Origin: an uncultured Clostridia bacterium
Lineage (GTDB): Bacteria; Bacillota; Clostridia; Christensenellales; Borkfalkiaceae
DNA length: 60,219 nt
Direction: 5' to 3'
Assembly (NCBI GenBank): GCA_944328845.1
Contig: CALVHV010000002.1
Span: 1 to 60,219 of the forward strand
A program made the translations under genes and the position numbers. The notes below the pieces were generated by a model. The model was not told the origin of the DNA, did no database searches, and saw only the letters and a program-made list of their open reading frames with translations. Each line of letters opens with the position of its first letter. The first letter of the stretch is position 1. This document shows, piece after piece, positions 1 through 60,219 of the stretch.

Positions 1-188
1 AACAGATAGTCTGTGGAGCAACGGAAATGATCGGCAAGAGAAACGAGAGTATCGACGTAGGGAAGACCTTCGCCGCGCAGCAGTGTCAAAATCGTGGACG
101 GGTCGATGCCCGTAGCCAAGGCAAGGGCAGGGGCGTTGATTTCTGCTTCGTTCAGCAGGTCTTTCAAATTTTCAGACAGATTCGACAT
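1..188 (-). CDS. HTH (XRE/Cro-type) transcriptional regulator, cut by window edge
   Basis: Only the first 62 codons are inside the window; the gene runs off the left edge. The start is the ATG whose complement lies at 186-188. The protein opens MSNLSENLKDLLNEAEIN and continues through a helix-turn-helix and the end motif FRCSTDYL. That ending is the same as in the two genes upstream on this strand (YFGCSIGYLLG and FFHCSADFLLG). It is therefore the third tandem member of one family, probably a DNA-binding regulator. Whether it also has the second HTH domain of its neighbours cannot be seen. The gap to the previous gene is 7 nt, so the three are probably one transcript. Confidence 0.75.
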   Translation of the reverse strand, partial: MSNLSENLKDLLNEAEINAPALALATGIDPSTILTLLRGEGLPYVDTLVSLADHFRCSTDYL

Positions 189-195
189 AGGAACT

Positions 196-633
196 CTATA
201 TTCTGCCGAGGATAAAGTCGACAGGACAGTCGAAAAATTCAGCAAGTTTTAGAATATTATCCAACGATGGCTTGCGTTTGCCGCTTTTCCAGTCAAAAAA
301 TCTCGCCTTCGAAATATTAGTATGTGAATAAATTTTATACGCGGAAACGCCAAAATACTGTATTAAAAATGTAAGCTGTTCGCAAAAAGGTGGGCACACT
401 TTGTAATTCTCTGTCCGTCGTTCCTGTTCCAAACCAAGCAAGTAGCCGATGGAACAGCCAAAATAATCGGCAAGCGCGATCGCTGTCTCTACCGAAGGCA
501 GTCGTTCGGCGCGTAAATAACAGTAAAGATTCAAAAATCCTATTCCCGTACTTTTTGCAAGATCCTGTACGGATAAATTTTGCTCATCCATGAGCTCTTG
601 TAAACTTTCGGAAAATCTGTTCAGATCACTCAT
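196..633 (-). CDS. Double-HTH (XRE-type) regulator, tandem paralogue
   Basis: The protein is 145 aa from the ATG at 633; an in-frame TTG lies two codons upstream at 639. It contains two XRE-like helix-turn-helix units, at about residues 10-70 and 80-145. Each ends in a related motif, FGCSIGYLLGL and FDCPVDFILGRI, so the gene looks like an internal duplication of a single Cro/C1-type domain. Alignment with both neighbours supports the MSDL start. No strong ribosome-binding site is visible, and the gene begins 11 nt after the stop of the upstream paralogue, so translational coupling is plausible. No effector domain is present. The target is unknown. Confidence 0.75.
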   Translation of the reverse strand: MSDLNRFSESLQELMDEQNLSVQDLAKSTGIGFLNLYCYLRAERLPSVETAIALADYFGCSIGYLLGLEQERRTENYKVCPPFCEQLTFLIQYFGVSAYKIYSHTNISKARFFDWKSGKRKPSLDNILKLAEFFDCPVDFILGRI

Positions 634-644
634 ATACAATACGA

Positions 645-1085
645 TCAGACTCTGCCCAAAAGAACGTCAACGGAACAATCGAAAGAATCGGCAATTTTGG
701 CGAGATTGTCGACGGATGGTTTGCTTTTGCCGCTTAACCAATTATAAAAGACACCCCAGGAAATTTTTGTCTGTTTGATAAAGAGGTATTGCGACATACC
801 CTTTTCTTTCAGCAGGGCACGAAGGCGTTCGCCAAAGGGGCGCACGGGAAGATAGGAAATATCTTCATTAGGGTAGTCTTTCAGCCCCAGCAGAAAATCG
901 GCGGAACAGTGAAAGAAATCGATCAGACACACAAACGTATCGTAATTAGGGGCACGTTTCCCCGTGCAGTAAGAGGAAATTTTTGAACTGCACGTATGCA
1001 TTGCTTCGGCAAGGGAAGTCTGTGTAAAGCCGCGCTCGCTCATCAATTCTTTTAAGTTTTCAGATAGTTTCGACAAAATAATCAT
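645..1085 (-). CDS. Double-HTH (XRE-type) regulator, first gene of tandem cluster
   Basis: The protein is 146 aa with the same two-domain build as the next gene: HTH 1 at residues 5-68, ending CSADFLLGL, and HTH 2 at 80-146, ending CSVDVLLGRV. AAAGG lies about 8 nt before the ATG at 1085, which supports this start. It heads a minus-strand run of three paralogues and is divergent from the 60-aa ORF at 1226, sharing 140 bp of intergenic DNA where its promoter and an operator might lie. Function is inferred only as DNA binding. Two consecutive XRE domains and no sensor part is an unusual build. Confidence 0.78.
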   Translation of the reverse strand: MIILSKLSENLKELMSERGFTQTSLAEAMHTCSSKISSYCTGKRAPNYDTFVCLIDFFHCSADFLLGLKDYPNEDISYLPVRPFGERLRALLKEKGMSQYLFIKQTKISWGVFYNWLSGKSKPSVDNLAKIADSFDCSVDVLLGRV

Positions 1086-1136
1086 AAAGTAGACCTTTTT
1101 CTACAATCTATTATCCTCTAAACTGTATTTTTTTAC

Positions 1137-1165
1137 TTGTGTTCTTTCAATTCAGAGGTTATACT
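1137..1165 (+). promoter_or_regulatory. Sigma-A-type promoter for the 60-aa ORF
   Basis: A -35 box TTGTGT (1137-1142) and a -10 box TATACT (1160-1165) are separated by 17 bp. The -35 box is weak, matching only the TTG of the consensus. It lies in the divergent region between the HTH cluster and the ORF at 1226. Confidence 0.5.
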
Positions 1166-1225
1166 ATAGATACACAAAGCAAGCGCGCGGCTGGGTGAAA
1201 ATCAAAAGGAGTACATAAAAATACT

Positions 1226-1408
1226 ATGGAACAAAAAATGAACAAAAATGCGCAGGCAGGGTACAGGGCAAGTGCGGAAAGCGTTGCAGAGGAGATCAAA
1301 GCTCTGTTGAAGGAATTTTTTGTTGGAGAATTGCAGAAAGAAGATCATGCCCTTGTTTTGCAGTTTGAAAACGGGCAAAGGTTCAGGCTCTGCCTGGAAG
1401 AAGTGTAA
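1226..1408 (+). CDS. Hypothetical 60-aa protein
   Basis: A short soluble acidic protein with no membrane segment, signal peptide or cysteine pattern; I do not recognise a family. An AGGAG motif sits 14 nt before the first ATG and 26 nt before a second ATG at codon 4, so the first ATG is preferred. The predicted fold is an N-terminal helix (ASAESVAEEIKALLKEFF) followed by two short strands (HALVLQFENG, QRFRLCLEEV). Position and divergent transcription next to the HTH cluster suggest a regulatory partner, but this is only inference from context. The coding evidence is the ribosome-binding site, promoter and clean stop. Confidence 0.5.
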   Translation: MEQKMNKNAQAGYRASAESVAEEIKALLKEFFVGELQKEDHALVLQFENGQRFRLCLEEV

Positions 1409-1448
1409 AGGGAAAGAATTTTCCGTCGGGAAAACGCGGACTAAAAAA

Positions 1449-1480
1449 AGAGGGAGCGCGGCGATCGCCGCGCTCCCTCT
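1449..1480. terminator. Perfect 32-bp palindrome, terminator-like
   Basis: AGAGGGAGCGCGGCGA is followed directly by its exact reverse complement. An A-run at 1443-1449 gives a U-tract on the minus strand, so it best fits termination of the minus-strand gene ending at 1636. On the plus strand there is no T-run. Between 1498 and 1620 the DNA is almost all purine on the plus strand, with ATCAGAAAGAA occurring twice. Confidence 0.6.
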
Positions 1481-1635
1481 CTGTTGACAGGGGCATTAAA
1501 AAACGGGAAGGAAAAATCAGAAAGAAATAATCAGAAAGAACGGGAAGGGTAAATCTGAAAGCGGGAAGAATCAAAAAAGAGGAGCGGAAAATAAGAAGGA
1601 GAGGACAGGGGGAGAAGTTCCGCGTGCGGCGGGCG

Positions 1636-2400
1636 CTACTTTTCTTCTTTTCCGAAAAAGCGGACAAAAGCGGCAAAGGCGAGCAGAAGCCCGCCCGCAA
1701 TGACGTAATAGAGGGGGAACACGGTCACGAGCGAAAAGAGGAGAAGCATGCTTCCGGAAAGGGCGTAGCCGCGCCAATACTTTTTATGAAGGCGTGCGGA
1801 CAGCTTTTCGCGGAAGGTAAGTTTGTGTCGCGGCGGGGCAAGCAGAGTCTGCGGCATATGTCCGCTCTCGTGCACCAGTTCGTACACCTGTTCCGCGTCT
1901 CGCAAGGTTACGCCAAAGGCTTCGGCAAGACTGCGCGCTTCCTGCGTAAAGTCGGAGGCGTACACCGTCTTATGCCCCGTTTCGCGCAGAATGGGGCAAA
2001 GTTCGTCCGCCGTCAGCGGTTCAAAGCGAAAGTTTAAAAACGCCGTCTCTTCCCCGCGGCGCAGGGTGTTGTCGCAAATTTTGGTATACGTGCCCTCATT
2101 TTCCTCTCCGTGCAGGGCGTTCAGGCTTTCGGCAAGCAGGTCCGCGTTGTGGGCGGGGGTATCCAGAGCGAGGTGGAGGGATAACTGTCTGATCTCATCC
2201 CGCTCGCGCTCGTTTCGTCCGCGCTTTCTGCTGCGGCGGCGCAAAAAGAGGTGCAAAAGCGTTGCGCCGCCCGCCGCCGCAACCAGCGCGATCGCAAACG
2301 CCCCGCCTGCGGGCAGCGAGAAGCGCAGCAGACAGAAGCCGAAAAGCAGGAGGGAAAGAAAGGCGAACACGGTGTCCGCCCACAGGGGAAAATTTTTCAT
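1636..2400 (-). CDS. Hypothetical membrane protein with cytoplasmic middle domain
   Basis: The protein is 254 aa from the ATG at 2400, which has GGGAGGT 5 nt upstream; longer in-frame starts have no ribosome-binding site. Two hydrophobic segments lie at about residues 5-25 and 30-50. A charged RRRSRKRGRNERERDE stretch and a soluble region of about 120 residues follow, then two more hydrophobic segments at about 205-245. The soluble part resembles a small alpha/beta domain. No catalytic motif is recognised. It is transcribed divergently from nadD-yqeK. The topology suggests both ends anchored with the middle domain in the cytoplasm, from the positive-inside rule. Confidence 0.65.
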   Translation of the reverse strand: MKNFPLWADTVFAFLSLLLFGFCLLRFSLPAGGAFAIALVAAAGGATLLHLFLRRRSRKRGRNERERDEIRQLSLHLALDTPAHNADLLAESLNALHGEENEGTYTKICDNTLRRGEETAFLNFRFEPLTADELCPILRETGHKTVYASDFTQEARSLAEAFGVTLRDAEQVYELVHESGHMPQTLLAPPRHKLTFREKLSARLHKKYWRGYALSGSMLLLFSLVTVFPLYYVIAGGLLLAFAAFVRFFGKEEK

Positions 2401-2460
2401 CCTGACCTCCCGTCGCAAAGATTTTATGTATTTTTTCCCCGATTTTTGGCAATTTAAACG

Positions 2461-2489
2461 TTGCAAGAGAATAAAACTTATGTTATACT
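2461..2489 (+). promoter_or_regulatory. Sigma-A promoter of nadD-yqeK-rsfS
   Basis: TTGCAA (2461-2466), a 17-bp spacer and TATACT (2484-2489). The predicted start near 2496 gives a leader of about 35 nt before the ATG at 2531. Confidence 0.7.
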
Positions 2490-2530
2490 GAAAGAAGCAA
2501 AGGAAGATTTTTCGATACGGATCAAACAGT

Positions 2531-3667
2531 ATGAAGATAGCGATTTTCGGCGGGTCGTTCGATCCCGTCCATGCCGAGCACGTTGCCGTCGTTCGGGCGG
2601 CGCGCGAAAAGCTGGGTGCGGACAAGATCGTCGTCATGCCCGCCAACATTCCGCCTCACAAACAGGGCAAAAACCTCGCTTCGGGGCAGGACAGACTCAA
2701 TATGGCAAAGCTCGCGTTTGCGGGTATTCCCGGCTGCGAAGTCAGCGCGTACGAACTCAACGCGGGCGGTACCAGTTATACCTGCCGCACCCTCTCGCAT
2801 TTCCGTCAGAAATACCCCGATGCGCAGCTTTACTGGCTGGTGGGGGCGGATATGCTGAAAGATTTCCCCACGTGGAGGGAGCCGGAAAACATCCTCTCCA
2901 TGGCGGAGCTCGTCGCCTGCAGCCGCGCGGGGGAACACGTCAATTTCAAGGCGGAACAGCTGCGCTTTTTTGCAAAATTCCGCAAGGGATTCCGCGTTCT
3001 CGAATTTACGGGCAGAGAAATTTCTTCCACCAAGGCGCGCGTGCTTGCGGCGTTCGGGGAAGATCTGCGGCCCTATCTCCCCGAGGACGTCATCGCCTAC
3101 ATCCACGCAAACGGGCTGTACCGTGTGGAGTGCGTGCGGGAGGCGCTCACCTTTTTGAAGCCTGCGCGTAAAAAGCATACCGTCAGCGTGGCGCTCACAG
3201 CCGCCGCGGCGGCGGCAAAATATAAGACGGACGAACATTCCGTCATTCTGGCGGCGGGACTGCACGACTCGGCAAAGAATATGGAGCTTTCCGATCCCAA
3301 GCTGCGCGGCTTTTGCATGGAAGAGCAGGTGCCCGCGCCCGTGCTGCACCAGTATACGGGCGCCTATCTTGCAGAAAAATATTTCGGCGTGACGGATGAG
3401 GACGTGCTCAACGCCGTGCGCTATCACACTTCGGGCAGACCCGCCATGAGCGTGCTGGAAAAGCTGATCTTCCTTTCGGATATGCTCGAACCGGGCAGAC
3501 AGTTCCCCAAGGTAGACAAATTGCGCGCGTATTTTGCAAAGGACCTCAACGAGGGGATGTTCCGCTCGCTCGATCATCAGATCAGGTATCTTAAAAAGGG
3601 CAAGGGGGAGATCTATCCGCTCACTTTCCGCGCCCATGAATATTATAAAAATTTAAGGAGAAACTAA
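2531..3667 (+). CDS. nadD: Nicotinate-nucleotide adenylyltransferase fused to YqeK-type HD hydrolase
   Basis: A 378-aa fusion. Residues 1-200 are NadD, making nicotinate adenine dinucleotide from NaMN and ATP (NAD synthesis). The nucleotidyltransferase motif GGSFDPVHAEH is at the N-terminus and EISSTKAR near residue 165. Residues 205-375 are an HD-domain protein like YqeK, a predicted dinucleoside tetraphosphate (Ap4A) hydrolase: KHTVSVA, the HD pair in AAGLHDSAKN, and RYHTSGRP. In Bacillus these are two adjacent genes, so the fusion joins conserved neighbours. rsfS follows with no gap, which matches the usual nadD-yqeK-rsfS order. The Shine-Dalgarno sequence is weak. Both active sites look intact. 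Confidence 0.93.
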   Translation: MKIAIFGGSFDPVHAEHVAVVRAAREKLGADKIVVMPANIPPHKQGKNLASGQDRLNMAKLAFAGIPGCEVSAYELNAGGTSYTCRTLSHFRQKYPDAQLYWLVGADMLKDFPTWREPENILSMAELVACSRAGEHVNFKAEQLRFFAKFRKGFRVLEFTGREISSTKARVLAAFGEDLRPYLPEDVIAYIHANGLYRVECVREALTFLKPARKKHTVSVALTAAAAAAKYKTDEHSVILAAGLHDSAKNMELSDPKLRGFCMEEQVPAPVLHQYTGAYLAEKYFGVTDEDVLNAVRYHTSGRPAMSVLEKLIFLSDMLEPGRQFPKVDKLRAYFAKDLNEGMFRSLDHQIRYLKKGKGEIYPLTFRAHEYYKNLRRN

Positions 3668-4015
3668 ATGCAATCTCTCGAAATGACAAAGCAGATCTGC
3701 GCCTTTCTTTCCTCCAAAAAAGCGGAGGACATCCTTTACGTGGACGTGCGCGACAAGACGGTGCTGTGCGACTATTTTATCATCTGCAGCGGCAGGAACA
3801 CCACGCAGGTCAAGGCTCTGTGCGAGACGCTGGAAGAAAAGCTGTCCAAAGACGGGATCGAACCCCGCCGCACGGAAGGGGTGCGCGAGGGGCGCTGGGG
3901 CGTGATCGACTACGGCGACGTCATCGTGCACGTGTTCAACGACGAATCCCGCCTCTTCTACCATCTCGAGCGGCTTTGGGATGAGGGCAACAACGTCTGC
4001 CGCTATACCGACTAA
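3668..4015 (+). CDS. rsfS: Ribosomal silencing factor RsfS
   Basis: 115 aa, the usual length of the RsfS/Iojap family. These proteins bind ribosomal protein L14 on the 50S subunit and block joining with 30S under poor nutrition. Family signatures are visible: KKAEDILYVDV, DYFIICSGRN, the GxxEGRWGVIDYGDV-type stretch and VHVFNDESRLFYHLERLW. The ATG follows an AAGGAG motif by 6 nt and starts the base after the nadD-yqeK stop, so it is co-transcribed. Its stop overlaps by 4 nt the tail of the opposing minus-strand gene. Confidence 0.94.
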   Translation: MQSLEMTKQICAFLSSKKAEDILYVDVRDKTVLCDYFIICSGRNTTQVKALCETLEEKLSKDGIEPRRTEGVREGRWGVIDYGDVIVHVFNDESRLFYHLERLWDEGNNVCRYTD

Positions 4016-4275
4016 TCGTCGAAACTGATCTTTTTTGGGGAGGAAAAATTGCTTTGCGGCTTTCTCTTTTTCTTCTCCACGATGTAATACACCTCGCGCG
4101 GTTTTTTCTGCTCTTTTTGGGGCGGCTCCTCTTCGGTCGGAGCGGCAGGGGGCGCTTTGGGCGCGTCTTTGCGGCGCTGTAAGATCTTGAACCCGATCAC
4201 GGCGGCGCAGCAGAGCGCAAAGATGATAAACAGATACAGTCCGCCCCACAGGGTGGATGCAAGAAGACAGGTCAT
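4012..4275 (-). CDS. Hypothetical small single-pass membrane protein
   Basis: 87 aa. One N-terminal transmembrane helix (residues 8-30, LWGGLYLFIIFALCCAAVI) is followed by a basic anchor and a disordered Pro/Glu/Lys-rich cytoplasmic tail. AAAAGGAG lies 8 nt before the ATG at 4275. It opposes rsfS and its stop overlaps the rsfS stop. No family is recognised. The opposing ribosome-binding site and a real membrane segment favour a true gene over a shadow. Confidence 0.6.
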   Translation of the reverse strand: MTCLLASTLWGGLYLFIIFALCCAAVIGFKILQRRKDAPKAPPAAPTEEEPPQKEQKKPREVYYIVEKKKRKPQSNFSSPKKISFDD

Positions 4276-4360
4276 ATTTTTTCTCCTTTTTTGTGCATTG
4301 TATCACAGCGGAAGGGGAAAAGCCTGTCGATTTTTGCCAAAGTCGGGGGGATCTTGCCGT

Positions 4361-5656
4361 ATGACGGTATACGACATCATAGAAGCAAAAAAGCGTGGCA
4401 GGCGGCTGAGCGAAGAACAGATCGCCGCCTTTGTGCGCATGGTAGCGGACGAGAGCGCGACGGACGCGCAGATCGCCGCCTTCTGCATGGCGGTGTGTCT
4501 GCGCGGCATGACGGACGAGGAGACTTTTTTGCTGACAAAGGCGATGGCGGACAGCGGCGAGCGCCTCTCGCCGCCCGCCGCGGGAGTCTTTGCCGACAAA
4601 CACTCCACGGGCGGCGTGTCCGATTCCACCACTCTCATCCTCGTGCCCGTCCTGGCGGCGCTGGGCGTAAAGTGCGCCAAATACTCGGGCAGGGGACTGG
4701 GGCACACGGGCGGCACGCTGGATAAACTGGAAAGCTTTGCGGGGCTGAACGTCGATCTGACGTCGGAGCAGTTTGCCGCGCAGGTAGAGCGCGTGGGCGC
4801 CGCCATCGCGGGTCAGACAAAGAGCACCGTCCCCGCCGACAAGCGGATGTATGCCGTGCGCGACGTCACCGCCACGGTGGACAGCATTCCGCTCATCGCC
4901 TCGTCGGTGATGAGCAAAAAACTGGCGTCTTTTGCGCAGGTCATCCTTTTGGATGTCAAGTACGGCGACGGCGCCTTTATGAAGACCGCCCGCGCCGCGG
5001 AACGGCTGGCGCGGCTGATGGTCGCCGTCGGTACGGCGGCGGGCAGGCAGACGGAAGCGGCGGTGACGGACATGAGTGCGCCGCTGGGCGATAACATCGG
5101 CTGCAACGCGGAGGTGCGCGAAGTGCTCGAAGTTTTGCGCGGCAAGCAAAACGACCTTGCGCGGCTCTCCTGTCTGCACTGCGAGCGCATCCTGCGCATG
5201 GCGCAGGGCGTGGAAGAGGCGCGCGCGGCAAAGCTCGTGCACGAGGCGATCGACTCGGGCGCGGCGCTTGAAAAATTCAGACAGATCGTGTCGGCGCAGG
5301 GCGGGGACACCGCCGCGTTCGACGACGCGGAAGCTTTGCCCCTCGCGCCCGGACGCCTGATCGTCCGCGCGCCGCGTTCGGGCAGACTGCATATCTCCGC
5401 GCAGGCGCTGGGCAAGGCCTGCGCGCAGCTGGGCGGCGGCAGACAGCGCGAAGGGGAGGAGATCGACCATACCGTCGGCATCCTCTTAAAAAAGCGCGCG
5501 GGCGATCGCGTGGCGCAGGGCGAAGAGCTCGCGCACGTGTGTTACCGCGAACCGCGGCAGGAGGCGCTCGCGCTGGCGCAGGGCGCATTCACCGTGTCCG
5601 CGTCCTTCCGCGCCCGTCCGCTGGTACATTGCATCATCTCCAAGGAGGATATCTGA
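4361..5656 (+). CDS. pdp: Pyrimidine-nucleoside phosphorylase
   Basis: 431 aa, the family's normal length. It cleaves uridine, thymidine or deoxyuridine with phosphate to the free base and (deoxy)ribose-1-phosphate. The phosphate- and sugar-binding motifs KHSTGGV (residues 80-86) and SGRGLGHTGGT (109-119) are intact. A C-terminal lobe with DHTVGILLKKRAGDRV follows. The ATG at 4361 is preceded by a GGGGGGAT ribosome-binding sequence and matches the usual MxxxDIIxxKR start; longer upstream frames have no family similarity. deoC follows immediately, so the pair is a nucleoside degradation operon. Pdp is preferred over the thymidine-specific DeoA, but the sequence does not settle it. Confidence 0.92.
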   Translation: MTVYDIIEAKKRGRRLSEEQIAAFVRMVADESATDAQIAAFCMAVCLRGMTDEETFLLTKAMADSGERLSPPAAGVFADKHSTGGVSDSTTLILVPVLAALGVKCAKYSGRGLGHTGGTLDKLESFAGLNVDLTSEQFAAQVERVGAAIAGQTKSTVPADKRMYAVRDVTATVDSIPLIASSVMSKKLASFAQVILLDVKYGDGAFMKTARAAERLARLMVAVGTAAGRQTEAAVTDMSAPLGDNIGCNAEVREVLEVLRGKQNDLARLSCLHCERILRMAQGVEEARAAKLVHEAIDSGAALEKFRQIVSAQGGDTAAFDDAEALPLAPGRLIVRAPRSGRLHISAQALGKACAQLGGGRQREGEEIDHTVGILLKKRAGDRVAQGEELAHVCYREPRQEALALAQGAFTVSASFRARPLVHCIISKEDI

Positions 5657-6556
5657 ATGTTCGGTTTGAAAAAGAAGACAACGGAAGAAAAAAAGCAGGA
5701 AGCGCCTTTGCAGGAGTCGCCTGCGCAGGAAGTTCCCGCCGCAGACGCCGAGGCGCCCGTCCTTTCGGAAAAGCGCCCCGCCGAGGTCGCAGAAAAGGGG
5801 ACGGAAGCTCCCCAAAAGGAGGAGGGGCTGCGCGTTTCCGCTGCGGAAATGGCGGAATTTGAGGAGTTCAAGCGTCAGAAAAAGATCCTTGAACTGCGCC
5901 GCATGCTCAAGACCATCGACCACACTCTTCTCAAACAGACGGCGACCCGCGAGGACGTGCGGCGGCTGTGCAAAGAAGCGGTGGACTACGGCTTTTATTC
6001 GGTGTGCGTCCAGCCCGTGTACGTATCCGCCTGCACCGACTTTTTGAAGAACGCGCCGCAGATCAAGATCGCCTGTGTGGTGGGCTTCCCCATGGGCGAA
6101 AACAAGACGGAGACCAAAGTGTTCGAGACAAAGCGCGCCGTTGCGGACGGTGCGGACGAGATCGACATGGTCATCTGCATTTCCGCGGTCAAAAACGCAA
6201 ATTATGCGTACGTCAAAAAGGAGATCCGCCAGATCGTCAAGGCCGCCAAAGGCGCGCCCGTCAAGGTGATCATCGAGACATCTCTGCTCACGCGGGATGA
6301 GATGGTCAAAGCCGCTCAGTGCGCCAAAGACGCGGGCGCGGCGTTCGTCAAGACGAGTACGGGCTATTTCGGCGAGGGCGCCAAGGCGGAGGACGTGCGC
6401 CTTCTCAAAGAGACGGTCAAGGGCTCCTGCTTTGTCAAGGCGTCGGGCGGCATCCGCAGCGCCGAGCAGTTCCGCACCATGCTGGAAGCTGGCGCCGACC
6501 GCATCGGCACCAGCGCGGGCGTGGAGATCGCCGATTCCCTCAAAAAACAGCTATAA
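5657..6556 (+). CDS. deoC: Deoxyribose-phosphate aldolase with N-terminal extension
   Basis: 299 aa, whereas the family is usually about 215-225. DERA splits 2-deoxyribose-5-phosphate into acetaldehyde and glyceraldehyde-3-phosphate. The catalytic core begins at about residue 84 (MLKTIDHTLLKQ). It has the Schiff-base lysine K232 in FVKTSTGYF, the second lysine K261 in VKASGGIR, and D170 in DEIDMV. Residues 1-80 are an added low-complexity Glu/Pro/Ala/Lys tail ending in a short predicted coiled coil. A strong AAGGAGG before the ATG at 5657 supports the long form, and the start abuts the pdp stop. The role of the extension is unknown. Confidence 0.92.
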   Translation: MFGLKKKTTEEKKQEAPLQESPAQEVPAADAEAPVLSEKRPAEVAEKGTEAPQKEEGLRVSAAEMAEFEEFKRQKKILELRRMLKTIDHTLLKQTATREDVRRLCKEAVDYGFYSVCVQPVYVSACTDFLKNAPQIKIACVVGFPMGENKTETKVFETKRAVADGADEIDMVICISAVKNANYAYVKKEIRQIVKAAKGAPVKVIIETSLLTRDEMVKAAQCAKDAGAAFVKTSTGYFGEGAKAEDVRLLKETVKGSCFVKASGGIRSAEQFRTMLEAGADRIGTSAGVEIADSLKKQL

Positions 6557-6599
6557 CCTGCACGAATACCATCCTTAAAGAATGGCGATGGCAGGAACG

Positions 6600-6629
6600 T
6601 TGACAGTTTGCCCCGCCCTGTGCTACAAT
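6600..6629 (+). promoter_or_regulatory. Promoter of the asnB T-box leader
   Basis: Consensus -35 TTGACA (6600-6605), an 18-bp spacer, and an extended -10 TGCTACAAT with the box at 6624-6629. The transcript start is predicted near 6636. Confidence 0.8.
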
Positions 6630-6635
6630 TTTCTT

Positions 6636-6905
6636 GCAAACGCGAGGACAGGGAAAAGTATCGCGGGGCAGAGGATCTGACAGAGAGCGGCGGAAAAGGT
6701 GAAAGCGCCGCGTTCCCGCCCGTGGGAAAAACACCCGAGAGCGGCGGCGGCGAAAGTGTGCAAGTAGCCCCCGACGGGAGCGCCCGTTACGGCGCAGGCC
6801 TTTATCGGAAGGCACAGAGAGCGCAGAAATGCGTCAAAATTCAGGTGGCACCGCGAAGTCCCTTCGCCCTGATGATCTTCATCGGGGAGAAGGGGCTTTT
6901 TTTCT
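6636..6905 (+). promoter_or_regulatory. T-box riboswitch, asparagine-specific, upstream of asnB
   Basis: This is a tRNA-sensing leader. Stem I landmarks are visible: the AGAG bulge in CAGAGAG (about 6679-6685) and GGTGAAAG (about 6699-6706). The specifier position is AAC (6730-6732), an asparagine codon, followed by ACC. The diagnostic T-box AGGTGGCACCGCG is at 6843-6855, directly before a terminator with a T7 run (6857-6903). By family knowledge, uncharged tRNA pairs through the specifier and the T-box bulge and favours the antiterminator. The only gene downstream is asparagine synthetase, which agrees with the AAC reading. Confidence 0.93.
6857..6903 (+). terminator. Regulated terminator of the asnB T-box
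   Basis: AGTCCCTTC (6857-6865) pairs with GAAGGGGCT (6889-6897), with an inner CCCTGATGA/TCATCGGGG stem and seven T after the hairpin. It is the alternative to the antiterminator formed with the T-box bases. Confidence 0.85.
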
Positions 6906-6934
6906 TCCCGAGACGAAAAAGAGAGGAGAAAAAA

Positions 6935-8515
6935 ATGTGTTCGATTTTTTGCTGCACGACGAAAGAAGTCGATTATAAGCGCATGCTGGAAGGGTTCTAC
7001 CGCACCGTTTCGCGCGGGCCGGACATGAGCCGCGTGGAAAAGACCCCTTCGGGGTACATGGCATTTCATCGCCTCGCCATCATGGGGTTGAACGCGCTGG
7101 GCATGCAGCCCTTTTCCATGGGCAAGAGCAAGCTGATCTGCAACGGGGAGATCTACGGGTTCCGTCCTCTGAAAAAGAGGCTGGAAGAGCTGGGCTATTC
7201 CTTTCTTTCGGACAGCGACTGCGAGATTCTTTTGCCCCTGTACCACGAATACGGGCTGAAGATGTTCTCCCTGCTGGACGCGGAATTTGCGCTCGTTCTG
7301 TACGACGGCGAAACGGGCGAGTACATCGCCGCGCGCGACCCCGTCGGCATCCGCCCGCTCTATTACGGGTACCTGAAAGGGGGCGCCATCCTCTTTGCCA
7401 GCGAGCCGAAAAACCTCGAAGGGCTTGCCGAGGGCGAAATTTACCCCTTCCCGCCCGGACATTATTACTATAAAGGGAAGTTCCGTTCCTATTGCGACAT
7501 CGCCGAGGCAAAGGAATACCTTCCCGACGACGTGGAGACGGTGTGCCGCAACATCCGCGAAAAGCTGACCGAAGGGGTGAGAAAGCGTCTGGACGCGGAT
7601 GCGCCCGTGGGCTTTCTGCTTTCCGGCGGGCTGGATTCCTCCCTCGTCTGTTCTCTCGGCGCGCGCATGCTGGGGCGCATCCGTACTTTTGCCGTCGGCA
7701 TGGACAAGGACGCCATCGACCTCAAATACGCCAGGGAAGTTGCCGACTACATCAAAAGCGATCATACGGAGATCTTCATCACCCGCGAAGAGGTGCTCTC
7801 TTCTCTCGAAAGCGTCATCGCCGCGCTGGGCACCTTCGATATCACAACTGTCCGCGCGTCCATGGGCATGTATCTTCTCTGCAAAAAGATCCACGAAATT
7901 TCCGACGTGCGCGTGCTCCTGACGGGGGAGATCTCGGACGAGCTGTTCGGCTATAAATACACCGATTTTGCGCCCGATGCCGAAGCGTTCCAGAAAGAAT
8001 CGCAAAAGCGGGTCCGCGAACTGCATATGTACGACGTTTTGCGCGCCGACAGGTGCATTTCCGTACATTCGATGGAGGCGCGCGTGCCTTTCGGCGACCT
8101 CGACTTTGTGCGCTACGTCATGCACGTCTCTCCCGCCCTCAAACAAAACGTGTACGGAAAGGGGAAATATCTCCTGCGCAAAGCGTTCGAGGGGGATTAT
8201 CTGCCCGAAAACATTCTCTGGCGGGAAAAGGCGGCGTTCTCGGACGCGGTGGGACATTCGATGGTGGACGACTTAAAGGAATACGCCGAGCAAAAATACG
8301 GCAGAGACTGGAAACAGATCGCCGGGAAATATTCCTATCACGCCCGCCCGTTTACCAAGGAAAGCCTGTTGTACCGCGAGATCTTCGAAAAATATTATCC
8401 CGGGCAGGCGGGCATGGTCAAAGATTTCTGGATGCCCAACAAGCGTTGGGAGGGCTGCAAGGTGAACGACCCTTCCGCGCGCGTGCTCTCCAACTACGGC
8501 GACAGCGGGAAATAA
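6935..8515 (+). CDS. asnB: Glutamine-hydrolysing asparagine synthetase
   Basis: 526 aa, somewhat short for AsnB. It converts aspartate, glutamine and ATP to asparagine, glutamate, AMP and PPi. The start at 6935, with GAGAGGAG 6 nt upstream, puts Cys2 (MCSIF) at the N-terminus, as needed for the Ntn amidotransferase nucleophile. CNGEIY (69-74) continues that domain. The PP-loop SGGLDSS (230-236) binds ATP in the synthetase domain, and LLTGEISDELFGY and SMEARVPFGD follow. It is a single-gene unit under the asparagine T-box, so expression should rise when tRNA-Asn is uncharged. All expected catalytic residues are present. Confidence 0.95.
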   Translation: MCSIFCCTTKEVDYKRMLEGFYRTVSRGPDMSRVEKTPSGYMAFHRLAIMGLNALGMQPFSMGKSKLICNGEIYGFRPLKKRLEELGYSFLSDSDCEILLPLYHEYGLKMFSLLDAEFALVLYDGETGEYIAARDPVGIRPLYYGYLKGGAILFASEPKNLEGLAEGEIYPFPPGHYYYKGKFRSYCDIAEAKEYLPDDVETVCRNIREKLTEGVRKRLDADAPVGFLLSGGLDSSLVCSLGARMLGRIRTFAVGMDKDAIDLKYAREVADYIKSDHTEIFITREEVLSSLESVIAALGTFDITTVRASMGMYLLCKKIHEISDVRVLLTGEISDELFGYKYTDFAPDAEAFQKESQKRVRELHMYDVLRADRCISVHSMEARVPFGDLDFVRYVMHVSPALKQNVYGKGKYLLRKAFEGDYLPENILWREKAAFSDAVGHSMVDDLKEYAEQKYGRDWKQIAGKYSYHARPFTKESLLYREIFEKYYPGQAGMVKDFWMPNKRWEGCKVNDPSARVLSNYGDSGK

Positions 8516-8555
8516 TTTTTCCGCCCCGCCTTGCGCCGCCGCGGCGGGGAAATTG

Positions 8556-8584
8556 TTGCCTTTTTCGCGCGGGCGTGGTACAAT
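8556..8584 (+). promoter_or_regulatory. Promoter of queH, predicted leaderless
   Basis: TTGCCT (8556-8561), 17 bp, and TACAAT (8579-8584) within an extended TGGTACAAT. The usual start point 7 nt after the -10 box falls on the A of the queH ATG at 8591, and no Shine-Dalgarno sequence exists. Confidence 0.65.
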
Positions 8585-8590
8585 GTGCGC

Positions 8591-9199
8591 ATGAACAAGC
8601 CCGATTTCAACAAGAGAATGTTCGAACTCGCCCGCAGCGTGCCCAAGGGAGAAAAACTCCTTCTGCACAGCTGCTGCGGGCCCTGTTCGTCGCGCTGTCT
8701 GGAAACGTTGAAAGAATACTTCGACGTCACCGTTCTCTTTTACAATCCCAATATCACCGACCCCGCCGAATACGAAAAGCGCAGGGGCGAACAGCTCCGC
8801 TTTCTGCGGGAGACGGGCTGGGCAGACTTTCTCGGATGCGGCTACGACCCGCAGGAATTTTTCTCTGCCGTCCGCGGCCTGGAAGGGGAAAAGGAGGGCG
8901 GCGCCCGCTGTTACAAGTGCTATCGCCTGCGCCTGGAAAAGACGGCGCAGCTTGCCGCGGAAAACGGGTTCGGCTGGTTCTGTTCCACCCTGTCCGTCAG
9001 TCCGCACAAAAATGCCGCTTGGCTCAACGAGCTGGGCGAGGACATCGAAAAGCGCACGGGCGTGCGCTGGCTGTATTCCGATTTCAAAAAGGAAAACGGC
9101 TATCTTCGCTCCGTTCGCCTCGCGCAGGAACACGGTCTCTATCGCCAGAATTACTGCGGTTGCATCTTTTCCGATTGGACAAAACATCCTTCCCTGTAA
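8591..9199 (+). CDS. queH: Epoxyqueuosine reductase QueH
   Basis: 202 aa, DUF208/QueH family. It reduces epoxyqueuosine to queuosine at tRNA position 34, a non-orthologous replacement for QueG. The metal and Fe-S cysteines are in place: HSCCGPCSSRC (C28, C29, C32), C107 and C110 in ARCYKC, and YCGC near the C-terminus. FYNPNI and STLSVSPHKN are typical family stretches. The ATG at 8591 is the only sensible start and has no ribosome-binding site; a -10 box ends 6 nt before it. No other queuosine genes are in the window. Confidence 0.92.
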   Translation: MNKPDFNKRMFELARSVPKGEKLLLHSCCGPCSSRCLETLKEYFDVTVLFYNPNITDPAEYEKRRGEQLRFLRETGWADFLGCGYDPQEFFSAVRGLEGEKEGGARCYKCYRLRLEKTAQLAAENGFGWFCSTLSVSPHKNAAWLNELGEDIEKRTGVRWLYSDFKKENGYLRSVRLAQEHGLYRQNYCGCIFSDWTKHPSL

Positions 9200-9237
9200 A
9201 AAAGGGGAGGATTTTTTATAAATGCATGCAAAAACAT

Positions 9238-9266
9238 TTGACGGGCGGGCACAGATCGGCTATAAT
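9238..9266 (+). promoter_or_regulatory. Promoter of the iscR-iscS-iscU operon
   Basis: TTGACG (9238-9243), a 17-bp spacer and a perfect TATAAT (9261-9266). Confidence 0.85.
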
Positions 9267-9292
9267 AATTACTACTAAAATAGTTGCAATTA
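9266..9292 (+). promoter_or_regulatory. Candidate operator of the IscR-like repressor
   Basis: A 27-bp imperfect dyad centred at 9279. Outer arms TAATT/AATTA and inner arms ACTA/TAGT (ACTAAAATAGT at 9274-9284) give 11 matching pairs of 13. It begins at the last base of the -10 box and covers the predicted transcript start, as expected for autorepression by the Rrf2 protein encoded next. Confidence 0.65.
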
Positions 9293-9303
9293 AGGAGGCG
9301 GGT

Positions 9304-9753
9304 ATGAGGCTTTCATCCAAATCGCAATACGGGTTAAAGGCATGCTATATCCTTGCGCAGAATTATCCGCAGAGGTGCGTCAGTGCTTCGGCGCTGGAAA
9401 AGGAGATCGCGGTCTCGGGGAAATATATCGAAAAGATCATGCGCATGCTGTCCGGCAAGGGCATCGTGGCGGCGGAGCGCGGCGTTTCGGGCGGGTACAA
9501 GCTGACGCGCGCACCGCGCGAGATCACCATCGGCGACGTCGCTCGCGCGCTGGAGGATAACATGGAGATCGCCGACTGCATCACGTCCACCTGTACCAAA
9601 TGTGCCACGGGGGAAGTGTGGCGCAAGCTGTATGCGGGCATCAACGAGGTGCTCGATTCGATGACCCTGCAATCCATGCTGGACGATCACTGCGAAGTGG
9701 GCGTGTGCAAGTGCAACAGTTCGGAAGGGGATTGCCGCTGCAAGGCGGGCTGA
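9304..9753 (+). CDS. iscR: Rrf2-family (IscR-like) Fe-S transcriptional regulator
   Basis: 149 aa. An N-terminal winged helix opens MRLSSKSQYGLKACYILAQ, and the DNA-recognition and wing region is GVSGGYKL. The Rrf2 cysteine cluster C92, C97 and C100 (DCITSTCTKC) would ligate a [2Fe-2S] cluster. The C-terminus adds five more cysteines (C130, C135, C137, C144, C146). That tail is unusual and may bind metal or participate in sensing. AAGGAGG lies 6 nt before the ATG. It is first in the operon with iscS and iscU, so it most likely represses its own operon when clusters are sufficient. Confidence 0.88.
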   Translation: MRLSSKSQYGLKACYILAQNYPQRCVSASALEKEIAVSGKYIEKIMRMLSGKGIVAAERGVSGGYKLTRAPREITIGDVARALEDNMEIADCITSTCTKCATGEVWRKLYAGINEVLDSMTLQSMLDDHCEVGVCKCNSSEGDCRCKAG

Positions 9754-9763
9754 GGAGAAGACA

Positions 9764-10957
9764 ATGGAACGTATTTATTTCGATCACGCGGCGACGACGC
9801 CTGTCGACGCGCGCGTACTGCAAAAGATGCTGCCGTATTTTTCGGACAATTTCGGCAACCCCAATTCCCAGCACTGGTTCGGCCGCAGGAGCGTGACCGC
9901 CGTGGACGAGGCGCGCGACCTCATCGCTTCCCTCATCGGGGCAAAGCCGGGCGAGATCTATTTTACTTCGGGCGGCACCGAGTCGGACAACTGGGCGATC
10001 CGCGGCGCGGCGCACGCGCAGGCGGCAAAGGGGAAACACCTCATCGTCAGCGCCGTCGAGCATCCCGCCATGATTACCACGGCAAAGGAACTGGAAAAGG
10101 AGGGCTTTGAGGTCTCCTTTGCGCCCGTGGACGAATACGGCAGGGTGGACGTGCAGAAGCTGAAAGCGCTTTTGCGCTCGGATACGACCTTTGTGGGCGT
10201 GATGACGGCAAACAACGAGGTAGGCACCGTCCAGCCGATCGCGGAAATTTCCGCACTGTGCAAGGAGCGAGGGATTCTCTTTTTCACCGACGCGGTGCAG
10301 GCGGCGGGCGCACTGAAGATCGACGTAAAAGACCCCGCCGTCGATCTGCTCTCCTTTTCCGCCCATAAATTTTACGGCCCGAAAGGGGTGGGGGTGCTGT
10401 ACATCCGTTCGGGGCTGAAGATGGGCAAGATCATCACGGGCGGGCACCAGGAGCGCACCATGCGCGGCGGCACCACCAACGTCCCCGCCATCGTGGGAAT
10501 GGCGGAGGCATTCCGCCTGGCACAGGAAGAGCGCGAAAGAAACGCCGCATATGTTTCCTCCCTGCGAGACAGGTTTATTTCCCGCGTGCTGCGCGAGATC
10601 CCGTACGTCAAACTCAACGGGCACCCGCAGGAGCGCCTGCCCGCCAATGCAAACTTCTCTTTCCGCTATATCGAAGGGGAATCTCTCCTGTTCAGCCTGG
10701 ACCTCGCGGGCATCGCCGTTTCCAGCGGCTCGGCATGCTCGTCCGGCTCGCTGGAACCTTCGCACGCCCTGCTTGCCATGGGCCTGCCCGAGGGGCTGGC
10801 GCACGGCAGCGTCCGCTTTTCCTTCGGCAAGGACAATACCCCCGCGCAGATCGACTATGCGGTGGACAAGCTGAAAGAGATCGTCCTCAAACTGCGCGCT
10901 CTTTCCCCGCTCTTTCCCAAAGAGCTGAAAAACGAAGTATTCGAAAAGGAGAACTGA
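9764..10957 (+). CDS. iscS: Cysteine desulfurase (NifS/IscS type)
   Basis: 397 aa, full length. This PLP enzyme converts cysteine to alanine and hands a persulfide to the Fe-S scaffold. The start MERIYFDHAATTP is canonical, with GAGGAG 8 nt before it. The PLP lysine is K202 in SFSAHKFYGPKG. The mobile active-site cysteine is C325 in SSGSACSSGS. It lies 10 nt after iscR and 1 nt before iscU. The short loop around C325 and the operon place it in the clostridial NifS/IscS group rather than SufS. Confidence 0.95.
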   Translation: MERIYFDHAATTPVDARVLQKMLPYFSDNFGNPNSQHWFGRRSVTAVDEARDLIASLIGAKPGEIYFTSGGTESDNWAIRGAAHAQAAKGKHLIVSAVEHPAMITTAKELEKEGFEVSFAPVDEYGRVDVQKLKALLRSDTTFVGVMTANNEVGTVQPIAEISALCKERGILFFTDAVQAAGALKIDVKDPAVDLLSFSAHKFYGPKGVGVLYIRSGLKMGKIITGGHQERTMRGGTTNVPAIVGMAEAFRLAQEERERNAAYVSSLRDRFISRVLREIPYVKLNGHPQERLPANANFSFRYIEGESLLFSLDLAGIAVSSGSACSSGSLEPSHALLAMGLPEGLAHGSVRFSFGKDNTPAQIDYAVDKLKEIVLKLRALSPLFPKELKNEVFEKEN

Positions 10958-10958
10958 T

Positions 10959-11330
10959 ATGTACACGCAAAAGGTGATGGAAGCCTTTCAAAACCCCAAA
11001 AACGTGGGGGAGATAGAAAATTACGACGGCATGGGCATGATCGGCAGCGAGGCGTGCGGAGACATCATGCAGGTGTTCATCAAGGTAGAAAACGGCGTGA
11101 TCGCGGACGCAAAATTCAAGACGTTCGGCTGCGCGGCGGCGATCGCAACCTCTTCCACGGCGACGGAAATGATCAAGGGCATGACGGTGGAGGAGGCGCT
11201 GGAAGTGACCAATAAAAAGGTCATCGAAGTGCTTGGCGGGCTCCCGCCGCAGAAGATCCACTGTTCCGTGCTGGCGGAACAGGCCATCAAAGCCGCCATC
11301 GAGGATTATAAAAACCGTCAGAAAAACTGA
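10959..11330 (+). CDS. iscU: Fe-S cluster scaffold IscU/NifU-N
   Basis: 123 aa. This scaffold assembles Fe-S clusters with sulphur from IscS. The three ligand cysteines are C33 (EACGD, with the stabilising D35), C58 (FGCAA) and C102 (KIHCSVL). The first motif lacks the usual NP before CGD, as in clostridial NifU-like scaffolds. AAGGAG lies before the ATG. It is the third gene of the operon, and there is no HscA/HscB or ferredoxin gene alongside, which is typical of Clostridia. Confidence 0.93.
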   Translation: MYTQKVMEAFQNPKNVGEIENYDGMGMIGSEACGDIMQVFIKVENGVIADAKFKTFGCAAAIATSSTATEMIKGMTVEEALEVTNKKVIEVLGGLPPQKIHCSVLAEQAIKAAIEDYKNRQKN

Positions 11331-11338
11331 GGTACGGT

Positions 11339-11833
11339 ATGCGTAAATCAGAACGGGAAATTACAGACAGCGCCGAAAAGCTGGAAACGCTTCTGCGCTG
11401 CGAATATCTCACCCTTGCGCTGCAAGGGGAGGATGCACCCTATGCTTTGCCCGTCAATTTCGGCGCGGAGGCGGTGCAGGACGGACTTGTTTTGTACTTT
11501 CACTGCGCCGTCGAGGGCAAGAAACTGGAACTGCTGCGGCGGGATGCACGCGTAGGCTTCTGCGCGGCAAGGCAGCTGCGCGTCTTCAACAAGGGTGCGG
11601 CTCCCTGCGGCTTTACCACCGATTACGAGAGCATCTGCGGCAAAGGCAGGGCGGAGATCGTGACGGACGAGGCGGAGCGCCTGCACGGGCTGAAAGTGCT
11701 GCTGTCCCATTATACGCCGCAAGAGTTTGCGGACGAAGCGTTTTCCGGGCACGCCCTCGCCCTTACGACGGTGGTGAAGATCTGCGTGGACGAATGGACG
11801 GGGAAGAGGCTTGTCCGCCCCGAATTTGCATAG
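11339..11833 (+). CDS. Pyridoxamine 5'-phosphate oxidase-like FMN-binding split-barrel protein
   Basis: 164 aa, of the NimA/PNPOx-like group. Family features are an opening LLRCEYLTLALQGEDAPYALPVNF, then LYFHCAVEGKKLELLRRDARVGF and GKGRAEIV. FMN or F420-type cofactor binding is expected from the fold, and the substrate is unknown. It begins 8 nt after the iscU stop with a GAGGT ribosome-binding sequence, so it may ride on the isc operon. Whether it has any role in Fe-S metabolism cannot be told. Confidence 0.78.
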   Translation: MRKSEREITDSAEKLETLLRCEYLTLALQGEDAPYALPVNFGAEAVQDGLVLYFHCAVEGKKLELLRRDARVGFCAARQLRVFNKGAAPCGFTTDYESICGKGRAEIVTDEAERLHGLKVLLSHYTPQEFADEAFSGHALALTTVVKICVDEWTGKRLVRPEFA

Positions 11834-11913
11834 ACGTACCTGTGTTTTTGCGTCATTTTCTGCCGCACACATATGTTTTTTTGTTCACTGGAAAAATTTT
11901 TTTCGTATAGAAT

Positions 11914-11942
11914 TTGACATTTTCCTCCCGATTTGGTATACT
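11914..11942 (+). promoter_or_regulatory. Consensus promoter before the MATE remnant
   Basis: TTGACA (11914-11919), 17 bp, TATACT (11937-11942). It drives a leader of about 90 nt. Confidence 0.82.
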
Positions 11943-11991
11943 ACCGTTTGCAATTTAACGTACGGAACAGACGTAAATCCAGTCTTATACA

Positions 11992-12027
11992 GGCGTGTGG
12001 TCTTTCAGGGCCGCCCGCCTTTTTTTT
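11992..12027 (+). terminator. Leader hairpin with T8 run (attenuator) before the MATE remnant
   Basis: GGCGTGTGGTC (11992-12002) pairs with GGCCGCCCGCC (12009-12019) apart from one mismatch, with two G-U pairs, followed by eight T (12020-12027). It lies between the promoter and the ATG at 12040. An earlier stem is possible where TTTAACGT pairs with ACGTAAA. This layout suggests an RNA switch, but no known class was recognised. Confidence 0.6.
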
Positions 12028-12039
12028 GTGGAGGAAATT

Positions 12040-12441
12040 ATGGAACAGAAAAATAACTTTTTGGCGGAGGCGCCCGTCGGCAAACTTCTCGTAAAATTTG
12101 CGGTGCCCTGCGTGCTCTCTCTGCTTGTCAGCGCGCTGTACAACATTGTCGACCAGATCTTTATCGGGCAGAGTGTGGGCTATCTCGGCAACGCCGCCAC
12201 CAACGTCGTCTATCCCTTTACCGTTGTGGCGCTCGCCGTCGCCCTGCTCATCGGAGACGGAGCTGCGGCGCTGTTCAGCCTGTCGCTGGGCAGGGGAGAT
12301 ACAAAGACGGGCAACCGCTGCGGCTGGATCGCGCTCATTTTGTCTGTAAGTGCGGGCGTTTTGCTCACCGTCGCGCTTGTCTTTGTCGAACTGCGCAGGA
12401 TGCGCCGCAAGGAGGGCGTAACTGTCGATGCGGCGGAATAG
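12040..12441 (+). pseudogene. MATE-family efflux transporter, remnant with internal deletion
   Basis: 133 aa, whereas MATE proteins are about 450. The first ~110 residues are clearly MATE: APVGKLLVKFAVPCVLSLLV, LYNIVDQIFIGQSVGYLGNAA and LIGDGAAALFSLSLGRGD. After one more helix the sequence jumps to a basic end (VELRRMRRKEG) that resembles the C-terminal tail of such transporters. That suggests an in-frame loss of about ten helices. GGAGG is 8 nt before the ATG and the promoter is consensus. It cannot transport alone. A newly short but expressed protein is a less likely alternative. Confidence 0.75.
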
Positions 12442-12451
12442 GGTGTAAATG

Positions 12452-12487
12452 CGGCGCGCTCCGCAAATACTTTTGCGGGGCGCGCCG
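12452..12487. terminator. Terminator-like hairpin between the MATE remnant and rsmA
   Basis: CGGCGCGCTCCGCAAA (12452-12467) pairs with TTTGCGGGGCGCGCCG (12472-12487), with one G-T pair. It is placed between convergent genes. The T-runs are short, so efficiency is uncertain. Confidence 0.5.
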
Positions 12488-12522
12488 ATCGGTTTTAAGA
12501 GGAGAGAAAGACCGCAGGCGCG

Positions 12523-13365
12523 TCATGCGTTTGCGGTCTTTTCTCTGTACAAGAGTGCCGAAAGGGCGGCAAGCTGCTGCGGGGTGAGCGTTTCGCCGCG
12601 CGCCTTTTCGGGAATGCCGGCCTCGGCAAGCAGTGCCTGCGCCCGCTCGCGGGGCAGGGAAAAGGCGTTGACAAGGTTGTTTTCCAGCGTCTTTCTGCGG
12701 GAAAGGAAGGCGGCGCGCACCGTATCGCGGTAGCACTTTGCGTCGGGCACGGGGATGCGGTCTTTTTCAAAATCCAGCTTCACGACGGCGCTGTCTACAT
12801 TGGGTACGGGATGGAACATCCTGCGCGGCACAAATTTCACCGTTTCCGCGCTTGCCCTGCGGGCGATCGCCGCCGTGCGGGCGCCGTAGTCTGCCGTTCC
12901 CGCCTGTGCACAGAAGCGGCGCGCCACGTCGTCCTGCACCATGATGACGAGAGAGCGCACCTTTTCCGCCTCTTCCACGAACCGCATGACGAGAGGGGAG
13001 GTGATGTAGTAGGGCAGGTTCGCCACCACCGTGTATTCGCCCAGTTCCTTTTCGAGGGCGGGCAGGTTTTCTTTCATAAAGTCGCGGAACACCACTTCCG
13101 CGTTGTCTACGCCTGCCAGCGTTTCCGCCAGAACGGGCTGTAATTTTTGATCGATCTCATAGGAGACGACCCGCTTTGCCGCCGCGGCAAGTTCGCGCGT
13201 CAGCGTGCCTGCGCCGCAGCCGATCTCCAAAACGGTGGTGTTTTTGTCCACGCCTGCGAGGGCGACGATGCTCTTTAAAAGGTTGACGTCGGAAATAAAA
13301 TTCTGTCCGAACTGCTTTTTAAAGGAAAAACCGTGCCGCAGGAGCGTTTCTTTCAAATTTTCCAT
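12523..13365 (-). CDS. rsmA: 16S rRNA (adenine-N6,N6) dimethyltransferase
   Basis: 280 aa, full length. RsmA (KsgA) dimethylates A1518 and A1519 of 16S rRNA late in 30S assembly. SAM motif I is EIGCGAG (residues 47-53). The catalytic motif NLPYYIT starts at 116, and QFGQNFISD near the N-terminus is a family hallmark. The ATG at 13365 has AGGTAG 6 nt upstream. It lies downstream of tatD and its linked radical SAM gene on the same strand, preserving the metG-tatD-rsmA order common in Firmicutes. Confidence 0.95.
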   Translation of the reverse strand: MENLKETLLRHGFSFKKQFGQNFISDVNLLKSIVALAGVDKNTTVLEIGCGAGTLTRELAAAAKRVVSYEIDQKLQPVLAETLAGVDNAEVVFRDFMKENLPALEKELGEYTVVANLPYYITSPLVMRFVEEAEKVRSLVIMVQDDVARRFCAQAGTADYGARTAAIARRASAETVKFVPRRMFHPVPNVDSAVVKLDFEKDRIPVPDAKCYRDTVRAAFLSRRKTLENNLVNAFSLPRERAQALLAEAGIPEKARGETLTPQQLAALSALLYREKTANA

Positions 13366-13499
13366 GATCTACCTGTACGATTTGTGTATAAAGGGCGCCT
13401 TTCGGCACAAACTGAAGATGTAAACTTTTTACTGCGCGAACGTACAACTGCTCAGAAGCGGAAGCGCGTTTGCAGAGAAAAAAAGTTTGCGTACAAATG

Positions 13500-13545
13500 A
13501 AAAAGAGGGATCGGAAAGGCAATCGTCTTTGAGATCTCTTTTTTT
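13500..13545. terminator. Bidirectional-type terminator hairpin
   Basis: AAAAAGAG at 13500-13507 pairs with CTCTTTTT in the 13534-13545 T-run, with an imperfect inner GATC/GATC section. It lies 94 nt past the stop of the minus-strand radical SAM gene, so it probably ends the tatD transcript. The rest of the 273-bp gap holds no visible gene. Confidence 0.45.
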
Positions 13546-13638
13546 CGTTCGGGCGGCGCGGGAAGGGCGGGGCAGCGCGCTCTTTGCCCCCTCGGGATCG
13601 CCGTCCGCAAGGCAAGCGTTTATGTCTGCGGGAAAGAT

Positions 13639-14250
13639 CTACTCGCTGTCGGCGATATAGGGGCGCACGCGCAGGGAAACGCCGCACTTTGCCGCGATCT
13701 TGCGGCATTCTTCGATCTTTGCTTCGCCGATGACGTCTACAACGGAAAACCACACGTTGATGCCGCGTGCGGCACACTTTTTTGCAAAATCCTGCAGGCC
13801 GACAAAGGCGGATTCGCCGTAAGCGGGGCGGCAGAGCTTTACATAGTCCGCGGCATTGCTCTCGTTGAGGCTGACGTTGATCTTGTCTACCGCCTGTGCA
13901 AGGTCGGCGGAAATGTCTCTGCCCGCGATCATGCTTCCCTGTCCGTTGGTGTTCAGTCGCACCGTCGCGCCCCGCTTTTTCAGTTCTTTTCCGATCTCAG
14001 TGAGGGCGGAAAGGCGCAGGGTGGGTTCGCCGAACCCGCAGAAAACGTATTCCTTATAGCGGGAAATGTCTTCGGGGATGCGTGCAAGCACCTCGGCGGG
14101 GGAGGGTTCGCGCGAGAGCCAAAGCTTGTGCCCGAAATAGGAAGAATGTTCGTTGCGCACGCAGAAGGTGCAGTCGTTCGAGCACTTGCTCGTCAGGTTG
14201 ATGTACAGGTTTCCGTCCAGTTCGTAAGTAAAGGTTTCAAATTTTTCCAT
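13639..14250 (-). CDS. TatD-linked radical SAM protein
   Basis: 203 aa. The radical-SAM cluster motif is C23-X3-C27-X2-C30 (SKCSNDCTFC), with the SAM-binding stretch YVFCGFGEPTLR near residues 68-79 and RLNTNGQGS after it. The protein is short, lacks extra Fe-S cysteines, and matches the small group always found beside TatD. It overlaps the tatD stop by 14 nt, so the two are translated together. The substrate of this group is not established; a link to RNA or DNA processing is only inference from the partner. Confidence 0.85.
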   Translation of the reverse strand: MEKFETFTYELDGNLYINLTSKCSNDCTFCVRNEHSSYFGHKLWLSREPSPAEVLARIPEDISRYKEYVFCGFGEPTLRLSALTEIGKELKKRGATVRLNTNGQGSMIAGRDISADLAQAVDKINVSLNESNAADYVKLCRPAYGESAFVGLQDFAKKCAARGINVWFSVVDVIGEAKIEECRKIAAKCGVSLRVRPYIADSE

Positions 14251-15028
14251 CGTTCGTACCGTTCAGTTTTTTAAATAACGTATATGCGTTTTTGCGTATT
14301 TGTTCCTGTAGGAGGGGGAGGGGCACGCCGCGCAGGAGCGCGAGCTTTTCGTACACGAATTTCACGTTTTTGGGGGTGTTCTGTGTGCCGCGCAGCGGTT
14401 CGGGCGCAAGGTAGGGGCTGTCCGTTTCCGCCAGGATCCTGTCGGCGGGCACCATCTTTGCCACCTCGTCCAGCCGCCGTGCGTTTTTAAAGGTGACGGG
14501 CCCCGCAAAGGAGATGTACAGCCCCAGTTTCAGGTACTCCGCCGCCGTTTCGGGGCTTCCCGAAAAGCAATGCATCACCGCTCCGTATTCCAAAAATCTC
14601 TTGTTCTGTTTCAAAAGGGCAAGGGTGTCTGCGGCGGCATCGCGGCTGTGGATGATAAAGGGCAGGCGGCAGGCGTGTGCCAGTTCCATCTGCGCCGCAA
14701 AGGCGCGCTTTTGTGCCTCCTCGTCCGTATTTTCGTAGTGGTAGTCCAGCCCGATCTCTCCCACGGCGACTCCCTTGGGACGTTTGAGAAGCTCTGCGAT
14801 GCGTTCAAAGTCGCCCTCTGTAAAGTCGCCTAAGTTGGAGGGGTGGAACCCCGCCGCAAAGTACACAAAGGGGCAGCGCTCCGCCTGCTGTGCGGCATAG
14901 AGGGAGGAGTCGTAATTCCAGCCCACGTCGATCAGTTTTTCCATCCCCGCCTCAGAAAGGTCGGCAAAGAGCGCCTCTTCGTCGCCGTACCGCTCGGGAT
15001 AGTTGATGTGTGCGTGCGTATCGATCAT
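14237..15028 (-). CDS. tatD: TatD-family metal-dependent deoxyribonuclease
   Basis: 263 aa. The start is the ATG at 15028 (MIDTHAHINY); the extra upstream frame is non-homologous. Metal ligands are visible: H5 and H7, the GEIGLDYHY glutamate, and HSRDAA, MHCFSG and ETDSPYL further on. It acts as a 3'-5' exonuclease or DNase on damaged nucleic acid. There is no clear Shine-Dalgarno sequence, and the -10 box ends 9 nt before the ATG, so translation may be leaderless. The radical SAM gene follows with overlap. Confidence 0.93.
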   Translation of the reverse strand: MIDTHAHINYPERYGDEEALFADLSEAGMEKLIDVGWNYDSSLYAAQQAERCPFVYFAAGFHPSNLGDFTEGDFERIAELLKRPKGVAVGEIGLDYHYENTDEEAQKRAFAAQMELAHACRLPFIIHSRDAAADTLALLKQNKRFLEYGAVMHCFSGSPETAAEYLKLGLYISFAGPVTFKNARRLDEVAKMVPADRILAETDSPYLAPEPLRGTQNTPKNVKFVYEKLALLRGVPLPLLQEQIRKNAYTLFKKLNGTNDGKI

Positions 15029-15037
15029 AACGTCTCT

Positions 15038-15066
15038 ATTGTATTCCTTTTTTGCCTTTCCGTCAA
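15038..15066 (-). promoter_or_regulatory. Promoter of tatD, almost leaderless
   Basis: Read on the minus strand: TTGACG (15066-15061), 17 bp, TACAAT (15043-15038). The predicted start near 15031 leaves about 3 nt before the ATG. Confidence 0.65.
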
Positions 15067-15130
15067 CAAAAAAGGGCGCGCCGCGCAAAAGTCCGTCTGC
15101 CCGCATATGTGTCTGCACGCAAACGGGGCA

Positions 15131-15168
15131 AAAAAGTGCGGTGCGCCGCAAGACAGCGGCGCACCGCA
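15131..15168 (-). terminator. Intrinsic terminator of the sigma factor / beta-propeller operon
   Basis: TGCGGTGCGCCGC (15137-15149) pairs perfectly with GCGGCGCACCGCA (15156-15168). On the minus strand the stem is followed by a T-run (complement of 15130-15135). It lies 42 nt past the lipoprotein gene. Confidence 0.8.
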
Positions 15169-15209
15169 GGCGATGTGCACGGCGAAACATCTGTGCCGCC
15201 GCGCACCTC

Positions 15210-15674
15210 TCATCTGTATCGGAAAATCACTTCCCCGAGGGTATACCCCGCGCTTTTGGGGACTTCCGCATAATAAATGAGGACGATAAAATCTTCCGTG
15301 ACGGCTGCCCCGTCCGGAATATAGTCTCTGTAAAACACGGGATACAGCTTTCCTTCGTTTTCCAACACCTCCCCGAATTTCATGTTGTCCGAAGAACAGC
15401 AGTGCGTTGCAAATACCAGCAGATCGTTGTTTTCAAAATACCCTTCGGTATAGTTGAGGGGAAGTTTTTCTGCGGCAAAGCTCTGATAGTCGCAAAACAG
15501 TTCCGCCCGATTGCTGCCAAAAGAAAACGCAACTTCGTGCGCAGAGCCGAGGGGCATGGGCGCCGCCTCGATAGACGAGGCAAGATAATCCTTGTAAGGA
15601 TCGGCGGGTTTGCAGGCACAGAAGGTCAAAGCGCACAGTGCGGCGCATAGGGCGGTAAACAGTTTTGTTTTCAT
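15210..15674 (-). CDS. Predicted lipoprotein
   Basis: 154 aa. The signal peptide is MKTKLFTALCAALCALTF, with Cys at 19 and 21 (FCACKP) as the probable lipidation site, so it should be anchored outside the membrane. The mature part is a compact alpha/beta-looking domain with a CC pair (THCCSSDN) and no recognised family. GGAGGAGG lies before the ATG. It is last in the transcript with the ECF sigma factor and the beta-propeller protein, so it may be an accessory of that signalling unit. Confidence 0.7.
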   Translation of the reverse strand: MKTKLFTALCAALCALTFCACKPADPYKDYLASSIEAAPMPLGSAHEVAFSFGSNRAELFCDYQSFAAEKLPLNYTEGYFENNDLLVFATHCCSSDNMKFGEVLENEGKLYPVFYRDYIPDGAAVTEDFIVLIYYAEVPKSAGYTLGEVIFRYR

Positions 15675-15707
15675 GTCCTCCTCCCGTTGAGTTGTCGTAA
15701 AGGGAGC

Positions 15708-17501
15708 TTACAGCGCGGCAACGGCAAAGCCGTCCTCCGAAAACACGTACAGGGTCTCTTCCACGATGCAGGCGCGAGTCCTGTCGGGATTTCCCGTAAC
15801 GGGTACTTTGCACACTTCATTCAGTTCGTACCCGTCGTAACGCAAAAGCAGGTAATAGCTCTGTATTTCCGAAGCGTAATCGAGAACGTGCAGTCCCACC
15901 AGCCCCTCTCCTGCGTCGAGCAGGTGCGCCTTGAACTCTTCGGAGAATTCGCAGTCGAACAGCAGGTATTTTGCGTCCGAAACGACGCCGTCCTGTGTTT
16001 CCAGGTATACTTCCACTTTCAGCGTGTCGCGCGTGTCCCCGTACCCGATGCCGACGAGCGAACCGTTGAAGAAGGGGAAGAGAGTAAAGGAATATCCGTC
16101 GATGGTGCCCGTGTCCCTGAACGTGATGTGGGCGGGGTCGGAGAGGTCGATCGCGTACACGGGGTCGGTGAAATGAACGATGTACGCCGTGCAGACGTAG
16201 GCGGTATCTCCGTCAAAGCGCGCCGCCGTCACTTCCTCGCCGTCGGGCGCAAAGTTTTCCAGTTTCCCCAGCAGGGAGAAATTGTCCACGGAAAAGACGT
16301 ATACGCCCGCATTTGTGACGCCCTGCCTGCTGAGCGTGGTGGCAACGCGCAGGGTGCCGTCTTTCTCGTCCATACTGTACTGGTCTTTGACGGTGCCGCT
16401 CACGTCGTAGGTGCCCGCCACCGAAAGGGTATCGCCTGCAAGGGAAACGCGGCAGATCTCTGTCTTTGTTTCGCTGATCTCTTCCTGTGTGCCGCTGTAT
16501 GCGCGGGTGAGGTAGGCATTCTCTGCGGAAACGTACACTTCCTGCGCATAGGAGAGAAAGGCACAGGAATATTCCGTCCCGTAACTTTCCCCGTCGATGC
16601 GGCAAAGAACGGTGTAGCGCGCCGTGCGCGCATCTTCGGGACAGACGATGTCATCCATGGCGACGCTTTTCATGTTCTCTCTCTCGCCGTATTGGGGCAA
16701 AAATTGCGATTCGTCCGAAAAATCGGGGTTATTGCGCACGTTGAACTGGTTGATCAGCAGAAAATCTCCGTCGATGCTGCGCGAGGTGACGTAATTTCCG
16801 GAAAGGTATGTCCTGCCCTGTTCGCGCACGTTGGCAGGGTCGGAAACGTCCAGCCCGATCACGGCGGTGTATCTCGCCTGCTCTTCTCTCAGCCAGACGG
16901 ATGTAAAGATCGTAACGCGCGTGCCGTCTTCGCTCAGGTACATTTCCGCAGTATCGGGGGAAGGGAAAGAATCCTTTTCCCCGCCCGCGCTGACGGTAAA
17001 GGTCCCGCAAAGGGCGGAGTCCTCGCCCGCGACGGTATAGCATTGCAGGACGTATTGAGAAAGGGAGACGTTGAGATAGAAAATATATTCGTCCGTGCGC
17101 TTGAACAGGTCGCCTTCGATGACGCCCTCCGTCTGGTTGTTGGTCACTTCCTCGTAGGGGCTTTCGGGGAATACGTTTCCCGCGTCGCCCATGTCTGTTT
17201 CGCCTTTGCCGTTCAGACCGTCAAAAAGACCGCCGAACCATGCATCGAAGTTGTTTTTATAGGGGGAAGGGGGATAGGTCAGCTTGTTCAGCGTCTGCAT
17301 GAGGGAATAATATTCGCTGTCCCGATAGGCAGACAGGGAGGGGTAAGCGTCGGAATAGGGCAGGAACAGCACGAGGTTGAGCGCGATCAGCGCGCTCATG
17401 CAGGCGGCGGCGACGGACGCCAGCCTGATTTTGTGTCTCCTTGCCTTTTGTTCCTGTGCGCGGGCGAGGATGTCTTGGGTGCGTTCTTTATAAGTCTTCA
17501 T
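15708..17501 (-). CDS. Membrane-anchored secreted beta-propeller protein
   Basis: 597 aa from the ATG at 17501, overlapping the sigma-factor stop by 14 nt. Residues 1-25 are basic and cytoplasmic, 27-47 form one transmembrane helix, and about 500 residues lie outside. The outer part shows repeated blade-like units such as RTDEYIFYLNVSLSQYVL, TAVIGLDVSDPANV and AYIVHFTDPVYAIDLSDPAH. It fits the beta-propeller family distantly related to WD repeats. A single-pass protein overlapping an ECF sigma gene is in the usual place of an anti-sigma factor, but the cytoplasmic part is only about 25 residues, so this role is inference. Confidence 0.75.
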   Translation of the reverse strand: MKTYKERTQDILARAQEQKARRHKIRLASVAAACMSALIALNLVLFLPYSDAYPSLSAYRDSEYYSLMQTLNKLTYPPSPYKNNFDAWFGGLFDGLNGKGETDMGDAGNVFPESPYEEVTNNQTEGVIEGDLFKRTDEYIFYLNVSLSQYVLQCYTVAGEDSALCGTFTVSAGGEKDSFPSPDTAEMYLSEDGTRVTIFTSVWLREEQARYTAVIGLDVSDPANVREQGRTYLSGNYVTSRSIDGDFLLINQFNVRNNPDFSDESQFLPQYGERENMKSVAMDDIVCPEDARTARYTVLCRIDGESYGTEYSCAFLSYAQEVYVSAENAYLTRAYSGTQEEISETKTEICRVSLAGDTLSVAGTYDVSGTVKDQYSMDEKDGTLRVATTLSRQGVTNAGVYVFSVDNFSLLGKLENFAPDGEEVTAARFDGDTAYVCTAYIVHFTDPVYAIDLSDPAHITFRDTGTIDGYSFTLFPFFNGSLVGIGYGDTRDTLKVEVYLETQDGVVSDAKYLLFDCEFSEEFKAHLLDAGEGLVGLHVLDYASEIQSYYLLLRYDGYELNEVCKVPVTGNPDRTRACIVEETLYVFSEDGFAVAAL

Positions 17502-18030
17502 ACGAAATACCGTCCTTGCAAAGAATTTCTTTGAGGGTGAGCTTTGCGCGGGCAAGCAGGTTGTAGATCTGTTTTTCCTTTTTTTTGAGTACTTTGCAGC
17601 ATTGTTTTACGGAAAATCCGTCCAGATAGGTGAGCTGCAGGATCTCGCGGTATTGCGGGGCAAGCTTTTCCATGGCGGAAAAGAGCTGCTTTTCCCGTTC
17701 AGAGCGGAGCAGAAGTTCTTCGGCGGAGGGGTGCGGATCGCCCGTCTCGGTGAGCGGCGCTCTCCTTTTGCGGGCGCGCAAAACGTCCATCGCCTTGTTG
17801 CGGGCGATCTTGTAAAGATAGGTCTTGAAAGTCGCGTCCTCCCTGAACTCCCGCCTCTTGACGAGGAGGGCGGCAAAGGTGTCCGCCATCACGTCTTCCG
17901 CCTCCGCCGCGTTGCCCACAAACAGAAAGGCGAAACGCACCAGATCGTCGCTGTAAAGGCGGACAAGTTCTTCCAGTGCATCTGTCTTGCCGGACAAAAA
18001 CAGCGAATAAAGCTTTGTCCCTGTTTCCAT
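17488..18030 (-). CDS. ECF-type RNA polymerase sigma factor
   Basis: 180 aa from the ATG at 18030, which has GAGGTG 6 nt upstream; an in-frame GTG at 18039 is possible. Region 2 (residues 18-85) contains NAAEAEDVMADTFAALL and ATFKTYLYKIARNKAMD. Region 4 (about 115-170) contains ILQLTYLDGFSVKQCCKVL, which reads as a sigma-70 region 4 HTH. A linker with RARKRRAP separates them. It starts an operon with a membrane beta-propeller protein and a lipoprotein, suggesting surface signalling. Targets are unknown. Confidence 0.88.
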   Translation of the reverse strand: METGTKLYSLFLSGKTDALEELVRLYSDDLVRFAFLFVGNAAEAEDVMADTFAALLVKRREFREDATFKTYLYKIARNKAMDVLRARKRRAPLTETGDPHPSAEELLLRSEREKQLFSAMEKLAPQYREILQLTYLDGFSVKQCCKVLKKKEKQIYNLLARAKLTLKEILCKDGISYEDL

Positions 18031-18087
18031 ATTGCTCACCTCTCACCCTTTAAACGGCGTTGTTTTCCTTTTTACTCACTTTTTTCC

Positions 18088-18125
18088 AAAAAAAAGCGCC
18101 CGTATCGGACGGGCGCACTCTTTTT
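18088..18125. terminator. Terminator after the small two-TM gene
   Basis: GCGCCCGT (18096-18103) pairs with ACGGGCGC (18109-18116). An A-run precedes it and a T-rich stretch follows, so it works in both directions. It mainly serves the minus-strand gene ending at 18129. Confidence 0.7.
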
Positions 18126-18128
18126 CGG

Positions 18129-18338
18129 TTATTTTGTCTTGGGCTTTCGTACGAGGCGCGTGGCGCACCATACGACAAACGCCGCCAGCCATACGAGCAG
18201 GATGACAAGGAAAGCGATCACGGAAGCCGTGGTAAATTCGAGGATGAGCATGGCAAAAAAGCCGATGACGAGCGCGATGGTGACGACGGCAAACAGAATG
18301 TTTGTCAGCAGCCAGGCGGCAGATGTGTTTGTTTTCAT
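18129..18338 (-). CDS. Hypothetical small two-TM membrane protein
   Basis: 69 aa from the ATG at 18338, with GGAGGAG 8 nt upstream. Two hydrophobic helices (about residues 8-32 and 37-59) and a basic tail (RLVRKPKTK). It has its own promoter and terminator, so it is a single-gene unit. No family recognised. It sits between the HTH membrane protein and the ECF sigma operon. Confidence 0.68.
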   Translation of the reverse strand: MKTNTSAAWLLTNILFAVVTIALVIGFFAMLILEFTTASVIAFLVILLVWLAAFVVWCATRLVRKPKTK

Positions 18339-18388
18339 ATTTTTCTCCTCCGGACAAAAAGAGTATTGCAAGGATCTTGTTTGTCTGT

Positions 18389-18417
18389 ATTGTACCACAA
18401 ATGGACGGATTTGTAAA
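18389..18417 (-). promoter_or_regulatory. Promoter of the small two-TM gene
   Basis: Minus strand: TTTACA (18417-18412), 17 bp, TACAAT (18394-18389). Confidence 0.7.
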
Positions 18418-18476
18418 GGTTTGCCGCAAAATTCTTTAAAAAAAGCGGTCGCCTTTCTCTGCAAGCGGGTAAAAAG

Positions 18477-19034
18477 TTATGCCTTCAGCTTTTTTCGGGC
18501 ACGCAGGAACGCCACGCCGATGAGGACGGTAAAGGTGGCGAGCATGATGGAAAAAAACAGCGAAACGCCCAGCAGCACGGCGGGACTGAACAGCATGGAT
18601 AAGGCGTTTTGTTCGCTCTGCCATAGGGGGATGCCAGCAAGCAGCAGGTAGGAGGCAACGCCCGTCACGGCGAGGGACAGCAGGGTCAGCGCGCCCATAA
18701 AGATCGCCGCGCACAGGTACAGCGCCTGTTTGTAACGCAGATCTTCCGTTTCCTGCGCGCTGCGCCTTTCTTTGTCCGTCTGTTCGGCAACGGCTTTGAC
18801 GGGTTCTTGGGCGGGCTCTTTGACGGGTTCCGCCTCTTTTCCGAACAGAAGGTAATCGGCGCTCACGTCAAAGAGCAGGCAAAGCGAGCGCAGGTTGGAG
18901 GATTCCGGCACCATGGTGCCCGATTCCCATTTGGAAATGGTCTGCCGCGAAACGCCCGTCTTGTGTGCCAACTCTTCCTGCGACAGTCCTGCGCTCTTGC
19001 GCAGGGCATAAATTCTTTCGCAAAGTTTTTCCAT
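18477..19034 (-). CDS. XRE-family regulator with C-terminal transmembrane segments
   Basis: 185 aa. Residues 1-65 are a clear Cro/C1 helix-turn-helix (LRKSAGLSQEELAHKTGVSR, QTISKWESG). A charged linker is rich in Glu, Pro and Lys. Two hydrophobic segments (about 105-132 and 150-177) should hold it at the membrane. Membrane-bound XRE regulators of this build are common in Clostridia, with unknown signals. It starts 23 nt after the metG stop and has AAGGTAA before the ATG, so it is probably read through from metG. Confidence 0.8.
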   Translation of the reverse strand: MEKLCERIYALRKSAGLSQEELAHKTGVSRQTISKWESGTMVPESSNLRSLCLLFDVSADYLLFGKEAEPVKEPAQEPVKAVAEQTDKERRSAQETEDLRYKQALYLCAAIFMGALTLLSLAVTGVASYLLLAGIPLWQSEQNALSMLFSPAVLLGVSLFFSIMLATFTVLIGVAFLRARKKLKA

Positions 19035-19057
19035 GCGTTACCTTATCGTTGGCAGGA

Positions 19058-21025
19058 TCAGAAGATGCCGCTTCCGTCTTCGATGTCCGTCTCGGGCGTC
19101 AGCAGGCACAGTTTTCCTTCCTCGTTTTCCGCGCAGAGGATCATGCCTTCGCTGAGTACGCCGCGCAGTTTGGCGGGCTTTAAGTTGGTCACCATGATCA
19201 CTTTTTTGCCTACCATCTGTTCGGGGGTGTAGTATTTGGCGATGCCGCTCACCACCGTGCGCGTCTCTTTTCCCAGCTGTACCGTCGATTTGAGCAGTTT
19301 GTCGCTCTTTTCCACCTTTTCGCAGGCGATCACCTTTGCCACCTGCATGCGCACTTTGGCAAAATCGTCGATGGAGATCTCGGCAGGGTATTCGGGTTCG
19401 TGCGCCTTGGCGGGCTTTTCCTGTTTTTCCTGTTTTTCCTGCTTTTCCGACGCCGCGTGCATCTTTTCGTATTCCGCTTCCACGTCCTTGTAATTTCTGC
19501 GCACGAACAGGTGTTCTTCGGTGGGGGATACGCGGCTGCCGTTTTCGATCAGCCCGAATTTTTTCTGCTCGGCGCAGGGGCGCAGAGAGGTATTGAACTG
19601 TTTTGCGATCTTTTCCGCCGTTTCGGGCAGGAAGGGATACAGCAGCCCCGCCGCGATGACGATGCTTTCGGAGAGGTTATACAGAACGGTGGACAGTCTG
19701 TCTTTTTTGCTCTCGTCGCGGGCAAGTACCCAGGGCGCCGTCTCGTCGATGTATTTGTTGCAGCGGCGCAGGAAGGAGAAGATCTCGCCCAGCGCGTCGG
19801 AAATTTTAAATTCGTCCATCTTGGCGGCAACTTTTTTGTACAGGGCAAGCGCCATCGAACGCACTTCTTCGTCCACAGGCTCCGCCGCGCCCTTGTCGCA
19901 CAGAACGCCGTCAAAGTATTTCAGGCTCATCGCCGCCGTGCGCGAGACAAGGTTGCCCAGATTGTTGGCAAGATCTGCGTTCACGCGGTCGGTGATCAGC
20001 TCCCAGGTGATGTTGCCGTCGTTGTCGAAAGGCATGTCGTTCAGCACAAAATAGCGCACCGCGTCCACGCCGAACACCTTGACCAGTTCGTCCGCATAGA
20101 TGACGTTGCCGCGCGATTTGCTCATCTTGCTCCCGTCCATCAAAAGCCAGGGATGCCCGAACACCTGCTTGGGCAGGGGGAGCCCCAGCGCCATCAGGAA
20201 GATGGGCCAGTAGATGGTATGGAAGCGGATGATGTCCTTGCCGATGACGTGCACGTCCGCAGGCCAGTATTTTTTGAACAGCTCGCCCGAGTTCCCGTCC
20301 GCGTCGTAGCCCAGTCCCGTGATGTAGTTGGTCAGCGCGTCCAGCCACACGTAGACGACGTGTTTGGGGTCGAATTCGACGGGGATGCCCCAGCGGAAAG
20401 AGGTGCGCGAAACGCACAGGTCCTGCAGTCCGGGCTTGAGGAAGTTGTTCACCATCTCGTTTTTGCGCGAGACGGGGGTGATAAATTCGGGGTGTTCTTC
20501 GTAATAGGCGAGGAGTTTGTCCGCATACTTGCTCATCTTAAAGAAGTACGCCTCTTCTTTGGCGGGCTTGACCTCTCTGCCGCAATCGGGGCACTTGCCG
20601 TCTTTCAGCTGGGAAGGGGTCCAGAACGCCTCGCAGGGGGTGCAGTACATCCCTTCGTAGGTGCCTTTGTAAATGTCGCCCTGCTCGTACAGCTTTTTAA
20701 AGATCTTCTGAACCTGCTTTTCGTGGTCGGCGTCCGTGGTGCGGATAAATTTGTCGTAGGAGACGTTCATCAGGTCCCAGATCTCTTTGATCTGTGCGGC
20801 AACGCCGTCCACAAACTGTTTGGGCGTCACCTTCTGTGCGGCGGCCTTTTCTTCGATTTTCTGGCCGTGCTCGTCCGTTCCCGTCTGGAAACGCACGTCG
20901 TAGCCCTGGCTGCGCTTAAAGCGGGCGATGGCGTCGCTGAGGATGATCTCGTAGGTATTTCCGATGTGCGGCTTGCCCGAAGTGTAGGCGATCGCCGTCG
21001 TGATGTAGTAGGGTTTTTTTGCCAT
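19058..21025 (-). CDS. metG: Methionyl-tRNA synthetase
   Basis: 655 aa. It charges tRNA-Met. Class I signatures are HIGNTYE (residues 20-26) and KMSKS in DGSKMSKSRGN. One zinc knuckle has CTPC and CPDC. The anticodon-binding helical domain is followed by a linker with three QEK repeats and a C-terminal Trbp111/EMAP-type tRNA-binding domain (KVRMQVAKVIACEKV, ATNLKPAKLRG-like stretch), used for dimerisation and tRNA binding. GGAGG lies before the ATG. It belongs to the metG-tatD-rsmA neighbourhood, which is here split by several inserted genes. Confidence 0.96.
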   Translation of the reverse strand: MAKKPYYITTAIAYTSGKPHIGNTYEIILSDAIARFKRSQGYDVRFQTGTDEHGQKIEEKAAAQKVTPKQFVDGVAAQIKEIWDLMNVSYDKFIRTTDADHEKQVQKIFKKLYEQGDIYKGTYEGMYCTPCEAFWTPSQLKDGKCPDCGREVKPAKEEAYFFKMSKYADKLLAYYEEHPEFITPVSRKNEMVNNFLKPGLQDLCVSRTSFRWGIPVEFDPKHVVYVWLDALTNYITGLGYDADGNSGELFKKYWPADVHVIGKDIIRFHTIYWPIFLMALGLPLPKQVFGHPWLLMDGSKMSKSRGNVIYADELVKVFGVDAVRYFVLNDMPFDNDGNITWELITDRVNADLANNLGNLVSRTAAMSLKYFDGVLCDKGAAEPVDEEVRSMALALYKKVAAKMDEFKISDALGEIFSFLRRCNKYIDETAPWVLARDESKKDRLSTVLYNLSESIVIAAGLLYPFLPETAEKIAKQFNTSLRPCAEQKKFGLIENGSRVSPTEEHLFVRRNYKDVEAEYEKMHAASEKQEKQEKQEKPAKAHEPEYPAEISIDDFAKVRMQVAKVIACEKVEKSDKLLKSTVQLGKETRTVVSGIAKYYTPEQMVGKKVIMVTNLKPAKLRGVLSEGMILCAENEEGKLCLLTPETDIEDGSGIF

Positions 21026-21057
21026 GTTTGCCTCCGATTGGCTGTTGATTCCCGTCT

Positions 21058-21086
21058 ATTATATCTCATTTTTGTCATAATGTAAA
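21058..21086 (-). promoter_or_regulatory. Promoter of metG
   Basis: Minus strand: TTTACA (21086-21081), 17 bp, perfect TATAAT (21063-21058). No T-box or SAM leader is visible in the short leader. Confidence 0.78.
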
Positions 21087-21136
21087 ACTTTTTTAAAAGT
21101 ATTTTGCGCCGCAAAGGGAAATTCGCCCCGCCGCGC

Positions 21137-21165
21137 GCATATTTTCCCCGCGCGGCACATAAGGT
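21137..21165 (+). promoter_or_regulatory. Sigma-E-like sporulation promoter before spmA
   Basis: GCATATT (21137-21143), 14 bp, CATAAGGT (21158-21165). The first box fits the mother-cell sigma-E -35 pattern exactly and the second shares CATA and the final T. In Bacillus spmA is under sigma-E, which supports the reading. No vegetative promoter is seen on this strand. Confidence 0.4.
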
Positions 21166-21183
21166 TAGGGCGGAGGTATGTCC

Positions 21184-21723
21184 ATGAACGTCCTGTTCCT
21201 CTGTGTGTTTGTCCTTTCGGCGGGGCTGGTGATCGTGCGCGACGCGTCTGCATTTCTGCCCGCTCTATTGGAAGGGGCGGGCGGCGCCGTAACGCTTTCC
21301 CTTTCGCTCGCCGCCGCATATGCCGTGTGGCTGGGCTTTTTGCAGGTGGCGGAGGACGCGGGTTTTCTCGGCGGACTGTCCCGCGCCATGCTCCCGCTCA
21401 CGCGGCGGCTGTTCTCTACAAAAAATGAGAAAGCGCTGGAACAGGTCTCCGTCAACCTCGCCGCCAATCTCTGCGGCATGGGCGGCGCCGCCACGGGTGC
21501 AGGCGTCGCCGCCATGCGCCTGCTGGATCGGGAACGCTATTCGCAGGAGATGTTTTTTGTCGTCAACTGCGCGGGGCTGCAGCTGCTGCCTTCCACCGTC
21601 CTCTCGCTGCGCGTGCAGGCGGGCTCGGCAGATCCCTTCTCCGTCCTGCTGCCCGCTCTGCTTTCCTCCCTCGCCTCGCTCCTTCTCGGCGTCCTGCTCG
21701 TGCGCCTCTTCTGCCGCCGATGA
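21184..21723 (+). CDS. spmA: Spore maturation protein A
   Basis: 179 aa, nucleoside-recognition (Gate) membrane family. SpmA and SpmB act together in spore core dehydration. Family stretches are AVWLGFLQVAEDAGF, VNLAANLCGMGGAATGAGVAAM and STVLSLRVQAGSA. There are about four hydrophobic helices. The ATG at 21184 is preferred over that at 21178 because GGAGGT then lies 6 nt upstream instead of touching the start. It overlaps spmB by 4 nt (ATGA). Confidence 0.88.
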   Translation: MNVLFLCVFVLSAGLVIVRDASAFLPALLEGAGGAVTLSLSLAAAYAVWLGFLQVAEDAGFLGGLSRAMLPLTRRLFSTKNEKALEQVSVNLAANLCGMGGAATGAGVAAMRLLDRERYSQEMFFVVNCAGLQLLPSTVLSLRVQAGSADPFSVLLPALLSSLASLLLGVLLVRLFCRR

Positions 21724-22214
21724 ATATCCTCCTTCCCGTTCTCTTCATCATCGTGCTCGTCGCGGCGGCCTTTCGCAAGGTGCGCGTGTACGACAGCTTT
21801 GCCCAGGGCGCGGGCGGTACACTCCCGCTCGTCAAAAAGCTGTTTCCGTACGTCGCTGCCGTGCTCGTGCTGGCAAGCCTGTTCGAGGCAAGCGGGCTTT
21901 CCGCCGCACTTTCCAAAGCGCTGGAACCCGCTCTCTCCGTCCTCGGCGTGCCCGCGCCCGTCGTCCCGCTCGTGCTCGTCAAGCCCTTTTCGGGCAGCGG
22001 TTCCCTTGCGCTGGTAGGGCAGCTGTGCGCCCAGTACGGCGCCGACTCGTACGTCGGCCGCTGCGCTTGCGCCGTGTACGCCACGGGCGAGACGGTGTTT
22101 TATCTTTCCGCCCTGTATTTTGCGGGCGGGGGAAGGGCGCGCCCCGTCGTCATCGCCCTCCTGTCCAACTTTGCCGCAGCGCTCCTTGCATGCCTTCTCT
22201 GCCGCGTTCTGTAA
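21720..22214 (+). CDS. spmB: Spore maturation protein B
   Basis: 164 aa, same membrane superfamily as SpmA. Visible features: opening hydrophobic helix, KVRVYDSFAQGAGGTLPLVKKLFPY, LVKPFSGSGSLALV and YVGRCACAVYATGETVFYLSA, all typical of SpmB. The start overlaps the spmA stop, so translation is coupled. No terminator is visible before the AT-rich stretch that follows. Confidence 0.9.
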   Translation: MNILLPVLFIIVLVAAAFRKVRVYDSFAQGAGGTLPLVKKLFPYVAAVLVLASLFEASGLSAALSKALEPALSVLGVPAPVVPLVLVKPFSGSGSLALVGQLCAQYGADSYVGRCACAVYATGETVFYLSALYFAGGGRARPVVIALLSNFAAALLACLLCRVL

Positions 22215-22401
22215 GAAGGGGAAAACGCCCATGTTAATTTCTATCATTAACATTTTATGCGGTTAAAAAATTAATCCTCAATGTCAAATTTTAACAGAAT
22301 GATGGGTTTTAAGGGCAAAAAAAGGGGTATTATGTTAGAAAATGACAAAAAATGTAAAGAAAATTTATTTCAAAAAATTTTTAAAAAATAAAAAATTTTG
22401 C
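22215..22401. other. AT-rich intergenic island
   Basis: Contrasting with the GC-rich surroundings, 22236-22401 is dominated by A and T runs. It contains one tiny ORF (listed separately) and lies directly before the promoter of the candidate small RNA. It might act as an UP-element region or be acquired DNA; no repeat or element ends are visible. Confidence 0.6.
22332..22391 (+). CDS. Possible 19-codon Lys-rich micro-ORF
   Basis: ATG at 22332 with AAAGGGG 6 nt upstream encodes MLENDKKCKENLFQKIFKK and stops at TAA. The peptide is basic and amphipathic. There is no conservation evidence and the region is simply A-rich, so it may be chance. Confidence 0.2.
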   Translation: MLENDKKCKENLFQKIFKK

Positions 22402-22430
22402 TTTACATTTTTCTTTAGAGGAAGTATAAT
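22402..22430 (+). promoter_or_regulatory. Promoter of candidate small RNA
   Basis: TTTACA (22402-22407), 17 bp, perfect TATAAT (22425-22430), with AT-rich DNA upstream. Predicted start near 22437. Confidence 0.78.
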
Positions 22431-22436
22431 ATGCGT

Positions 22437-22555
22437 GTAATCAAACGAAACGCGCAAGGCTTTTGTTTGGTTACCTGTAATAGCTCATCATTTTCCCCCT
22501 TATCATATATGGATCGGGCACAGAACCGCAAGGCTCTGTGCCCGATTCATTTTTC
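22437..22555 (+). ncRNA. Candidate small regulatory RNA, about 119 nt
   Basis: The predicted transcript starts at a 10-bp hairpin, GTAATCAAAC (22437-22446) with GTTTGGTTAC (22465-22474). A linker that looks single-stranded follows and contains TTTTCCCCCTT (22491-22501). The end is a perfect 12-bp terminator, ATCGGGCACAGA (22513-22524) with TCTGTGCCCGAT (22535-22546), followed by T5. It has its own promoter and no credible ORF with a ribosome-binding site. C-rich linkers in Gram-positive small RNAs often pair with Shine-Dalgarno sequences, so translational control of other mRNAs is a reasonable guess. I do not recognise a named RNA family. Confidence 0.6.
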
Positions 22556-22618
22556 CGTAAAAAAGATCTTGCGGGAAAGGGGACAAGCTGTCTGCGGGGC
22601 GCGGCTCCGTCGGGTCGG

Positions 22619-22719
22619 CGGACAAAGCGCGCAAATGGGTCCCGCAAGTCCCGCGGGCAAAGTGCGCAAAGGGCGGGCCTCGTAAGTCCCGCGGACAAAG
22701 TGCGCAAAGGGCTTGCGCC
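22619..22719. repeat. Three degenerate 28-38-bp tandem repeats
   Basis: Copies at 22619-22653, 22654-22691 and 22692-22719 share CGGACAAAGTGCGCAAAGGG or a near variant; the first two end in AAGTCCCG. The last copy is truncated and runs into the -35 region of the glyoxalase promoter. Confidence 0.7.
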
Positions 22720-22741
22720 GTGTGTGCTTTTCTGTTATAAT
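22713..22741 (+). promoter_or_regulatory. Promoter of the glyoxalase-like gene
   Basis: TTGCGC (22713-22718), 17 bp, perfect TATAAT (22736-22741). Confidence 0.72.
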
Positions 22742-22774
22742 GGTGTCGGAATCAAAAAAGGAGGACAGACGGCC

Positions 22775-23140
22775 ATGCAGTTCAGGGCTGTACACGAAAA
22801 CTATAACGTCAGCGATCTGGAAGTGTCCCTGCGCTTTTATCGGGAAGCGCTGGGGCTGGAAGAGGTACGCAGGAAGCAGACGGACAAATTCACCATCGTT
22901 TTTCTCAAAAACGGGAACAGCGATTTCGAGCTGGAACTGACGCAGCTGAAAGATCATCCGCAGAAGTACGATCTCGGCGAGTGCGAATTTCACTTGGCGT
23001 TCAAGACGGACGATTATGAGGGCGCCCATAAAAAACACGCGGAGATGGGCTGCATCTGTTTCGAAAACGAAGGGATGGGCATTTATTTTATCGAGGACCC
23101 GGACGGGTACTGGATCGAGATCATTCCCGAAAAGAGATAA
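22775..23140 (+). CDS. VOC-family glyoxalase I (lactoylglutathione lyase-like)
   Basis: 121 aa, the size of a single vicinal-oxygen-chelate subunit. The betaalphabeta repeats open with AVHENYNVSDLEVSLRFYRE and end with EDPDGYWIEIIPE. The four metal-ligand positions of bacterial GloA are filled: the first His (AVHEN), Glu in FELELTQ, His in EFHLAF, and Glu in YWIEII. It probably removes methylglyoxal or a related thiol adduct; the thiol partner in Clostridia is uncertain. AGGAGG lies 10 nt before the ATG at 22775. Single gene between its own promoter and terminator. Confidence 0.83.
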   Translation: MQFRAVHENYNVSDLEVSLRFYREALGLEEVRRKQTDKFTIVFLKNGNSDFELELTQLKDHPQKYDLGECEFHLAFKTDDYEGAHKKHAEMGCICFENEGMGIYFIEDPDGYWIEIIPEKR

Positions 23141-23155
23141 TTTCTGCAGACAGAG

Positions 23156-23193
23156 AAAGGGGAGGAACGCCAAGAAGCGTTCCTCCCCTTTTT
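23156..23193 (+). terminator. Terminator of the glyoxalase-like gene
   Basis: AAAGGGGAGGAACGC (23156-23170) pairs perfectly with GCGTTCCTCCCCTTT (23177-23191), ending in T5. Confidence 0.88.
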
Positions 23194-23205
23194 GCAAAAG
23201 GGCGC

Positions 23206-23237
23206 AAAAAACCCGCCTTCGCAATGCCGAAGGCGGG
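23206..23237 (-). terminator. Terminator of argF
   Basis: CCCGCCTTC (23212-23220) pairs with GAAGGCGGG (23229-23237). On the minus strand it is followed by T6. Confidence 0.85.
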
Positions 23238-23250
23238 GGTAGGGGTCTCC

Positions 23251-24195
23251 TTATTGCCGAACAAGCAGGGCAAGCACCGCTTTGTTGAGGTGCAACCTGT
23301 TTTCCGCCTGCGTGTAGACGATGGACTGCGGTCCGTCCACGACGTCCTCGCTCACTTCTTCGCCGCGGTGTACGGGCATACAGTGCATGAACAGGGCGTC
23401 CGGCTTGGCTTTTGCCATCACTTCCTTGGTCACGCGGTAGCGGGAGAGCCTGCGTTTCTTTTCTTCGTCGTCCGTCTCGTTCATAGAGATGAACACGTCC
23501 GTATAGACGATGTCCGCGTCCTTCACGGCTTCGTCGATGTCGCCCGTGATGGTGATGTTGCTGTATTGCATGCCGCGCTCCACGACTTCGCGCGCGGGGC
23601 TGTACCCGCCCGGGCTGGCGATCGCCACGTCCATATTCACTTTGGAACCGCCGATGATCAGGGAGTTCGCCACATTGTTTCCGTCGCCGATGTAGGTGAG
23701 TTTCAGGTTGTCCAGCCTTCCCTTTGCTTCCCAGATAGTAAAGAGATCGGAAAGCACCTGCAGGGGATGCGAACCTTCCGAGATGCCGTTGATGACGGGG
23801 ATGGTGCAGTGGGAGACAAACTTCTCCATTTCCGCCTGTAAAAATCCGCGCAGAACGACGCAGGAAATGCCGTACCGTTCGAGCATGGCGGCGGTGTCTT
23901 TCATGCTTTCGCCGCGCGAAAGCTGCGTTTCCCGCTTGGGCAGGAAGAGAAAATCTCCGCCCAGCTGGCGGATGCCCAGTTCGAAGGCGATGCGGGTGCG
24001 GGTGGAAACGTTGTCGAACAGAAGGGCGACTGTCTTTCCTTTCAGCGCGTGCGAATTTTCTCCGACGAGGTAGCGCTTTTTGATCGCGCGCGCCGCGTAC
24101 AGGATCTCGAAGATCTCTTCGCCCGAAAGCTGAGAGAGGTCGAGCAGGTCGCGGTGGTTGAGTTTGTATTTCGGCAGATATTTGTTGATGTCCAT
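23251..24195 (-). CDS. argF: Ornithine carbamoyltransferase
   Basis: 314 aa, normal length. It makes citrulline from carbamoyl phosphate and ornithine. The carbamoyl-phosphate loop is STRTR (in NVSTRTRIAFE), the HPLQ motif follows in EGSHPLQVLSD, and the ornithine-side loop is HCMPVHRGEEV (HCLP in other members). No other arginine or arginine-deiminase genes are near, so biosynthetic or catabolic direction cannot be decided. The start ATG at 24195 has a weak AGAGAAGA ribosome-binding sequence. Single-gene unit. Confidence 0.93.
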   Translation of the reverse strand: MDINKYLPKYKLNHRDLLDLSQLSGEEIFEILYAARAIKKRYLVGENSHALKGKTVALLFDNVSTRTRIAFELGIRQLGGDFLFLPKRETQLSRGESMKDTAAMLERYGISCVVLRGFLQAEMEKFVSHCTIPVINGISEGSHPLQVLSDLFTIWEAKGRLDNLKLTYIGDGNNVANSLIIGGSKVNMDVAIASPGGYSPAREVVERGMQYSNITITGDIDEAVKDADIVYTDVFISMNETDDEEKKRRLSRYRVTKEVMAKAKPDALFMHCMPVHRGEEVSEDVVDGPQSIVYTQAENRLHLNKAVLALLVRQ

Positions 24196-24248
24196 TCTTC
24201 TCTTTTATAGCGCAAAAAAGCGCGCTCCTTTTTTCATTTCTTATCATT

Positions 24249-24277
24249 ATTATAACAAACGGCGCCGAAAAATTCAA
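24249..24277 (-). promoter_or_regulatory. Promoter of argF
   Basis: Minus strand: TTGAAT (24277-24272), 17 bp, TATAAT (24254-24249). No clear arginine box is visible. A short AGCGC/GCGCT hairpin lies in the leader. Confidence 0.72.
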
Positions 24278-24384
24278 CCCCCCGCCGCAAGTTTTTTTGC
24301 GGGGCGGGGAGAAAATGTACAGATTTGCAGGAAAAGTTGGGCAAAATTAACAGATTGCCGCCCATTATTTGTAATGTTTGCCCA

Positions 24385-24413
24385 TTGCCTTTTTTCTTCG
24401 GATGTTGTAAAAT
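24385..24413 (+). promoter_or_regulatory. Promoter of the sugar ABC ATPase gene
   Basis: TTGCCT (24385-24390), 17 bp, TAAAAT (24408-24413). Confidence 0.65.
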
Positions 24414-24452
24414 AGATATGATATTAAAATTATATCTCAGGGAGGAAATTCA

Positions 24453-25853
24453 ATGGCAAGCCTTTTGCTGAAAGGGATCTATAAGGTTTATCCGTCCGGT
24501 GTTACCGCCGTTACGGATTTCAATCTGGACATCAAAGATAAAGAATTTATCGTCTTCGTCGGACCTTCCGGCTGCGGTAAATCCACCACGCTGCGTATGA
24601 TCGCCGGCCTGGAGGAGATCTCCAAGGGCGAACTGTACATCGACGGCAAACTCGTCAACGACGTTGTCCCGAAGGACCGCGATATCGCGATGGTGTTCCA
24701 GAACTACGCTCTGTACCCGCACATGACCGTGTACGACAACATGGCGTTCGGTCTCAAACTCCGCAAAGTGCCCAAGCAGATCATTGACGAGCGCGTCAAA
24801 GAGGCTGCTGCTATCCTCGGTATCACCGATTACCTTACGCGTAAGCCGAAGGCTCTGTCCGGCGGTCAGCGTCAGCGTGTTGCTCTCGGCCGTGCTATTG
24901 TCCGCGAACCGAAAGTCTTCCTGCTCGACGAACCTCTGTCCAACCTCGATGCAAAGCTCCGCGCTCAGATGAGAACGGAGATCTCCAAACTGCATGCCCG
25001 TCTCGCTACCACCTTCATCTACGTCACGCACGACCAGATCGAGGCTATGACGATGGGTACCCGCATCGTCGTCATGAAGGACGGCTTCATGCAGCAGGTG
25101 GATACGCCTCAGAACCTGTACGACTATCCTATCAACCTGTTCGTTGCAGGCTTCATCGGCACGCCGCAGATGAACTTCTTCCCCGCAACCCTCACGCAGG
25201 AAAAGGGCAAGGTGTACGTCGAATTCGTCAACAGCAAGATCCTCCTGCCCAAGACGGTGCAGGCGCGTATCCGCAACATTGAAGAGTATGTCAATACGGG
25301 CAAACCCATCACGTTGGGTGTCCGTCCCGAAGATATCCACGAAGAAGAGAGCTTTATTGCCGCTTCTCCCGACACCGTCATCAAGGCGTTTGTCGAAGTC
25401 GTCGAAAAGCTCGGCGCAGAGACGCTCATCTACTGCAAGCTCGACTTCAAGGAAGGCGAAGAAGCCAATTCCGTCATCGGCGATTCTTCCAACATGATCG
25501 CCAAGATCGACAGCCGTTCCGTCATTTCCCGCGGTGAAGTGACCGAGCTCGCTATCGACGCTCGCCACATCCACATCTTCGACGGCGCTACGGAAATGTC
25601 CCTGCTGACCCGTGACGAAGGGTATGAGATCACGCCCGAAAACGAAGCTTCTTCCGCGTTCGTTCCTCTGACCCCGCAGGAAATGCAGGCGATCATCGAG
25701 AAGAACAGGGTCGTCACCAAGGAAGAGAAGGCTGCTATGCGCCGCGAAGCCCGCGCTGCCGCAAGAAAGGAAAAGGCAGAAGCCAAAGCCGCAGCGGCTG
25801 CACAGGAAGAATCGGCAGAAGAGTCTCAGGAAGAACCCAAAGACAACGAATAA
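24453..25853 (+). CDS. ugpC: Sugar ABC transporter ATP-binding protein (UgpC/MsmK/MalK type)
   Basis: 466 aa, about 90 longer than usual. Walker A GPSGCGKST (37-45), signature LSGGQRQRVALGRA, Walker B VFLLDEPLSNLDAK and a C-terminal MalK-type regulatory domain. It energises carbohydrate import. No permease or binding protein is nearby and it has its own promoter and terminator, so it likely serves several transporters, as MsmK does. Codon choice differs from neighbours, favouring codons such as GCT and CGT, as in a highly expressed gene. The last ~50 residues form a Lys/Ala/Glu-rich tail (KEEKAAMRREARAAARKEKA) of unknown role. AGGGAGGA precedes the ATG. Confidence 0.9.
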   Translation: MASLLLKGIYKVYPSGVTAVTDFNLDIKDKEFIVFVGPSGCGKSTTLRMIAGLEEISKGELYIDGKLVNDVVPKDRDIAMVFQNYALYPHMTVYDNMAFGLKLRKVPKQIIDERVKEAAAILGITDYLTRKPKALSGGQRQRVALGRAIVREPKVFLLDEPLSNLDAKLRAQMRTEISKLHARLATTFIYVTHDQIEAMTMGTRIVVMKDGFMQQVDTPQNLYDYPINLFVAGFIGTPQMNFFPATLTQEKGKVYVEFVNSKILLPKTVQARIRNIEEYVNTGKPITLGVRPEDIHEEESFIAASPDTVIKAFVEVVEKLGAETLIYCKLDFKEGEEANSVIGDSSNMIAKIDSRSVISRGEVTELAIDARHIHIFDGATEMSLLTRDEGYEITPENEASSAFVPLTPQEMQAIIEKNRVVTKEEKAAMRREARAAARKEKAEAKAAAAAQEESAEESQEEPKDNE

Positions 25854-25867
25854 GTTTTCTTGTAAAA

Positions 25868-25905
25868 CGCAAAAAGCTCCCCGTTTCGGGGAGCTTTTTT
25901 TTGCG
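25868..25905 (+). terminator. Terminator of the sugar ABC ATPase gene
   Basis: AAAAAGCTCCCC with GGGGAGCTTTTT around a GTTTC loop, followed by a T-run. Outer CGC/GCG bases also pair. Confidence 0.9.
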
Positions 25906-25927
25906 TTTGATCGAAATGGTGTCCTGA

Positions 25928-26002
25928 TTCGGGGCTTTTGCTTTTGTTTGCAATAACGTTTTCGTTTCGGGGTTTTTGCTTTTGTTCGCAATGGCGTTTC
26001 CG
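25928..26002. repeat. Two-copy 37-bp direct repeat
   Basis: Copies at 25928-25964 and 25966-26002 share TTCGGGG, TTTTGCTTTTGTT and GCAAT blocks, differing at about five positions. They lie in the 380-bp gap between the ATPase terminator and the next gene. The remainder (26003-26235) shows only a TGGTATAAT -10 box (box at 26147-26152) about 80 nt before the next ATG. Confidence 0.65.
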
Positions 26003-26235
26003 TTTTGGCGAACTTTTAAGGGAATTTTCCCGTTTTGTAGCTCACCGTTTGGCAGACGAGACCGCAAAGCGGGGCGGTACGCCGCCGCTTTGCGGCAGGG
26101 GTACAGAATATTATTAAAAGAGGCTTTCTTTTTGCAAAAAGATATGGTATAATCGAAAAAAAGACGCTCTTTGCCGTTCGTACGGTGCACTTTTGCCGTG
26201 CGTGTGCGGCAAAAAAGTTCGCAAAGGAGGGAGAT

Positions 26236-27348
26236 ATGACGGAATCGATCGTTGTCCTTGTGCTGCTCGTCGTGCTTTTTCCCGCCGTGTATGTCCTGTT
26301 CGATCGCGCGCGCAAGAGGGAGGAAAAACGCCTTACTCCGCAAAACGATCTGAAGATCAAAAACACAAAGCTGATCGCCGGCATTATGATCGGTTTTACA
26401 TGCGTCATTATTGCGGCAATGATCGGCGTAGTCGTCGGCTATCTGCTGGACGATTCCATGCCGAAAAATATCTTTTTTCTGATCGAGGGGATCTTGCTGT
26501 TCTTTGCACTGCTGGGTGCATTGGGGGTGTGTGCAGCCCGCGGAGAATACATTATCGTGGCGGGAGAGGAGATCTTTATCAAAAGGCTTTTCTGTAAGGT
26601 CAAAAAAGTTTCTTTTCGGGAGATCGCCTTTTTTTCGATGCATCCGGTGGCGCTCGGCGGAATCGTCTGTTACGACAAGGCGGGCGTGGCGATGTTTACC
26701 GTGCCGCAGATGATGGTGGGGGTGGAAGCATTTGCCAGTCTGCTGGCGCAGAGACAGATAGAATTTTTGCCCGTTCCTTTTCCGGAAGAGAGGTTTCGGC
26801 AACTTCCGCGCTATAATCTGTATAAGAAGAAGCAAAAGGCGATGTCCGTCTTTGCTTCTTTCGCCGTTTGCGCCGCTTGTTTTCTTTTTCTTGCCCTGTT
26901 GATTTTACCTCTGCTGTCCCGTTGGGAGTTTTACAACCTGCCCGCGGAGGGATACGTGGAAGAGTTCGAGATCGACGAAGACACCATCACCTTGCATCTG
27001 CAGGGGGACGAGCGCGTATACTGGCTGAGCAACATCGTCTATCCCAAGCTGGACAAGACCTTTCTGGATAAACTGGAGAAGGGGATCTACGTTCACCTGC
27101 AAATCGCTCATACAGACAGCAGGGACAGGCAGGTCCTTTCGGGGATAGAGTATTACGGCAGGGAGTACCTGACCCCGCAGGATGCGCAAGACGCGGAATA
27201 CGCCAATTACAGATTCGGCCGTGTGCTTGCATTCGTATTTCTCGGGTTGGGGTGCGTTTTGTCCGTCTTTTCCGTATGGGCGTGGGTGCGCTGGAGGCGC
27301 TGCGTCGCGGTATACAAGGCTTCGGAATGGGCCGAAGGCGCAAAATGA
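26236..27348 (+). CDS. Hypothetical multi-pass membrane protein
   Basis: 370 aa from the ATG at 26236, with AAAGGAGGGAG just upstream. Hydrophobic segments lie at about residues 5-23, 47-70, 80-100, 205-230 and 335-360. Between them are two cytoplasmic or surface stretches rich in beta strands; that at 100-200 resembles the PH-like domains often found in small bacterial membrane proteins. No enzyme motif. It stands alone, followed by a strong terminator. Function unknown. Confidence 0.7.
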   Translation: MTESIVVLVLLVVLFPAVYVLFDRARKREEKRLTPQNDLKIKNTKLIAGIMIGFTCVIIAAMIGVVVGYLLDDSMPKNIFFLIEGILLFFALLGALGVCAARGEYIIVAGEEIFIKRLFCKVKKVSFREIAFFSMHPVALGGIVCYDKAGVAMFTVPQMMVGVEAFASLLAQRQIEFLPVPFPEERFRQLPRYNLYKKKQKAMSVFASFAVCAACFLFLALLILPLLSRWEFYNLPAEGYVEEFEIDEDTITLHLQGDERVYWLSNIVYPKLDKTFLDKLEKGIYVHLQIAHTDSRDRQVLSGIEYYGREYLTPQDAQDAEYANYRFGRVLAFVFLGLGCVLSVFSVWAWVRWRRCVAVYKASEWAEGAK

Positions 27349-27410
27349 CGGGCACAGCCCTTTCGTTCTTTTTGTTTTTCCGATCAAAGTTTTATTTTTT
27401 CCGATACAGA

Positions 27411-27448
27411 AACAGCACCGCCAAAATGCGGTGCTGTTTGGGTTTTTT
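27411..27448 (+). terminator. Terminator after the membrane protein gene
   Basis: AACAGCACCGC (27411-27421) pairs perfectly with GCGGTGCTGTT (27428-27438), then TGGG and T6. Confidence 0.8.
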
Positions 27449-27521
27449 AACTTGTACACATCAGAATGTCTTTCCTGCCGTCAGGGTGCAAGCCGCGGAA
27501 CGGTTGCCCGCCCTGCTGAGG

Positions 27522-28745
27522 TTAATCTCCCGCCTTGAAATTGTAGACAGGACGGATGATCTTCTGCACGGCCGCCGTGGGCTCGAGGTTGGCGAGGATC
27601 TCGTCCATGTCTTTGTACGCCATCGGGCATTCGTCCAGCGTATCCGCACCGACGGAAGTGGTGTAGATTCCCTGCATCTCGCGCGCATAGTCCTCCACAG
27701 AAAAGAGTTCGCGTGCTTTTGCACGGGAGAAGCGGCGTCCCGCGCCGTGCGGCGCCGAACAGTTCCAGTCTTCGTTTCCCTTGCCTGTGCAGAGCAGGCT
27801 CCCGTCGCGCATGTTGATGGGAATGAGCAAGGTCTCGCCCTTCTTTGCGGAAACGGCGCCTTTGCGGATGATGTTGCTGTCGTGATCGATGTAGTTGTGC
27901 ACCGTCTCGAACGTCTCAAATTCTGCCGCGTCGGCGCCCAGCCAATGGCGGAGCAGGACTTCGGCGATGCGTTCGCGGTTGCGGCGCGCAAACTGCTGGC
28001 AGATGCGCATATCTTCCAGATAATCGTCCCGATACTGTCCCGTCAGGTGGCAGAGTTCGGGCGGAAAATCGGGGGCATGAGACGCAAACTCCGCTTCGAG
28101 GGCGGCAAGCGCGCCCTGGATCTCCTGTCTGCGCCCTTCCTCTTTGTAGCGCGCGATCAGCTCTCTGCGTGCGTCAAACAGTTCTTTTTTGCCGCTGCAA
28201 AGATCTACGGCCAGCTGCTGGTGCGCTTCCGCCACCTGTTTGCCGAGGTTGCGGCTGCCCGTATGGATAATGAGGTAAAAGTTTCCGTCGTCGTCCTTGT
28301 CCGCCTCGATAAAGTGGTTGCCGCCGCCCAGCGTGCCGAGGCTGCGCTCGAGTCGGCCGCTGTTTTTCAGGTCGCGGTAGCAATGCAGCTTTTGCAGGTC
28401 GGGAAAGCGCTCGGGGCGCCCTTCGTGTACGTTCATGCCCGCGGGGACAAAGCGGCGCACGGTCTCGTCCAGTTTTTCGAAATCGAAGTTTCCCTTGCCG
28501 AGCAGAACGGTGCGCATCCCGCAGCCGATGTCCACGCCAACAATGTTGGGTATGACGGCACCGCGGATATCGGCGGTAAAGCCGATCACGCAGCCCGTGC
28601 CCGCGTGCACATCGGGCATCACGCGCACCTTTGCACCCTCCGCAAAGGGCAGATCGCACAGTGCGCCGATCTGCGCGAGGGCGGTCTCTTCGGCGGTGTC
28701 GGTAAATATTTTTGCGGAAGTGTATTTCCCGCGGATCTCGATCAT
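27522..28745 (-). CDS. rtcB: RNA ligase RtcB (3'-phosphate/5'-OH)
   Basis: 407 aa. RtcB joins RNA 2',3'-cyclic phosphate or 3'-phosphate ends to 5'-OH ends using GTP and Mn. Motifs: PDVHAG (44-49), metal cysteine C75 in DIGCGM, GTLGGGNHFIE, HTGSRNLG, and the guanylylated histidine in SAPHGAGR. The ATG overlaps the slipin stop by 4 nt. It serves RNA repair rather than tRNA splicing in bacteria. No archease or RtcA is in the window. Confidence 0.94.
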   Translation of the reverse strand: MIEIRGKYTSAKIFTDTAEETALAQIGALCDLPFAEGAKVRVMPDVHAGTGCVIGFTADIRGAVIPNIVGVDIGCGMRTVLLGKGNFDFEKLDETVRRFVPAGMNVHEGRPERFPDLQKLHCYRDLKNSGRLERSLGTLGGGNHFIEADKDDDGNFYLIIHTGSRNLGKQVAEAHQQLAVDLCSGKKELFDARRELIARYKEEGRRQEIQGALAALEAEFASHAPDFPPELCHLTGQYRDDYLEDMRICQQFARRNRERIAEVLLRHWLGADAAEFETFETVHNYIDHDSNIIRKGAVSAKKGETLLIPINMRDGSLLCTGKGNEDWNCSAPHGAGRRFSRAKARELFSVEDYAREMQGIYTTSVGADTLDECPMAYKDMDEILANLEPTAAVQKIIRPVYNFKAGD

Positions 28746-29839
28746 GTTTTGCCTCCATTGCGCAGGTGCAGGATCTCCTGCAGCTGGCCGACAATGTCGC
28801 CGCCCGAGAGGGAGATGCTGCCCACGCGCTCGCAGATCTTTTCGACGTATTCCAGCTCTTTAAGCTTGTAAAGGGTAGGGTTTTCCTCCATGAGCCGCGC
28901 CGTGTTGAGCAGGGAACGGGTGGAAGCCACCTCCTCGCGGCGGGTCACCACGTTTGCCTGCGCGCGCTTTTCGGCAACGAGCACGGTGTTCATGATGTCG
29001 CGGATCTCGCCGGGCAGGATGATGTCTTTCACGCCCGCCTCGCAGATCTCGGCATACAGCCCCGCCGCGTTCTGTTCGAGCTTTTCGCGCACGCAGGCGC
29101 ACAGTTCGTCTTTCTTTTCCAGCAGTTCGTCCAGCGTATAGGTGCCCGCCGCGGCACGCAGGGCAAGCTGCGCCGCCGTGTACAGCAGGGAACGCACGTC
29201 CGAAGCGTCTTCCGCGCGTTCGGCGTCCGTCAGACGGTAACAGAAGGTAAAGTTGATGCGCACGCCCACCTTGTCGCGCGTGAGGATCTCCTGTCCGTTC
29301 ACTTCCACGATCTGCGGGCGCAGGCAAAAGGTCTTTACGCCGATCTGCGTACCGTTTGCCCAAAACAGGTATTTGCCGGGCTCGAGCATGCGCACGAACT
29401 TGTTGTCGAAGTACAGTTTTCCCGCTTCGCCGTCCTTGACATCCGCACGCACGAGCAGGAAAGGCGCCCACTTTTCCACAAAGGAAAGGGGAACATCCGC
29501 CGCGATCTCGGGTCGGGAAGTATCGAAACGGAGAAAGGAGCCGCCCTTTTTCCAGAACAGGTGCTCGCCCGCGGGCACCACGGCGTCGAACGCTCCGTCC
29601 TGCAGGCGGATGACCGCCTGCTGCGGCGTGACGACTACGCGCTCCGTCTGTTCGCACAGGACAGGGTCGGAGAGCAGGGTGTCTGCGTCCGCGTGGGCGG
29701 AAACAAGTTCGCCCGCCGCGCGCACGACTTCTATTTCTCCGCGGCGGGGGACGCGATACGTCCCCGCACCGAGGCACTTAACAAATTTGCCCTTGACAAA
29801 GAGCAGGCCGCGTTCGTTTTCGTGGATCATCGTTTTCAT
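28742..29839 (-). CDS. SPFH/band-7 (slipin-like) protein
   Basis: 365 aa. An N-terminal part with repeated beta-rich modules (HENERGLLFVKGKFVKCLG, then KLYFDNKFVRMLEPGKYLFW) precedes an SPFH core with IVEVNGQEILTRDKVGVRIN and a helical stalk ending near residue 320 (VAEKRAQANVVTRREEVAST). It lacks the hydrophobic N-terminal hairpin of many slipins, so membrane contact is uncertain. AGAGGTGA precedes the ATG. It is cotranscribed with rtcB, a pairing known in bacterial RNA-repair loci; its biochemical role there is not established. Confidence 0.85.
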   Translation of the reverse strand: MKTMIHENERGLLFVKGKFVKCLGAGTYRVPRRGEIEVVRAAGELVSAHADADTLLSDPVLCEQTERVVVTPQQAVIRLQDGAFDAVVPAGEHLFWKKGGSFLRFDTSRPEIAADVPLSFVEKWAPFLLVRADVKDGEAGKLYFDNKFVRMLEPGKYLFWANGTQIGVKTFCLRPQIVEVNGQEILTRDKVGVRINFTFCYRLTDAERAEDASDVRSLLYTAAQLALRAAAGTYTLDELLEKKDELCACVREKLEQNAAGLYAEICEAGVKDIILPGEIRDIMNTVLVAEKRAQANVVTRREEVASTRSLLNTARLMEENPTLYKLKELEYVEKICERVGSISLSGGDIVGQLQEILHLRNGGKT

Positions 29840-30144
29840 ATTTTTTCACCTCTTACAATGGATTTTTTCAAAACAAACGGATCGCGCGGGCGGCGCGGCA
29901 AAACCGTTGAGCAACGCCTCGCGGCGGCGGGGGCTGAAAGCCGCGGCGCACCGTCCGTCGTTGCGGTATCCCGATTTTGGCAGGGCGTTCGCCCCCGTTG
30001 CGTTTTTCGCTCTTTCCGCCGCAGCGGAAGGAACGGAAAACGCGTGATCCGTTTCTTCGGTCAACTCCGACCAAGGGGTCCGCATCAAGCCGCAGACAGA
30101 AATGCTTTTACGCATTACACTACTATCTCATGTAAGGAGATCTG
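29840..30144 (-). other. Long leader of the slipin-rtcB operon without credible gene
   Basis: This stretch between the tRNA-like element and slipin contains an open 89-codon frame (29846-30115, minus) with no ribosome-binding site and an odd composition, so it is not called as a gene. No closer promoter is visible; the nearest -10 box on this strand is the TATAAT at 30300-30295. A long structured leader is therefore likely. Confidence 0.4.
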
Positions 30145-30293
30145 CCAAACCACGGCAAAGCAAAGGAGTCGAACCTTTGTAGCGGAAAGCCGCGCATTTG
30201 CGCTTTCCCGGCAACGATCCCGGCATACGCTTCGGCATAGCCCCGCGCACCGCGGCGCCGCTGCAGGCGCCCGCGCTGGTCACGTTACGTTGT
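30145..30293 (-). ncRNA. Candidate tRNA-like RNA element upstream of slipin-rtcB
   Basis: On the minus strand a perfect T-arm occurs: AAAGG, loop TTCGACT, CCTTT (30178-30162). The seven bases after it (GCTTTGC) can pair with GGAAAGC (30208-30202) at 6 of 7 positions, like an acceptor stem. GGAAAGC can instead pair fully with GCTTTCC (30190-30184), so two folds compete. No anticodon arm or CCA is present, so it is not a working tRNA. A TATAAT lies at 30300-30295. Such tRNA mimicry recalls YrlA-type Y RNAs of bacterial RNA-repair operons, but the assignment is tentative. Confidence 0.35.
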
Positions 30294-30457
30294 CATTATA
30301 TGGCAAAAAAATATAAAAATCACGGAAAAAAAGTTGCGAGATCGTTTGTTTTTCCTTTTTTTGGGGAAGAAAGGTTCTTTTTTCGAGTGCAAGAGGAGAA
30401 AAGAGCGTTGCGGCGCGCGGCGCCCCGTGCCCGCAGGGACGCGCCGATGCACCCTAT

Positions 30458-30476
30458 GTCCGCAACAATTTGCGGA
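30458..30476. repeat. Short perfect inverted repeat
   Basis: GTCCGCAA (30458-30465), CAA, TTGCGGAC (30469-30476). No T-run follows. Confidence 0.5.
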
Positions 30477-30506
30477 CACAGCGGACTGTCCCGCGGGAAA
30501 CACGGC

Positions 30507-30624
30507 AAACCCGCCCGCGCCGCGGCAGAAAGCAGGGAAAAGCTGTCTGTCGGAGATGGGGTCAAAGCCGCCCGCGCCGCCGCAGAGAGCGGGGCAATGC
30601 CGCCTGTCGGCGGGAAAGGGAGTC
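30507..30624. repeat. Two-copy 57-61-bp direct repeat
   Basis: Copies at 30507-30563 and 30564-30624 align along their length around CCGCCCGCGCCG, GCAGA, AGC, GGGG and CTGTCGG blocks, each ending GTC. They lie upstream of the two-component promoter. No coding potential is credible. Confidence 0.6.
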
Positions 30625-30677
30625 TCGGGCAGGGCGGCGGGAGCAAAAAAAGATTTTTACAAAATCCTTACAATTTC

Positions 30678-30708
30678 CTGACAATTAACTGATTGGATAT
30701 GATATAAT
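30678..30708 (+). promoter_or_regulatory. Promoter of the two-component operon
   Basis: CTGACA (30678-30683), a long 19-bp spacer, and TATAAT (30703-30708) with an upstream TGA giving an extended -10. AT-rich DNA precedes it. Confidence 0.55.
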
Positions 30709-30731
30709 AACGGGGAAAAGGAGAAGACAAG

Positions 30732-31403
30732 ATGATCAATATCCTTGTGGTAGAGGACGACGCCGAACTCAATGAGACCATATGCCGCTATCTCAATTAC
30801 AGCGGGTACGAAGTGAGCGGCGCCATGAACGGAGCGGACGCGCTGCGGTTTATGGAAAACAAGAAGTACGATCTCATCGTCAGCGACATCATGATGCCGC
30901 TGATGGACGGGTTTGTCTTTGCGGAGACGGTGCGCGCGGTCAATCAGGAGATCCCCATTCTTTTCATGACCGCAAAGGACGATCTTGGTTCCAAGGAAAA
31001 GGGGTTTGCGCGCGGGATAGACGACTACCTGGTCAAGCCGTTCGATTTAACGGAACTCAAGTGGCGGATCGCGGCGCTTCTTCGCCGCGTCAGGATCGAA
31101 CAGGTAAAAAAGATCGAGATCGGCGCGTTCGTCATCGACGAAGAGGAGCATACGGCAAATTACAGGGGAGAGGAGATCGCTCTCACCAAGAAAGAGTTTT
31201 CCGTGCTGTACAAATTGCTCTCTTTTCCCAAAAAAACTTTTTCGCGGGCGGCGCTGATGGAGGAGTTTTGGGGGTACGATTCCAATTCGACTTCCCGTTC
31301 TGTGGACGTCTGCATTGCGGAACTGCGCAAAAAGATCTCCGAAGTGGAGGAGTTTGAGATCATCACCGTCCACGGACTCGGGTATAAGGCGGTCATGCGA
31401 TGA
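30732..31403 (+). CDS. OmpR-family response regulator
   Basis: 223 aa. A receiver domain (1-120) has acidic residues E8, D9 and D10, phospho-acceptor D52 (IVSDIMMPLMDG), and the conserved Thr and Lys (FMTAKDD, LVKPF). A winged-helix output domain (125-223) contains TKKEFSVLYKLLSFPKKTFS and ITVHGLGYK. AAGGAGAAG precedes the ATG. It overlaps the kinase gene by 4 nt. Probable targets are the membrane-protein genes downstream. Confidence 0.93.
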   Translation: MINILVVEDDAELNETICRYLNYSGYEVSGAMNGADALRFMENKKYDLIVSDIMMPLMDGFVFAETVRAVNQEIPILFMTAKDDLGSKEKGFARGIDDYLVKPFDLTELKWRIAALLRRVRIEQVKKIEIGAFVIDEEEHTANYRGEEIALTKKEFSVLYKLLSFPKKTFSRAALMEEFWGYDSNSTSRSVDVCIAELRKKISEVEEFEIITVHGLGYKAVMR

Positions 31404-32431
31404 AAAGGCGCAAGAGCAGATTCTCTCTGACGGGATATATCATCTTTTTTGCGACCATCCTCGTATGTGTCTGCGTCAGCGTGCTCGCGTTCGAGCTTGT
31501 CGGAAAGACGGGGAACCGACTGCTGATCTTTTTGGTAATGTTCGCCGCGGTGGCGTTGATGGCGGGCGTCTGTACGTGGATCGACTGTATCCGCCGCAAG
31601 TACATGGTCGAGCGCCCCGTCAACGAGATCCTGTCCGCAACGGAAAAGATCGCGGGCGGGGATTTTACCGTCCGCCTGCACCCCAAGCACGGCTACGACA
31701 AGTACGACGAGTACGACAGGATCTTTGAAAATATCAACAAGATGGCGGAGGAGCTCTCGCACAACGAGGTCCTGAAAACGGATTTTATCTCCAACGTATC
31801 GCATGAGATCAAGACGCCTCTCGCCATCCTGTCAAACTACGCCACGCTGCTGCAGGAGAAGGGGCTTTCGGAGAGTGCGAGGGAAGAATATACCCGCTCC
31901 CTCCTCTTTGCGACGAAGAGGCTGTCCGACCTCATCACAAACATCTTAAAGCTGAACAAGCTGGAAAATCAGGTGCTCGAAGAAAAGAAAGAAGAATTGC
32001 ACCTGGGGGACGTTTTGGGCGAGATCGTGCTCGGGTTCGAAGAGTGGATCGGCGAAAAAGACATCGATCTCGTCTGTGATATCGACGACGTCGTGTATCG
32101 CACGGACAGGACGTATATGGAGATCGTGGGCAACAATCTTTTGTCGAATGCCATCAAATTTACCCCTGCAGGCGGCAGGATCTGCGTTTCGCTCAAAGAC
32201 GAGGCGCGGGGCGTGGTGCTGCGGGTGTCGGACACGGGCTGCGGGATGTCGCCCGAGATCGGCGCGCGCATTTTTGATAAATTTTACCAGGGTGATACCT
32301 CTCACAAGGGGGAGGGAAACGGGCTGGGGCTCGCACTCGTAAAAAAGGTGATCGACAGGATCGGGGGAGAGATCGCGGTGGAAAGCGAAGAGGGAAAGGG
32401 CTCCGTTTTTACGATCACGCTCAAGAAATGA
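31400..32431 (+). CDS. Sensor histidine kinase with minimal outer loop
   Basis: 343 aa. Two transmembrane helices (about 12-33 and 41-62) are separated by only a few residues, so there is no outer sensor domain. Such intramembrane-sensing kinases usually read a partner membrane protein. HAMP-like linker (64-95), H-box with H135 (FISNVSHEIKTPLAIL), N-box (VGNNLLSNAIKF), G1 (VSDTGCGM) and G2 (GEGNGLGLALVKK). It is translationally coupled to the regulator. The 240-aa membrane protein that follows is a plausible partner. Confidence 0.92.
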   Translation: MKRRKSRFSLTGYIIFFATILVCVCVSVLAFELVGKTGNRLLIFLVMFAAVALMAGVCTWIDCIRRKYMVERPVNEILSATEKIAGGDFTVRLHPKHGYDKYDEYDRIFENINKMAEELSHNEVLKTDFISNVSHEIKTPLAILSNYATLLQEKGLSESAREEYTRSLLFATKRLSDLITNILKLNKLENQVLEEKKEELHLGDVLGEIVLGFEEWIGEKDIDLVCDIDDVVYRTDRTYMEIVGNNLLSNAIKFTPAGGRICVSLKDEARGVVLRVSDTGCGMSPEIGARIFDKFYQGDTSHKGEGNGLGLALVKKVIDRIGGEIAVESEEGKGSVFTITLKK

Positions 32432-32432
32432 T

Positions 32433-33155
32433 ATGAAAATTTGGGAAAGGGCAAAGGAAAAACTGAAAAAATACGCGCTGTTGGCTCCCCTCATCGAAAA
32501 TTACGGGGTCAGGACGATCGTGTTTATGGCGATCGGCGTTGGGTTTAACATCGCCTTTGCCGTCTTCAACGGGGTAACGGCCGTCCTGCACCGCTCCATC
32601 TGGTACGGTTCGATCGCGGGGTATTATTGTATTCTGATCTTTCAGCGGTCGCTGATCTTGCTTTCGTATTCCCTCGTGCGGAAGAGGGCGGGCGGAGACG
32701 CGGAAAAGCTGGCGCGGGCAAAGCTGAAAATTTACCTCGCTAACGGCGCCGTCATCGTCCCGCTCACGATCGCGCTCGGCGTTGCCGCCGCACAGATGGT
32801 CATATCCGACAATCCGTCCGTGCCGGGGGAGATTATGGCGATCGCCTGCGCCACGCATACATTTTATAAGGCGACCATGGCGGTCTACAACTTTTTTAAG
32901 GCGCGCAACGGCCGCGATCCGATCGTGCAGACCATACGCAATCTCGGCTTTGTGGACGCGCTCGTGTCCATGCTCGTCTTAGCGACGACGCTCATCCCCG
33001 CATTCGGGACGATGGACAGGGAAATGCGCACCCTCGTCGCTCTCATGGCGCTTGTGATCGTCGCGTTTACGATCGGGCTCGGAAGCAGTATGATCGTGCA
33101 GGGCGCCAGAAGGCTGGCAGGTATGGACAAGAAAACGGAGGTAAAGGATGAATAA
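32433..33155 (+). CDS. Hypothetical six-TM membrane protein of the two-component operon
   Basis: 240 aa with about six hydrophobic segments (28-50, 58-82, 103-125, 135-150, 170-195, 205-228) and charged ends. The ATG starts 1 nt after the kinase stop, so it is coupled. No family name is certain. Linked to a kinase lacking an outer domain, it is a candidate sensor partner or target. It overlaps the next gene by 8 nt. Confidence 0.75.
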   Translation: MKIWERAKEKLKKYALLAPLIENYGVRTIVFMAIGVGFNIAFAVFNGVTAVLHRSIWYGSIAGYYCILIFQRSLILLSYSLVRKRAGGDAEKLARAKLKIYLANGAVIVPLTIALGVAAAQMVISDNPSVPGEIMAIACATHTFYKATMAVYNFFKARNGRDPIVQTIRNLGFVDALVSMLVLATTLIPAFGTMDREMRTLVALMALVIVAFTIGLGSSMIVQGARRLAGMDKKTEVKDE

Positions 33156-33540
33156 CAGATTTACGTATGCCTATTCCGCACCGACGCCGGAGGAGCGGGA
33201 AGAGATCAAAAGCATCCGCGACAGCTATATTAAAAAAGAGATGACGGATCTGGAAATTTTAAGGAAAATGGACAGGTCGGTCAGGATCCCGCCCCTTGTT
33301 CTTGCCCTGGTTTTGGGGATCGCGGGGGTGCTCGTTTTCGGAACGGGGCTGACGATGGTGCTCGAATGGGGGAGCACGGCGTGGGGCGTGCTCGTCTGCG
33401 CGGCGGGCGTACTCGTCATGGGTGCCGCCTATCCTGCGCATTGTCTGGTACTGCGCCGCCAAAAAAAGAAGTACGCGGAAAAGATCGTCGAACTCAGCGA
33501 CAGGCTGTTGCATGGGGAAGAAGGGAAAACGGACAAATAG
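33148..33540 (+). CDS. Hypothetical two-TM protein, paralogue of the gene at 33713
   Basis: 130 aa. A soluble helical N-terminus (SIRDSYIKKEMTDLEILRKM), two helices (about 50-70 and 75-97), and a basic tail RRQKKKYAEKIVELSDRLLHG. GGAGGTAAAGG lies at the ATG. It ends the two-component transcript before a terminator. The gene after the terminator encodes a protein with the same layout and the same tail pattern, so one arose by duplication. Confidence 0.75.
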   Translation: MNNRFTYAYSAPTPEEREEIKSIRDSYIKKEMTDLEILRKMDRSVRIPPLVLALVLGIAGVLVFGTGLTMVLEWGSTAWGVLVCAAGVLVMGAAYPAHCLVLRRQKKKYAEKIVELSDRLLHGEEGKTDK

Positions 33541-33587
33541 CGCTCCGTTCCTCCGTTTTCGCAGGAGGGAAAACAGAAAACAGAGAG

Positions 33588-33620
33588 AAAAAGGCCGAAA
33601 ACTTCGGCCTTTTATTTTTT
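33588..33620 (+). terminator. Terminator of the two-component operon
   Basis: AAAAGGCCGAA (33589-33599) with TTCGGCCTTTT (33603-33613), then a T-rich stretch. Confidence 0.85.
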
Positions 33621-33712
33621 ATAAACTTTACAAACACATTACAAAAACCAAAACAAAACCTGACGAAGAAGTTCTATAATACAGCCAGAACAATAAAAAA
33701 GGAGATACAAAA

Positions 33713-34075
33713 ATGACCGAACAAAGACAAGAGATTTCTTTTGCAGAACAGATGCGCCGGCAGTACGGCGCGCACGAACAGACCAAATTAGAGCAGCTTC
33801 GCCGTCTGGACAGAAAGGCAAAGCTCCCCGCAGATATCTTTGCCTATTCTTTCGGCACGGCGGGGGCGCTCATTCTCGGCACGGGGATGTCGCTCGCCAT
33901 GGGCGTCATCGGCTCGTCCCTGGGCTTTGCGATGCCTCTCGGCATTGCCGTGGGCGTCGTCGGCATGGCGCTCTGCTCTGTCAACTATCTGCTGTACAGG
34001 GCGATCCTGAAGTCGCGCAAAAAAAAGTACGGCAAAGAGATCCTCTCGCTCAGCGACGAAATTTTAAACGGCTGA
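33713..34075 (+). CDS. Hypothetical two-TM protein, paralogue of the gene at 33148
   Basis: 120 aa. It shares the plan of the preceding protein: an N-terminal helix with LEQLRRLDRKAKLP, two glycine-rich membrane helices (about 42-90), and a tail SRKKKYGKEILSLSDEILNG matching RQKKKYAEKIVELSDRLLHG. It has its own TATAAT at 33675-33680 (-35 unclear) and AAGGAG before the ATG. It may be expressed separately from the two-component operon, perhaps as a target of it. Confidence 0.73.
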   Translation: MTEQRQEISFAEQMRRQYGAHEQTKLEQLRRLDRKAKLPADIFAYSFGTAGALILGTGMSLAMGVIGSSLGFAMPLGIAVGVVGMALCSVNYLLYRAILKSRKKKYGKEILSLSDEILNG

Positions 34076-34215
34076 AAATTTTGGGACAGGCGCTTTGCAG
34101 ATGCTTTGATTTTTAAAGACAGCGAAGAGCTCGTCGCGTAAGGGCAGGCCTTGGTCGGTGTCCGCAGAACAAGCAGGGCAAAAGCCGCGTTGCGGGGCGG
34201 CGGGGCAGAGAACGG

Positions 34216-34251
34216 AAAAACTGCGGGATCATCTGATCCCGCAGTTTTTTT
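34216..34251. terminator. Bidirectional terminator
   Basis: AAAACTGCGGGAT (34217-34229) with ATCCCGCAGTTTT (34236-34248), A5 before and T7 after. It lies between two convergent genes and overlaps the last codons of the WYL gene. Confidence 0.85.
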
Positions 34252-35140
34252 GGCGTAAGAGCCGCTCTTTCAGGCTTTCGACAAACGATTCGGGCGAGAG
34301 CACGCGGATCATCGGCCCGAAGGAGAGGATGCGGATGAGTACTTCCGTTTCGTCCTCTCTGTCGTAATACAGGCGCACCGTATAGCTGTTTTCGTCCGTG
34401 CGTTCCACCTCTTTTTCGAAGTGTGCAAAGTGTGTCAGCGCCCGCTCGAGGGCGTTTCTGCGGGTTTGCAGGGTAAAGATCAGCTGTTCGCGCGTCGGGT
34501 CTTCCCGCGGGGGCGCCGCATTCCGTTCGAGGACGGAGACATTGCGCATGCGCGCGAGATTGAGATAGCGGCTGCGCCCGATGCCCGAAACGCAGGCGCG
34601 GAATTTATCGTCTTTTTCCGAATATTCCAACGCGTAGGGGCTGCAGCGCAGGCGGTGGAAACTGCCGTCCCGCATGCGGTATTCGATCAGCGTCTGTTTT
34701 TTCTCCTCGATGGCGGTGAGCAGGGCGCGGAAGTTGCGGACGTACTGTTCGTCCCCGTAGCTGTCTCCGTCTGCATACACGTCGAAAGGGAAATAGTCCT
34801 CATCTGTCCAGAGGGGAGGAACGGATTCTGCCGCGGCGGGCGGCGCGTCGCAGAACAGGCGGAACCGCCTGTCCGCCCCGATCGCGCGCAGCCAACACAG
34901 TTGCAGCCTGGTCGGCGGCAGGGCGGGCGGATGCTTTATCAGGGGAACGCCGCCGCAGAGCAGCTGCCACTCTCCCTTTTCCAGCGCGGGAAGGATGGTG
35001 AGAAAACTTTCGGCAAACGCTTCCTCGTCGCAGATCTGCTTCATCCGCTCGCGCGTGAGCGGTGCGCTGAGCGATTCTTTCAGGATGCGCGCCACGGCGG
35101 CATAGTAGGCGCCGTACACTTCGTCAAACAGCTGCATCAT
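34229..35140 (-). CDS. WYL-domain protein, second of a pair
   Basis: 303 aa. A central region with QTLIEYRMRDGSFHRLRCSPYALEY is the WYL-type ligand-binding fold. A C-terminal part (VRLYYDREDETEVLIRILSFGPMIRVLSPESF) matches the WCX extension. The N-terminal 120 residues carry no clear helix-turn-helix. WYL proteins sense nucleotides or nucleic acid and regulate transcription. The ATG overlaps the stop of the upstream WYL gene (ATGA), so the two products are likely made together and may form a heteromer. Confidence 0.8.
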   Translation of the reverse strand: MMQLFDEVYGAYYAAVARILKESLSAPLTRERMKQICDEEAFAESFLTILPALEKGEWQLLCGGVPLIKHPPALPPTRLQLCWLRAIGADRRFRLFCDAPPAAAESVPPLWTDEDYFPFDVYADGDSYGDEQYVRNFRALLTAIEEKKQTLIEYRMRDGSFHRLRCSPYALEYSEKDDKFRACVSGIGRSRYLNLARMRNVSVLERNAAPPREDPTREQLIFTLQTRRNALERALTHFAHFEKEVERTDENSYTVRLYYDREDETEVLIRILSFGPMIRVLSPESFVESLKERLLRQKNCGIR

Positions 35141-36357
35141 TCCTCCAACCCGTACATGCGGTACATCTCGCGCATGTCTTGCTTGAATTTGTTTTCCACC
35201 GTGCGGTTGGAAAAGTCAAGGGAGAGGATGCGCCCCGTAAAGGTGCGGATCCAGCCCAGCAGTTCCTCGCTGTCGTACACCTCCGCGCGGAAGGTGTATT
35301 CCTCGTCTCCCGTCTGTTCTATGCTCCCGCCGCGGCATTCGCGCAGCATCCTGCGCAGGATGTATCCCTCGTCCCGTCCGATCTTCAGAGTAAACTGCGC
35401 CCGTTCCGTCCGCGCCTCCTCGCCGATCGAGGCGCCCCAGATCTTCGGCTGTATTTCGGCAAAGCGTTCGCGCAGTTCGTCAAAATTTTCGCACACGTCC
35501 AGCGCTTTTACGTGCGAAATAAAGTCCAGCCTGTACGCGCGGAAAACCCTGTATTGCACATCTCTTCCAAAGAGGTACCGCCTTCCGCTCTGTACGCCCG
35601 TCCCAATGCGGACGGGCACCACGCTGCATTCGTTTTCTCCCTTTTTGCTCCGCTTGCGAAGGAGCACCGCCCTCTTTTCGCGCATCGCTTCCAGCAGGGC
35701 GAGCAGCACCTCGTCGTCGGGGGTGCCCGTCACGTAATGGTGTTTGAAGCGGAAAGGGGAGGGGCGGTTTGGCAGTTTGTCCAGCAAAAAGGCGCCCAGC
35801 TCTCCCAGCGGCGCGGCTTCCGAAAAAAATTCCAGCGCCGCCTGCAGGGGTGCAAGGTCAAAAGCGGGCGGGAGGAAATACAGAACGCGTTTTCCTTCCG
35901 TGCGCTTGCGGAGAAGTTCTTTTTCCGCGTATTCGTTCAGCTTTTTGCGCAGAGTGGACTCGTCGAAGGACAGGGGCGCTTCAAAGGCGTTCAGCCGCCT
36001 TGCGATCTCTTCCGTAAGCTGCGCCGCCGTGCGCTCGCCGTCGGCAAGGATGTCGAAGAGCAGAAAGTGCAGCGTGATGTCCGCGTCGGTAAAGCTCTTG
36101 GCGGCAAAGGCGCGGAAAAAGGGGTTTTCCGCCGTGCGGCGGCTGTCCAACGACAAAAAGACGGTCTTCCCGTCCTTGTCCCGCCGCGCGCCCATGTATT
36201 CGTGCAGCCAGCTTTCGATGCGCCGCTTTTCGTTGTCGTAGGTGCGCGCGCTCTTTTTTCCCGCTTCTTCGCGCCCCTTGCACCCGTACAGATAAAATTC
36301 GCGTATGTAATCGCGCACCCGCGCAAAGTTTTTGATCAGTTCTCCGTATCCCGCCAT
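35137..36357 (-). CDS. WYL-domain regulator, first of a pair
   Basis: 406 aa from the ATG at 36357, with GAGGAC 7 nt upstream and a promoter just before. It opens with MAGYGELIKNFARVRDYIREF and YGCKGREEAGKKSARTYDNEKRRIESW, an N-terminal DNA-binding helical part. A WYL domain (about 215-310, EKRAVLLRKR, VVPVRIGTGVQSGRRYLFG) and a WCX-like C-terminus (LKIGRDEGYILRRML) follow. A related arrangement of two co-translated WYL genes is common in Clostridia. No defence genes are adjacent. Target unknown. Confidence 0.82.
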   Translation of the reverse strand: MAGYGELIKNFARVRDYIREFYLYGCKGREEAGKKSARTYDNEKRRIESWLHEYMGARRDKDGKTVFLSLDSRRTAENPFFRAFAAKSFTDADITLHFLLFDILADGERTAAQLTEEIARRLNAFEAPLSFDESTLRKKLNEYAEKELLRKRTEGKRVLYFLPPAFDLAPLQAALEFFSEAAPLGELGAFLLDKLPNRPSPFRFKHHYVTGTPDDEVLLALLEAMREKRAVLLRKRSKKGENECSVVPVRIGTGVQSGRRYLFGRDVQYRVFRAYRLDFISHVKALDVCENFDELRERFAEIQPKIWGASIGEEARTERAQFTLKIGRDEGYILRRMLRECRGGSIEQTGDEEYTFRAEVYDSEELLGWIRTFTGRILSLDFSNRTVENKFKQDMREMYRMYGLEE

Positions 36358-36378
36358 TATAAAGTCCTCGCTGTTCCC

Positions 36379-36407
36379 ATTATACCGTATCGGCATATAT
36401 TTTTCAA
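36379..36407 (-). promoter_or_regulatory. Promoter of the WYL pair
   Basis: Minus strand: TTGAAA (36407-36402), 17 bp, perfect TATAAT (36384-36379). Confidence 0.75.
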
Positions 36408-36457
36408 TATTTTGTCCGTTTTTTTTGCTCGTTTGCGGGAAAAATCGGGGCATAGGC

Positions 36458-36486
36458 TTGAAAGAGGCGCCGTCTTGTGGTATACT
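36458..36486 (+). promoter_or_regulatory. Promoter of the DUF5058 / M20 operon
   Basis: TTGAAA (36458-36463), 17 bp, TATACT (36481-36486). It is divergent from the WYL promoter 50 bp away, so the WYL proteins could act here. Confidence 0.72.
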
Positions 36487-36529
36487 TGTTACAAAGCGCA
36501 ATGCGCAAATCTATTTACGGAGTCGTGCT

Positions 36530-37246
36530 ATGTTTCAACTCAATGCGGCGCAGTTCGATACGAACTCGCCCGTCCTGTACCTCATCGTCGGCATCATCCT
36601 CGCCGTCGTCCTGGCGCAGGCAGTTTTCTTTCTCGTGCGGGCGTACCGCCGCGGCGTAAAGATCGGCATGTCGAAAGAGGTGCTCACCAAGACGATGGTG
36701 CGCGCGGGCGTGTTTACCATCGCTCCCGCCGTTGCCATCCTCGTCGGGATCGTCGCCCTCTCGCAAAAACTGGGCATCCCGCTGCCCTGGCTGCGCCTGT
36801 CCGTCATCGGCAGTTTCAGCTACGAGACCATCGCCGCCAACATCTTCAAGGGCAACGTGACGGACGCCACCGCCTACGTCACCGTCGCGCTCGTGATGAC
36901 CTGCGGAATGCTCGTTTCCATGTTTTTGCCCCTCATTACGGGAAAAAAGATCCAGCGCGGGCTGATGAAAATGCGCAGCAAGGATAAAAAATGGGGCGAG
37001 ATCTTTATGACGGCGCTCTTCCTCGGCATGATCTCCGCCTTTCTCGGATATGTATTCGGCGGCGTGGGAGAGGGCGGCTCGGGCTGGATCCCCGTGCTCG
37101 TGTTTTTTGTGTCCGCCGTCGTCATGGCGCTGTGCGGGCTCCTCTTAAAGGTCACCAAATGGCGCTGGATCAACGACTACGCGCTCCCGTTCTGCATCAT
37201 CGTGGGCATGGTCTCCGCCGTTCCCATCACCATGCTTTTGGGTTAA
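36530..37246 (+). CDS. DUF5058-family membrane protein
   Basis: 238 aa from the ATG at 36530, with ACGGAG upstream. About six transmembrane helices, with the family-like stretches VLYLIVGIILAVVLAQAVFF, VFTIAPAVAILVGIVALSQ and LGIPLPWLRLSVIGSFSYE. The function of this family is not established; the genes usually sit beside another membrane protein and a peptidase, as here, and an amino-acid or peptide transport role is inferred. It opens a three-gene transcript with short gaps. Confidence 0.75.
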   Translation: MFQLNAAQFDTNSPVLYLIVGIILAVVLAQAVFFLVRAYRRGVKIGMSKEVLTKTMVRAGVFTIAPAVAILVGIVALSQKLGIPLPWLRLSVIGSFSYETIAANIFKGNVTDATAYVTVALVMTCGMLVSMFLPLITGKKIQRGLMKMRSKDKKWGEIFMTALFLGMISAFLGYVFGGVGEGGSGWIPVLVFFVSAVVMALCGLLLKVTKWRWINDYALPFCIIVGMVSAVPITMLLG

Positions 37247-37259
37247 AGGAGGAAAAAAG

Positions 37260-38006
37260 ATGAAACCGCTTGGTTCTTTTGACGATAAAACACATTTTTA
37301 CGGCAGGATCTGGGGGCTGGTCGCGGCGCTGCTCATCCTGTCCTATCCCTTTGTCTGCATGGCGATCTTCGGCGCATCCATCGACTGGAAGCTGTTCGCT
37401 TCGGGCGCTTCCATCATCGTTTTGTACTGCGTGGTTGGCGCGGTGGAAACCTTTACTTATACCCCCATGCTCGGTTCGGGCGGGACGTATCTCGGCTTTG
37501 TGACGGGCAACCTGTCCAACCTCAAAGTGCCCTGCGCCCTCAACTGCATGGAGCAGGCGGGCGTGGAAAAGGGGACGGAAGAGGCGGAGATCATCTCCAC
37601 CATCTCCATCGCCGTTTCGTCCATCGTCACCATGCTCATCCTCGTGCTGGGCGTCGTGCTCATTTCCTTCCTCACGCCCGTCTTTGAAAATCCTACGCTC
37701 GCGCCCGCCTTCGACAACGTTCTGCCCGCCCTGTTCGGCGGCATGGCGGTCGTGTATATCTCCAAAAACTGGAAGATCTCCGTCATTCCCTGCGTACTGA
37801 TGCTGCTCGTGTTTATCATCTCTTCTTACGCGACGGGCAGCGGCGACCTCGCCGGAACGCTCATCGGCGTCATGGTCCCCGTCGGCGTCATCGTCACCCT
37901 CGTTTCTTCCCGCATCATGTACAAAAAAGGCTGGCTGGGTGAAATGGGCACGACGCAGGAAAAGGCAGAAACCGTTCCCGCAGAGGACGGGGAGGAGAAA
38001 AAATGA
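37260..38006 (+). CDS. Multi-pass membrane protein, partner of the DUF5058 protein
   Basis: 248 aa. Six or seven hydrophobic segments with a conserved-looking GSGGTYLGFVTGNLSNLKVPC loop near residues 75-95, which resembles a substrate-binding turn. AAAGGAGG lies 8 nt before the ATG, 13 nt after the DUF5058 stop. It overlaps the peptidase gene by 4 nt. Together the two membrane proteins may form one transporter; no ATPase is present, so uptake would be ion-coupled. Confidence 0.75.
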   Translation: MKPLGSFDDKTHFYGRIWGLVAALLILSYPFVCMAIFGASIDWKLFASGASIIVLYCVVGAVETFTYTPMLGSGGTYLGFVTGNLSNLKVPCALNCMEQAGVEKGTEEAEIISTISIAVSSIVTMLILVLGVVLISFLTPVFENPTLAPAFDNVLPALFGGMAVVYISKNWKISVIPCVLMLLVFIISSYATGSGDLAGTLIGVMVPVGVIVTLVSSRIMYKKGWLGEMGTTQEKAETVPAEDGEEKK

Positions 38007-39445
38007 TCGGACTGTACATCGCTCTCCCGCTGTTGATCGTACTGATCCTGATCGGTATCCCCGTCGTCCGCGCGCTGCGCTTTCGTCCCGAAAAAGGGGA
38101 GACGTATCCCGATCTTTTTGTCGAATGTGACGAAGAAAAGGCTGTTTCCGACCTTGCGGAAATGATCCGCTGCAAGACGGTTTCGGATACGGACGAGAGC
38201 AAGGAGGACGATGCGGAGTTTGAAAAGTTCGAAAAACTTCTGCCCCGCCTGTTCCACAACGTGCACGCCGCGTGCACGTTTACAAAGCTCGGAAAGCGTT
38301 CGCTGCTCTTCCACTGGAAGGGAAAGGACTCCTCTGTCTGCCGCGTTTTGATGGCGCATTACGACGTGGTGTCCGTCGAGCCCTCTCTCTGGCAAAAGCC
38401 CGCATTCGAGGGCGTTTTGGAGGAGGGCGTCCTCTGGGGCAGGGGCACGCTGGATACGAAAGGTACCCTCAACGGCGTATTGCAGGCGGCGGAAACGCTG
38501 ATCGCGCGCGGATTTGTGCCGCAAAACGACATTTATCTCGCCTTTTCGGGCAACGAGGAGACGAACGGCGGCGGCGCGCCTGCCATCGTGGCGTATTTCA
38601 AAGGAAAAGGCATCCGTCCCGCGCTGGTGTGCGACGAGGGCGGTGCCGTGGTGGACAAGGTGTTCCCCGGCGTTTCTGCGCCCTGCGCGCTCATCGGCAT
38701 CGCGGAAAAGGGGCTTTGCAACGTCCGCTTTTCGGTGGAAGGGAAGGGCGGCCACGCCAGCGCCCCGCCGCCGCACACGGCGGTGGGCAGGCTCAGCAAG
38801 GCCTGTGCCGCCGTGGAAAACCATCCTTTCCCTGCCAATCTTTCCAAGCCTGCCAGAGAGCTGTTCGATACGCTGGGCAGACATTCTACCTTCCTTTACA
38901 GGCTCATCTTTGCCAATCTCGGCATTTTCCGCGGCGCGCTGGATAAGATCTGCAAAAAGAGCGGCGGCGAACTCAACGCCCTCATGCGCACGACGGTCGC
39001 CTTTACGCAGATGAGCGGTAGCAAGGGCATGAACGTCTTGCCGCCGTATGCGGAGATGGTGGCAAACCTGCGCATCATGTGCGGCGAAAGCGTGGAAAGC
39101 TGCGTGGACTACCTCAAAAAGACGGTCGACGACGACGGCGTAAAGGTGGAAGTGGTGTACGGCATGGATCCTTCCAACATCTCTCAGACGCAGGGCGAGG
39201 CGTGGGAGATGATGAAAAGGGCGGTCTCGCAGACGTGGAAAGAGGCGCTCGTTGCGCCCTATCTCATGCTCGCGTGCAGCGATTCCCGCCATTACGGGGA
39301 GATCTCCGACCATGTGTACCGCTTTTCGGCGATGGCGCTTTCCAAAGAAGAGCGCGCCAGCATCCACGGCAACGACGAAAAGATCCCCGTGGAAAAGATC
39401 GTGCAGACGGTGCATTTCTATCTGCGCCTGATCTCGCAATTTTAA
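38003..39445 (+). CDS. Membrane-anchored M20-family metallopeptidase
   Basis: 480 aa. One N-terminal transmembrane helix (about 3-25), then a full M20 fold like PM20D1. Zinc-site motifs: MAHYDVV, WGRGTLDTKG and SGNEETNGGG, with CDEGGAV and the distal CSDSRHYG histidine. The insertion (dimerisation) domain contains EGKGGHASAPPPH. It hydrolyses or condenses N-acyl amino acids or dipeptides; the exact substrate is not readable. It overlaps the upstream membrane gene, so uptake and cleavage of peptides or conjugates is a reasonable model. Confidence 0.87.
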   Translation: MIGLYIALPLLIVLILIGIPVVRALRFRPEKGETYPDLFVECDEEKAVSDLAEMIRCKTVSDTDESKEDDAEFEKFEKLLPRLFHNVHAACTFTKLGKRSLLFHWKGKDSSVCRVLMAHYDVVSVEPSLWQKPAFEGVLEEGVLWGRGTLDTKGTLNGVLQAAETLIARGFVPQNDIYLAFSGNEETNGGGAPAIVAYFKGKGIRPALVCDEGGAVVDKVFPGVSAPCALIGIAEKGLCNVRFSVEGKGGHASAPPPHTAVGRLSKACAAVENHPFPANLSKPARELFDTLGRHSTFLYRLIFANLGIFRGALDKICKKSGGELNALMRTTVAFTQMSGSKGMNVLPPYAEMVANLRIMCGESVESCVDYLKKTVDDDGVKVEVVYGMDPSNISQTQGEAWEMMKRAVSQTWKEALVAPYLMLACSDSRHYGEISDHVYRFSAMALSKEERASIHGNDEKIPVEKIVQTVHFYLRLISQF

Positions 39446-39454
39446 AAAATACCG

Positions 39455-39485
39455 AAAAAGACGGCTCCTGAGGCCGTCTTTTTTT
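39455..39485 (+). terminator. Terminator of the M20 peptidase operon
   Basis: AAAAAGACGGC (39455-39465) with GCCGTCTTTTT and T-run to 39485. Confidence 0.88.
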
Positions 39486-39720
39486 GCGCCGCGCAGCGCG
39501 CGGCGCACCTTTTGCCGATTGCCGAAAAGCGCCGACTGCAAACGAGGAGAAGAAAAAAGGGGAGGACAGACAGGGAGAGGGACAGGCAAAGGGAGAGGTT
39601 TTTCCGCGCGGAGACCGATTTGACTGGGCGGACGGAAGGCGGTGCGGGGCGTGAAAAAGCCGCGCGGCGCTTTTTAAAAGGGGAAGAGCTTTAAAACTTA
39701 TGCGCGGGCGGCAAAGGGTG
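39486..39720. other. Intergenic region with palindrome and polypurine tract
   Basis: No gene is seen. It starts with GCGCCGCGC/GCGCGGCGC (39486-39506, 3-nt loop), directly after the terminator. From 39539 to 39598 the plus strand is almost all purine. A GC hairpin-like GCCGCGCGGCGC lies at 39658-39669. Confidence 0.5.
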
Positions 39721-39750
39721 GAATAAAAACAAAATTTTGCCTCATACTTT
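39720..39750 (+). promoter_or_regulatory. Sigma-G/F-like sporulation promoter of spoVT
   Basis: GAATA (39721-39725), 17 bp, CATACTTT (39743-39750). This matches the forespore sigma-G pattern well (GHATR and CATNHTA, last base differing). spoVT is a known sigma-G gene in Bacillus. No sigma-A promoter is visible. Confidence 0.55.
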
Positions 39751-39786
39751 TTTTGAAGCGCAAGAGCGCAGTTTTTGGAGGAAAGT

Positions 39787-40332
39787 ATGAAAGCTACGGG
39801 AATCGTAAGACGCATCGACGAACTGGGACGCGTGGTCATCCCCAAGGAGATCCGCCGCACCCTGCGCATCAAGGACGGCGACCCGCTGGAGATCTTTACC
39901 GACCGCGACGAGCTGATGCTGAAAAAGTATTCGCCCATCGCCACGCTGGAAAAGTTTTCGGAGGGCACGACCCGCTCCCTGAGCGATTTGAGCGGCTGCC
40001 TTGCGGTCATCTGCGACACGGACGAGATCCTCTACGCCTCGGGCGAGGGGAGAAAGGAGCTGGAGAGAAAACAGATCTCTTCCCGTCTCGAACAGGTGAT
40101 GAAGGAGCGGCGCAGTTACATTGCCAACCTCGCGGAAGGGGGAGACATCGTGCCCCTCGCCGAAGGCGCGGACATGAACATCACGGCGCAGATCATCGTG
40201 CCCATCGTGGCGGGAGGGGACTGCCTGGGCGCCGTCTCCCTGCTGTCGGCAGAGGAAGGCGCGCACATGGAGGCGGGCGCCGTCAAGCTGTGCAGGCTGA
40301 CGGCGGACATCCTCGCAAACCAGTTTATGTAA
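39787..40332 (+). CDS. spoVT: Stage V sporulation protein T
   Basis: 181 aa. The N-terminal AbrB-type swapped-hairpin DNA-binding domain is nearly canonical: MKATGIVRRIDELGRVVIPK and EIRRTLRIKDGDPLEIF. A C-terminal GAF domain follows (about 55-180). SpoVT tunes late forespore gene expression. The ATG at 39787 is chosen over an in-frame start 12 nt upstream because GGAGG sits 6 nt before it and the protein then begins as in other SpoVT. Followed by a terminator and the spoVB-like gene. Confidence 0.95.
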   Translation: MKATGIVRRIDELGRVVIPKEIRRTLRIKDGDPLEIFTDRDELMLKKYSPIATLEKFSEGTTRSLSDLSGCLAVICDTDEILYASGEGRKELERKQISSRLEQVMKERRSYIANLAEGGDIVPLAEGADMNITAQIIVPIVAGGDCLGAVSLLSAEEGAHMEAGAVKLCRLTADILANQFM

Positions 40333-40355
40333 AAAGGGGGGCTCTCCCCCTTTTT
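40331..40355 (+). terminator. Terminator after spoVT
   Basis: AAAAAGGGGG (40331-40340), GCTCT, CCCCCTTTTT (40346-40355). It begins within the stop codon. Confidence 0.85.
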
Positions 40356-40370
40356 ACATAGGGCGTACAT

Positions 40371-41909
40371 ATGAAACAGAACTTTTTAAAAGGCGCGGTC
40401 ATCGTCTCGGCAGGCGGGATCGCGGCAAAAATTTTGGGCGCGTTTTACCGCATCCCGCTCACGAACATCCTCGGGGGCGAGGGGATGGGGGTGTATCAGA
40501 TGGTGTATCCTCTCTATTGTCTCCTGCTCACCGTTTCGGCGACGGGCATTCCGTCGGGGCTGGCGCGCATCGTGTCCGCGGCGGAAAGCCGCGGGGATGC
40601 CGCCAAAAGCCGCGCGGTCCTCTTAAAGTCCCTGTTTCTCTTTGCGGGGATCGGGCTGTGCGGCAGTGCGCTGATGTTTTTGCTGGCACCCTTTCTCAGT
40701 GCCGCGCAGGGGGAGATCGCGGCTGTCTCCGCCTACCGCGCCCTGGCGCCGGGAGTGTTTTTTGTGTCCGTGCTATCCTGTTTCCGAGGCTGGTTCCAGG
40801 GGAAAAGCAACTTCCTGCCCACCGCCTTTTCCGAGATCTGCGAACAGGCGGTCAAGGTGGCGCTGGGCCTGTTTTTTGCGCGCCTGTATAGGGGCGAGCC
40901 GCTGCGCGCCGTCGTGTGGGCGTTGGCTTCTGTCTCACTGAGCGAGCTTGCCGCCTGCCTCCTGCTCGCCTTTCTGGCATGGGGTGAGAGGGCAAGGCGC
41001 CCCCTCTTTCGCGAGCGGGCACACCTTCTGCGCGCAAAGCAGCTGTTGCGCGTTACCGTGCCCGTCACGGTAGCGGCGGGGCTTCTGCCTCTCTCGAACC
41101 TGCTGGACAGCATCCTCATCGTGCGGCTGGTGGGCGCGTATTCTCCCGACGCCACCGCGCTCTACGGCCTGTATGCGGGCGCGGCGGCAACGCTCGTCAA
41201 TCTGCCCGTATCCGTGTGCTACGGCATCGCGGCGGCCATCATCCCCGCCGTGTCCGCCTGTCAGGCGCAGGGGTTGCAGGAAAAGGCGGAAGAACGCACC
41301 CTCTTTGCGTTCAAATGCACCCTCTTTTTGTCTCTGCCCGCGGCTGCGTTTTTGTTCGCCTTCCCTGCAGGGGTCACATCCTTCCTGTTTCCTTCGGTGG
41401 CGGGGCAGGAAGGGCAGACGCTTGCCTCTCTCGTGCGGGTGCTGTCGCTCACCGCCGTGCTGCTCTCCTGCGTGCAGACGCTCGCCGCCTGTCTGACGGG
41501 CAGGGGAAAGCCCAAGGCAGCCGCCCTTGCCATGACGGTGGCGGTGCTGTTTAAGCTTGTCGCCGAATCCGTCCTCCTCCGTTTCGAGCAAATTTCCGTT
41601 CTCGGCGCGGCTTATGCCGCAATCGGGTGTTATTTTGTTGCACTTGCCTTCGATTTGTTATATAGTATAAGGGAAACAAAAAATCGAATTGCGGCTCTTG
41701 GCTTGTTTTTCAAGTTTTCGGCGATGTCCGTCCTGTCTGTGCTGTGCGCGCTGGCGGCGGCGCGGGTGCACGTTCTGCTCGCGCTGGGGACGGCCGCCCT
41801 CGTCTATCTGGCGCTGTCCGTACTCTTGCGGGCGTTTTCGGCGCAGGAGCTGCAATGGTCCGGGAGGAAACATCATGCTCACCATCGTCGGGCTGGGCTG
41901 CAGCCCTGA
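40371..41909 (+). CDS. SpoVB/MurJ-type polysaccharide flippase
   Basis: 512 aa with about 14 transmembrane helices, MOP flippase superfamily. Typical SpoVB opening: FLKGAVIVSAGGIAAKILGA, FYRIPLTNILGGEGMGVYQM and VSATGIPSGLARIVS. These proteins move lipid-linked precursors across the membrane. The position after spoVT and before mazG matches Bacillus yabM, a SpoVB paralogue. The C-terminal 20 residues read through the start of mazG (34-nt overlap) and are His/Arg-rich. The ribosome-binding sequence is weak (TAGGGCG). Confidence 0.88.
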   Translation: MKQNFLKGAVIVSAGGIAAKILGAFYRIPLTNILGGEGMGVYQMVYPLYCLLLTVSATGIPSGLARIVSAAESRGDAAKSRAVLLKSLFLFAGIGLCGSALMFLLAPFLSAAQGEIAAVSAYRALAPGVFFVSVLSCFRGWFQGKSNFLPTAFSEICEQAVKVALGLFFARLYRGEPLRAVVWALASVSLSELAACLLLAFLAWGERARRPLFRERAHLLRAKQLLRVTVPVTVAAGLLPLSNLLDSILIVRLVGAYSPDATALYGLYAGAAATLVNLPVSVCYGIAAAIIPAVSACQAQGLQEKAEERTLFAFKCTLFLSLPAAAFLFAFPAGVTSFLFPSVAGQEGQTLASLVRVLSLTAVLLSCVQTLAACLTGRGKPKAAALAMTVAVLFKLVAESVLLRFEQISVLGAAYAAIGCYFVALAFDLLYSIRETKNRIAALGLFFKFSAMSVLSVLCALAAARVHVLLALGTAALVYLALSVLLRAFSAQELQWSGRKHHAHHRRAGLQP

Positions 41910-43284
41910 AGATCTGTCTCAAGGCGCAAAAGAAGCGCTTGTCGGCGGCGCAAAAGTTATCCTGCGCACGGGCGAAACGCCCGCCGCGCAGGCAATCATC
42001 AGATCGGGCGTGCCCTGCGCCACCCTCGATCACGTTTACGAACACTGCCGCAATTTCGATACTCTCAACAAAAAGCTCGCCGCCGCCGTGGCGGAGGAGG
42101 CAAAGGGGGGAGACGTCGTCTACTGCGTGGACGGCAGCGTGACGGAGGACGTCTCCGCGCAGCTGCTCCTGCGCAAAGAGAAGGGCGCGCGCGTCTTTGG
42201 CGGCGTGTCCAAGGCGGACGCAGCGTTTGCCGCGGCAAAGATCTCCGCTTGCGCCCGCACCGCGGTCTCCGCGTACAGGACGGACGGGGCGCGCCTTCGC
42301 CTGCCGCTGGCGGTGTACGACATCGACTGCGACCTCATCGCGGGCGACGTAAAACTGCGCCTGTGCGAACTGTTCGGCGACGAAGCGGACGCCTTTTTCG
42401 TGCGCGCGGGCAAGGCGGAAAAGATCAGGCTCTACGAGCTTGACCGCCAAAAAAAACACGACGGTTCCTGCGTTCTCGTGTTGGACGAGATCCCGCTTCT
42501 GAAAAAGACGCGTTTCGATTTTGACGACCTCGCGGACATCCTGCGCCTGTTGCGCGCGCCGGACGGCTGCCCGTGGGACCGCGCACAGACGCATGAGAGC
42601 ATCCGCAAAAACATGATCGAGGAGGCGTACGAACTGGTGGACGCCATCGACAGCAAGGACGACAACAAGATCGTCGAGGAGACGGGCGACGTGCTGATGC
42701 AGGGCGCGTTCCACGCGGTGCTGGGCGAGGAGCGGGGCGCGTTTACGGCGGACGACGTGCTTTCCGCCGTGTGCGAAAAGCTGATCTCCCGCCACTCGCA
42801 CATCTTCGGCAAGGACAAGGCGACGGACGAGCAGAGCGCCCTCTCCGTGTGGGATAAAAACAAACTGCTGGAAAAGGGGCAGAAGACGGGCGCGGATTCG
42901 GTGCGCGATGTGCCGCACAACCTTCCCGCGGCGATGCGTGCGCAGAAAGTGGCAAAGCGCGCCGCCAAGTTCGGGTACGATTTCAAAAACGCCTTCGAAG
43001 CGGCGGAAAAGGTCAAAGAGGAGCTGGAAGAGCTGCTTGCCGCCCTGCGCGAAGGGGATGCGGCGCATATCGGCGAGGAGGCGGGCGACCTGCTCTTTTC
43101 CGCCGTCAATGTGGGCAGGCTGGCGGGCGCCGACTGCGAAGAGGCGCTTTCCGAAAGCACCAAAAAGTTTGTCGATCGTTTCTGCCGCACGGAAGAACTC
43201 ATCCTCGCGGACGGCAAGAACATGCAGGGGATGAGCGCAGACGAGCTGTGGGCGTATTACGAAAGGGCAAAGCGCAATGGCTGA
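41875..43284 (+). CDS. mazG: Tetrapyrrole-methylase-like / MazG fusion (YabN type)
   Basis: 469 aa from the ATG at 41875, with GGGAGGAA 6 nt upstream. Residues 1-215 resemble a SAM-dependent tetrapyrrole methylase (MLTIVGLGCSPEDLSQGA). Residues 225-469 hold two MazG units; the first has CPWDRAQTHESI and EEAYE with EETGDV, the second KEELEELLA with EEAGDLLFS. The acidic residues bind Mg, and MazG hydrolyses NTPs to NMP and PPi. Same fusion as B. subtilis YabN. It overlaps dus by 8 nt. Confidence 0.93.
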   Translation: MLTIVGLGCSPEDLSQGAKEALVGGAKVILRTGETPAAQAIIRSGVPCATLDHVYEHCRNFDTLNKKLAAAVAEEAKGGDVVYCVDGSVTEDVSAQLLLRKEKGARVFGGVSKADAAFAAAKISACARTAVSAYRTDGARLRLPLAVYDIDCDLIAGDVKLRLCELFGDEADAFFVRAGKAEKIRLYELDRQKKHDGSCVLVLDEIPLLKKTRFDFDDLADILRLLRAPDGCPWDRAQTHESIRKNMIEEAYELVDAIDSKDDNKIVEETGDVLMQGAFHAVLGEERGAFTADDVLSAVCEKLISRHSHIFGKDKATDEQSALSVWDKNKLLEKGQKTGADSVRDVPHNLPAAMRAQKVAKRAAKFGYDFKNAFEAAEKVKEELEELLAALREGDAAHIGEEAGDLLFSAVNVGRLAGADCEEALSESTKKFVDRFCRTEELILADGKNMQGMSADELWAYYERAKRNG

Positions 43285-44227
43285 ACTCGGGCAGAAACTT
43301 ACTTTCGGAAAAGTGAGCGCGCCAAACAATCTGTTTTTGGCGCCGCTGGCGGGATACACCGATTTTGCCTTCCGCAAGCTCTGTTATTCTTTCGGTGCGG
43401 GGCTTTGCTTTACCGAGATGGTCAGCGCCAAGGGGCTTTTGTACAATAACGAGGCGACCCGCCTTCTGTTACATAAGTACGAGGGGGAAAAGGATACGCC
43501 TGCGCAGCTGTTCGGGTCCGATCCGGACATTTTGCGCGCCGCCTGCGAGAGCGAGGAACTTTCCTCCTTTGCGGCGGTCGATCTGAACATGGGCTGTCCC
43601 GTCCCCAAGGTGTTCAAAAACGGGGAAGGCAGCGCCCTTCTGGCGAACTTTCCGCTGGCGGAGCGCATCATTTCCGCCTGTAAAAAGAGCGGCAAGACGG
43701 TGAGCGTAAAATTCCGAATCGGGCTGGAACGCGGCAAGACGTTCGCCGCCGAATTCGCAAAGCTTTGCGAAGGGGCGGGGGCGGACCTGATCACGGTGCA
43801 CGGCAGGACGCGCGACATGTACTATGCGGGCGAGCCGGACTATGCGCAGATCGCGGCGGCAAAGAATTCTGTGCGCATCCCCGTCGTGGCAAACGGCGGC
43901 ATCTTTACCCGCGAGGACGCGCTCTCCATGCTGGAAAAGACGGGTGCGGACGGCGTGATGGTCGCGCGGGCGGCGATGTACGATCCGCACGTGTTTGCCG
44001 AACTGCTCGGCGGCGGAAAGGAATGGGACAAGGCGTCCGCCGTCCGCGCGCAGATCGCGGACATGCTGCCCGTGTACGGGGAAAAATTCACCCTCGTGCA
44101 GATGCGCAAGATGACCGCCTTTTACCTGCGCGGAACGCGCGGGTGCGCGCAGTATAAAAACAGGCTGTTTGCCTGCGCCTCCCTCGCCGAACTGGAAGAA
44201 CTTTTGTGTGAAATTTTTGAAAAGTGA
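43277..44227 (+). CDS. dus: tRNA-dihydrouridine synthase
   Basis: 316 aa, FMN TIM barrel. It reduces uridines in tRNA D-loops. Landmarks: APLAGYTDFAFRKLC, catalytic cysteine in NMGCPVPKV, VKFRIGLERG, TVHGRTRDMYYAG, PVVANGGIFT and VMVARAAMYDPH, in the normal Dus order. The C-terminal helical domain is complete. It overlaps mazG by 8 nt, so it belongs to the same transcript. The specific D position modified cannot be assigned; DusB-like by length. Confidence 0.94.
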   Translation: MAELGQKLTFGKVSAPNNLFLAPLAGYTDFAFRKLCYSFGAGLCFTEMVSAKGLLYNNEATRLLLHKYEGEKDTPAQLFGSDPDILRAACESEELSSFAAVDLNMGCPVPKVFKNGEGSALLANFPLAERIISACKKSGKTVSVKFRIGLERGKTFAAEFAKLCEGAGADLITVHGRTRDMYYAGEPDYAQIAAAKNSVRIPVVANGGIFTREDALSMLEKTGADGVMVARAAMYDPHVFAELLGGGKEWDKASAVRAQIADMLPVYGEKFTLVQMRKMTAFYLRGTRGCAQYKNRLFACASLAELEELLCEIFEK

Positions 44228-44268
44228 GGGCGCGGCACCCCTTTTGCGCCGTAAATTGCGCCTTTTGA

Positions 44269-44297
44269 TTGACAGACGGCGCGTTTAATGATAAACT
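44269..44297 (+). promoter_or_regulatory. Promoter of the acyltransferase gene, almost leaderless
   Basis: TTGACA (44269-44274), 17 bp, TAAACT (44292-44297). The predicted start at about 44304 leaves 2 nt before the ATG at 44306, which has no ribosome-binding site. Confidence 0.6.
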
Positions 44298-44305
44298 GAA
44301 ACGAG

Positions 44306-45271
44306 ATGAGCCGTTATTTTTCCGATGCAAAAAGTCCGGGCCGCGCCGGATATAAAGAGGGGGGCGCAGAGTATTGCGGCAGGGGAAAAGCCCGCTTCTG
44401 GGAGCTGGACTTCGTGCGCGGGCTGTGCGTCCTGCTGATGGTGTTCGACCACTGCATGTACTGTTTCTGGGACGTGCTTCCCGCCGTCAACCAGATGTTC
44501 GGCACAAGCTTCCTCGCCGATCTGGCGCCGCTTGCGACAAGATACTGGGTCAGTGCTTTCCGCAACAACGTGCGTCTGCTCGTTATCTCAGCGTTTTTTG
44601 TCATCTGCGGCATCAGCTGTACGCTGACGAGCGGCAATGTCCGCCGCTTTGTCCCCCTCGCCATCGTGGCGGGCGGCATCACGGCGGTGACGAGCATCCT
44701 CGACGAGATATTTTTGCCCGGCGCGCAGGTGCGCTTCGGCGTCATCCATATGCTCGCCGCGGGCATTCTCATGTATGCCATTTTAGACGAGGCGGCCGTA
44801 TGCATCGGCAGCCTGTTCGGCAGGGGCAGGCGCGCAGACGCCGCGAGGGAGGCTCTGCGTTACCTTCCCGGTGCGGTGGGGATCGTCTTCCTGCTGTGGC
44901 TCTTTTGCGGCGGGTTCGCCCGCTTTTCGCACGAGGGCGGATTTTGGGAAGTGGTAGGCACCTTTGCGCCTTCGGGCGCCACGGACGCGCAAAAGGACAT
45001 CTATTCCGTCTTTCTGTACGTAAAAAATTATCTCTTCAGCCAGGGGGATTATTTCCCCATCCTGCCGTGGTCGGCGCTCGTGCTGTCGGGCGGGATCCTC
45101 GGCAGACTCATCTACCATACTTCCGCCAAATACGCGTTCCGCCCGCTGGACGGGGCGTGGAACAAGGGCATGTGCACCATCGGCAGGCATGCCGCCGTCA
45201 TTTACGTCTCGCACATGATCGTCATCCCTCTCTATTTCGCACTGGGCGCTTACCTCACCTCACTGTTGTAA
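44306..45271 (+). CDS. HGSNAT-like (DUF1624) membrane acyltransferase
   Basis: 321 aa with about eight transmembrane helices. The first helix region RFWELDFVRGLCVLLMVFDH is the hallmark of the heparan-alpha-glucosaminide N-acetyltransferase catalytic family; the histidine is a conserved candidate catalytic residue. FGVIHMLAAGILMYA and a final helix with SHMIVIPLYFALGAY agree. It likely transfers acetyl or acyl groups to surface sugars; the substrate is unknown. The 29-residue N-terminal tail is polar. An acyl-CoA synthetase gene follows. Confidence 0.82.
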   Translation: MSRYFSDAKSPGRAGYKEGGAEYCGRGKARFWELDFVRGLCVLLMVFDHCMYCFWDVLPAVNQMFGTSFLADLAPLATRYWVSAFRNNVRLLVISAFFVICGISCTLTSGNVRRFVPLAIVAGGITAVTSILDEIFLPGAQVRFGVIHMLAAGILMYAILDEAAVCIGSLFGRGRRADAAREALRYLPGAVGIVFLLWLFCGGFARFSHEGGFWEVVGTFAPSGATDAQKDIYSVFLYVKNYLFSQGDYFPILPWSALVLSGGILGRLIYHTSAKYAFRPLDGAWNKGMCTIGRHAAVIYVSHMIVIPLYFALGAYLTSLL

Positions 45272-45322
45272 AAAGCAGGGGACGTATCCCGCTTTTTCGG
45301 ACAAGCTCCATAAGGAATCGAT

Positions 45323-46915
45323 ATGAAACAGTTACCCGAAAACTATTCTATGTACCGCGCTGTGCTGGAAAATATTTCCGATAGCCGCGTGCGCACCGCC
45401 ATTTCTTATTACGGGAAGAAATACACCTTCGAAAAGGTGCTCTTCTGGGTGGATCGCCTTGCGGACAACCTCGCCGCGGAATTTTCTTTGGGCAAGGGCA
45501 AGTGTGTGACGCTCTGCCTGCCCAATTCCCCCGCGGCGCTTCTCTTGTTTTACGCCGCCAACAAACTGGGTGCGGCGGTCAACCTCGTGCATCCCTTCCT
45601 CCCGCCCGAAAAGCTGAAAGAGAGCGTGCGCCGCACGGACAGCTGTCTTCTGCTCGTGTATGACCTCTACAAGTGCGGCAGTTTCGATTTCGGCGTTCCC
45701 ACGCTGGTCAGTGACAGTTCGTATTTTATGAGCGCGGCGGCAAGGGCGTACTACAAATGCACCAACAAGCGCACGGCGTTCGGGTACATTCCCTTTGAAA
45801 AATACCTTAAAAACCGCAGGCATCCCCGTGTCGGCGCCGCGGAGTGGGGCATCGACGAGCCCGCCGTCTACCTTGCCAGCGGCGGCACCACGGGCGATCC
45901 CAAGATCATCGTGCACAACAACCTCGTATTCAACAGGCTGTGCTCCAAAGCGGAAGAATTCCTCAGCGAGCCAATCGAAAATTACACGGCGCTGTACAAC
46001 GTTTTGCCCATCTTCCACGGGTTCGGCCTGTGCATCAACATGCATATGTGCATGCTGATGCGCCGCACCAACATCATGTGCATCAAATTCAATGCGAAGA
46101 TGAGCGCAAAACAGATCATCCGCGGCAAAGCGAATATCCTGACGGGCGTTCCCACCATGTTTTTGAAACTGCTGGGAGAAAAGACGTTTACGGAAGGGGA
46201 CCTCTCCCACATCAAAGACGTGTACGTCGGCGGGGACAGCGTCCCGCAGCCGCTCATCGACGATTTCAACGCCGCGCTCGCCAAAGGCGGGAGCAAGGCA
46301 AAGATGTACGTCGGCTACGGGCTGACGGAAACAGTCACCGTCTGCCTGGTCAACACCCTCGCGCACCACAGGGAAAACTCCATCGGGTACCCTCTTTCGG
46401 GTACGGCGGTGCGCATCGAAAAGGATGGGGAAGAGGTGCCTGTCGGAGAAGTGGGCGAGATCTTGCTGCGTTCCGATCAGTTTATGCTCGGCTATCTGCA
46501 CGAGCAGAGCGCGCCCTTCGTCACCATCGGCGGCGAAAGGTGGCTGAAAACGGGCGACTACGGCTATGTGGACGCGGACGGGTTCCTGTATTTTAAACAG
46601 CGTATCAAAAACATGATCAAAGTGAGCGGCGTGCCCGTGTATCCTTCGGAGATCGAAGAGGTGGCGGGCGGCGTGGCGGGCGTTTCCAAGGTGTGCGCCG
46701 TGGGTGTTCCCGACGACGTGAAGGGGCAGACGGTGCGATTGTTCGTCGAATGTGTGCAGGGTGCGGACAAAGCCGCCTGCGAACGGGAGATCTTGGAGGC
46801 GTGCCGCCGCAGGCTGATCGCCTACGCCGTGCCCAGGGAGATCGTCTTCGAGGACAGGCTCCCCGTCAGTCTCATCGGAAAGATCGACCGCAAAGTTCTG
46901 GAATCGAGAAAATAA
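45323..46915 (+). CDS. AMP-dependent acyl-CoA synthetase/ligase
   Basis: 530 aa, ANL superfamily. It activates a carboxylic acid through an acyl-AMP. The P-loop is YLASGGTTGDPKI, followed by VGYGLTETVTVCLV and LKTGDYGYVDADGFLYFKQR; the C-terminal catalytic lysine lies in SLIGKIDRKVLES. AAGGA precedes the ATG. It lies 51 nt after the acyltransferase and could be cotranscribed. Whether the product is a CoA thioester of a medium-chain or branched acid, or something loaded onto a carrier protein, cannot be read. Confidence 0.87.
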   Translation: MKQLPENYSMYRAVLENISDSRVRTAISYYGKKYTFEKVLFWVDRLADNLAAEFSLGKGKCVTLCLPNSPAALLLFYAANKLGAAVNLVHPFLPPEKLKESVRRTDSCLLLVYDLYKCGSFDFGVPTLVSDSSYFMSAAARAYYKCTNKRTAFGYIPFEKYLKNRRHPRVGAAEWGIDEPAVYLASGGTTGDPKIIVHNNLVFNRLCSKAEEFLSEPIENYTALYNVLPIFHGFGLCINMHMCMLMRRTNIMCIKFNAKMSAKQIIRGKANILTGVPTMFLKLLGEKTFTEGDLSHIKDVYVGGDSVPQPLIDDFNAALAKGGSKAKMYVGYGLTETVTVCLVNTLAHHRENSIGYPLSGTAVRIEKDGEEVPVGEVGEILLRSDQFMLGYLHEQSAPFVTIGGERWLKTGDYGYVDADGFLYFKQRIKNMIKVSGVPVYPSEIEEVAGGVAGVSKVCAVGVPDDVKGQTVRLFVECVQGADKAACEREILEACRRRLIAYAVPREIVFEDRLPVSLIGKIDRKVLESRK

Positions 46916-46945
46916 AGTTTTCCGCCCGACGGAAAGGGCGGAAAC

Positions 46946-46981
46946 AAAAAAGAAGTCCCGCAAAAGCGAGACTTCTTTTTT
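46946..46981. terminator. Bidirectional terminator
   Basis: AAAAAGAAGTC-CGC with GCG-GACTTCTTTTT, one internal mismatch and an AAAA loop. It lies between convergent genes. A second smaller stem, TTTCCGCCC/GGGCGGAAA, sits just before it. Confidence 0.82.
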
Positions 46982-47000
46982 GATGCGAGAAAGGCGGCGG

Positions 47001-48056
47001 TCAGAATACCTCGAAGAGCAGACTGAGCAGGATGCCGCCGACAAAAGAACCGAACAGGGAGAAGAGATCTTCTTTTTTCAGGCGGAAGGAGCGCCTGTAG
47101 ATGAAATAAGAGATCAGGCCTCCGATCAGGATCATGGCATAGTAGAGATAATAGAAGCTCTGTGTGCCCTCGACGGGGAAGATGGCGACGGTAAGCAGGA
47201 CGCAGAAGGGGATGAGGACTTTGTAGCCGAACACCGAAGAGGAAAACTGTCCCGCGTCTTCCGCTCTGTGTCTCTTTGCCGTATAAAACAGCCCGAAGCA
47301 GGCGGCGGCGCCCTCCAACCCTGCCAGTGTGAAGAGAAACCACGCATAAGGGATAGAAGAGGAATCGCCGCGGATCAGGGCGGAAAAATAACCGAAGACG
47401 GAGAAAGTCGGAGTGAGGGGGAAGAAGAGATACGATTTGCTGAGGATCCCGGAAACCGAAAGCCTTGCGCCAATCGTCAAAAAGGGCAGGACAGGGGCCA
47501 GGTTCCAGATCAGGAGGAAGAGGATGCCGTCCCTTACCGTATTTGCCCGCGTAAAGAGGAAAGAATTGACAAAGTACAGCAGCACGCCCACGCCGATCGA
47601 GGCAAAAAACAGAGGGACGTATTGCGAAAGTTCGAACACGTTTTCCGAACAGGCGATGACGGCAAATCCGAGCCAGTAGGAGAGGGTGTATGGGATCAAA
47701 ACCAGCGCCAGCCCGCTGAGGGTGCGCACCAGCATCAGCCTTGTCCGTGTGATGGGCAGGGAATACCACAGATCGACTGAGCGCTTTTTCATGCGGTAAG
47801 AGTACTGCATGACGGGCACGACGAAGCACAGGTCGAGGAGGATCGTGCAGACAAAATTTGTAAGGGGATTGCCTGCTGCTTCGTAGGGCACAAGCTCATC
47901 AGACTGTAAGCCTGCCGGGTCTGGCCACATATGGTAGCGCGTGATGATAAAGTCTGTGTTCAGCGCCGTCAGGATGTACAGAACACAGGCGATGGCGGTA
48001 AAGATGATGAGCGGCAGAAGAATACGCTTTGCTTCGTAGATCAGCTGTTTTTTCAT
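47001..48056 (-). CDS. ABC transporter permease
   Basis: 351 aa with about eight hydrophobic segments and no substrate-binding partner. It carries the typical MKKQLIYEAKRILLPLIIF start of a permease encoded beside a YtrB-like ATPase. It is third in the GntR-ATPase-permease transcript and overlaps the ATPase gene by 4 nt. Substrate unknown; such units often export peptides or lipids or respond to envelope stress. Confidence 0.8.
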   Translation of the reverse strand: MKKQLIYEAKRILLPLIIFTAIACVLYILTALNTDFIITRYHMWPDPAGLQSDELVPYEAAGNPLTNFVCTILLDLCFVVPVMQYSYRMKKRSVDLWYSLPITRTRLMLVRTLSGLALVLIPYTLSYWLGFAVIACSENVFELSQYVPLFFASIGVGVLLYFVNSFLFTRANTVRDGILFLLIWNLAPVLPFLTIGARLSVSGILSKSYLFFPLTPTFSVFGYFSALIRGDSSSIPYAWFLFTLAGLEGAAACFGLFYTAKRHRAEDAGQFSSSVFGYKVLIPFCVLLTVAIFPVEGTQSFYYLYYAMILIGGLISYFIYRRSFRLKKEDLFSLFGSFVGGILLSLLFEVF

Positions 48057-48931
48057 TTTTCTGCCCTCCCTTTGTCCGTTTCGATGAGGAAATATTCTTC
48101 AAAATCCACGGGGATCTCCTCTATAAACAGGGGCGAAAGAGCCTCCAGTTTTTGTACGATCTCCTCTCTGTTCCCGCGTACGATCAGCTGTGCCACTCTG
48201 CCGCTGCATTCGCATTTGAGGCAGGGGAAGGGGAACATGTCGGGCGTTGCTTCCTGTGAAAATCCCACCTGGAACTTGTAGACGGCGCCCAGCTTATCCT
48301 GAAGATCTCCCGAATCCGCCACACGTCCCCCCGAAATGAGTGCGAAATGCGTGCAGATGTCTGTCAGCTCGCGCAAGGAATGGGAGGCGATGACGGTGGT
48401 GCAGTTTTGCTCTTCGCCGAGAGCGATGAGCGCGCGCTTGCACTCGAGACGGGACCTGGGGTCCAGTCCGTCGAACGCCTCGTCCAGCAAGAGATAGCGC
48501 GGCCGCGCCGCAAGCGCGAGGGAGAGGAACATCTGTCTCTTCATGCCCTTGGAAAAGTTGTGCAGGGGCGCTTTTTTGTTCAGACAGAACAGTTCGCAGC
48601 GGCTGGAAAACAGGTTTTCGTCAAAGTCGTAATAGGCGGAATACAGCTGTGCCAGCTGCTGCCCCGTCGTCCCGGACGAATAATAGGGGTCGTCGGGCAG
48701 GAAAAAGATCTCTCTCTTTTTCTTTTCGTTTTCGAACACTTCCTCCCCGTCGTAGGCAATGCTGCCCGCATCCGCTTTCAGCACGCCTGCCATCATGCGC
48801 AGCAGGGTAGATTTGCCTGCGCCGTTCACGCCCACCATGCCGAACACGCTCCCTTTCGGGATAGTCATGTTCACGTCCTGCAGGACGGGTGTCTTTCCGT
48901 AGGACTTTTTCAGATTTCTGATCTCGATCAT
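48053..48931 (-). CDS. ABC transporter ATP-binding protein (YtrB-like)
   Basis: 292 aa from the ATG at 48931, with GGAGGG 6 nt upstream. Walker A is GVNGAGKST; the signature is FSKGMKRQ, a variant of LSGGQ common in this subgroup; Walker B is YLLLDEAFDGLDP. The His switch is in VIASHSL. The last ~90 residues form an extra regulatory domain. It overlaps the GntR gene by 4 nt and the permease gene by 4 nt. Together with the permease it makes one transporter. Confidence 0.9.
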   Translation of the reverse strand: MIEIRNLKKSYGKTPVLQDVNMTIPKGSVFGMVGVNGAGKSTLLRMMAGVLKADAGSIAYDGEEVFENEKKKREIFFLPDDPYYSSGTTGQQLAQLYSAYYDFDENLFSSRCELFCLNKKAPLHNFSKGMKRQMFLSLALAARPRYLLLDEAFDGLDPRSRLECKRALIALGEEQNCTTVIASHSLRELTDICTHFALISGGRVADSGDLQDKLGAVYKFQVGFSQEATPDMFPFPCLKCECSGRVAQLIVRGNREEIVQKLEALSPLFIEEIPVDFEEYFLIETDKGRAEK

Positions 48932-49284
48932 TTTATTCCCTCCCCGAAGATCCGTTTTGCCATATCTGTCACTTCTTCCAACGTCAGCCCCGCCCGCTTC
49001 ATTGCCGCAAGGTGCAGTTCCGCTTCCTTGCGCGCCAGCAGGTCGGTCTGTAAATGTTCGCACACGAACGCCCCTTTTTTGGGAATGGTGCGGATGAGCC
49101 CGCGCTCCTCCAGCAGCGTAAAGGCGCGCTCCACCGTATTGGGGTTGATGCCCAGCTGCCCCGCCAGGCTACGGCAGGAGGGCAGTTTTTCCCCCGGGCG
49201 CAACGCGCCCAGGCGGATGTACTTTTCGTATTCGTCCGCAATCTCATCGCAGATGTTCTTTTGTCCGCGCAGCCGTATTTCCAT
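48928..49284 (-). CDS. GntR-family (YtrA-type) repressor
   Basis: 118 aa. A winged helix (about 10-75) with EKYIRLGALRPGEKLPSCRS, LAGQLGINPNTVERAFTLLE and RGLIRTIPKKGAFV is followed by a short helical dimerisation part; there is no large effector domain, as in the YtrA subfamily. AAGGAGGG precedes the ATG. It is the first gene of the operon with the ABC transporter. Three 9-bp repeats between its -10 box and start are a likely operator, so it should repress its own operon. Confidence 0.92.
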   Translation of the reverse strand: MEIRLRGQKNICDEIADEYEKYIRLGALRPGEKLPSCRSLAGQLGINPNTVERAFTLLEERGLIRTIPKKGAFVCEHLQTDLLARKEAELHLAAMKRAGLTLEEVTDMAKRIFGEGIK

Positions 49285-49303
49285 GTCGCCCTCCTTTTTG
49301 TAC

Positions 49304-49330
49304 TAACTGTACTATCTGTATTAACTGTAT
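49304..49330 (-). promoter_or_regulatory. Operator: three 9-bp direct repeats
   Basis: On the plus strand TAACTGTAC (49304-49312), TATCTGTAT (49313-49321) and TAACTGTAT (49322-49330) are contiguous. The last touches the -10 box, and all lie over or just after the predicted transcript start of the GntR operon. A fourth degenerate unit, GTAC at 49300-49303, flanks them. Confidence 0.6.
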
Positions 49331-49357
49331 TATAACAGAGAAAAGCGGAGGTGTCAA
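49329..49357 (-). promoter_or_regulatory. Consensus promoter of the GntR-ABC operon
   Basis: Minus strand: TTGACA (49357-49352), 17 bp, TATAAT (49334-49329). A fully consensus promoter, as expected if it is normally held by a repressor. Confidence 0.85.
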
Positions 49358-49378
49358 GAGGGAGGGCAATTTTTTATG

Positions 49379-49406
49379 AAAAAAAGCGGCAGAGGATGCC
49401 GCTTTT
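49379..49406 (-). terminator. Terminator of the ispDF-radA transcript
   Basis: AAAAGCGGC (49382-49390) with GCCGCTTTT (49398-49406); on the minus strand a T-run follows. Confidence 0.8.
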
Positions 49407-49423
49407 CGGATAAGATGGTAAAG

Positions 49424-50806
49424 TTACTGTTTTTCTTCTTGGGGGAATAGCTTTTTGATCAGCTGATTGACGTATTGCACGGGGACAAGTTCGATCTTGT
49501 CCTCAAATTTTTTTACGCTCTTAAAGTTTTTGGCGGGGAAGAGCACCCGTTTGAATCCCATCTTCACACATTCGTTGACGCGCTTTTCCGCAAAGGAGAC
49601 GCCGCGCACCTCGCCCGTGAGTCCCACTTCGCCGAACACGGCGGTGTATTTGTCGATGGGCTGGTTGCGGAATCCGCTCGCCAAGGCGGCGCACACCGCA
49701 AGGTCCACGGCGGGTTCGTTCAAACGGATGCCGCCCATCGCGTTGAGGTACACGTCCTGGTTGAAGAAGGGGAGCCCGCACCTCTTTTCCAATACGGCAA
49801 TGAGGAGCACGAGTTTGTTGTATTCGACGCCCAGCGGCATCCTGCGCGGGAGCCCGTACGCCGTCTTTGCCATCAGCGTCTGGATCTCCACCATCATGCA
49901 ACGGTTGCCCGTTTCGGACGGGGTCACGCAGCTGCCCGCCGCCTCGCCGCGGCTTTCGGAGAGGAAGATGCCCGAATAGTCGGAAACGCCGTAAATGCCC
50001 TCGCCCGTCATCTCAAACACGCCCACTTCCTGTACGGAGCCGAACCTGTTTTTATACGCGCGCAGAATTTTGAAATTTTCTTCCCGCTCGCCCTCGAAGT
50101 ACAGCACGGTGTCCATGATGTGTTCCAGCACTTTCGGGCCTGCCAGCGCGCCTTCCTTGGTCACGTGTCCCACGATAAAGAAGGTGATGTTGCGGCTTTT
50201 TGCAATGCGCTGCAATTTCCCCGCACATTCGCGCACTTGTCCCACCGAGCCCGCCGCGGAGGAGAGTTCGCTGGTATACACCGCCTGGATAGAGTCGATC
50301 ACCACAAATTTTTCGTCCGTGATCGCCTCTTCGATGTCTTCCATGCAGGTCTCGTTGAGCAGCAGCAGGTTGGCGGAATCCAGCTTCAGGCGGGAACAGC
50401 GCATCTTCACCTGTGAACAGCTTTCTTCGGCGGAAACGTACAAAACTTTCTGCGTTTTGGAAAGATGCGCGGAAACTTCGGTGAGCAGGGTGCTCTTGCC
50501 GATGCCGGGGTCGCCGCCGATGAGCACGAGCGAGCCGGGCACAATGCCGCCGCCCAATACTGTGTCCAGTTCGGCAATGCCCGAAGATACCCGTTCAAAC
50601 TTTTCTTCGTGTACCTGGTTCAAGGGGACGGGAACGTGTCCTGTTGCCGAACGCTCCCGCTTTGCGGTCTTCTGCGCGGCGGGGGCGGTCTCCGTGATCT
50701 CTTCCACAAGAGTGCCGAATTTCCCGCAGGAGGGGCAGCGGCCCAGCCACTGCGGGCTCTGCGCGCCGCACTCCGAACATACAAATACAGATCTCGATTT
50801 TGCCAA
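49424..50806 (-). CDS. radA: DNA repair protein RadA
   Basis: 460 aa. The start is the TTG at 50806: it puts GGGAGG 7 nt upstream and gives the usual (M)AKSRSVFVCSECG opening; an earlier TTG at 50812 would touch the ribosome-binding site. The zinc finger has CSECG and CPSCG. Walker A is GGDPGIGKST, the RadA motif KNRFG lies in YKNRFGSVQEVG, and a Lon-like domain ends the protein. RadA is a branch-migration helicase in recombination. It is last in the ispDF transcript, 2 nt after the gene before it. Confidence 0.93.
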   Translation of the reverse strand: MAKSRSVFVCSECGAQSPQWLGRCPSCGKFGTLVEEITETAPAAQKTAKRERSATGHVPVPLNQVHEEKFERVSSGIAELDTVLGGGIVPGSLVLIGGDPGIGKSTLLTEVSAHLSKTQKVLYVSAEESCSQVKMRCSRLKLDSANLLLLNETCMEDIEEAITDEKFVVIDSIQAVYTSELSSAAGSVGQVRECAGKLQRIAKSRNITFFIVGHVTKEGALAGPKVLEHIMDTVLYFEGEREENFKILRAYKNRFGSVQEVGVFEMTGEGIYGVSDYSGIFLSESRGEAAGSCVTPSETGNRCMMVEIQTLMAKTAYGLPRRMPLGVEYNKLVLLIAVLEKRCGLPFFNQDVYLNAMGGIRLNEPAVDLAVCAALASGFRNQPIDKYTAVFGEVGLTGEVRGVSFAEKRVNECVKMGFKRVLFPAKNFKSVKKFEDKIELVPVQYVNQLIKKLFPQEEKQ

Positions 50807-50808
50807 GG

Positions 50809-51621
50809 TCAAACCTCCCGTTTGCAGTATTCTGTCATGCCTTCGAGTAAATAGGAAATGTCGCGGAGAACGCTTTCTTCGCTGTCGTAAAAACTGACGG
50901 AGTCTTTCTCCGATCCCCAACAGGCGTAGGCGGATGAAAAATCCAACTCTTCCGTATCCGTCTCTATATACAGCGTTTCTTCCGTGTACGTGTAACATCC
51001 GTCCTCGCGCCGATAGACGGCAATGCGCCGTGTCCCTTCCTCATCGAAAAAGACGCGCCCGCCTTCGGGCAGATCGGCCTTTCTGTAGAGGAAAACGATC
51101 GCTTCGCGCGGAAGAAGGGGCAGCAGGGAAGAGGTCGGCACAGGGGCGCTGAGTATTGCGGCGGTAAGAAAAAAAGAGAGGAAAATTACGCCGAAAAGTC
51201 CGATCAAAAATCCGTAAATGAAATATTTTTCGGGAAATACGTTTGTCAGGCAGAGTACAAAAAGCACAACTCCGCAGACAAAGATCGCCGCGCTCGGCAC
51301 GGCAAAGAGAAGAAAGGGACGGCGCTTTTTTTCGCACAATTTCCTCGGCGCCCGTGTGCGCATCACGGGTACAAAGCCGAACATCTCCTGTGTCTGCCTG
51401 CCGATATGTGCAAGAACGTCTTCTTCCGTGCGAAAGGTCTGTTCGCTTTCTGTGCCGCACCACCGTTTGCCCGTCAGGGTCTGTTGTGTATAAGAAAAAG
51501 TGCCGTCCTTTCGGCGGTAGATGAGTATGCGCCGTGTCCTGTCCGTATTGAAAAAGGCGCGCACGATGTCTGCCCTGTCGGGAAGATTTTGCCAGAGCAA
51601 TAAATCGGGGGATATATACAT
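50809..51621 (-). CDS. Hypothetical membrane protein with internally duplicated halves
   Basis: 270 aa from the ATG at 51621, with AAAGGGG 6 nt upstream. Two similar soluble segments flank a pair of transmembrane helices (about 105-150). RTRRILIYRRKDGTFSYTQQ near residue 30 corresponds to GTRRIAVYRREDGCYTYTEE near residue 195. Each is a small strand-rich unit. Family not recognised. It sits between ispDF and radA, where Bacillus carries disA and yacL instead. Confidence 0.75.
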   Translation of the reverse strand: MYISPDLLLWQNLPDRADIVRAFFNTDRTRRILIYRRKDGTFSYTQQTLTGKRWCGTESEQTFRTEEDVLAHIGRQTQEMFGFVPVMRTRAPRKLCEKKRRPFLLFAVPSAAIFVCGVVLFVLCLTNVFPEKYFIYGFLIGLFGVIFLSFFLTAAILSAPVPTSSLLPLLPREAIVFLYRKADLPEGGRVFFDEEGTRRIAVYRREDGCYTYTEETLYIETDTEELDFSSAYACWGSEKDSVSFYDSEESVLRDISYLLEGMTEYCKREV

Positions 51622-51632
51622 GGTTGCCCCTT

Positions 51633-52763
51633 TCAGCCGTCCGAACGCAAAAGAACGGTCGCCGTCACGGTGATTCCTTCGCCGCGGCCGAGGTAGCCAA
51701 GTCCCTCGTTGGTGCCTGCCGAAAGCCCCACGTTTTGCTCGCAAATTTGCAGGACGCGGGCAATATTTTGTTTCATCTGTGCGATGTACGGCGCCAGGCG
51801 GGGGCGCTGTGCCACGATCGCCGCGGATACGTTTCCCACGGCAAAGCCCGCGCACCCGATCAGTTCGCACACCTTTCCGAGCAGGATAAGGCTGTCCGCG
51901 TCTTTGTACTGCGGGTCGGTATCGGGAAAGTAATGCCCGATGTCGGCAAGCCCCGCCGCCGAAAGCAGGGCATCCATCACCGCGTGGCACAATACGTCGC
52001 CGTCGCTGTGGGCGATCAGTCCGCTTTCGCTGGGGACGCAAACGCCGCCGAGGACGATATGATCGCTGTTTTTTCCGAAGGCATGGGTGTCGATGCCCAC
52101 GCCCGTGCGCAGTTCCTGCACGGCAAAGTCCTCCCGAAAGGTGAGTTTTCTGTTGGACGGCTCCCCCCAAAACAGGCGGGGCGGCGCAACGTATTTCGAG
52201 TACACGCCCGAATCGTCCGTAAAGGAATCCGTCTCCTTTATTTTACGGTAGGCGGAAAGAAGTTCGGGGTAAGAAAATCCCTGCGGCGTCTGCACGGTGC
52301 AGGTGCTTTCGCGGTCGAGCGTTTCGCAGATCATGCCGCTCTGTGTGCGTACGAGCGTATCCGTGCAGGGCAGGGCGCACACCGCGCTCCCGAACGAGCG
52401 CACCGTGGCGATGCAGTCGCGGATGATCTTTTCGCTGACGAAGGGGCGCGCCGCGTCGTGGATGAGTACATAGTCGGGCGCGTCCTGTACAAAGCTTTCC
52501 AGGGCGTTTTTTACCGACTGCGTGCGCGTCTCTCCGCCCGCCGTGAGCACGGCCTGCGGAAAAGGGGAGAGGAGGGAGCGGATCTCCTCCCTGTCTTTTT
52601 CGCTGACGCAGACGGCGATCTTTTCGATCTCGGGCAGGGCGGCAAAGGCGGAAAGGGTGCGTTCCAGGACGCACCGCCCCCCGATCTTGCGCAGGATTTT
52701 GTTTTGTTCGAACCCCGCGCGGCTGCCTGAGCCTGCGGCGGGGAGAATGACATGGATCTTCAC
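51633..52763 (-). CDS. ispDF: Bifunctional IspD/IspF of the MEP isoprenoid pathway
   Basis: 376 aa. Residues 1-215 are 2-C-methyl-erythritol 4-phosphate cytidylyltransferase (VILPAAGSGSRAG, DAARPFVS). Residues 222-376 are MECDP synthase (VGIDTHAF, HSDGDVLCHAVMDALL, DIGHYFPDTDPQYKDADS), with the Asp and His zinc ligands present. The start is a GTG at 52763, with AAAGGTGAT 4 nt upstream; a further ATG upstream has no ribosome-binding site. Two MEP steps in one chain, as in other bacteria with fused ispDF, although the intervening IspE is separate. Confidence 0.94.
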   Translation of the reverse strand: MKIHVILPAAGSGSRAGFEQNKILRKIGGRCVLERTLSAFAALPEIEKIAVCVSEKDREEIRSLLSPFPQAVLTAGGETRTQSVKNALESFVQDAPDYVLIHDAARPFVSEKIIRDCIATVRSFGSAVCALPCTDTLVRTQSGMICETLDRESTCTVQTPQGFSYPELLSAYRKIKETDSFTDDSGVYSKYVAPPRLFWGEPSNRKLTFREDFAVQELRTGVGIDTHAFGKNSDHIVLGGVCVPSESGLIAHSDGDVLCHAVMDALLSAAGLADIGHYFPDTDPQYKDADSLILLGKVCELIGCAGFAVGNVSAAIVAQRPRLAPYIAQMKQNIARVLQICEQNVGLSAGTNEGLGYLGRGEGITVTATVLLRSDG

Positions 52764-52838
52764 GGGATCACCTTTTTTCAAAAAATCGGCGCGCCGTGCG
52801 CGGCGCATAGGGCACGGGCACGGCGCAGGGGGGAGCGG

Positions 52839-53084
52839 TCATTCGGAAAGAATTTCGTACAGGGAGGAAGCCTCCTCTTTTTTTATCGTCTCTTTGAGGT
52901 CGAGCACGCGGAATTTCAGCGAGCCCGCCGCAAATTTCAGTTCGACCACGTCGCCTATTTTCAGAGAGTAGGCGGGCTTGACGTCCTTGCCGTTGACGCT
53001 CACTTTGCCCGCTTTGCACGCCTCGCCCGCCACCGTGCGGCGCTTGAGGATGCGCGATACCTTTAAAAATTTGTCCATTCTCAT
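52839..53084 (-). CDS. rqcP: RqcP, ribosome quality-control S4-domain protein
   Basis: 81 aa. MRMDKFLKVSRILKRRTVAG and EACKAGKVSVNGKDVKPAYS match the S4 RNA-binding fold of B. subtilis YabO/RqcP; the end KKEEASSLYEILSE is also typical. With RqcH it adds alanine tails to stalled nascent chains on 50S subunits. AAAGGAAC lies before the ATG. In Bacillus the gene follows yabN (mazG); here it is about 10 kb away, beside rpoB. Confidence 0.92.
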   Translation of the reverse strand: MRMDKFLKVSRILKRRTVAGEACKAGKVSVNGKDVKPAYSLKIGDVVELKFAAGSLKFRVLDLKETIKKEEASSLYEILSE

Positions 53085-53200
53085 CGTGTATGTTCCTTTG
53101 CCGCGGCGGCACTTTTTGCAAAAACTTTCCTGCCGGTCGCGTCGTAAAAAAAATTTTTTTGACGAATTTTATCTTTTTTCGAAAAAGCGGAAAAAAGCGT

Positions 53201-53229
53201 TTGACATCCCTTTGAAATTTCTATATAAT
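53201..53229 (+). promoter_or_regulatory. Consensus promoter of rpoBC
   Basis: TTGACA (53201-53206), 17 bp, TATAAT (53224-53229). It gives a leader of about 280 nt before rpoB. CCTTTTTC/GAAAAAGG and CGTGC/GCACG stems occur within the leader. Confidence 0.85.
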
Positions 53230-53383
53230 GATAATCTGTATCATTATGGAGTATAATGTTCTTTTTGCCCTTTTTCGGGGAAAAAGGAGGAAAAAGCGGA
53301 GCGATCTTCGTGCAGTTCGCACGCCCCTCTCTATAATAAGGATAGGGGAACTTGCCGCGACGATGCTTTTGTCTGCTCGAAAC

Positions 53384-53412
53384 ATTATACCGCAAAATTC
53401 CAAAGTTGTAAA
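53384..53412 (-). promoter_or_regulatory. Opposing promoter inside the rpoB leader
   Basis: Minus strand: TTTACA (53412-53407), 17 bp, TATAAT (53389-53384). It would read toward rqcP across the rpoB promoter. No nearer promoter for rqcP was found. Confidence 0.6.
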
Positions 53413-53426
53413 GAGGCGGAGGAAAA

Positions 53427-53510
53427 ATGAGCGAAAAAATTTTTTTCGCGTCTGCCTGTGCGCCGCGGGTTTTCGCGTACCATGGAACGAAAATTTTTAG
53501 GAGCGTGTGA
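53427..53510 (+). CDS. 27-codon leader ORF before rpoB
   Basis: ATG at 53427 with GGCGGAGG 5 nt upstream, one of the strongest ribosome-binding sites in the window. The peptide begins MSEKIFFASACAPRVFAYHG and ends at a TGA (53508-53510), 3 nt before the rpoB ATG. No family is expected at this size. It may couple ribosome loading to rpoB translation or act as a regulatory leader peptide. Confidence 0.4.
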   Translation: MSEKIFFASACAPRVFAYHGTKIFRSV

Positions 53511-53513
53511 TTG

Positions 53514-56500
53514 ATGAATTTACCCATCCAGAAGTACGGCAAGACGGAGAGACGGAAATTCGGCAAGATCAACGAAGTGATCGACATTCCCGACCTCGTC
53601 GAGATCCAGAAAGAATCGTACAGAACGTTCATCGAAGAGGGCATCGGAGAGGTGTTCGAGGATTTCTCGCCCATCACCGATCATGCCGATCACTTTGAGC
53701 TGTATTTTCTCGACCATGAATTCGGCACCAAGCCCAAATACGACGAAAAAGAATGTCGCAACCGCGACGCGACGTATGCGCTTCCCCTGCGCGTAAAAGT
53801 CCGTCTCGTCAACAAAGTCAAGGAAGAAGTCATCGACCAGGATGTTTTCATGGGCGATTTCCCTTTGATGACGGAAAACGGTTCCTTTATCATCAACGGC
53901 GCGGAGCGCGTTATCGTTTCCCAGCTGGTCCGTTCGCCCGGTTCGTACAACGAGTCGGAAAAGGACAAGACGGGCAGGGAAATGTTCAAAACCACCGTCA
54001 TCCCCAACCGCGGTGCCTGGCTGGAATTCGAGCAGGATTCGCAGGGCGTGCTGTGGGTGCACGTCGACCGTAAGCGCAAGATCTGCGCTACCGTCCTTCT
54101 GCGCGCGCTCGGCTTCGGGTCGGACGTCGCCATCACCGATATTTTCGGCGACGACCGCATGATCGCCGCCACCATCGAAAAGGACACCGCCAAGAGCGAG
54201 CAGGACGGCCTCATCGAACTGTACCGCCGTCTCCGCCCCGGCGAAGTGCCGACGGACGATTCCGTGCGCCAGCACCTGCATAACCTCTTTTTCGATCCCC
54301 GCCGTTACGACGTTGTCAAAGTCGGCCGCTATAAGTTCAACAAAAAGCTGAACGTCGCTTATCGTCTGCCCGGCTGCATCTCCGCGCAGGACATCTTCGA
54401 CCCCGAAACGGGCGAGATCATCGTCGCCAAGGAAGAGAAGATCTCCGAAGCGGCTGCAAAGCGCATCCAGAACGCCGGCATCAATGTGGTGGAAGTCATC
54501 GTCTCCGATGAAAAGATGGGCCGCATCTCCCACCGCGTCATCGGCAACAATACGGTGGATTTTTCCTCCGTTTCGGACAAGAACCCCAAATCTTTGGGGC
54601 TGCTTCCCACCATTTATTACCCGAACTTTGTCTTCTCCAAGGAAATTGCCGCCGCTTGCGACAACGGGGACATCGAGACGGTCGCCGAGCATTATCTGGA
54701 TAAGATCAACGAAGTCTACTATACCAAAGAGACGAAAAAGACGGACGACGAAAAGATCGAGGAGCGCAAAAACCGCGAAAAGAGGCACGAAAACCGCATC
54801 AAGTTCGTGGCGGCGTGCAAACTCTTCCACGAGATCCTTTCCCGCCCCGAAGTGAGCGTTTCCGCGGAAGAAAAGAAGATCATCCGCCCGCTCATCGAAA
54901 AACTCAACCACAGACACATCACGGTGGACGACGTCATCGCCGCCGTGTCCTCCAACCTCGACCTGCGTTACGGCATCGGCATGGTGGATAACATCGACCA
55001 CCTCGGCAACCGCCGCGTGCGCAGCGTGGGCGAGCTGCTGCAGAACCAGCTGCGCGTGGGTATCGCGCGTCTCGAACGCCTCATCCGCGAGCGCATGGGC
55101 ACGCAGGACCCCAACGACGTCACCCCCAGCGGACTGATCAACGTCCGTCCCGTGGCGGCGGTCATCCGCGAGTTCTTCGGGTCTTCCCAGCTCTCCCAGT
55201 TCATGGACCAGACCAACCCGATCGCGGAACTTACGCATAAGCGCAAGCTGTCCGCTCTCGGCCCCGGCGGTCTCAACCGCGACCGTGCCACTTTCGACGT
55301 CCGCGACGTGCACCACAGCCATTACGGCCGTATGTGCCCCATCGAGACGCCTGAAGGTCAGAACATCGGTCTGATCTCTTCCCTCGCTACCTTTGCAAAG
55401 GTCAACGAGTACGGGTTTATCATGTCCCCGTACCGCAGGGTACACAAAGAGGGGAGGGACGAGCACGGCCATCCCACGATCATCCGCGTCACCGACGAGG
55501 TAGACTACCTCACCGCAGACGAAGAAGATAAGTACGTCGTCGCTCAGGCGAACGAACCGCTCAATCCTGACGGCTCTTTCGTCAACGACCGCGTCTCCTG
55601 CCGCAGGAGGGAGGAGATCACCCAGCTGCCCCGCGAAATGATCGACTATATGGACGTTTCGCCCAAACAGCTCGTCTCCGTCGCTACCGCGCTCATCCCG
55701 TTCCTGGAAAACGACGATACCAACCGCGCCCTGATGGGTTCCAACATGCAGCGTCAGGCAGTGCCTCTGCTCAAGACGGAGAGCCCCATCGTTGCAACGG
55801 GTATCGAAGCGGCCATCGCTCGCGACTCGGGCGTCATGGTCAAGGCGCGCGAAGCGGGTACCGCCATCGGCGTCGCTTCCGACCTCATCCGCATCCGCCG
55901 CGACGACGGCATCGTGGACGAATACAAACTGAAAAAGTTCGAGCGCTCCAACCAGGGCACCTGCCTCAACCAGCGCCCGATCATCAATACGGGCGACCGC
56001 GTGGAGAAAGGGGAGATCATCGCAGACGGCCCTTCCACCAACAACGGCGAGCTCGCACTCGGCAAAAACATTCTCATCGGCTTCATGGAATGGGAAGGTT
56101 ACAACTACGAGGACGCTATCCTCATCTCCGAAAAGCTGGTGCGCGAGGACGTGTTCACCTCCCTGCACATCGAGGAGTACGAGACGGAAGCGCGCGACAC
56201 CAAGCTGGGTGAAGAAGAGATCACGCGCGACATCCCCAACGTCAGCGACGAGGCACTCAAAGACCTCGACGAAGACGGCATCATCCGCATCGGCGCGGCG
56301 GTCACCAGCGGCGACATCCTCGTCGGTAAGGTCACCCCGAAGGGCGAGGCGGAGCTCACCCCCGAAGAGCGCCTGCTTCGCGCAATCTTCGGCGAAAAGG
56401 CGAGAGAGGTGCGCGATACCTCCCTCAAAGTGCCGCACGGCGAGGGCGGCATCGTCGTCGACGTGAAGATCTTCACGCGCGAAAACAAGGACGAGCTTTC

Positions 56501-57533
56501 CCCCGGCGTCAACAAACTGGTGCGCGTGTACATCGCGCAGAAGCGTAAAATTTCCGTCGGCGACAAGATGGCGGGACGTCACGGTAACAAGGGCGTCATT
56601 TCCCGCATCCTGCCCGAAAGCGATATGCCGTTCATGGCGGACGGCACCCCGATGCAGATCGTGCTCAACCCGCTGGGCGTTCCTTCCCGAATGAACATCG
56701 GACAGGTGCTGGAAGTGCACCTCGGGCACGTCTGCAAACAGCTCGGCTGGAAGATCGCTACGCCTGTCTTTGACGGCGCCACCGAGCAGGACATCCGCAA
56801 ACTGTTTGCGGAAAACAACATCGTCAATCCCAACGGCAAGGTAGACGGCAAGATCCAGCTGTACGACGGACGCACGGGTGAACCTTTCGAAAACCGCACT
56901 ACCGTCGGTCAGATGTACATGATCAAGCTCATCCACCTCGTCGACGACAAGATCCACGCGCGTTCCATCGGCCCGTACTCCCTCGTCACGCAGCAGCCGC
57001 TCGGCGGTAAGGCGCAGTTCGGCGGACAGCGTTTCGGTGAAATGGAAGTGTGGGCGCTGGAAGCTTACGGCGCGGCGCACATCCTGCAGGAGATCCTCAC
57101 CGTCAAGTCGGACGATATCAACGGCCGTGTCAAGACGTACGAGAGCATCGTCAAGGGCAACAACATTTCCGAACCGGGCATTCCCGAAGCGTTCAAGGTG
57201 CTGCTCAAAGAATTGCAGTCCCTCGCACTCGATGTGCGCGTGCTCAACGACAATAAGGACGAACTGCAGCTGAAAGACCTTTCGGACGCGGAACTCGAGG
57301 ACGAGGAGCGCGAGGAGAGGAGAGAAGAGGAGACGGAAGAGATCGACTTCAACTTCGACGACGAAGACGAAGAAGAGGACGAAGAGGATCTGGACGTCGA
57401 CTCCATCTTCGAAGAAGAGGAGGAAGAGCCTGCGGAGGACGAAGATTTCTCGTCCGCGGAGCTGTTTGACGACGATCTGGATGATCTGGACGATCTCGAC
57501 GACCTCGACGACGAGGACGAAGACAAAGAATAA
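53514..57533 (+). CDS. rpoB: DNA-directed RNA polymerase subunit beta
   Basis: 1339 aa from the ATG at 53514; a TTG at 53511 is a possible alternative, nearer the AGGAG. The rifampicin region near residue 555 reads [20 protein letters not shown] and [11 protein letters not shown], with the usual sensitive residues. [26 protein letters not shown] and [13 protein letters not shown] are catalytic-side motifs. About 83 residues at the C-terminus, from residue 1257, are almost all Asp and Glu, which is much longer than usual. rpoC follows after 18 nt. No rplJL genes precede it; instead rqcP lies on the opposite strand. Confidence 0.97.
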
Positions 57534-57551
57534 AGAGCGGGAGGATAAAGT

Positions 57552-60219
<2,668 letters not shown>

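Follow-up and report, generated by a model that had tools for sequence, protein, structure and literature searches.

The 60,219-nt stretch of DNA analysed here (the window), from an uncultured Clostridia bacterium, carries a slipin gene and an RNA ligase gene, and the sequence ahead of them raises the question of whether a tRNA-like RNA belongs to this operon and what it might do there. The slipin gene (SPFH/Band_7, 365 aa; 28742-29839, minus strand; Pfam Band_7, 4.8e-24) and rtcB (407 aa; 27522-28745, minus strand; Pfam RtcB, 6.5e-61) are both intact, and the start of rtcB overlaps the stop of slipin by 4 bases, in agreement with the translational coupling proposed in the original prediction. 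As for viruses, 50,697 phage records contained no slipin at E<=1e-15, and a pattern scan of viral contigs also found none.

A conserved RNA at the head of slipin operons

An RNA of about 400 nt opens the slipin operon, and it consists of a 5' hairpin domain, a circularly permuted tRNA-like module and a strongly covarying 3' domain. Its copy in the window (29882-30300, minus strand) lies upstream of slipin-rtcB. The idea that a tRNA-imitating RNA heads this operon was thus borne out, but the RNA is larger than first supposed, with two further conserved domains. Relatives were searched with covariance models of the 3' domain (R1), the 5' hairpin (R2) and the tRNA-like module (R3), the window and its genus having been left out of the training of R1 and R2; individual slipin loci in relatives are designated by L and a number. 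On the minus strand of the window, the 5' domain (30219-30278) was matched by R2 with 52.3 bits (E 5.1e-12) and the 3' domain (29882-30001) by R1 with 55.6 bits (E 1.4e-12), and both are also supported by alignment and covariation. The 5' domain contains a hairpin read by eye at 30254-30271 and, in the R2 alignment, an asymmetric hairpin (CGGTGCGC..GCGTATGCCG) at about 30221-30252, both on the minus strand; the slipin ATG lies 42 nt beyond the end of the 3' domain.

Two-sided changes were observed at 31 of the 35 pairs of the 3' domain in an alignment of 36 sequences. The cells carrying such changes numbered 306, against 90 in shuffles, when the alignment was not fitted to the model, and 855 against 245 when it was. 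As the window leader, folded as a single sequence, is no more stable than its shuffles (z=0.24), the evidence for the RNA is its conservation and covariation. R1 matched 75 of the 78 named slipin loci (weakly in L008, 21.6 bits; not in L037, L073 and L089) and recovered the 3' domain in 39 of 42 named loci outside its training, some of them close to training members, while of 44 sources on which R2 had not been trained it matched 25 at E<=0.01, among them three of the window's genus. The conserved, structured, tRNA-mimicking RNA of the slipin operon is almost certainly real. No published account of it was found in the literature searched; an earlier description is possible, and thousands of candidate RNAs from human microbiomes are reported in the available text of PMC8040213.

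A permuted tRNA-like module

Between the 5' and 3' domains lies the tRNA-like module, which in relatives runs in the order T-arm, acceptor hairpin, D-arm; the window has kept the T-arm and the D-arm, and its acceptor hairpin is missing. The perfect T-arm noted earlier is present (AAAGG-TTCGACT-CCTTT; 30161-30179, minus strand), with 5/5 pairs and an outer C-G pair, and when the window leader was letter-shuffled 5000 times, a T-arm with at least 4/5 pairs arose 25 times. The original prediction had been made to depend on conservation of this arm upstream of rtcB-slipin in relatives, and of the 86 upstream regions of the window and its relatives 76 have the arm (shuffle mean, 0.71; slipin coding starts, 1/80), or 73 of 83 when the window's genus is set aside. 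The D-arm mimic (TGCC-GTGGTTT-GGCA; 30143-30157, minus strand) was placed by aligning the sequence to R3 (12.3 bits, E 6.8e-4 on 481 nt), and a 715-kb search with R3 gave no match in the window at E<=1. This hairpin is the one earlier described as a perfect alternative to an acceptor stem; it exists, but it aligns with the D-arm of relatives, and a competing role is not upheld. The acceptor-like stem itself, with 6 of 7 pairs, had to be abandoned: it is not conserved, the one match behind it was to Rfam tRNA-Sec at E=0.8, and the acceptor hairpin of relatives lies elsewhere, between the T-arm and the D-arm.

In an alignment of Clostridia (A7), two-sided changes occur in the T-stem and the acceptor hairpin, at 6 of the 14 pairs of the module, and a loop caps the acceptor stem; the T-loop and D-loop are the best-kept parts. 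ARAGORN found no tRNA cloverleaf in the window. Comparison with relatives further points to an anticodon-arm-like hairpin in the window (ATCTC-CTTACAT-GAGAT; 30125-30141, minus strand), where two relatives of the same genus carry the loop CTGTTAA in place of CTTACAT. Loops of the form CTGT[CT]A[AC], a motif picked after the loops of relatives had been viewed, stand on 5-bp stems at 12 places in 75 loci, compared with 0.02 on average after letter shuffling and none over 69 kb of sequence coding for slipin. Loops of this form are found in tRNA-Asp/Asn. The stems around them mostly differ in sequence, and two of the 12 loops (L088, L105) sit at the position of the acceptor hairpin.

Linkage to slipin and RtcB

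The RNA follows slipin more strictly than it follows RtcB. Within the family, 7 of 301 genomes have a match, always 41-62 nt before a long slipin, and none of the 292 genomes without a long slipin has one; 398 genomes sampled from the phylum gave two matches, in the window's own genome and in one other (G637), both before slipin. The distance from the RNA to slipin is 31-191 nt in 69 of 75 loci. At L066 another ORF stands between the two, about 40 nt after the RNA, and the RNA is therefore not a device fitted solely to the slipin start codon.

RNA-repair genes are nonetheless its neighbours. Downstream of slipin, rtcB was found in 44 of 71 named loci, RlaP in nine, and either one in 46. Among 25 genomes with neither gene in this position, rtcB lies upstream of slipin instead in L073, L105 and L110, and 14 have no RtcB match anywhere searched; going by record titles, these 14 comprise 13 MAGs or bins, from which absence is soft, and one isolate (Robinsoniella, L053). 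The notion of RtcB as an obligate partner was rejected as stated on these counts, by which the RNA is tied to slipin rather than to RtcB. The window's own genus speaks the other way: slipin and the RNA occur together in three genomes there, and just these three have a full RtcB, a fourth having a partial match.

Promoter and neighbouring regulators

The -10 box predicted upstream of the operon is present (TATAAT; 30295-30300, minus strand), so that the RNA would be expected to start near 30288. Ahead of it, a conserved box recognised as a pattern in the upstream regions of relatives, TCGCARCTTTTTTTCCGTGA (30320-30340, window copy 30320-30339, minus strand), stands at a conserved spacing and is probably a regulator site in the -35 region. 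Of the 86 upstream regions, 41 contain a loose form of the pattern, which L094 matches poorly, and 40 contain a tighter form, of which 36 have TAnnnT 19 nt further on. The box occurs once in the window's own genome (reversed control, 0), and viral sequences gave no exact match.

WYL-type regulators often accompany the RNA together with this box. In the window they form a pair on the minus strand, a regulator with a WCX domain (34229-35140; PF25583, 24.5 bits, cut-off 23.9) and a second one with a WYL domain (35137-36501; PF13280, 30.1 bits, cut-off 21.8). The former matches the regulator at L112 at 42%, and in most relatives a homologue of it precedes the RNA. The assignment of these neighbours to the WYL type is weak: among the other pairs scanned, the larger regulator scored above the WYL cut-off in L053, L078 and L092 and below it in L062, L064 and L066, and the smaller one, which was also scanned at L112, exceeded the WCX cut-off only in L066.

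Comparison with YrlA and other RNA-repair systems

The order of the module is that of the YrlA Y RNA model (RF02553), and YrlA, too, lies in an operon for RNA repair that includes rtcB. The resemblance to YrlA-type Y RNAs suggested for the window thus holds in its relatives, nine of which gave Rfam YrlA matches of 25.8-38.1 bits, short of the curated score of 69 in every case; the window gave no YrlA match, only that to tRNA-Sec, and a further set of seven loci had none either. The other Rfam matches at the leader were to tmRNA, below threshold, or due to chance, apart from a tRNA match of 30 bits (cut-off 29) at L009 and the clear tRNA matches of Photobacterium given below. The end stem of YrlA, outside the tRNA-like module, binds Ro. 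In the Clostridia this part of the model is unmatched, as the YrlA matches in eight relatives cover at most positions 23-86 of 114, and the RNA differs further from YrlA in its length of about 400 nt, its extra 5' and 3' domains and its link to slipin. The lack of a Ro/Rsr gene, already remarked on, was confirmed: 40 genomes of the genus, including that of the window (81% complete), and 47 genomes of the 80 with named slipin loci gave no TROVE match (PF05731), while a control genome with TROVE was detected. Membership of a Ro-bound YrlA family, which the shared module order and the scores of up to 38.1 bits might suggest, is thus very improbable.

The RtcR-controlled rtcBA operon of Salmonella is similar in being an RNA-repair operon that contains a tRNA-like RNA (PMC7790460, as far as its available text goes). 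That sigma-54 system has an RtcR-type activator and rtcA beside rtcB; in the Clostridia, by contrast, the neighbours are the WYL-type pair and the operon has its own promoter box, and no rtcA was noticed by eye among the ORFs listed near the window operon. In Anabaena, a trcR mutant and cells under chloramphenicol stress show a joint rise of rtcB and a slipin gene, but the two genes (all3526 and alr0740) are distant, the regulator is another one, and the available text of PMC10272220 mentions no leader RNA. RlaP (PF10127), which follows slipin at the nine loci above, works beside RNA ligases (PMC7824862, PMC6514570), as in RlaP/RtcB repair systems, whereas the available text of these two reports mentions neither a leader RNA nor slipin.

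Beyond the many Clostridia that carry the RNA, leaders partly similar to it occur in other bacteria as well. Photobacterium has two tRNA-like units in ordinary order at the leader position (ARAGORN; Rfam tRNA, 54.1 and 46.4 bits), as well as one full-length YrlA match that is weak (27 bits, E 0.095). Among E. coli, Citrobacter, Burkholderia and Photobacterium, R1 gave nothing convincing and R2 matched only Photobacterium (E 1.4e-5), while R3 matched Citrobacter weakly (11 bits, E 0.13) and, in Burkholderia, no more than the T-arm. As matches to the three models are absent or sparse there, kinship beyond Bacillota rests on the gene order together with the T-arm or tRNA-like part and a single 5' hairpin. 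RtcR-type regulators adjoin the slipin operons of Citrobacter, Photobacterium and Burkholderia.

Possible roles of the RNA

The reading that we favour, at a little short of an even chance, is that an RNA with a YrlA-like module is made with the repair operon and acts in trans as a candidate partner of slipin. WYL-type regulators, or RtcR in Pseudomonadota, would induce the RNA, slipin and the repair enzymes together upon RNA damage; the 5' and 3' domains would keep the RNA in a complex with the membrane slipin assembly; and the mimic of the tRNA elbow might recruit or hold tRNA-handling proteins, whether RtcB, RlaP (an end-mending polymerase) or an attacking tRNase, for which it would thus be a decoy. 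Such a partnership is consistent with the recovery of the 3' domain in held-out loci, its covariation above shuffles, the linkage of the RNA to slipin across the family and the phylum sample, the presence of the RNA where RtcB was not found, the intervening ORF of L066, the YrlA order of the module and the RNA-repair neighbours. There is also a precedent in Deinococcus, where a Y RNA tethers the Ro protein to PNPase, the role of YrlA itself being given as unknown in the available text of PMC7790460. The degenerate module of the window, lacking the acceptor hairpin and an R3 match at E<=1, speaks against it, and a position close 5' of the first gene, with no terminator noticed by eye in between, suits a cis-acting leader equally well. 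Slipin is not known to bind RNA.

A leader that senses damage in cis and controls slipin-rtcB expression, as the original prediction had it, seems rather unlikely. A tRNase cutting the mimic, RtcB re-sealing it, or free tRNA-binding proteins attaching to it would then shift read-through or translation, as might be suggested by the place of the RNA at the operon start and by the anticodon-like loops, which are far more frequent than in shuffles. However, neither a terminator nor a structure sequestering the ribosome site was noticed by eye, most loci carry a different hairpin in place of the anticodon-like loop, the loop of the window deviates from that of its genus, and two of the 12 loops sit at the acceptor-hairpin position. 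It is more improbable that the mimicry serves maturation only, with RNase P, RNase Z or other tRNA enzymes freeing the RNA from the mRNA: the Photobacterium units would fit such processing, but the usual tRNA cutting site is absent where the acceptor stem is loop-closed, as in the Clostridia of A7, or missing, as in the window, and the best conservation falls on the T-loop and D-loop. Debris of real tRNA genes without function, which the unremarkable single-sequence fold and the negative ARAGORN result might recall, is scarcely credible; T-arm conservation and covariation at the module pairs rule it out for the RNA family, and the module is set between two conserved domains.

Extending the trans-acting partnership, it is possible, if doubtful, that slipin and the elbow-mimicking RNA form a membrane RNP at the core of repair operons, representing a class of large RNAs that partner SPFH proteins, with RtcB and RlaP as optional additions. 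YrlA might then be a shortened relative captured by Ro, and the permuted tRNA might have arisen from tandem units like those of Photobacterium by loss of the outer halves, so that this RNA may preserve steps of that transition. Bacterial RNA repair in any case gains a large RNA family supported by covariation, in which tRNA mimicry occurs in RNA-repair operons without a recognisable Ro gene, and an SPFH/slipin protein is tied to a dedicated RNA with a concrete promoter box and candidate regulators. Carriers suited to experiments are available among cultured Blautia, Oscillibacter, Robinsoniella and Subdoligranulum, and of 5426 complete E. coli genomes, 1621 have slipin with a partly similar leader.

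Structure of the leader RNA

In the window, the RNA ligase gene rtcB (27522-28745) and the gene for slipin, an SPFH/Band_7 protein (28742-29839), are both encoded on the minus strand and share four bases. Upstream of slipin, on the same strand, are a TATAAT -10 element (30295-30300), a T-arm (30161-30179) and a hairpin, TGCC-GTGGTTT-GGCA (30143-30157). ARAGORN found no tRNA in the whole window, the leader gave no curated Rfam match and, folded alone, it was no more stable than its shuffles; as a single sequence it supports few claims. Covariance models trained without the window's genus matched the leader at 29882-30001 (minus strand; 3' domain, 55.6 bits) and 30219-30278 (minus strand; 5' hairpin domain, 52.3 bits). 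The model of the tRNA-like module scored just 12.3 bits on the window leader alone, and its wide search gave no window match at E<=1.

The window-type slipin is scarce at both levels: 3 of 40 genomes of the genus carry it, and 301 genomes of the family gave nine strong matches. The other two copies of the genus, at 90% and 87% protein identity, conserve the T-arm and its surroundings, and at 47-49% slipin identity, in other genera, the plan of the leader is the same and its letters are different. The named loci (L-numbers) are the best 80 of 538 slipin relatives from a scan of species-representative genomes; these 80 are mainly from Clostridia, beside one record each with the label Lentisphaerae, Fusobacteriaceae or Coriobacteriia.

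Two-sided changes were found at 31 of the 35 pairs of the 3' domain in a MAFFT alignment of 36 sequences, and at 33 of 35 when 76 sequences were aligned by fitting to the model. In the second hairpin of the 5' domain (CGGTGCGC..GCGTATGCCG), 98.7% of cells were paired, with two-sided changes at 4/9 pairs. The tRNA-like module consists, in the order of a circularly permuted tRNA, of a T-arm, an acceptor hairpin and a D-arm with a D-loop GG; 96.4% of its cells were paired and 6 of 14 pairs changed on both sides, none of them in the D-stem. The window RNA keeps the T-arm and D-arm, has lost the acceptor hairpin and is an 'elbow-only' member; an anticodon-arm-like hairpin lies 3' of its D-arm.

Two or three T-arms occur in 23 of the 76 loci with a T-arm, and additional hairpins are found 3' of the module, at the place expected for an anticodon arm. 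The loop CTGT[CT]A[AC] closes 12 hairpins over 75 loci, versus 0.02 in shuffles. Loops identical to GUY-anticodon loops (CTGTCAA, CTGTTAA, CTGTCAC), on stems of mostly different sequence, occur in L007, L009, L032, L033, L057, L058, L088, L090, L094, L097, L099, L102, L104 and L105; as an idea only, they could be the target of a tRNase or a tRNA-guanine transglycosylase.

Linkage of the RNA to slipin and repair genes

Within the family, the 3' domain was detected in 7 of 301 genomes, each time 41-62 nt upstream of a long slipin; the 292 genomes without long slipin gave no match. The two slipin genomes lacking a match are G297, where a contig end cuts the locus, and G200 (locus L008), which has a weak copy (21.6 bits). 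In a phylum sample, both genomes with the domain (of 398) carry it upstream of slipin. Of 75 named loci, 69 have the domain 31-191 nt upstream of slipin and 6 have it 386-696 nt upstream. In L066 a 212-aa ORF without Pfam match (3344-3982) lies between RNA and slipin; L038, L040, L086 and L107 likewise have some 680-690 nt between the two.

Among the 71 loci with enough sequence, slipin is followed by rtcB in 44, by the end-mending polymerase RlaP in 9 and by either in 46. Of the 25 with neither, 11 have an RtcB match in the genome, three of these immediately upstream of the slipin locus, and 14 have no RtcB match. Peptide-release-factor-like genes lie 3' of slipin in L062 (5271-6488, PCRF and RF-1 domains) and L077 (6494-6901); neither genome gave an RtcB match.

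Promoter box and neighbouring regulators

A tight pattern places a strongly conserved promoter box, TCGCARCTTTTTTTCCGTGA (window 30320-30340, minus strand), before the -10 element of 40 of 86 upstream regions, with a spacing of 19 nt in 36 of these 40; a loose pattern detects the box in 41 of 86. With two mismatches allowed, exactly one copy was present in 29 of 33 genomes selected for carrying the box, and the reversed pattern, as a control, in none of the 33. By eye, the box in many loci overlaps the apparent terminator of the upstream gene, and persists even when this hairpin has lost its other arm.

In 50 of 69 loci, the upstream 3.5 kb contain, in the same orientation, a gene homologous to the smaller regulator of a tandem WYL-type pair (window 34229-36501, minus strand). 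The WYL-type assignment comes from weak domain matches, and such pairs are reminiscent of PafBC. The box is possibly the operator of this pair. In the window, opposite-strand genes (30732-34075, plus strand: a response regulator, an apparent sensor kinase and small proteins) separate the pair from the RNA, a block that looks like an insertion sparing the box.

Related leaders and possible function

Slipin relatives in Pseudomonadota (L130, 3640-5916, and L131-L133) likewise sit in RNA-repair settings: slipin-RlaP in E. coli, slipin-RlaP with RtcR adjoining in Citrobacter, RtcR, slipin and RtcB in Photobacterium, and RtcR, slipin, RtcB and RlaP in Burkholderia. Their leaders contain T-arms (tRNA-like model: E. 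coli 23.2, Burkholderia 21.3, Photobacterium 19.7 and Citrobacter 11.0 bits); the 3' domain was not found in these four leaders. In E. coli, most of the leader-slipin stretch is present in 1621 of 5426 complete genomes. The Photobacterium leader has the 5' hairpin of the Clostridia RNA (25.6 bits) and then two tRNA-like units in ordinary order, and the permuted module may have arisen from such tandem units by loss of their outer halves. By eye, tandem partial tRNA-like units are seen in the leaders of L105 (600-700) and L073 (3690-3800), which resemble transitional forms from tandem to permuted tRNA.

The operon's own promoter appears to yield the RNA along with slipin and the repair enzymes. 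We favour a slipin-bound, tRNA-mimicking RNP, a function that we infer because the RNA tracks slipin even in genomes where no RtcB was detected, and because Deinococcus has a known Y RNA that serves as a protein tether (PMC7790460). The main rival, a damage sensor acting in cis, would be consistent with the anticodon-like loops. No TROVE (Ro) protein was detected in 40 genomes of the window's genus or 47 genomes of named loci, many of them incomplete; the positive control was detected. The RNA is not described in the portions covered of PMC10272220, PMC4012209, PMC7790460, PMC6514570, PMC7824862 and PMC8040213, literature coverage being incomplete for key papers. Unrelated to the operon, a T-box leader (Rfam RF00230, 93.5 bits, cut-off 93) lies at window 6636-6874 on the plus strand.
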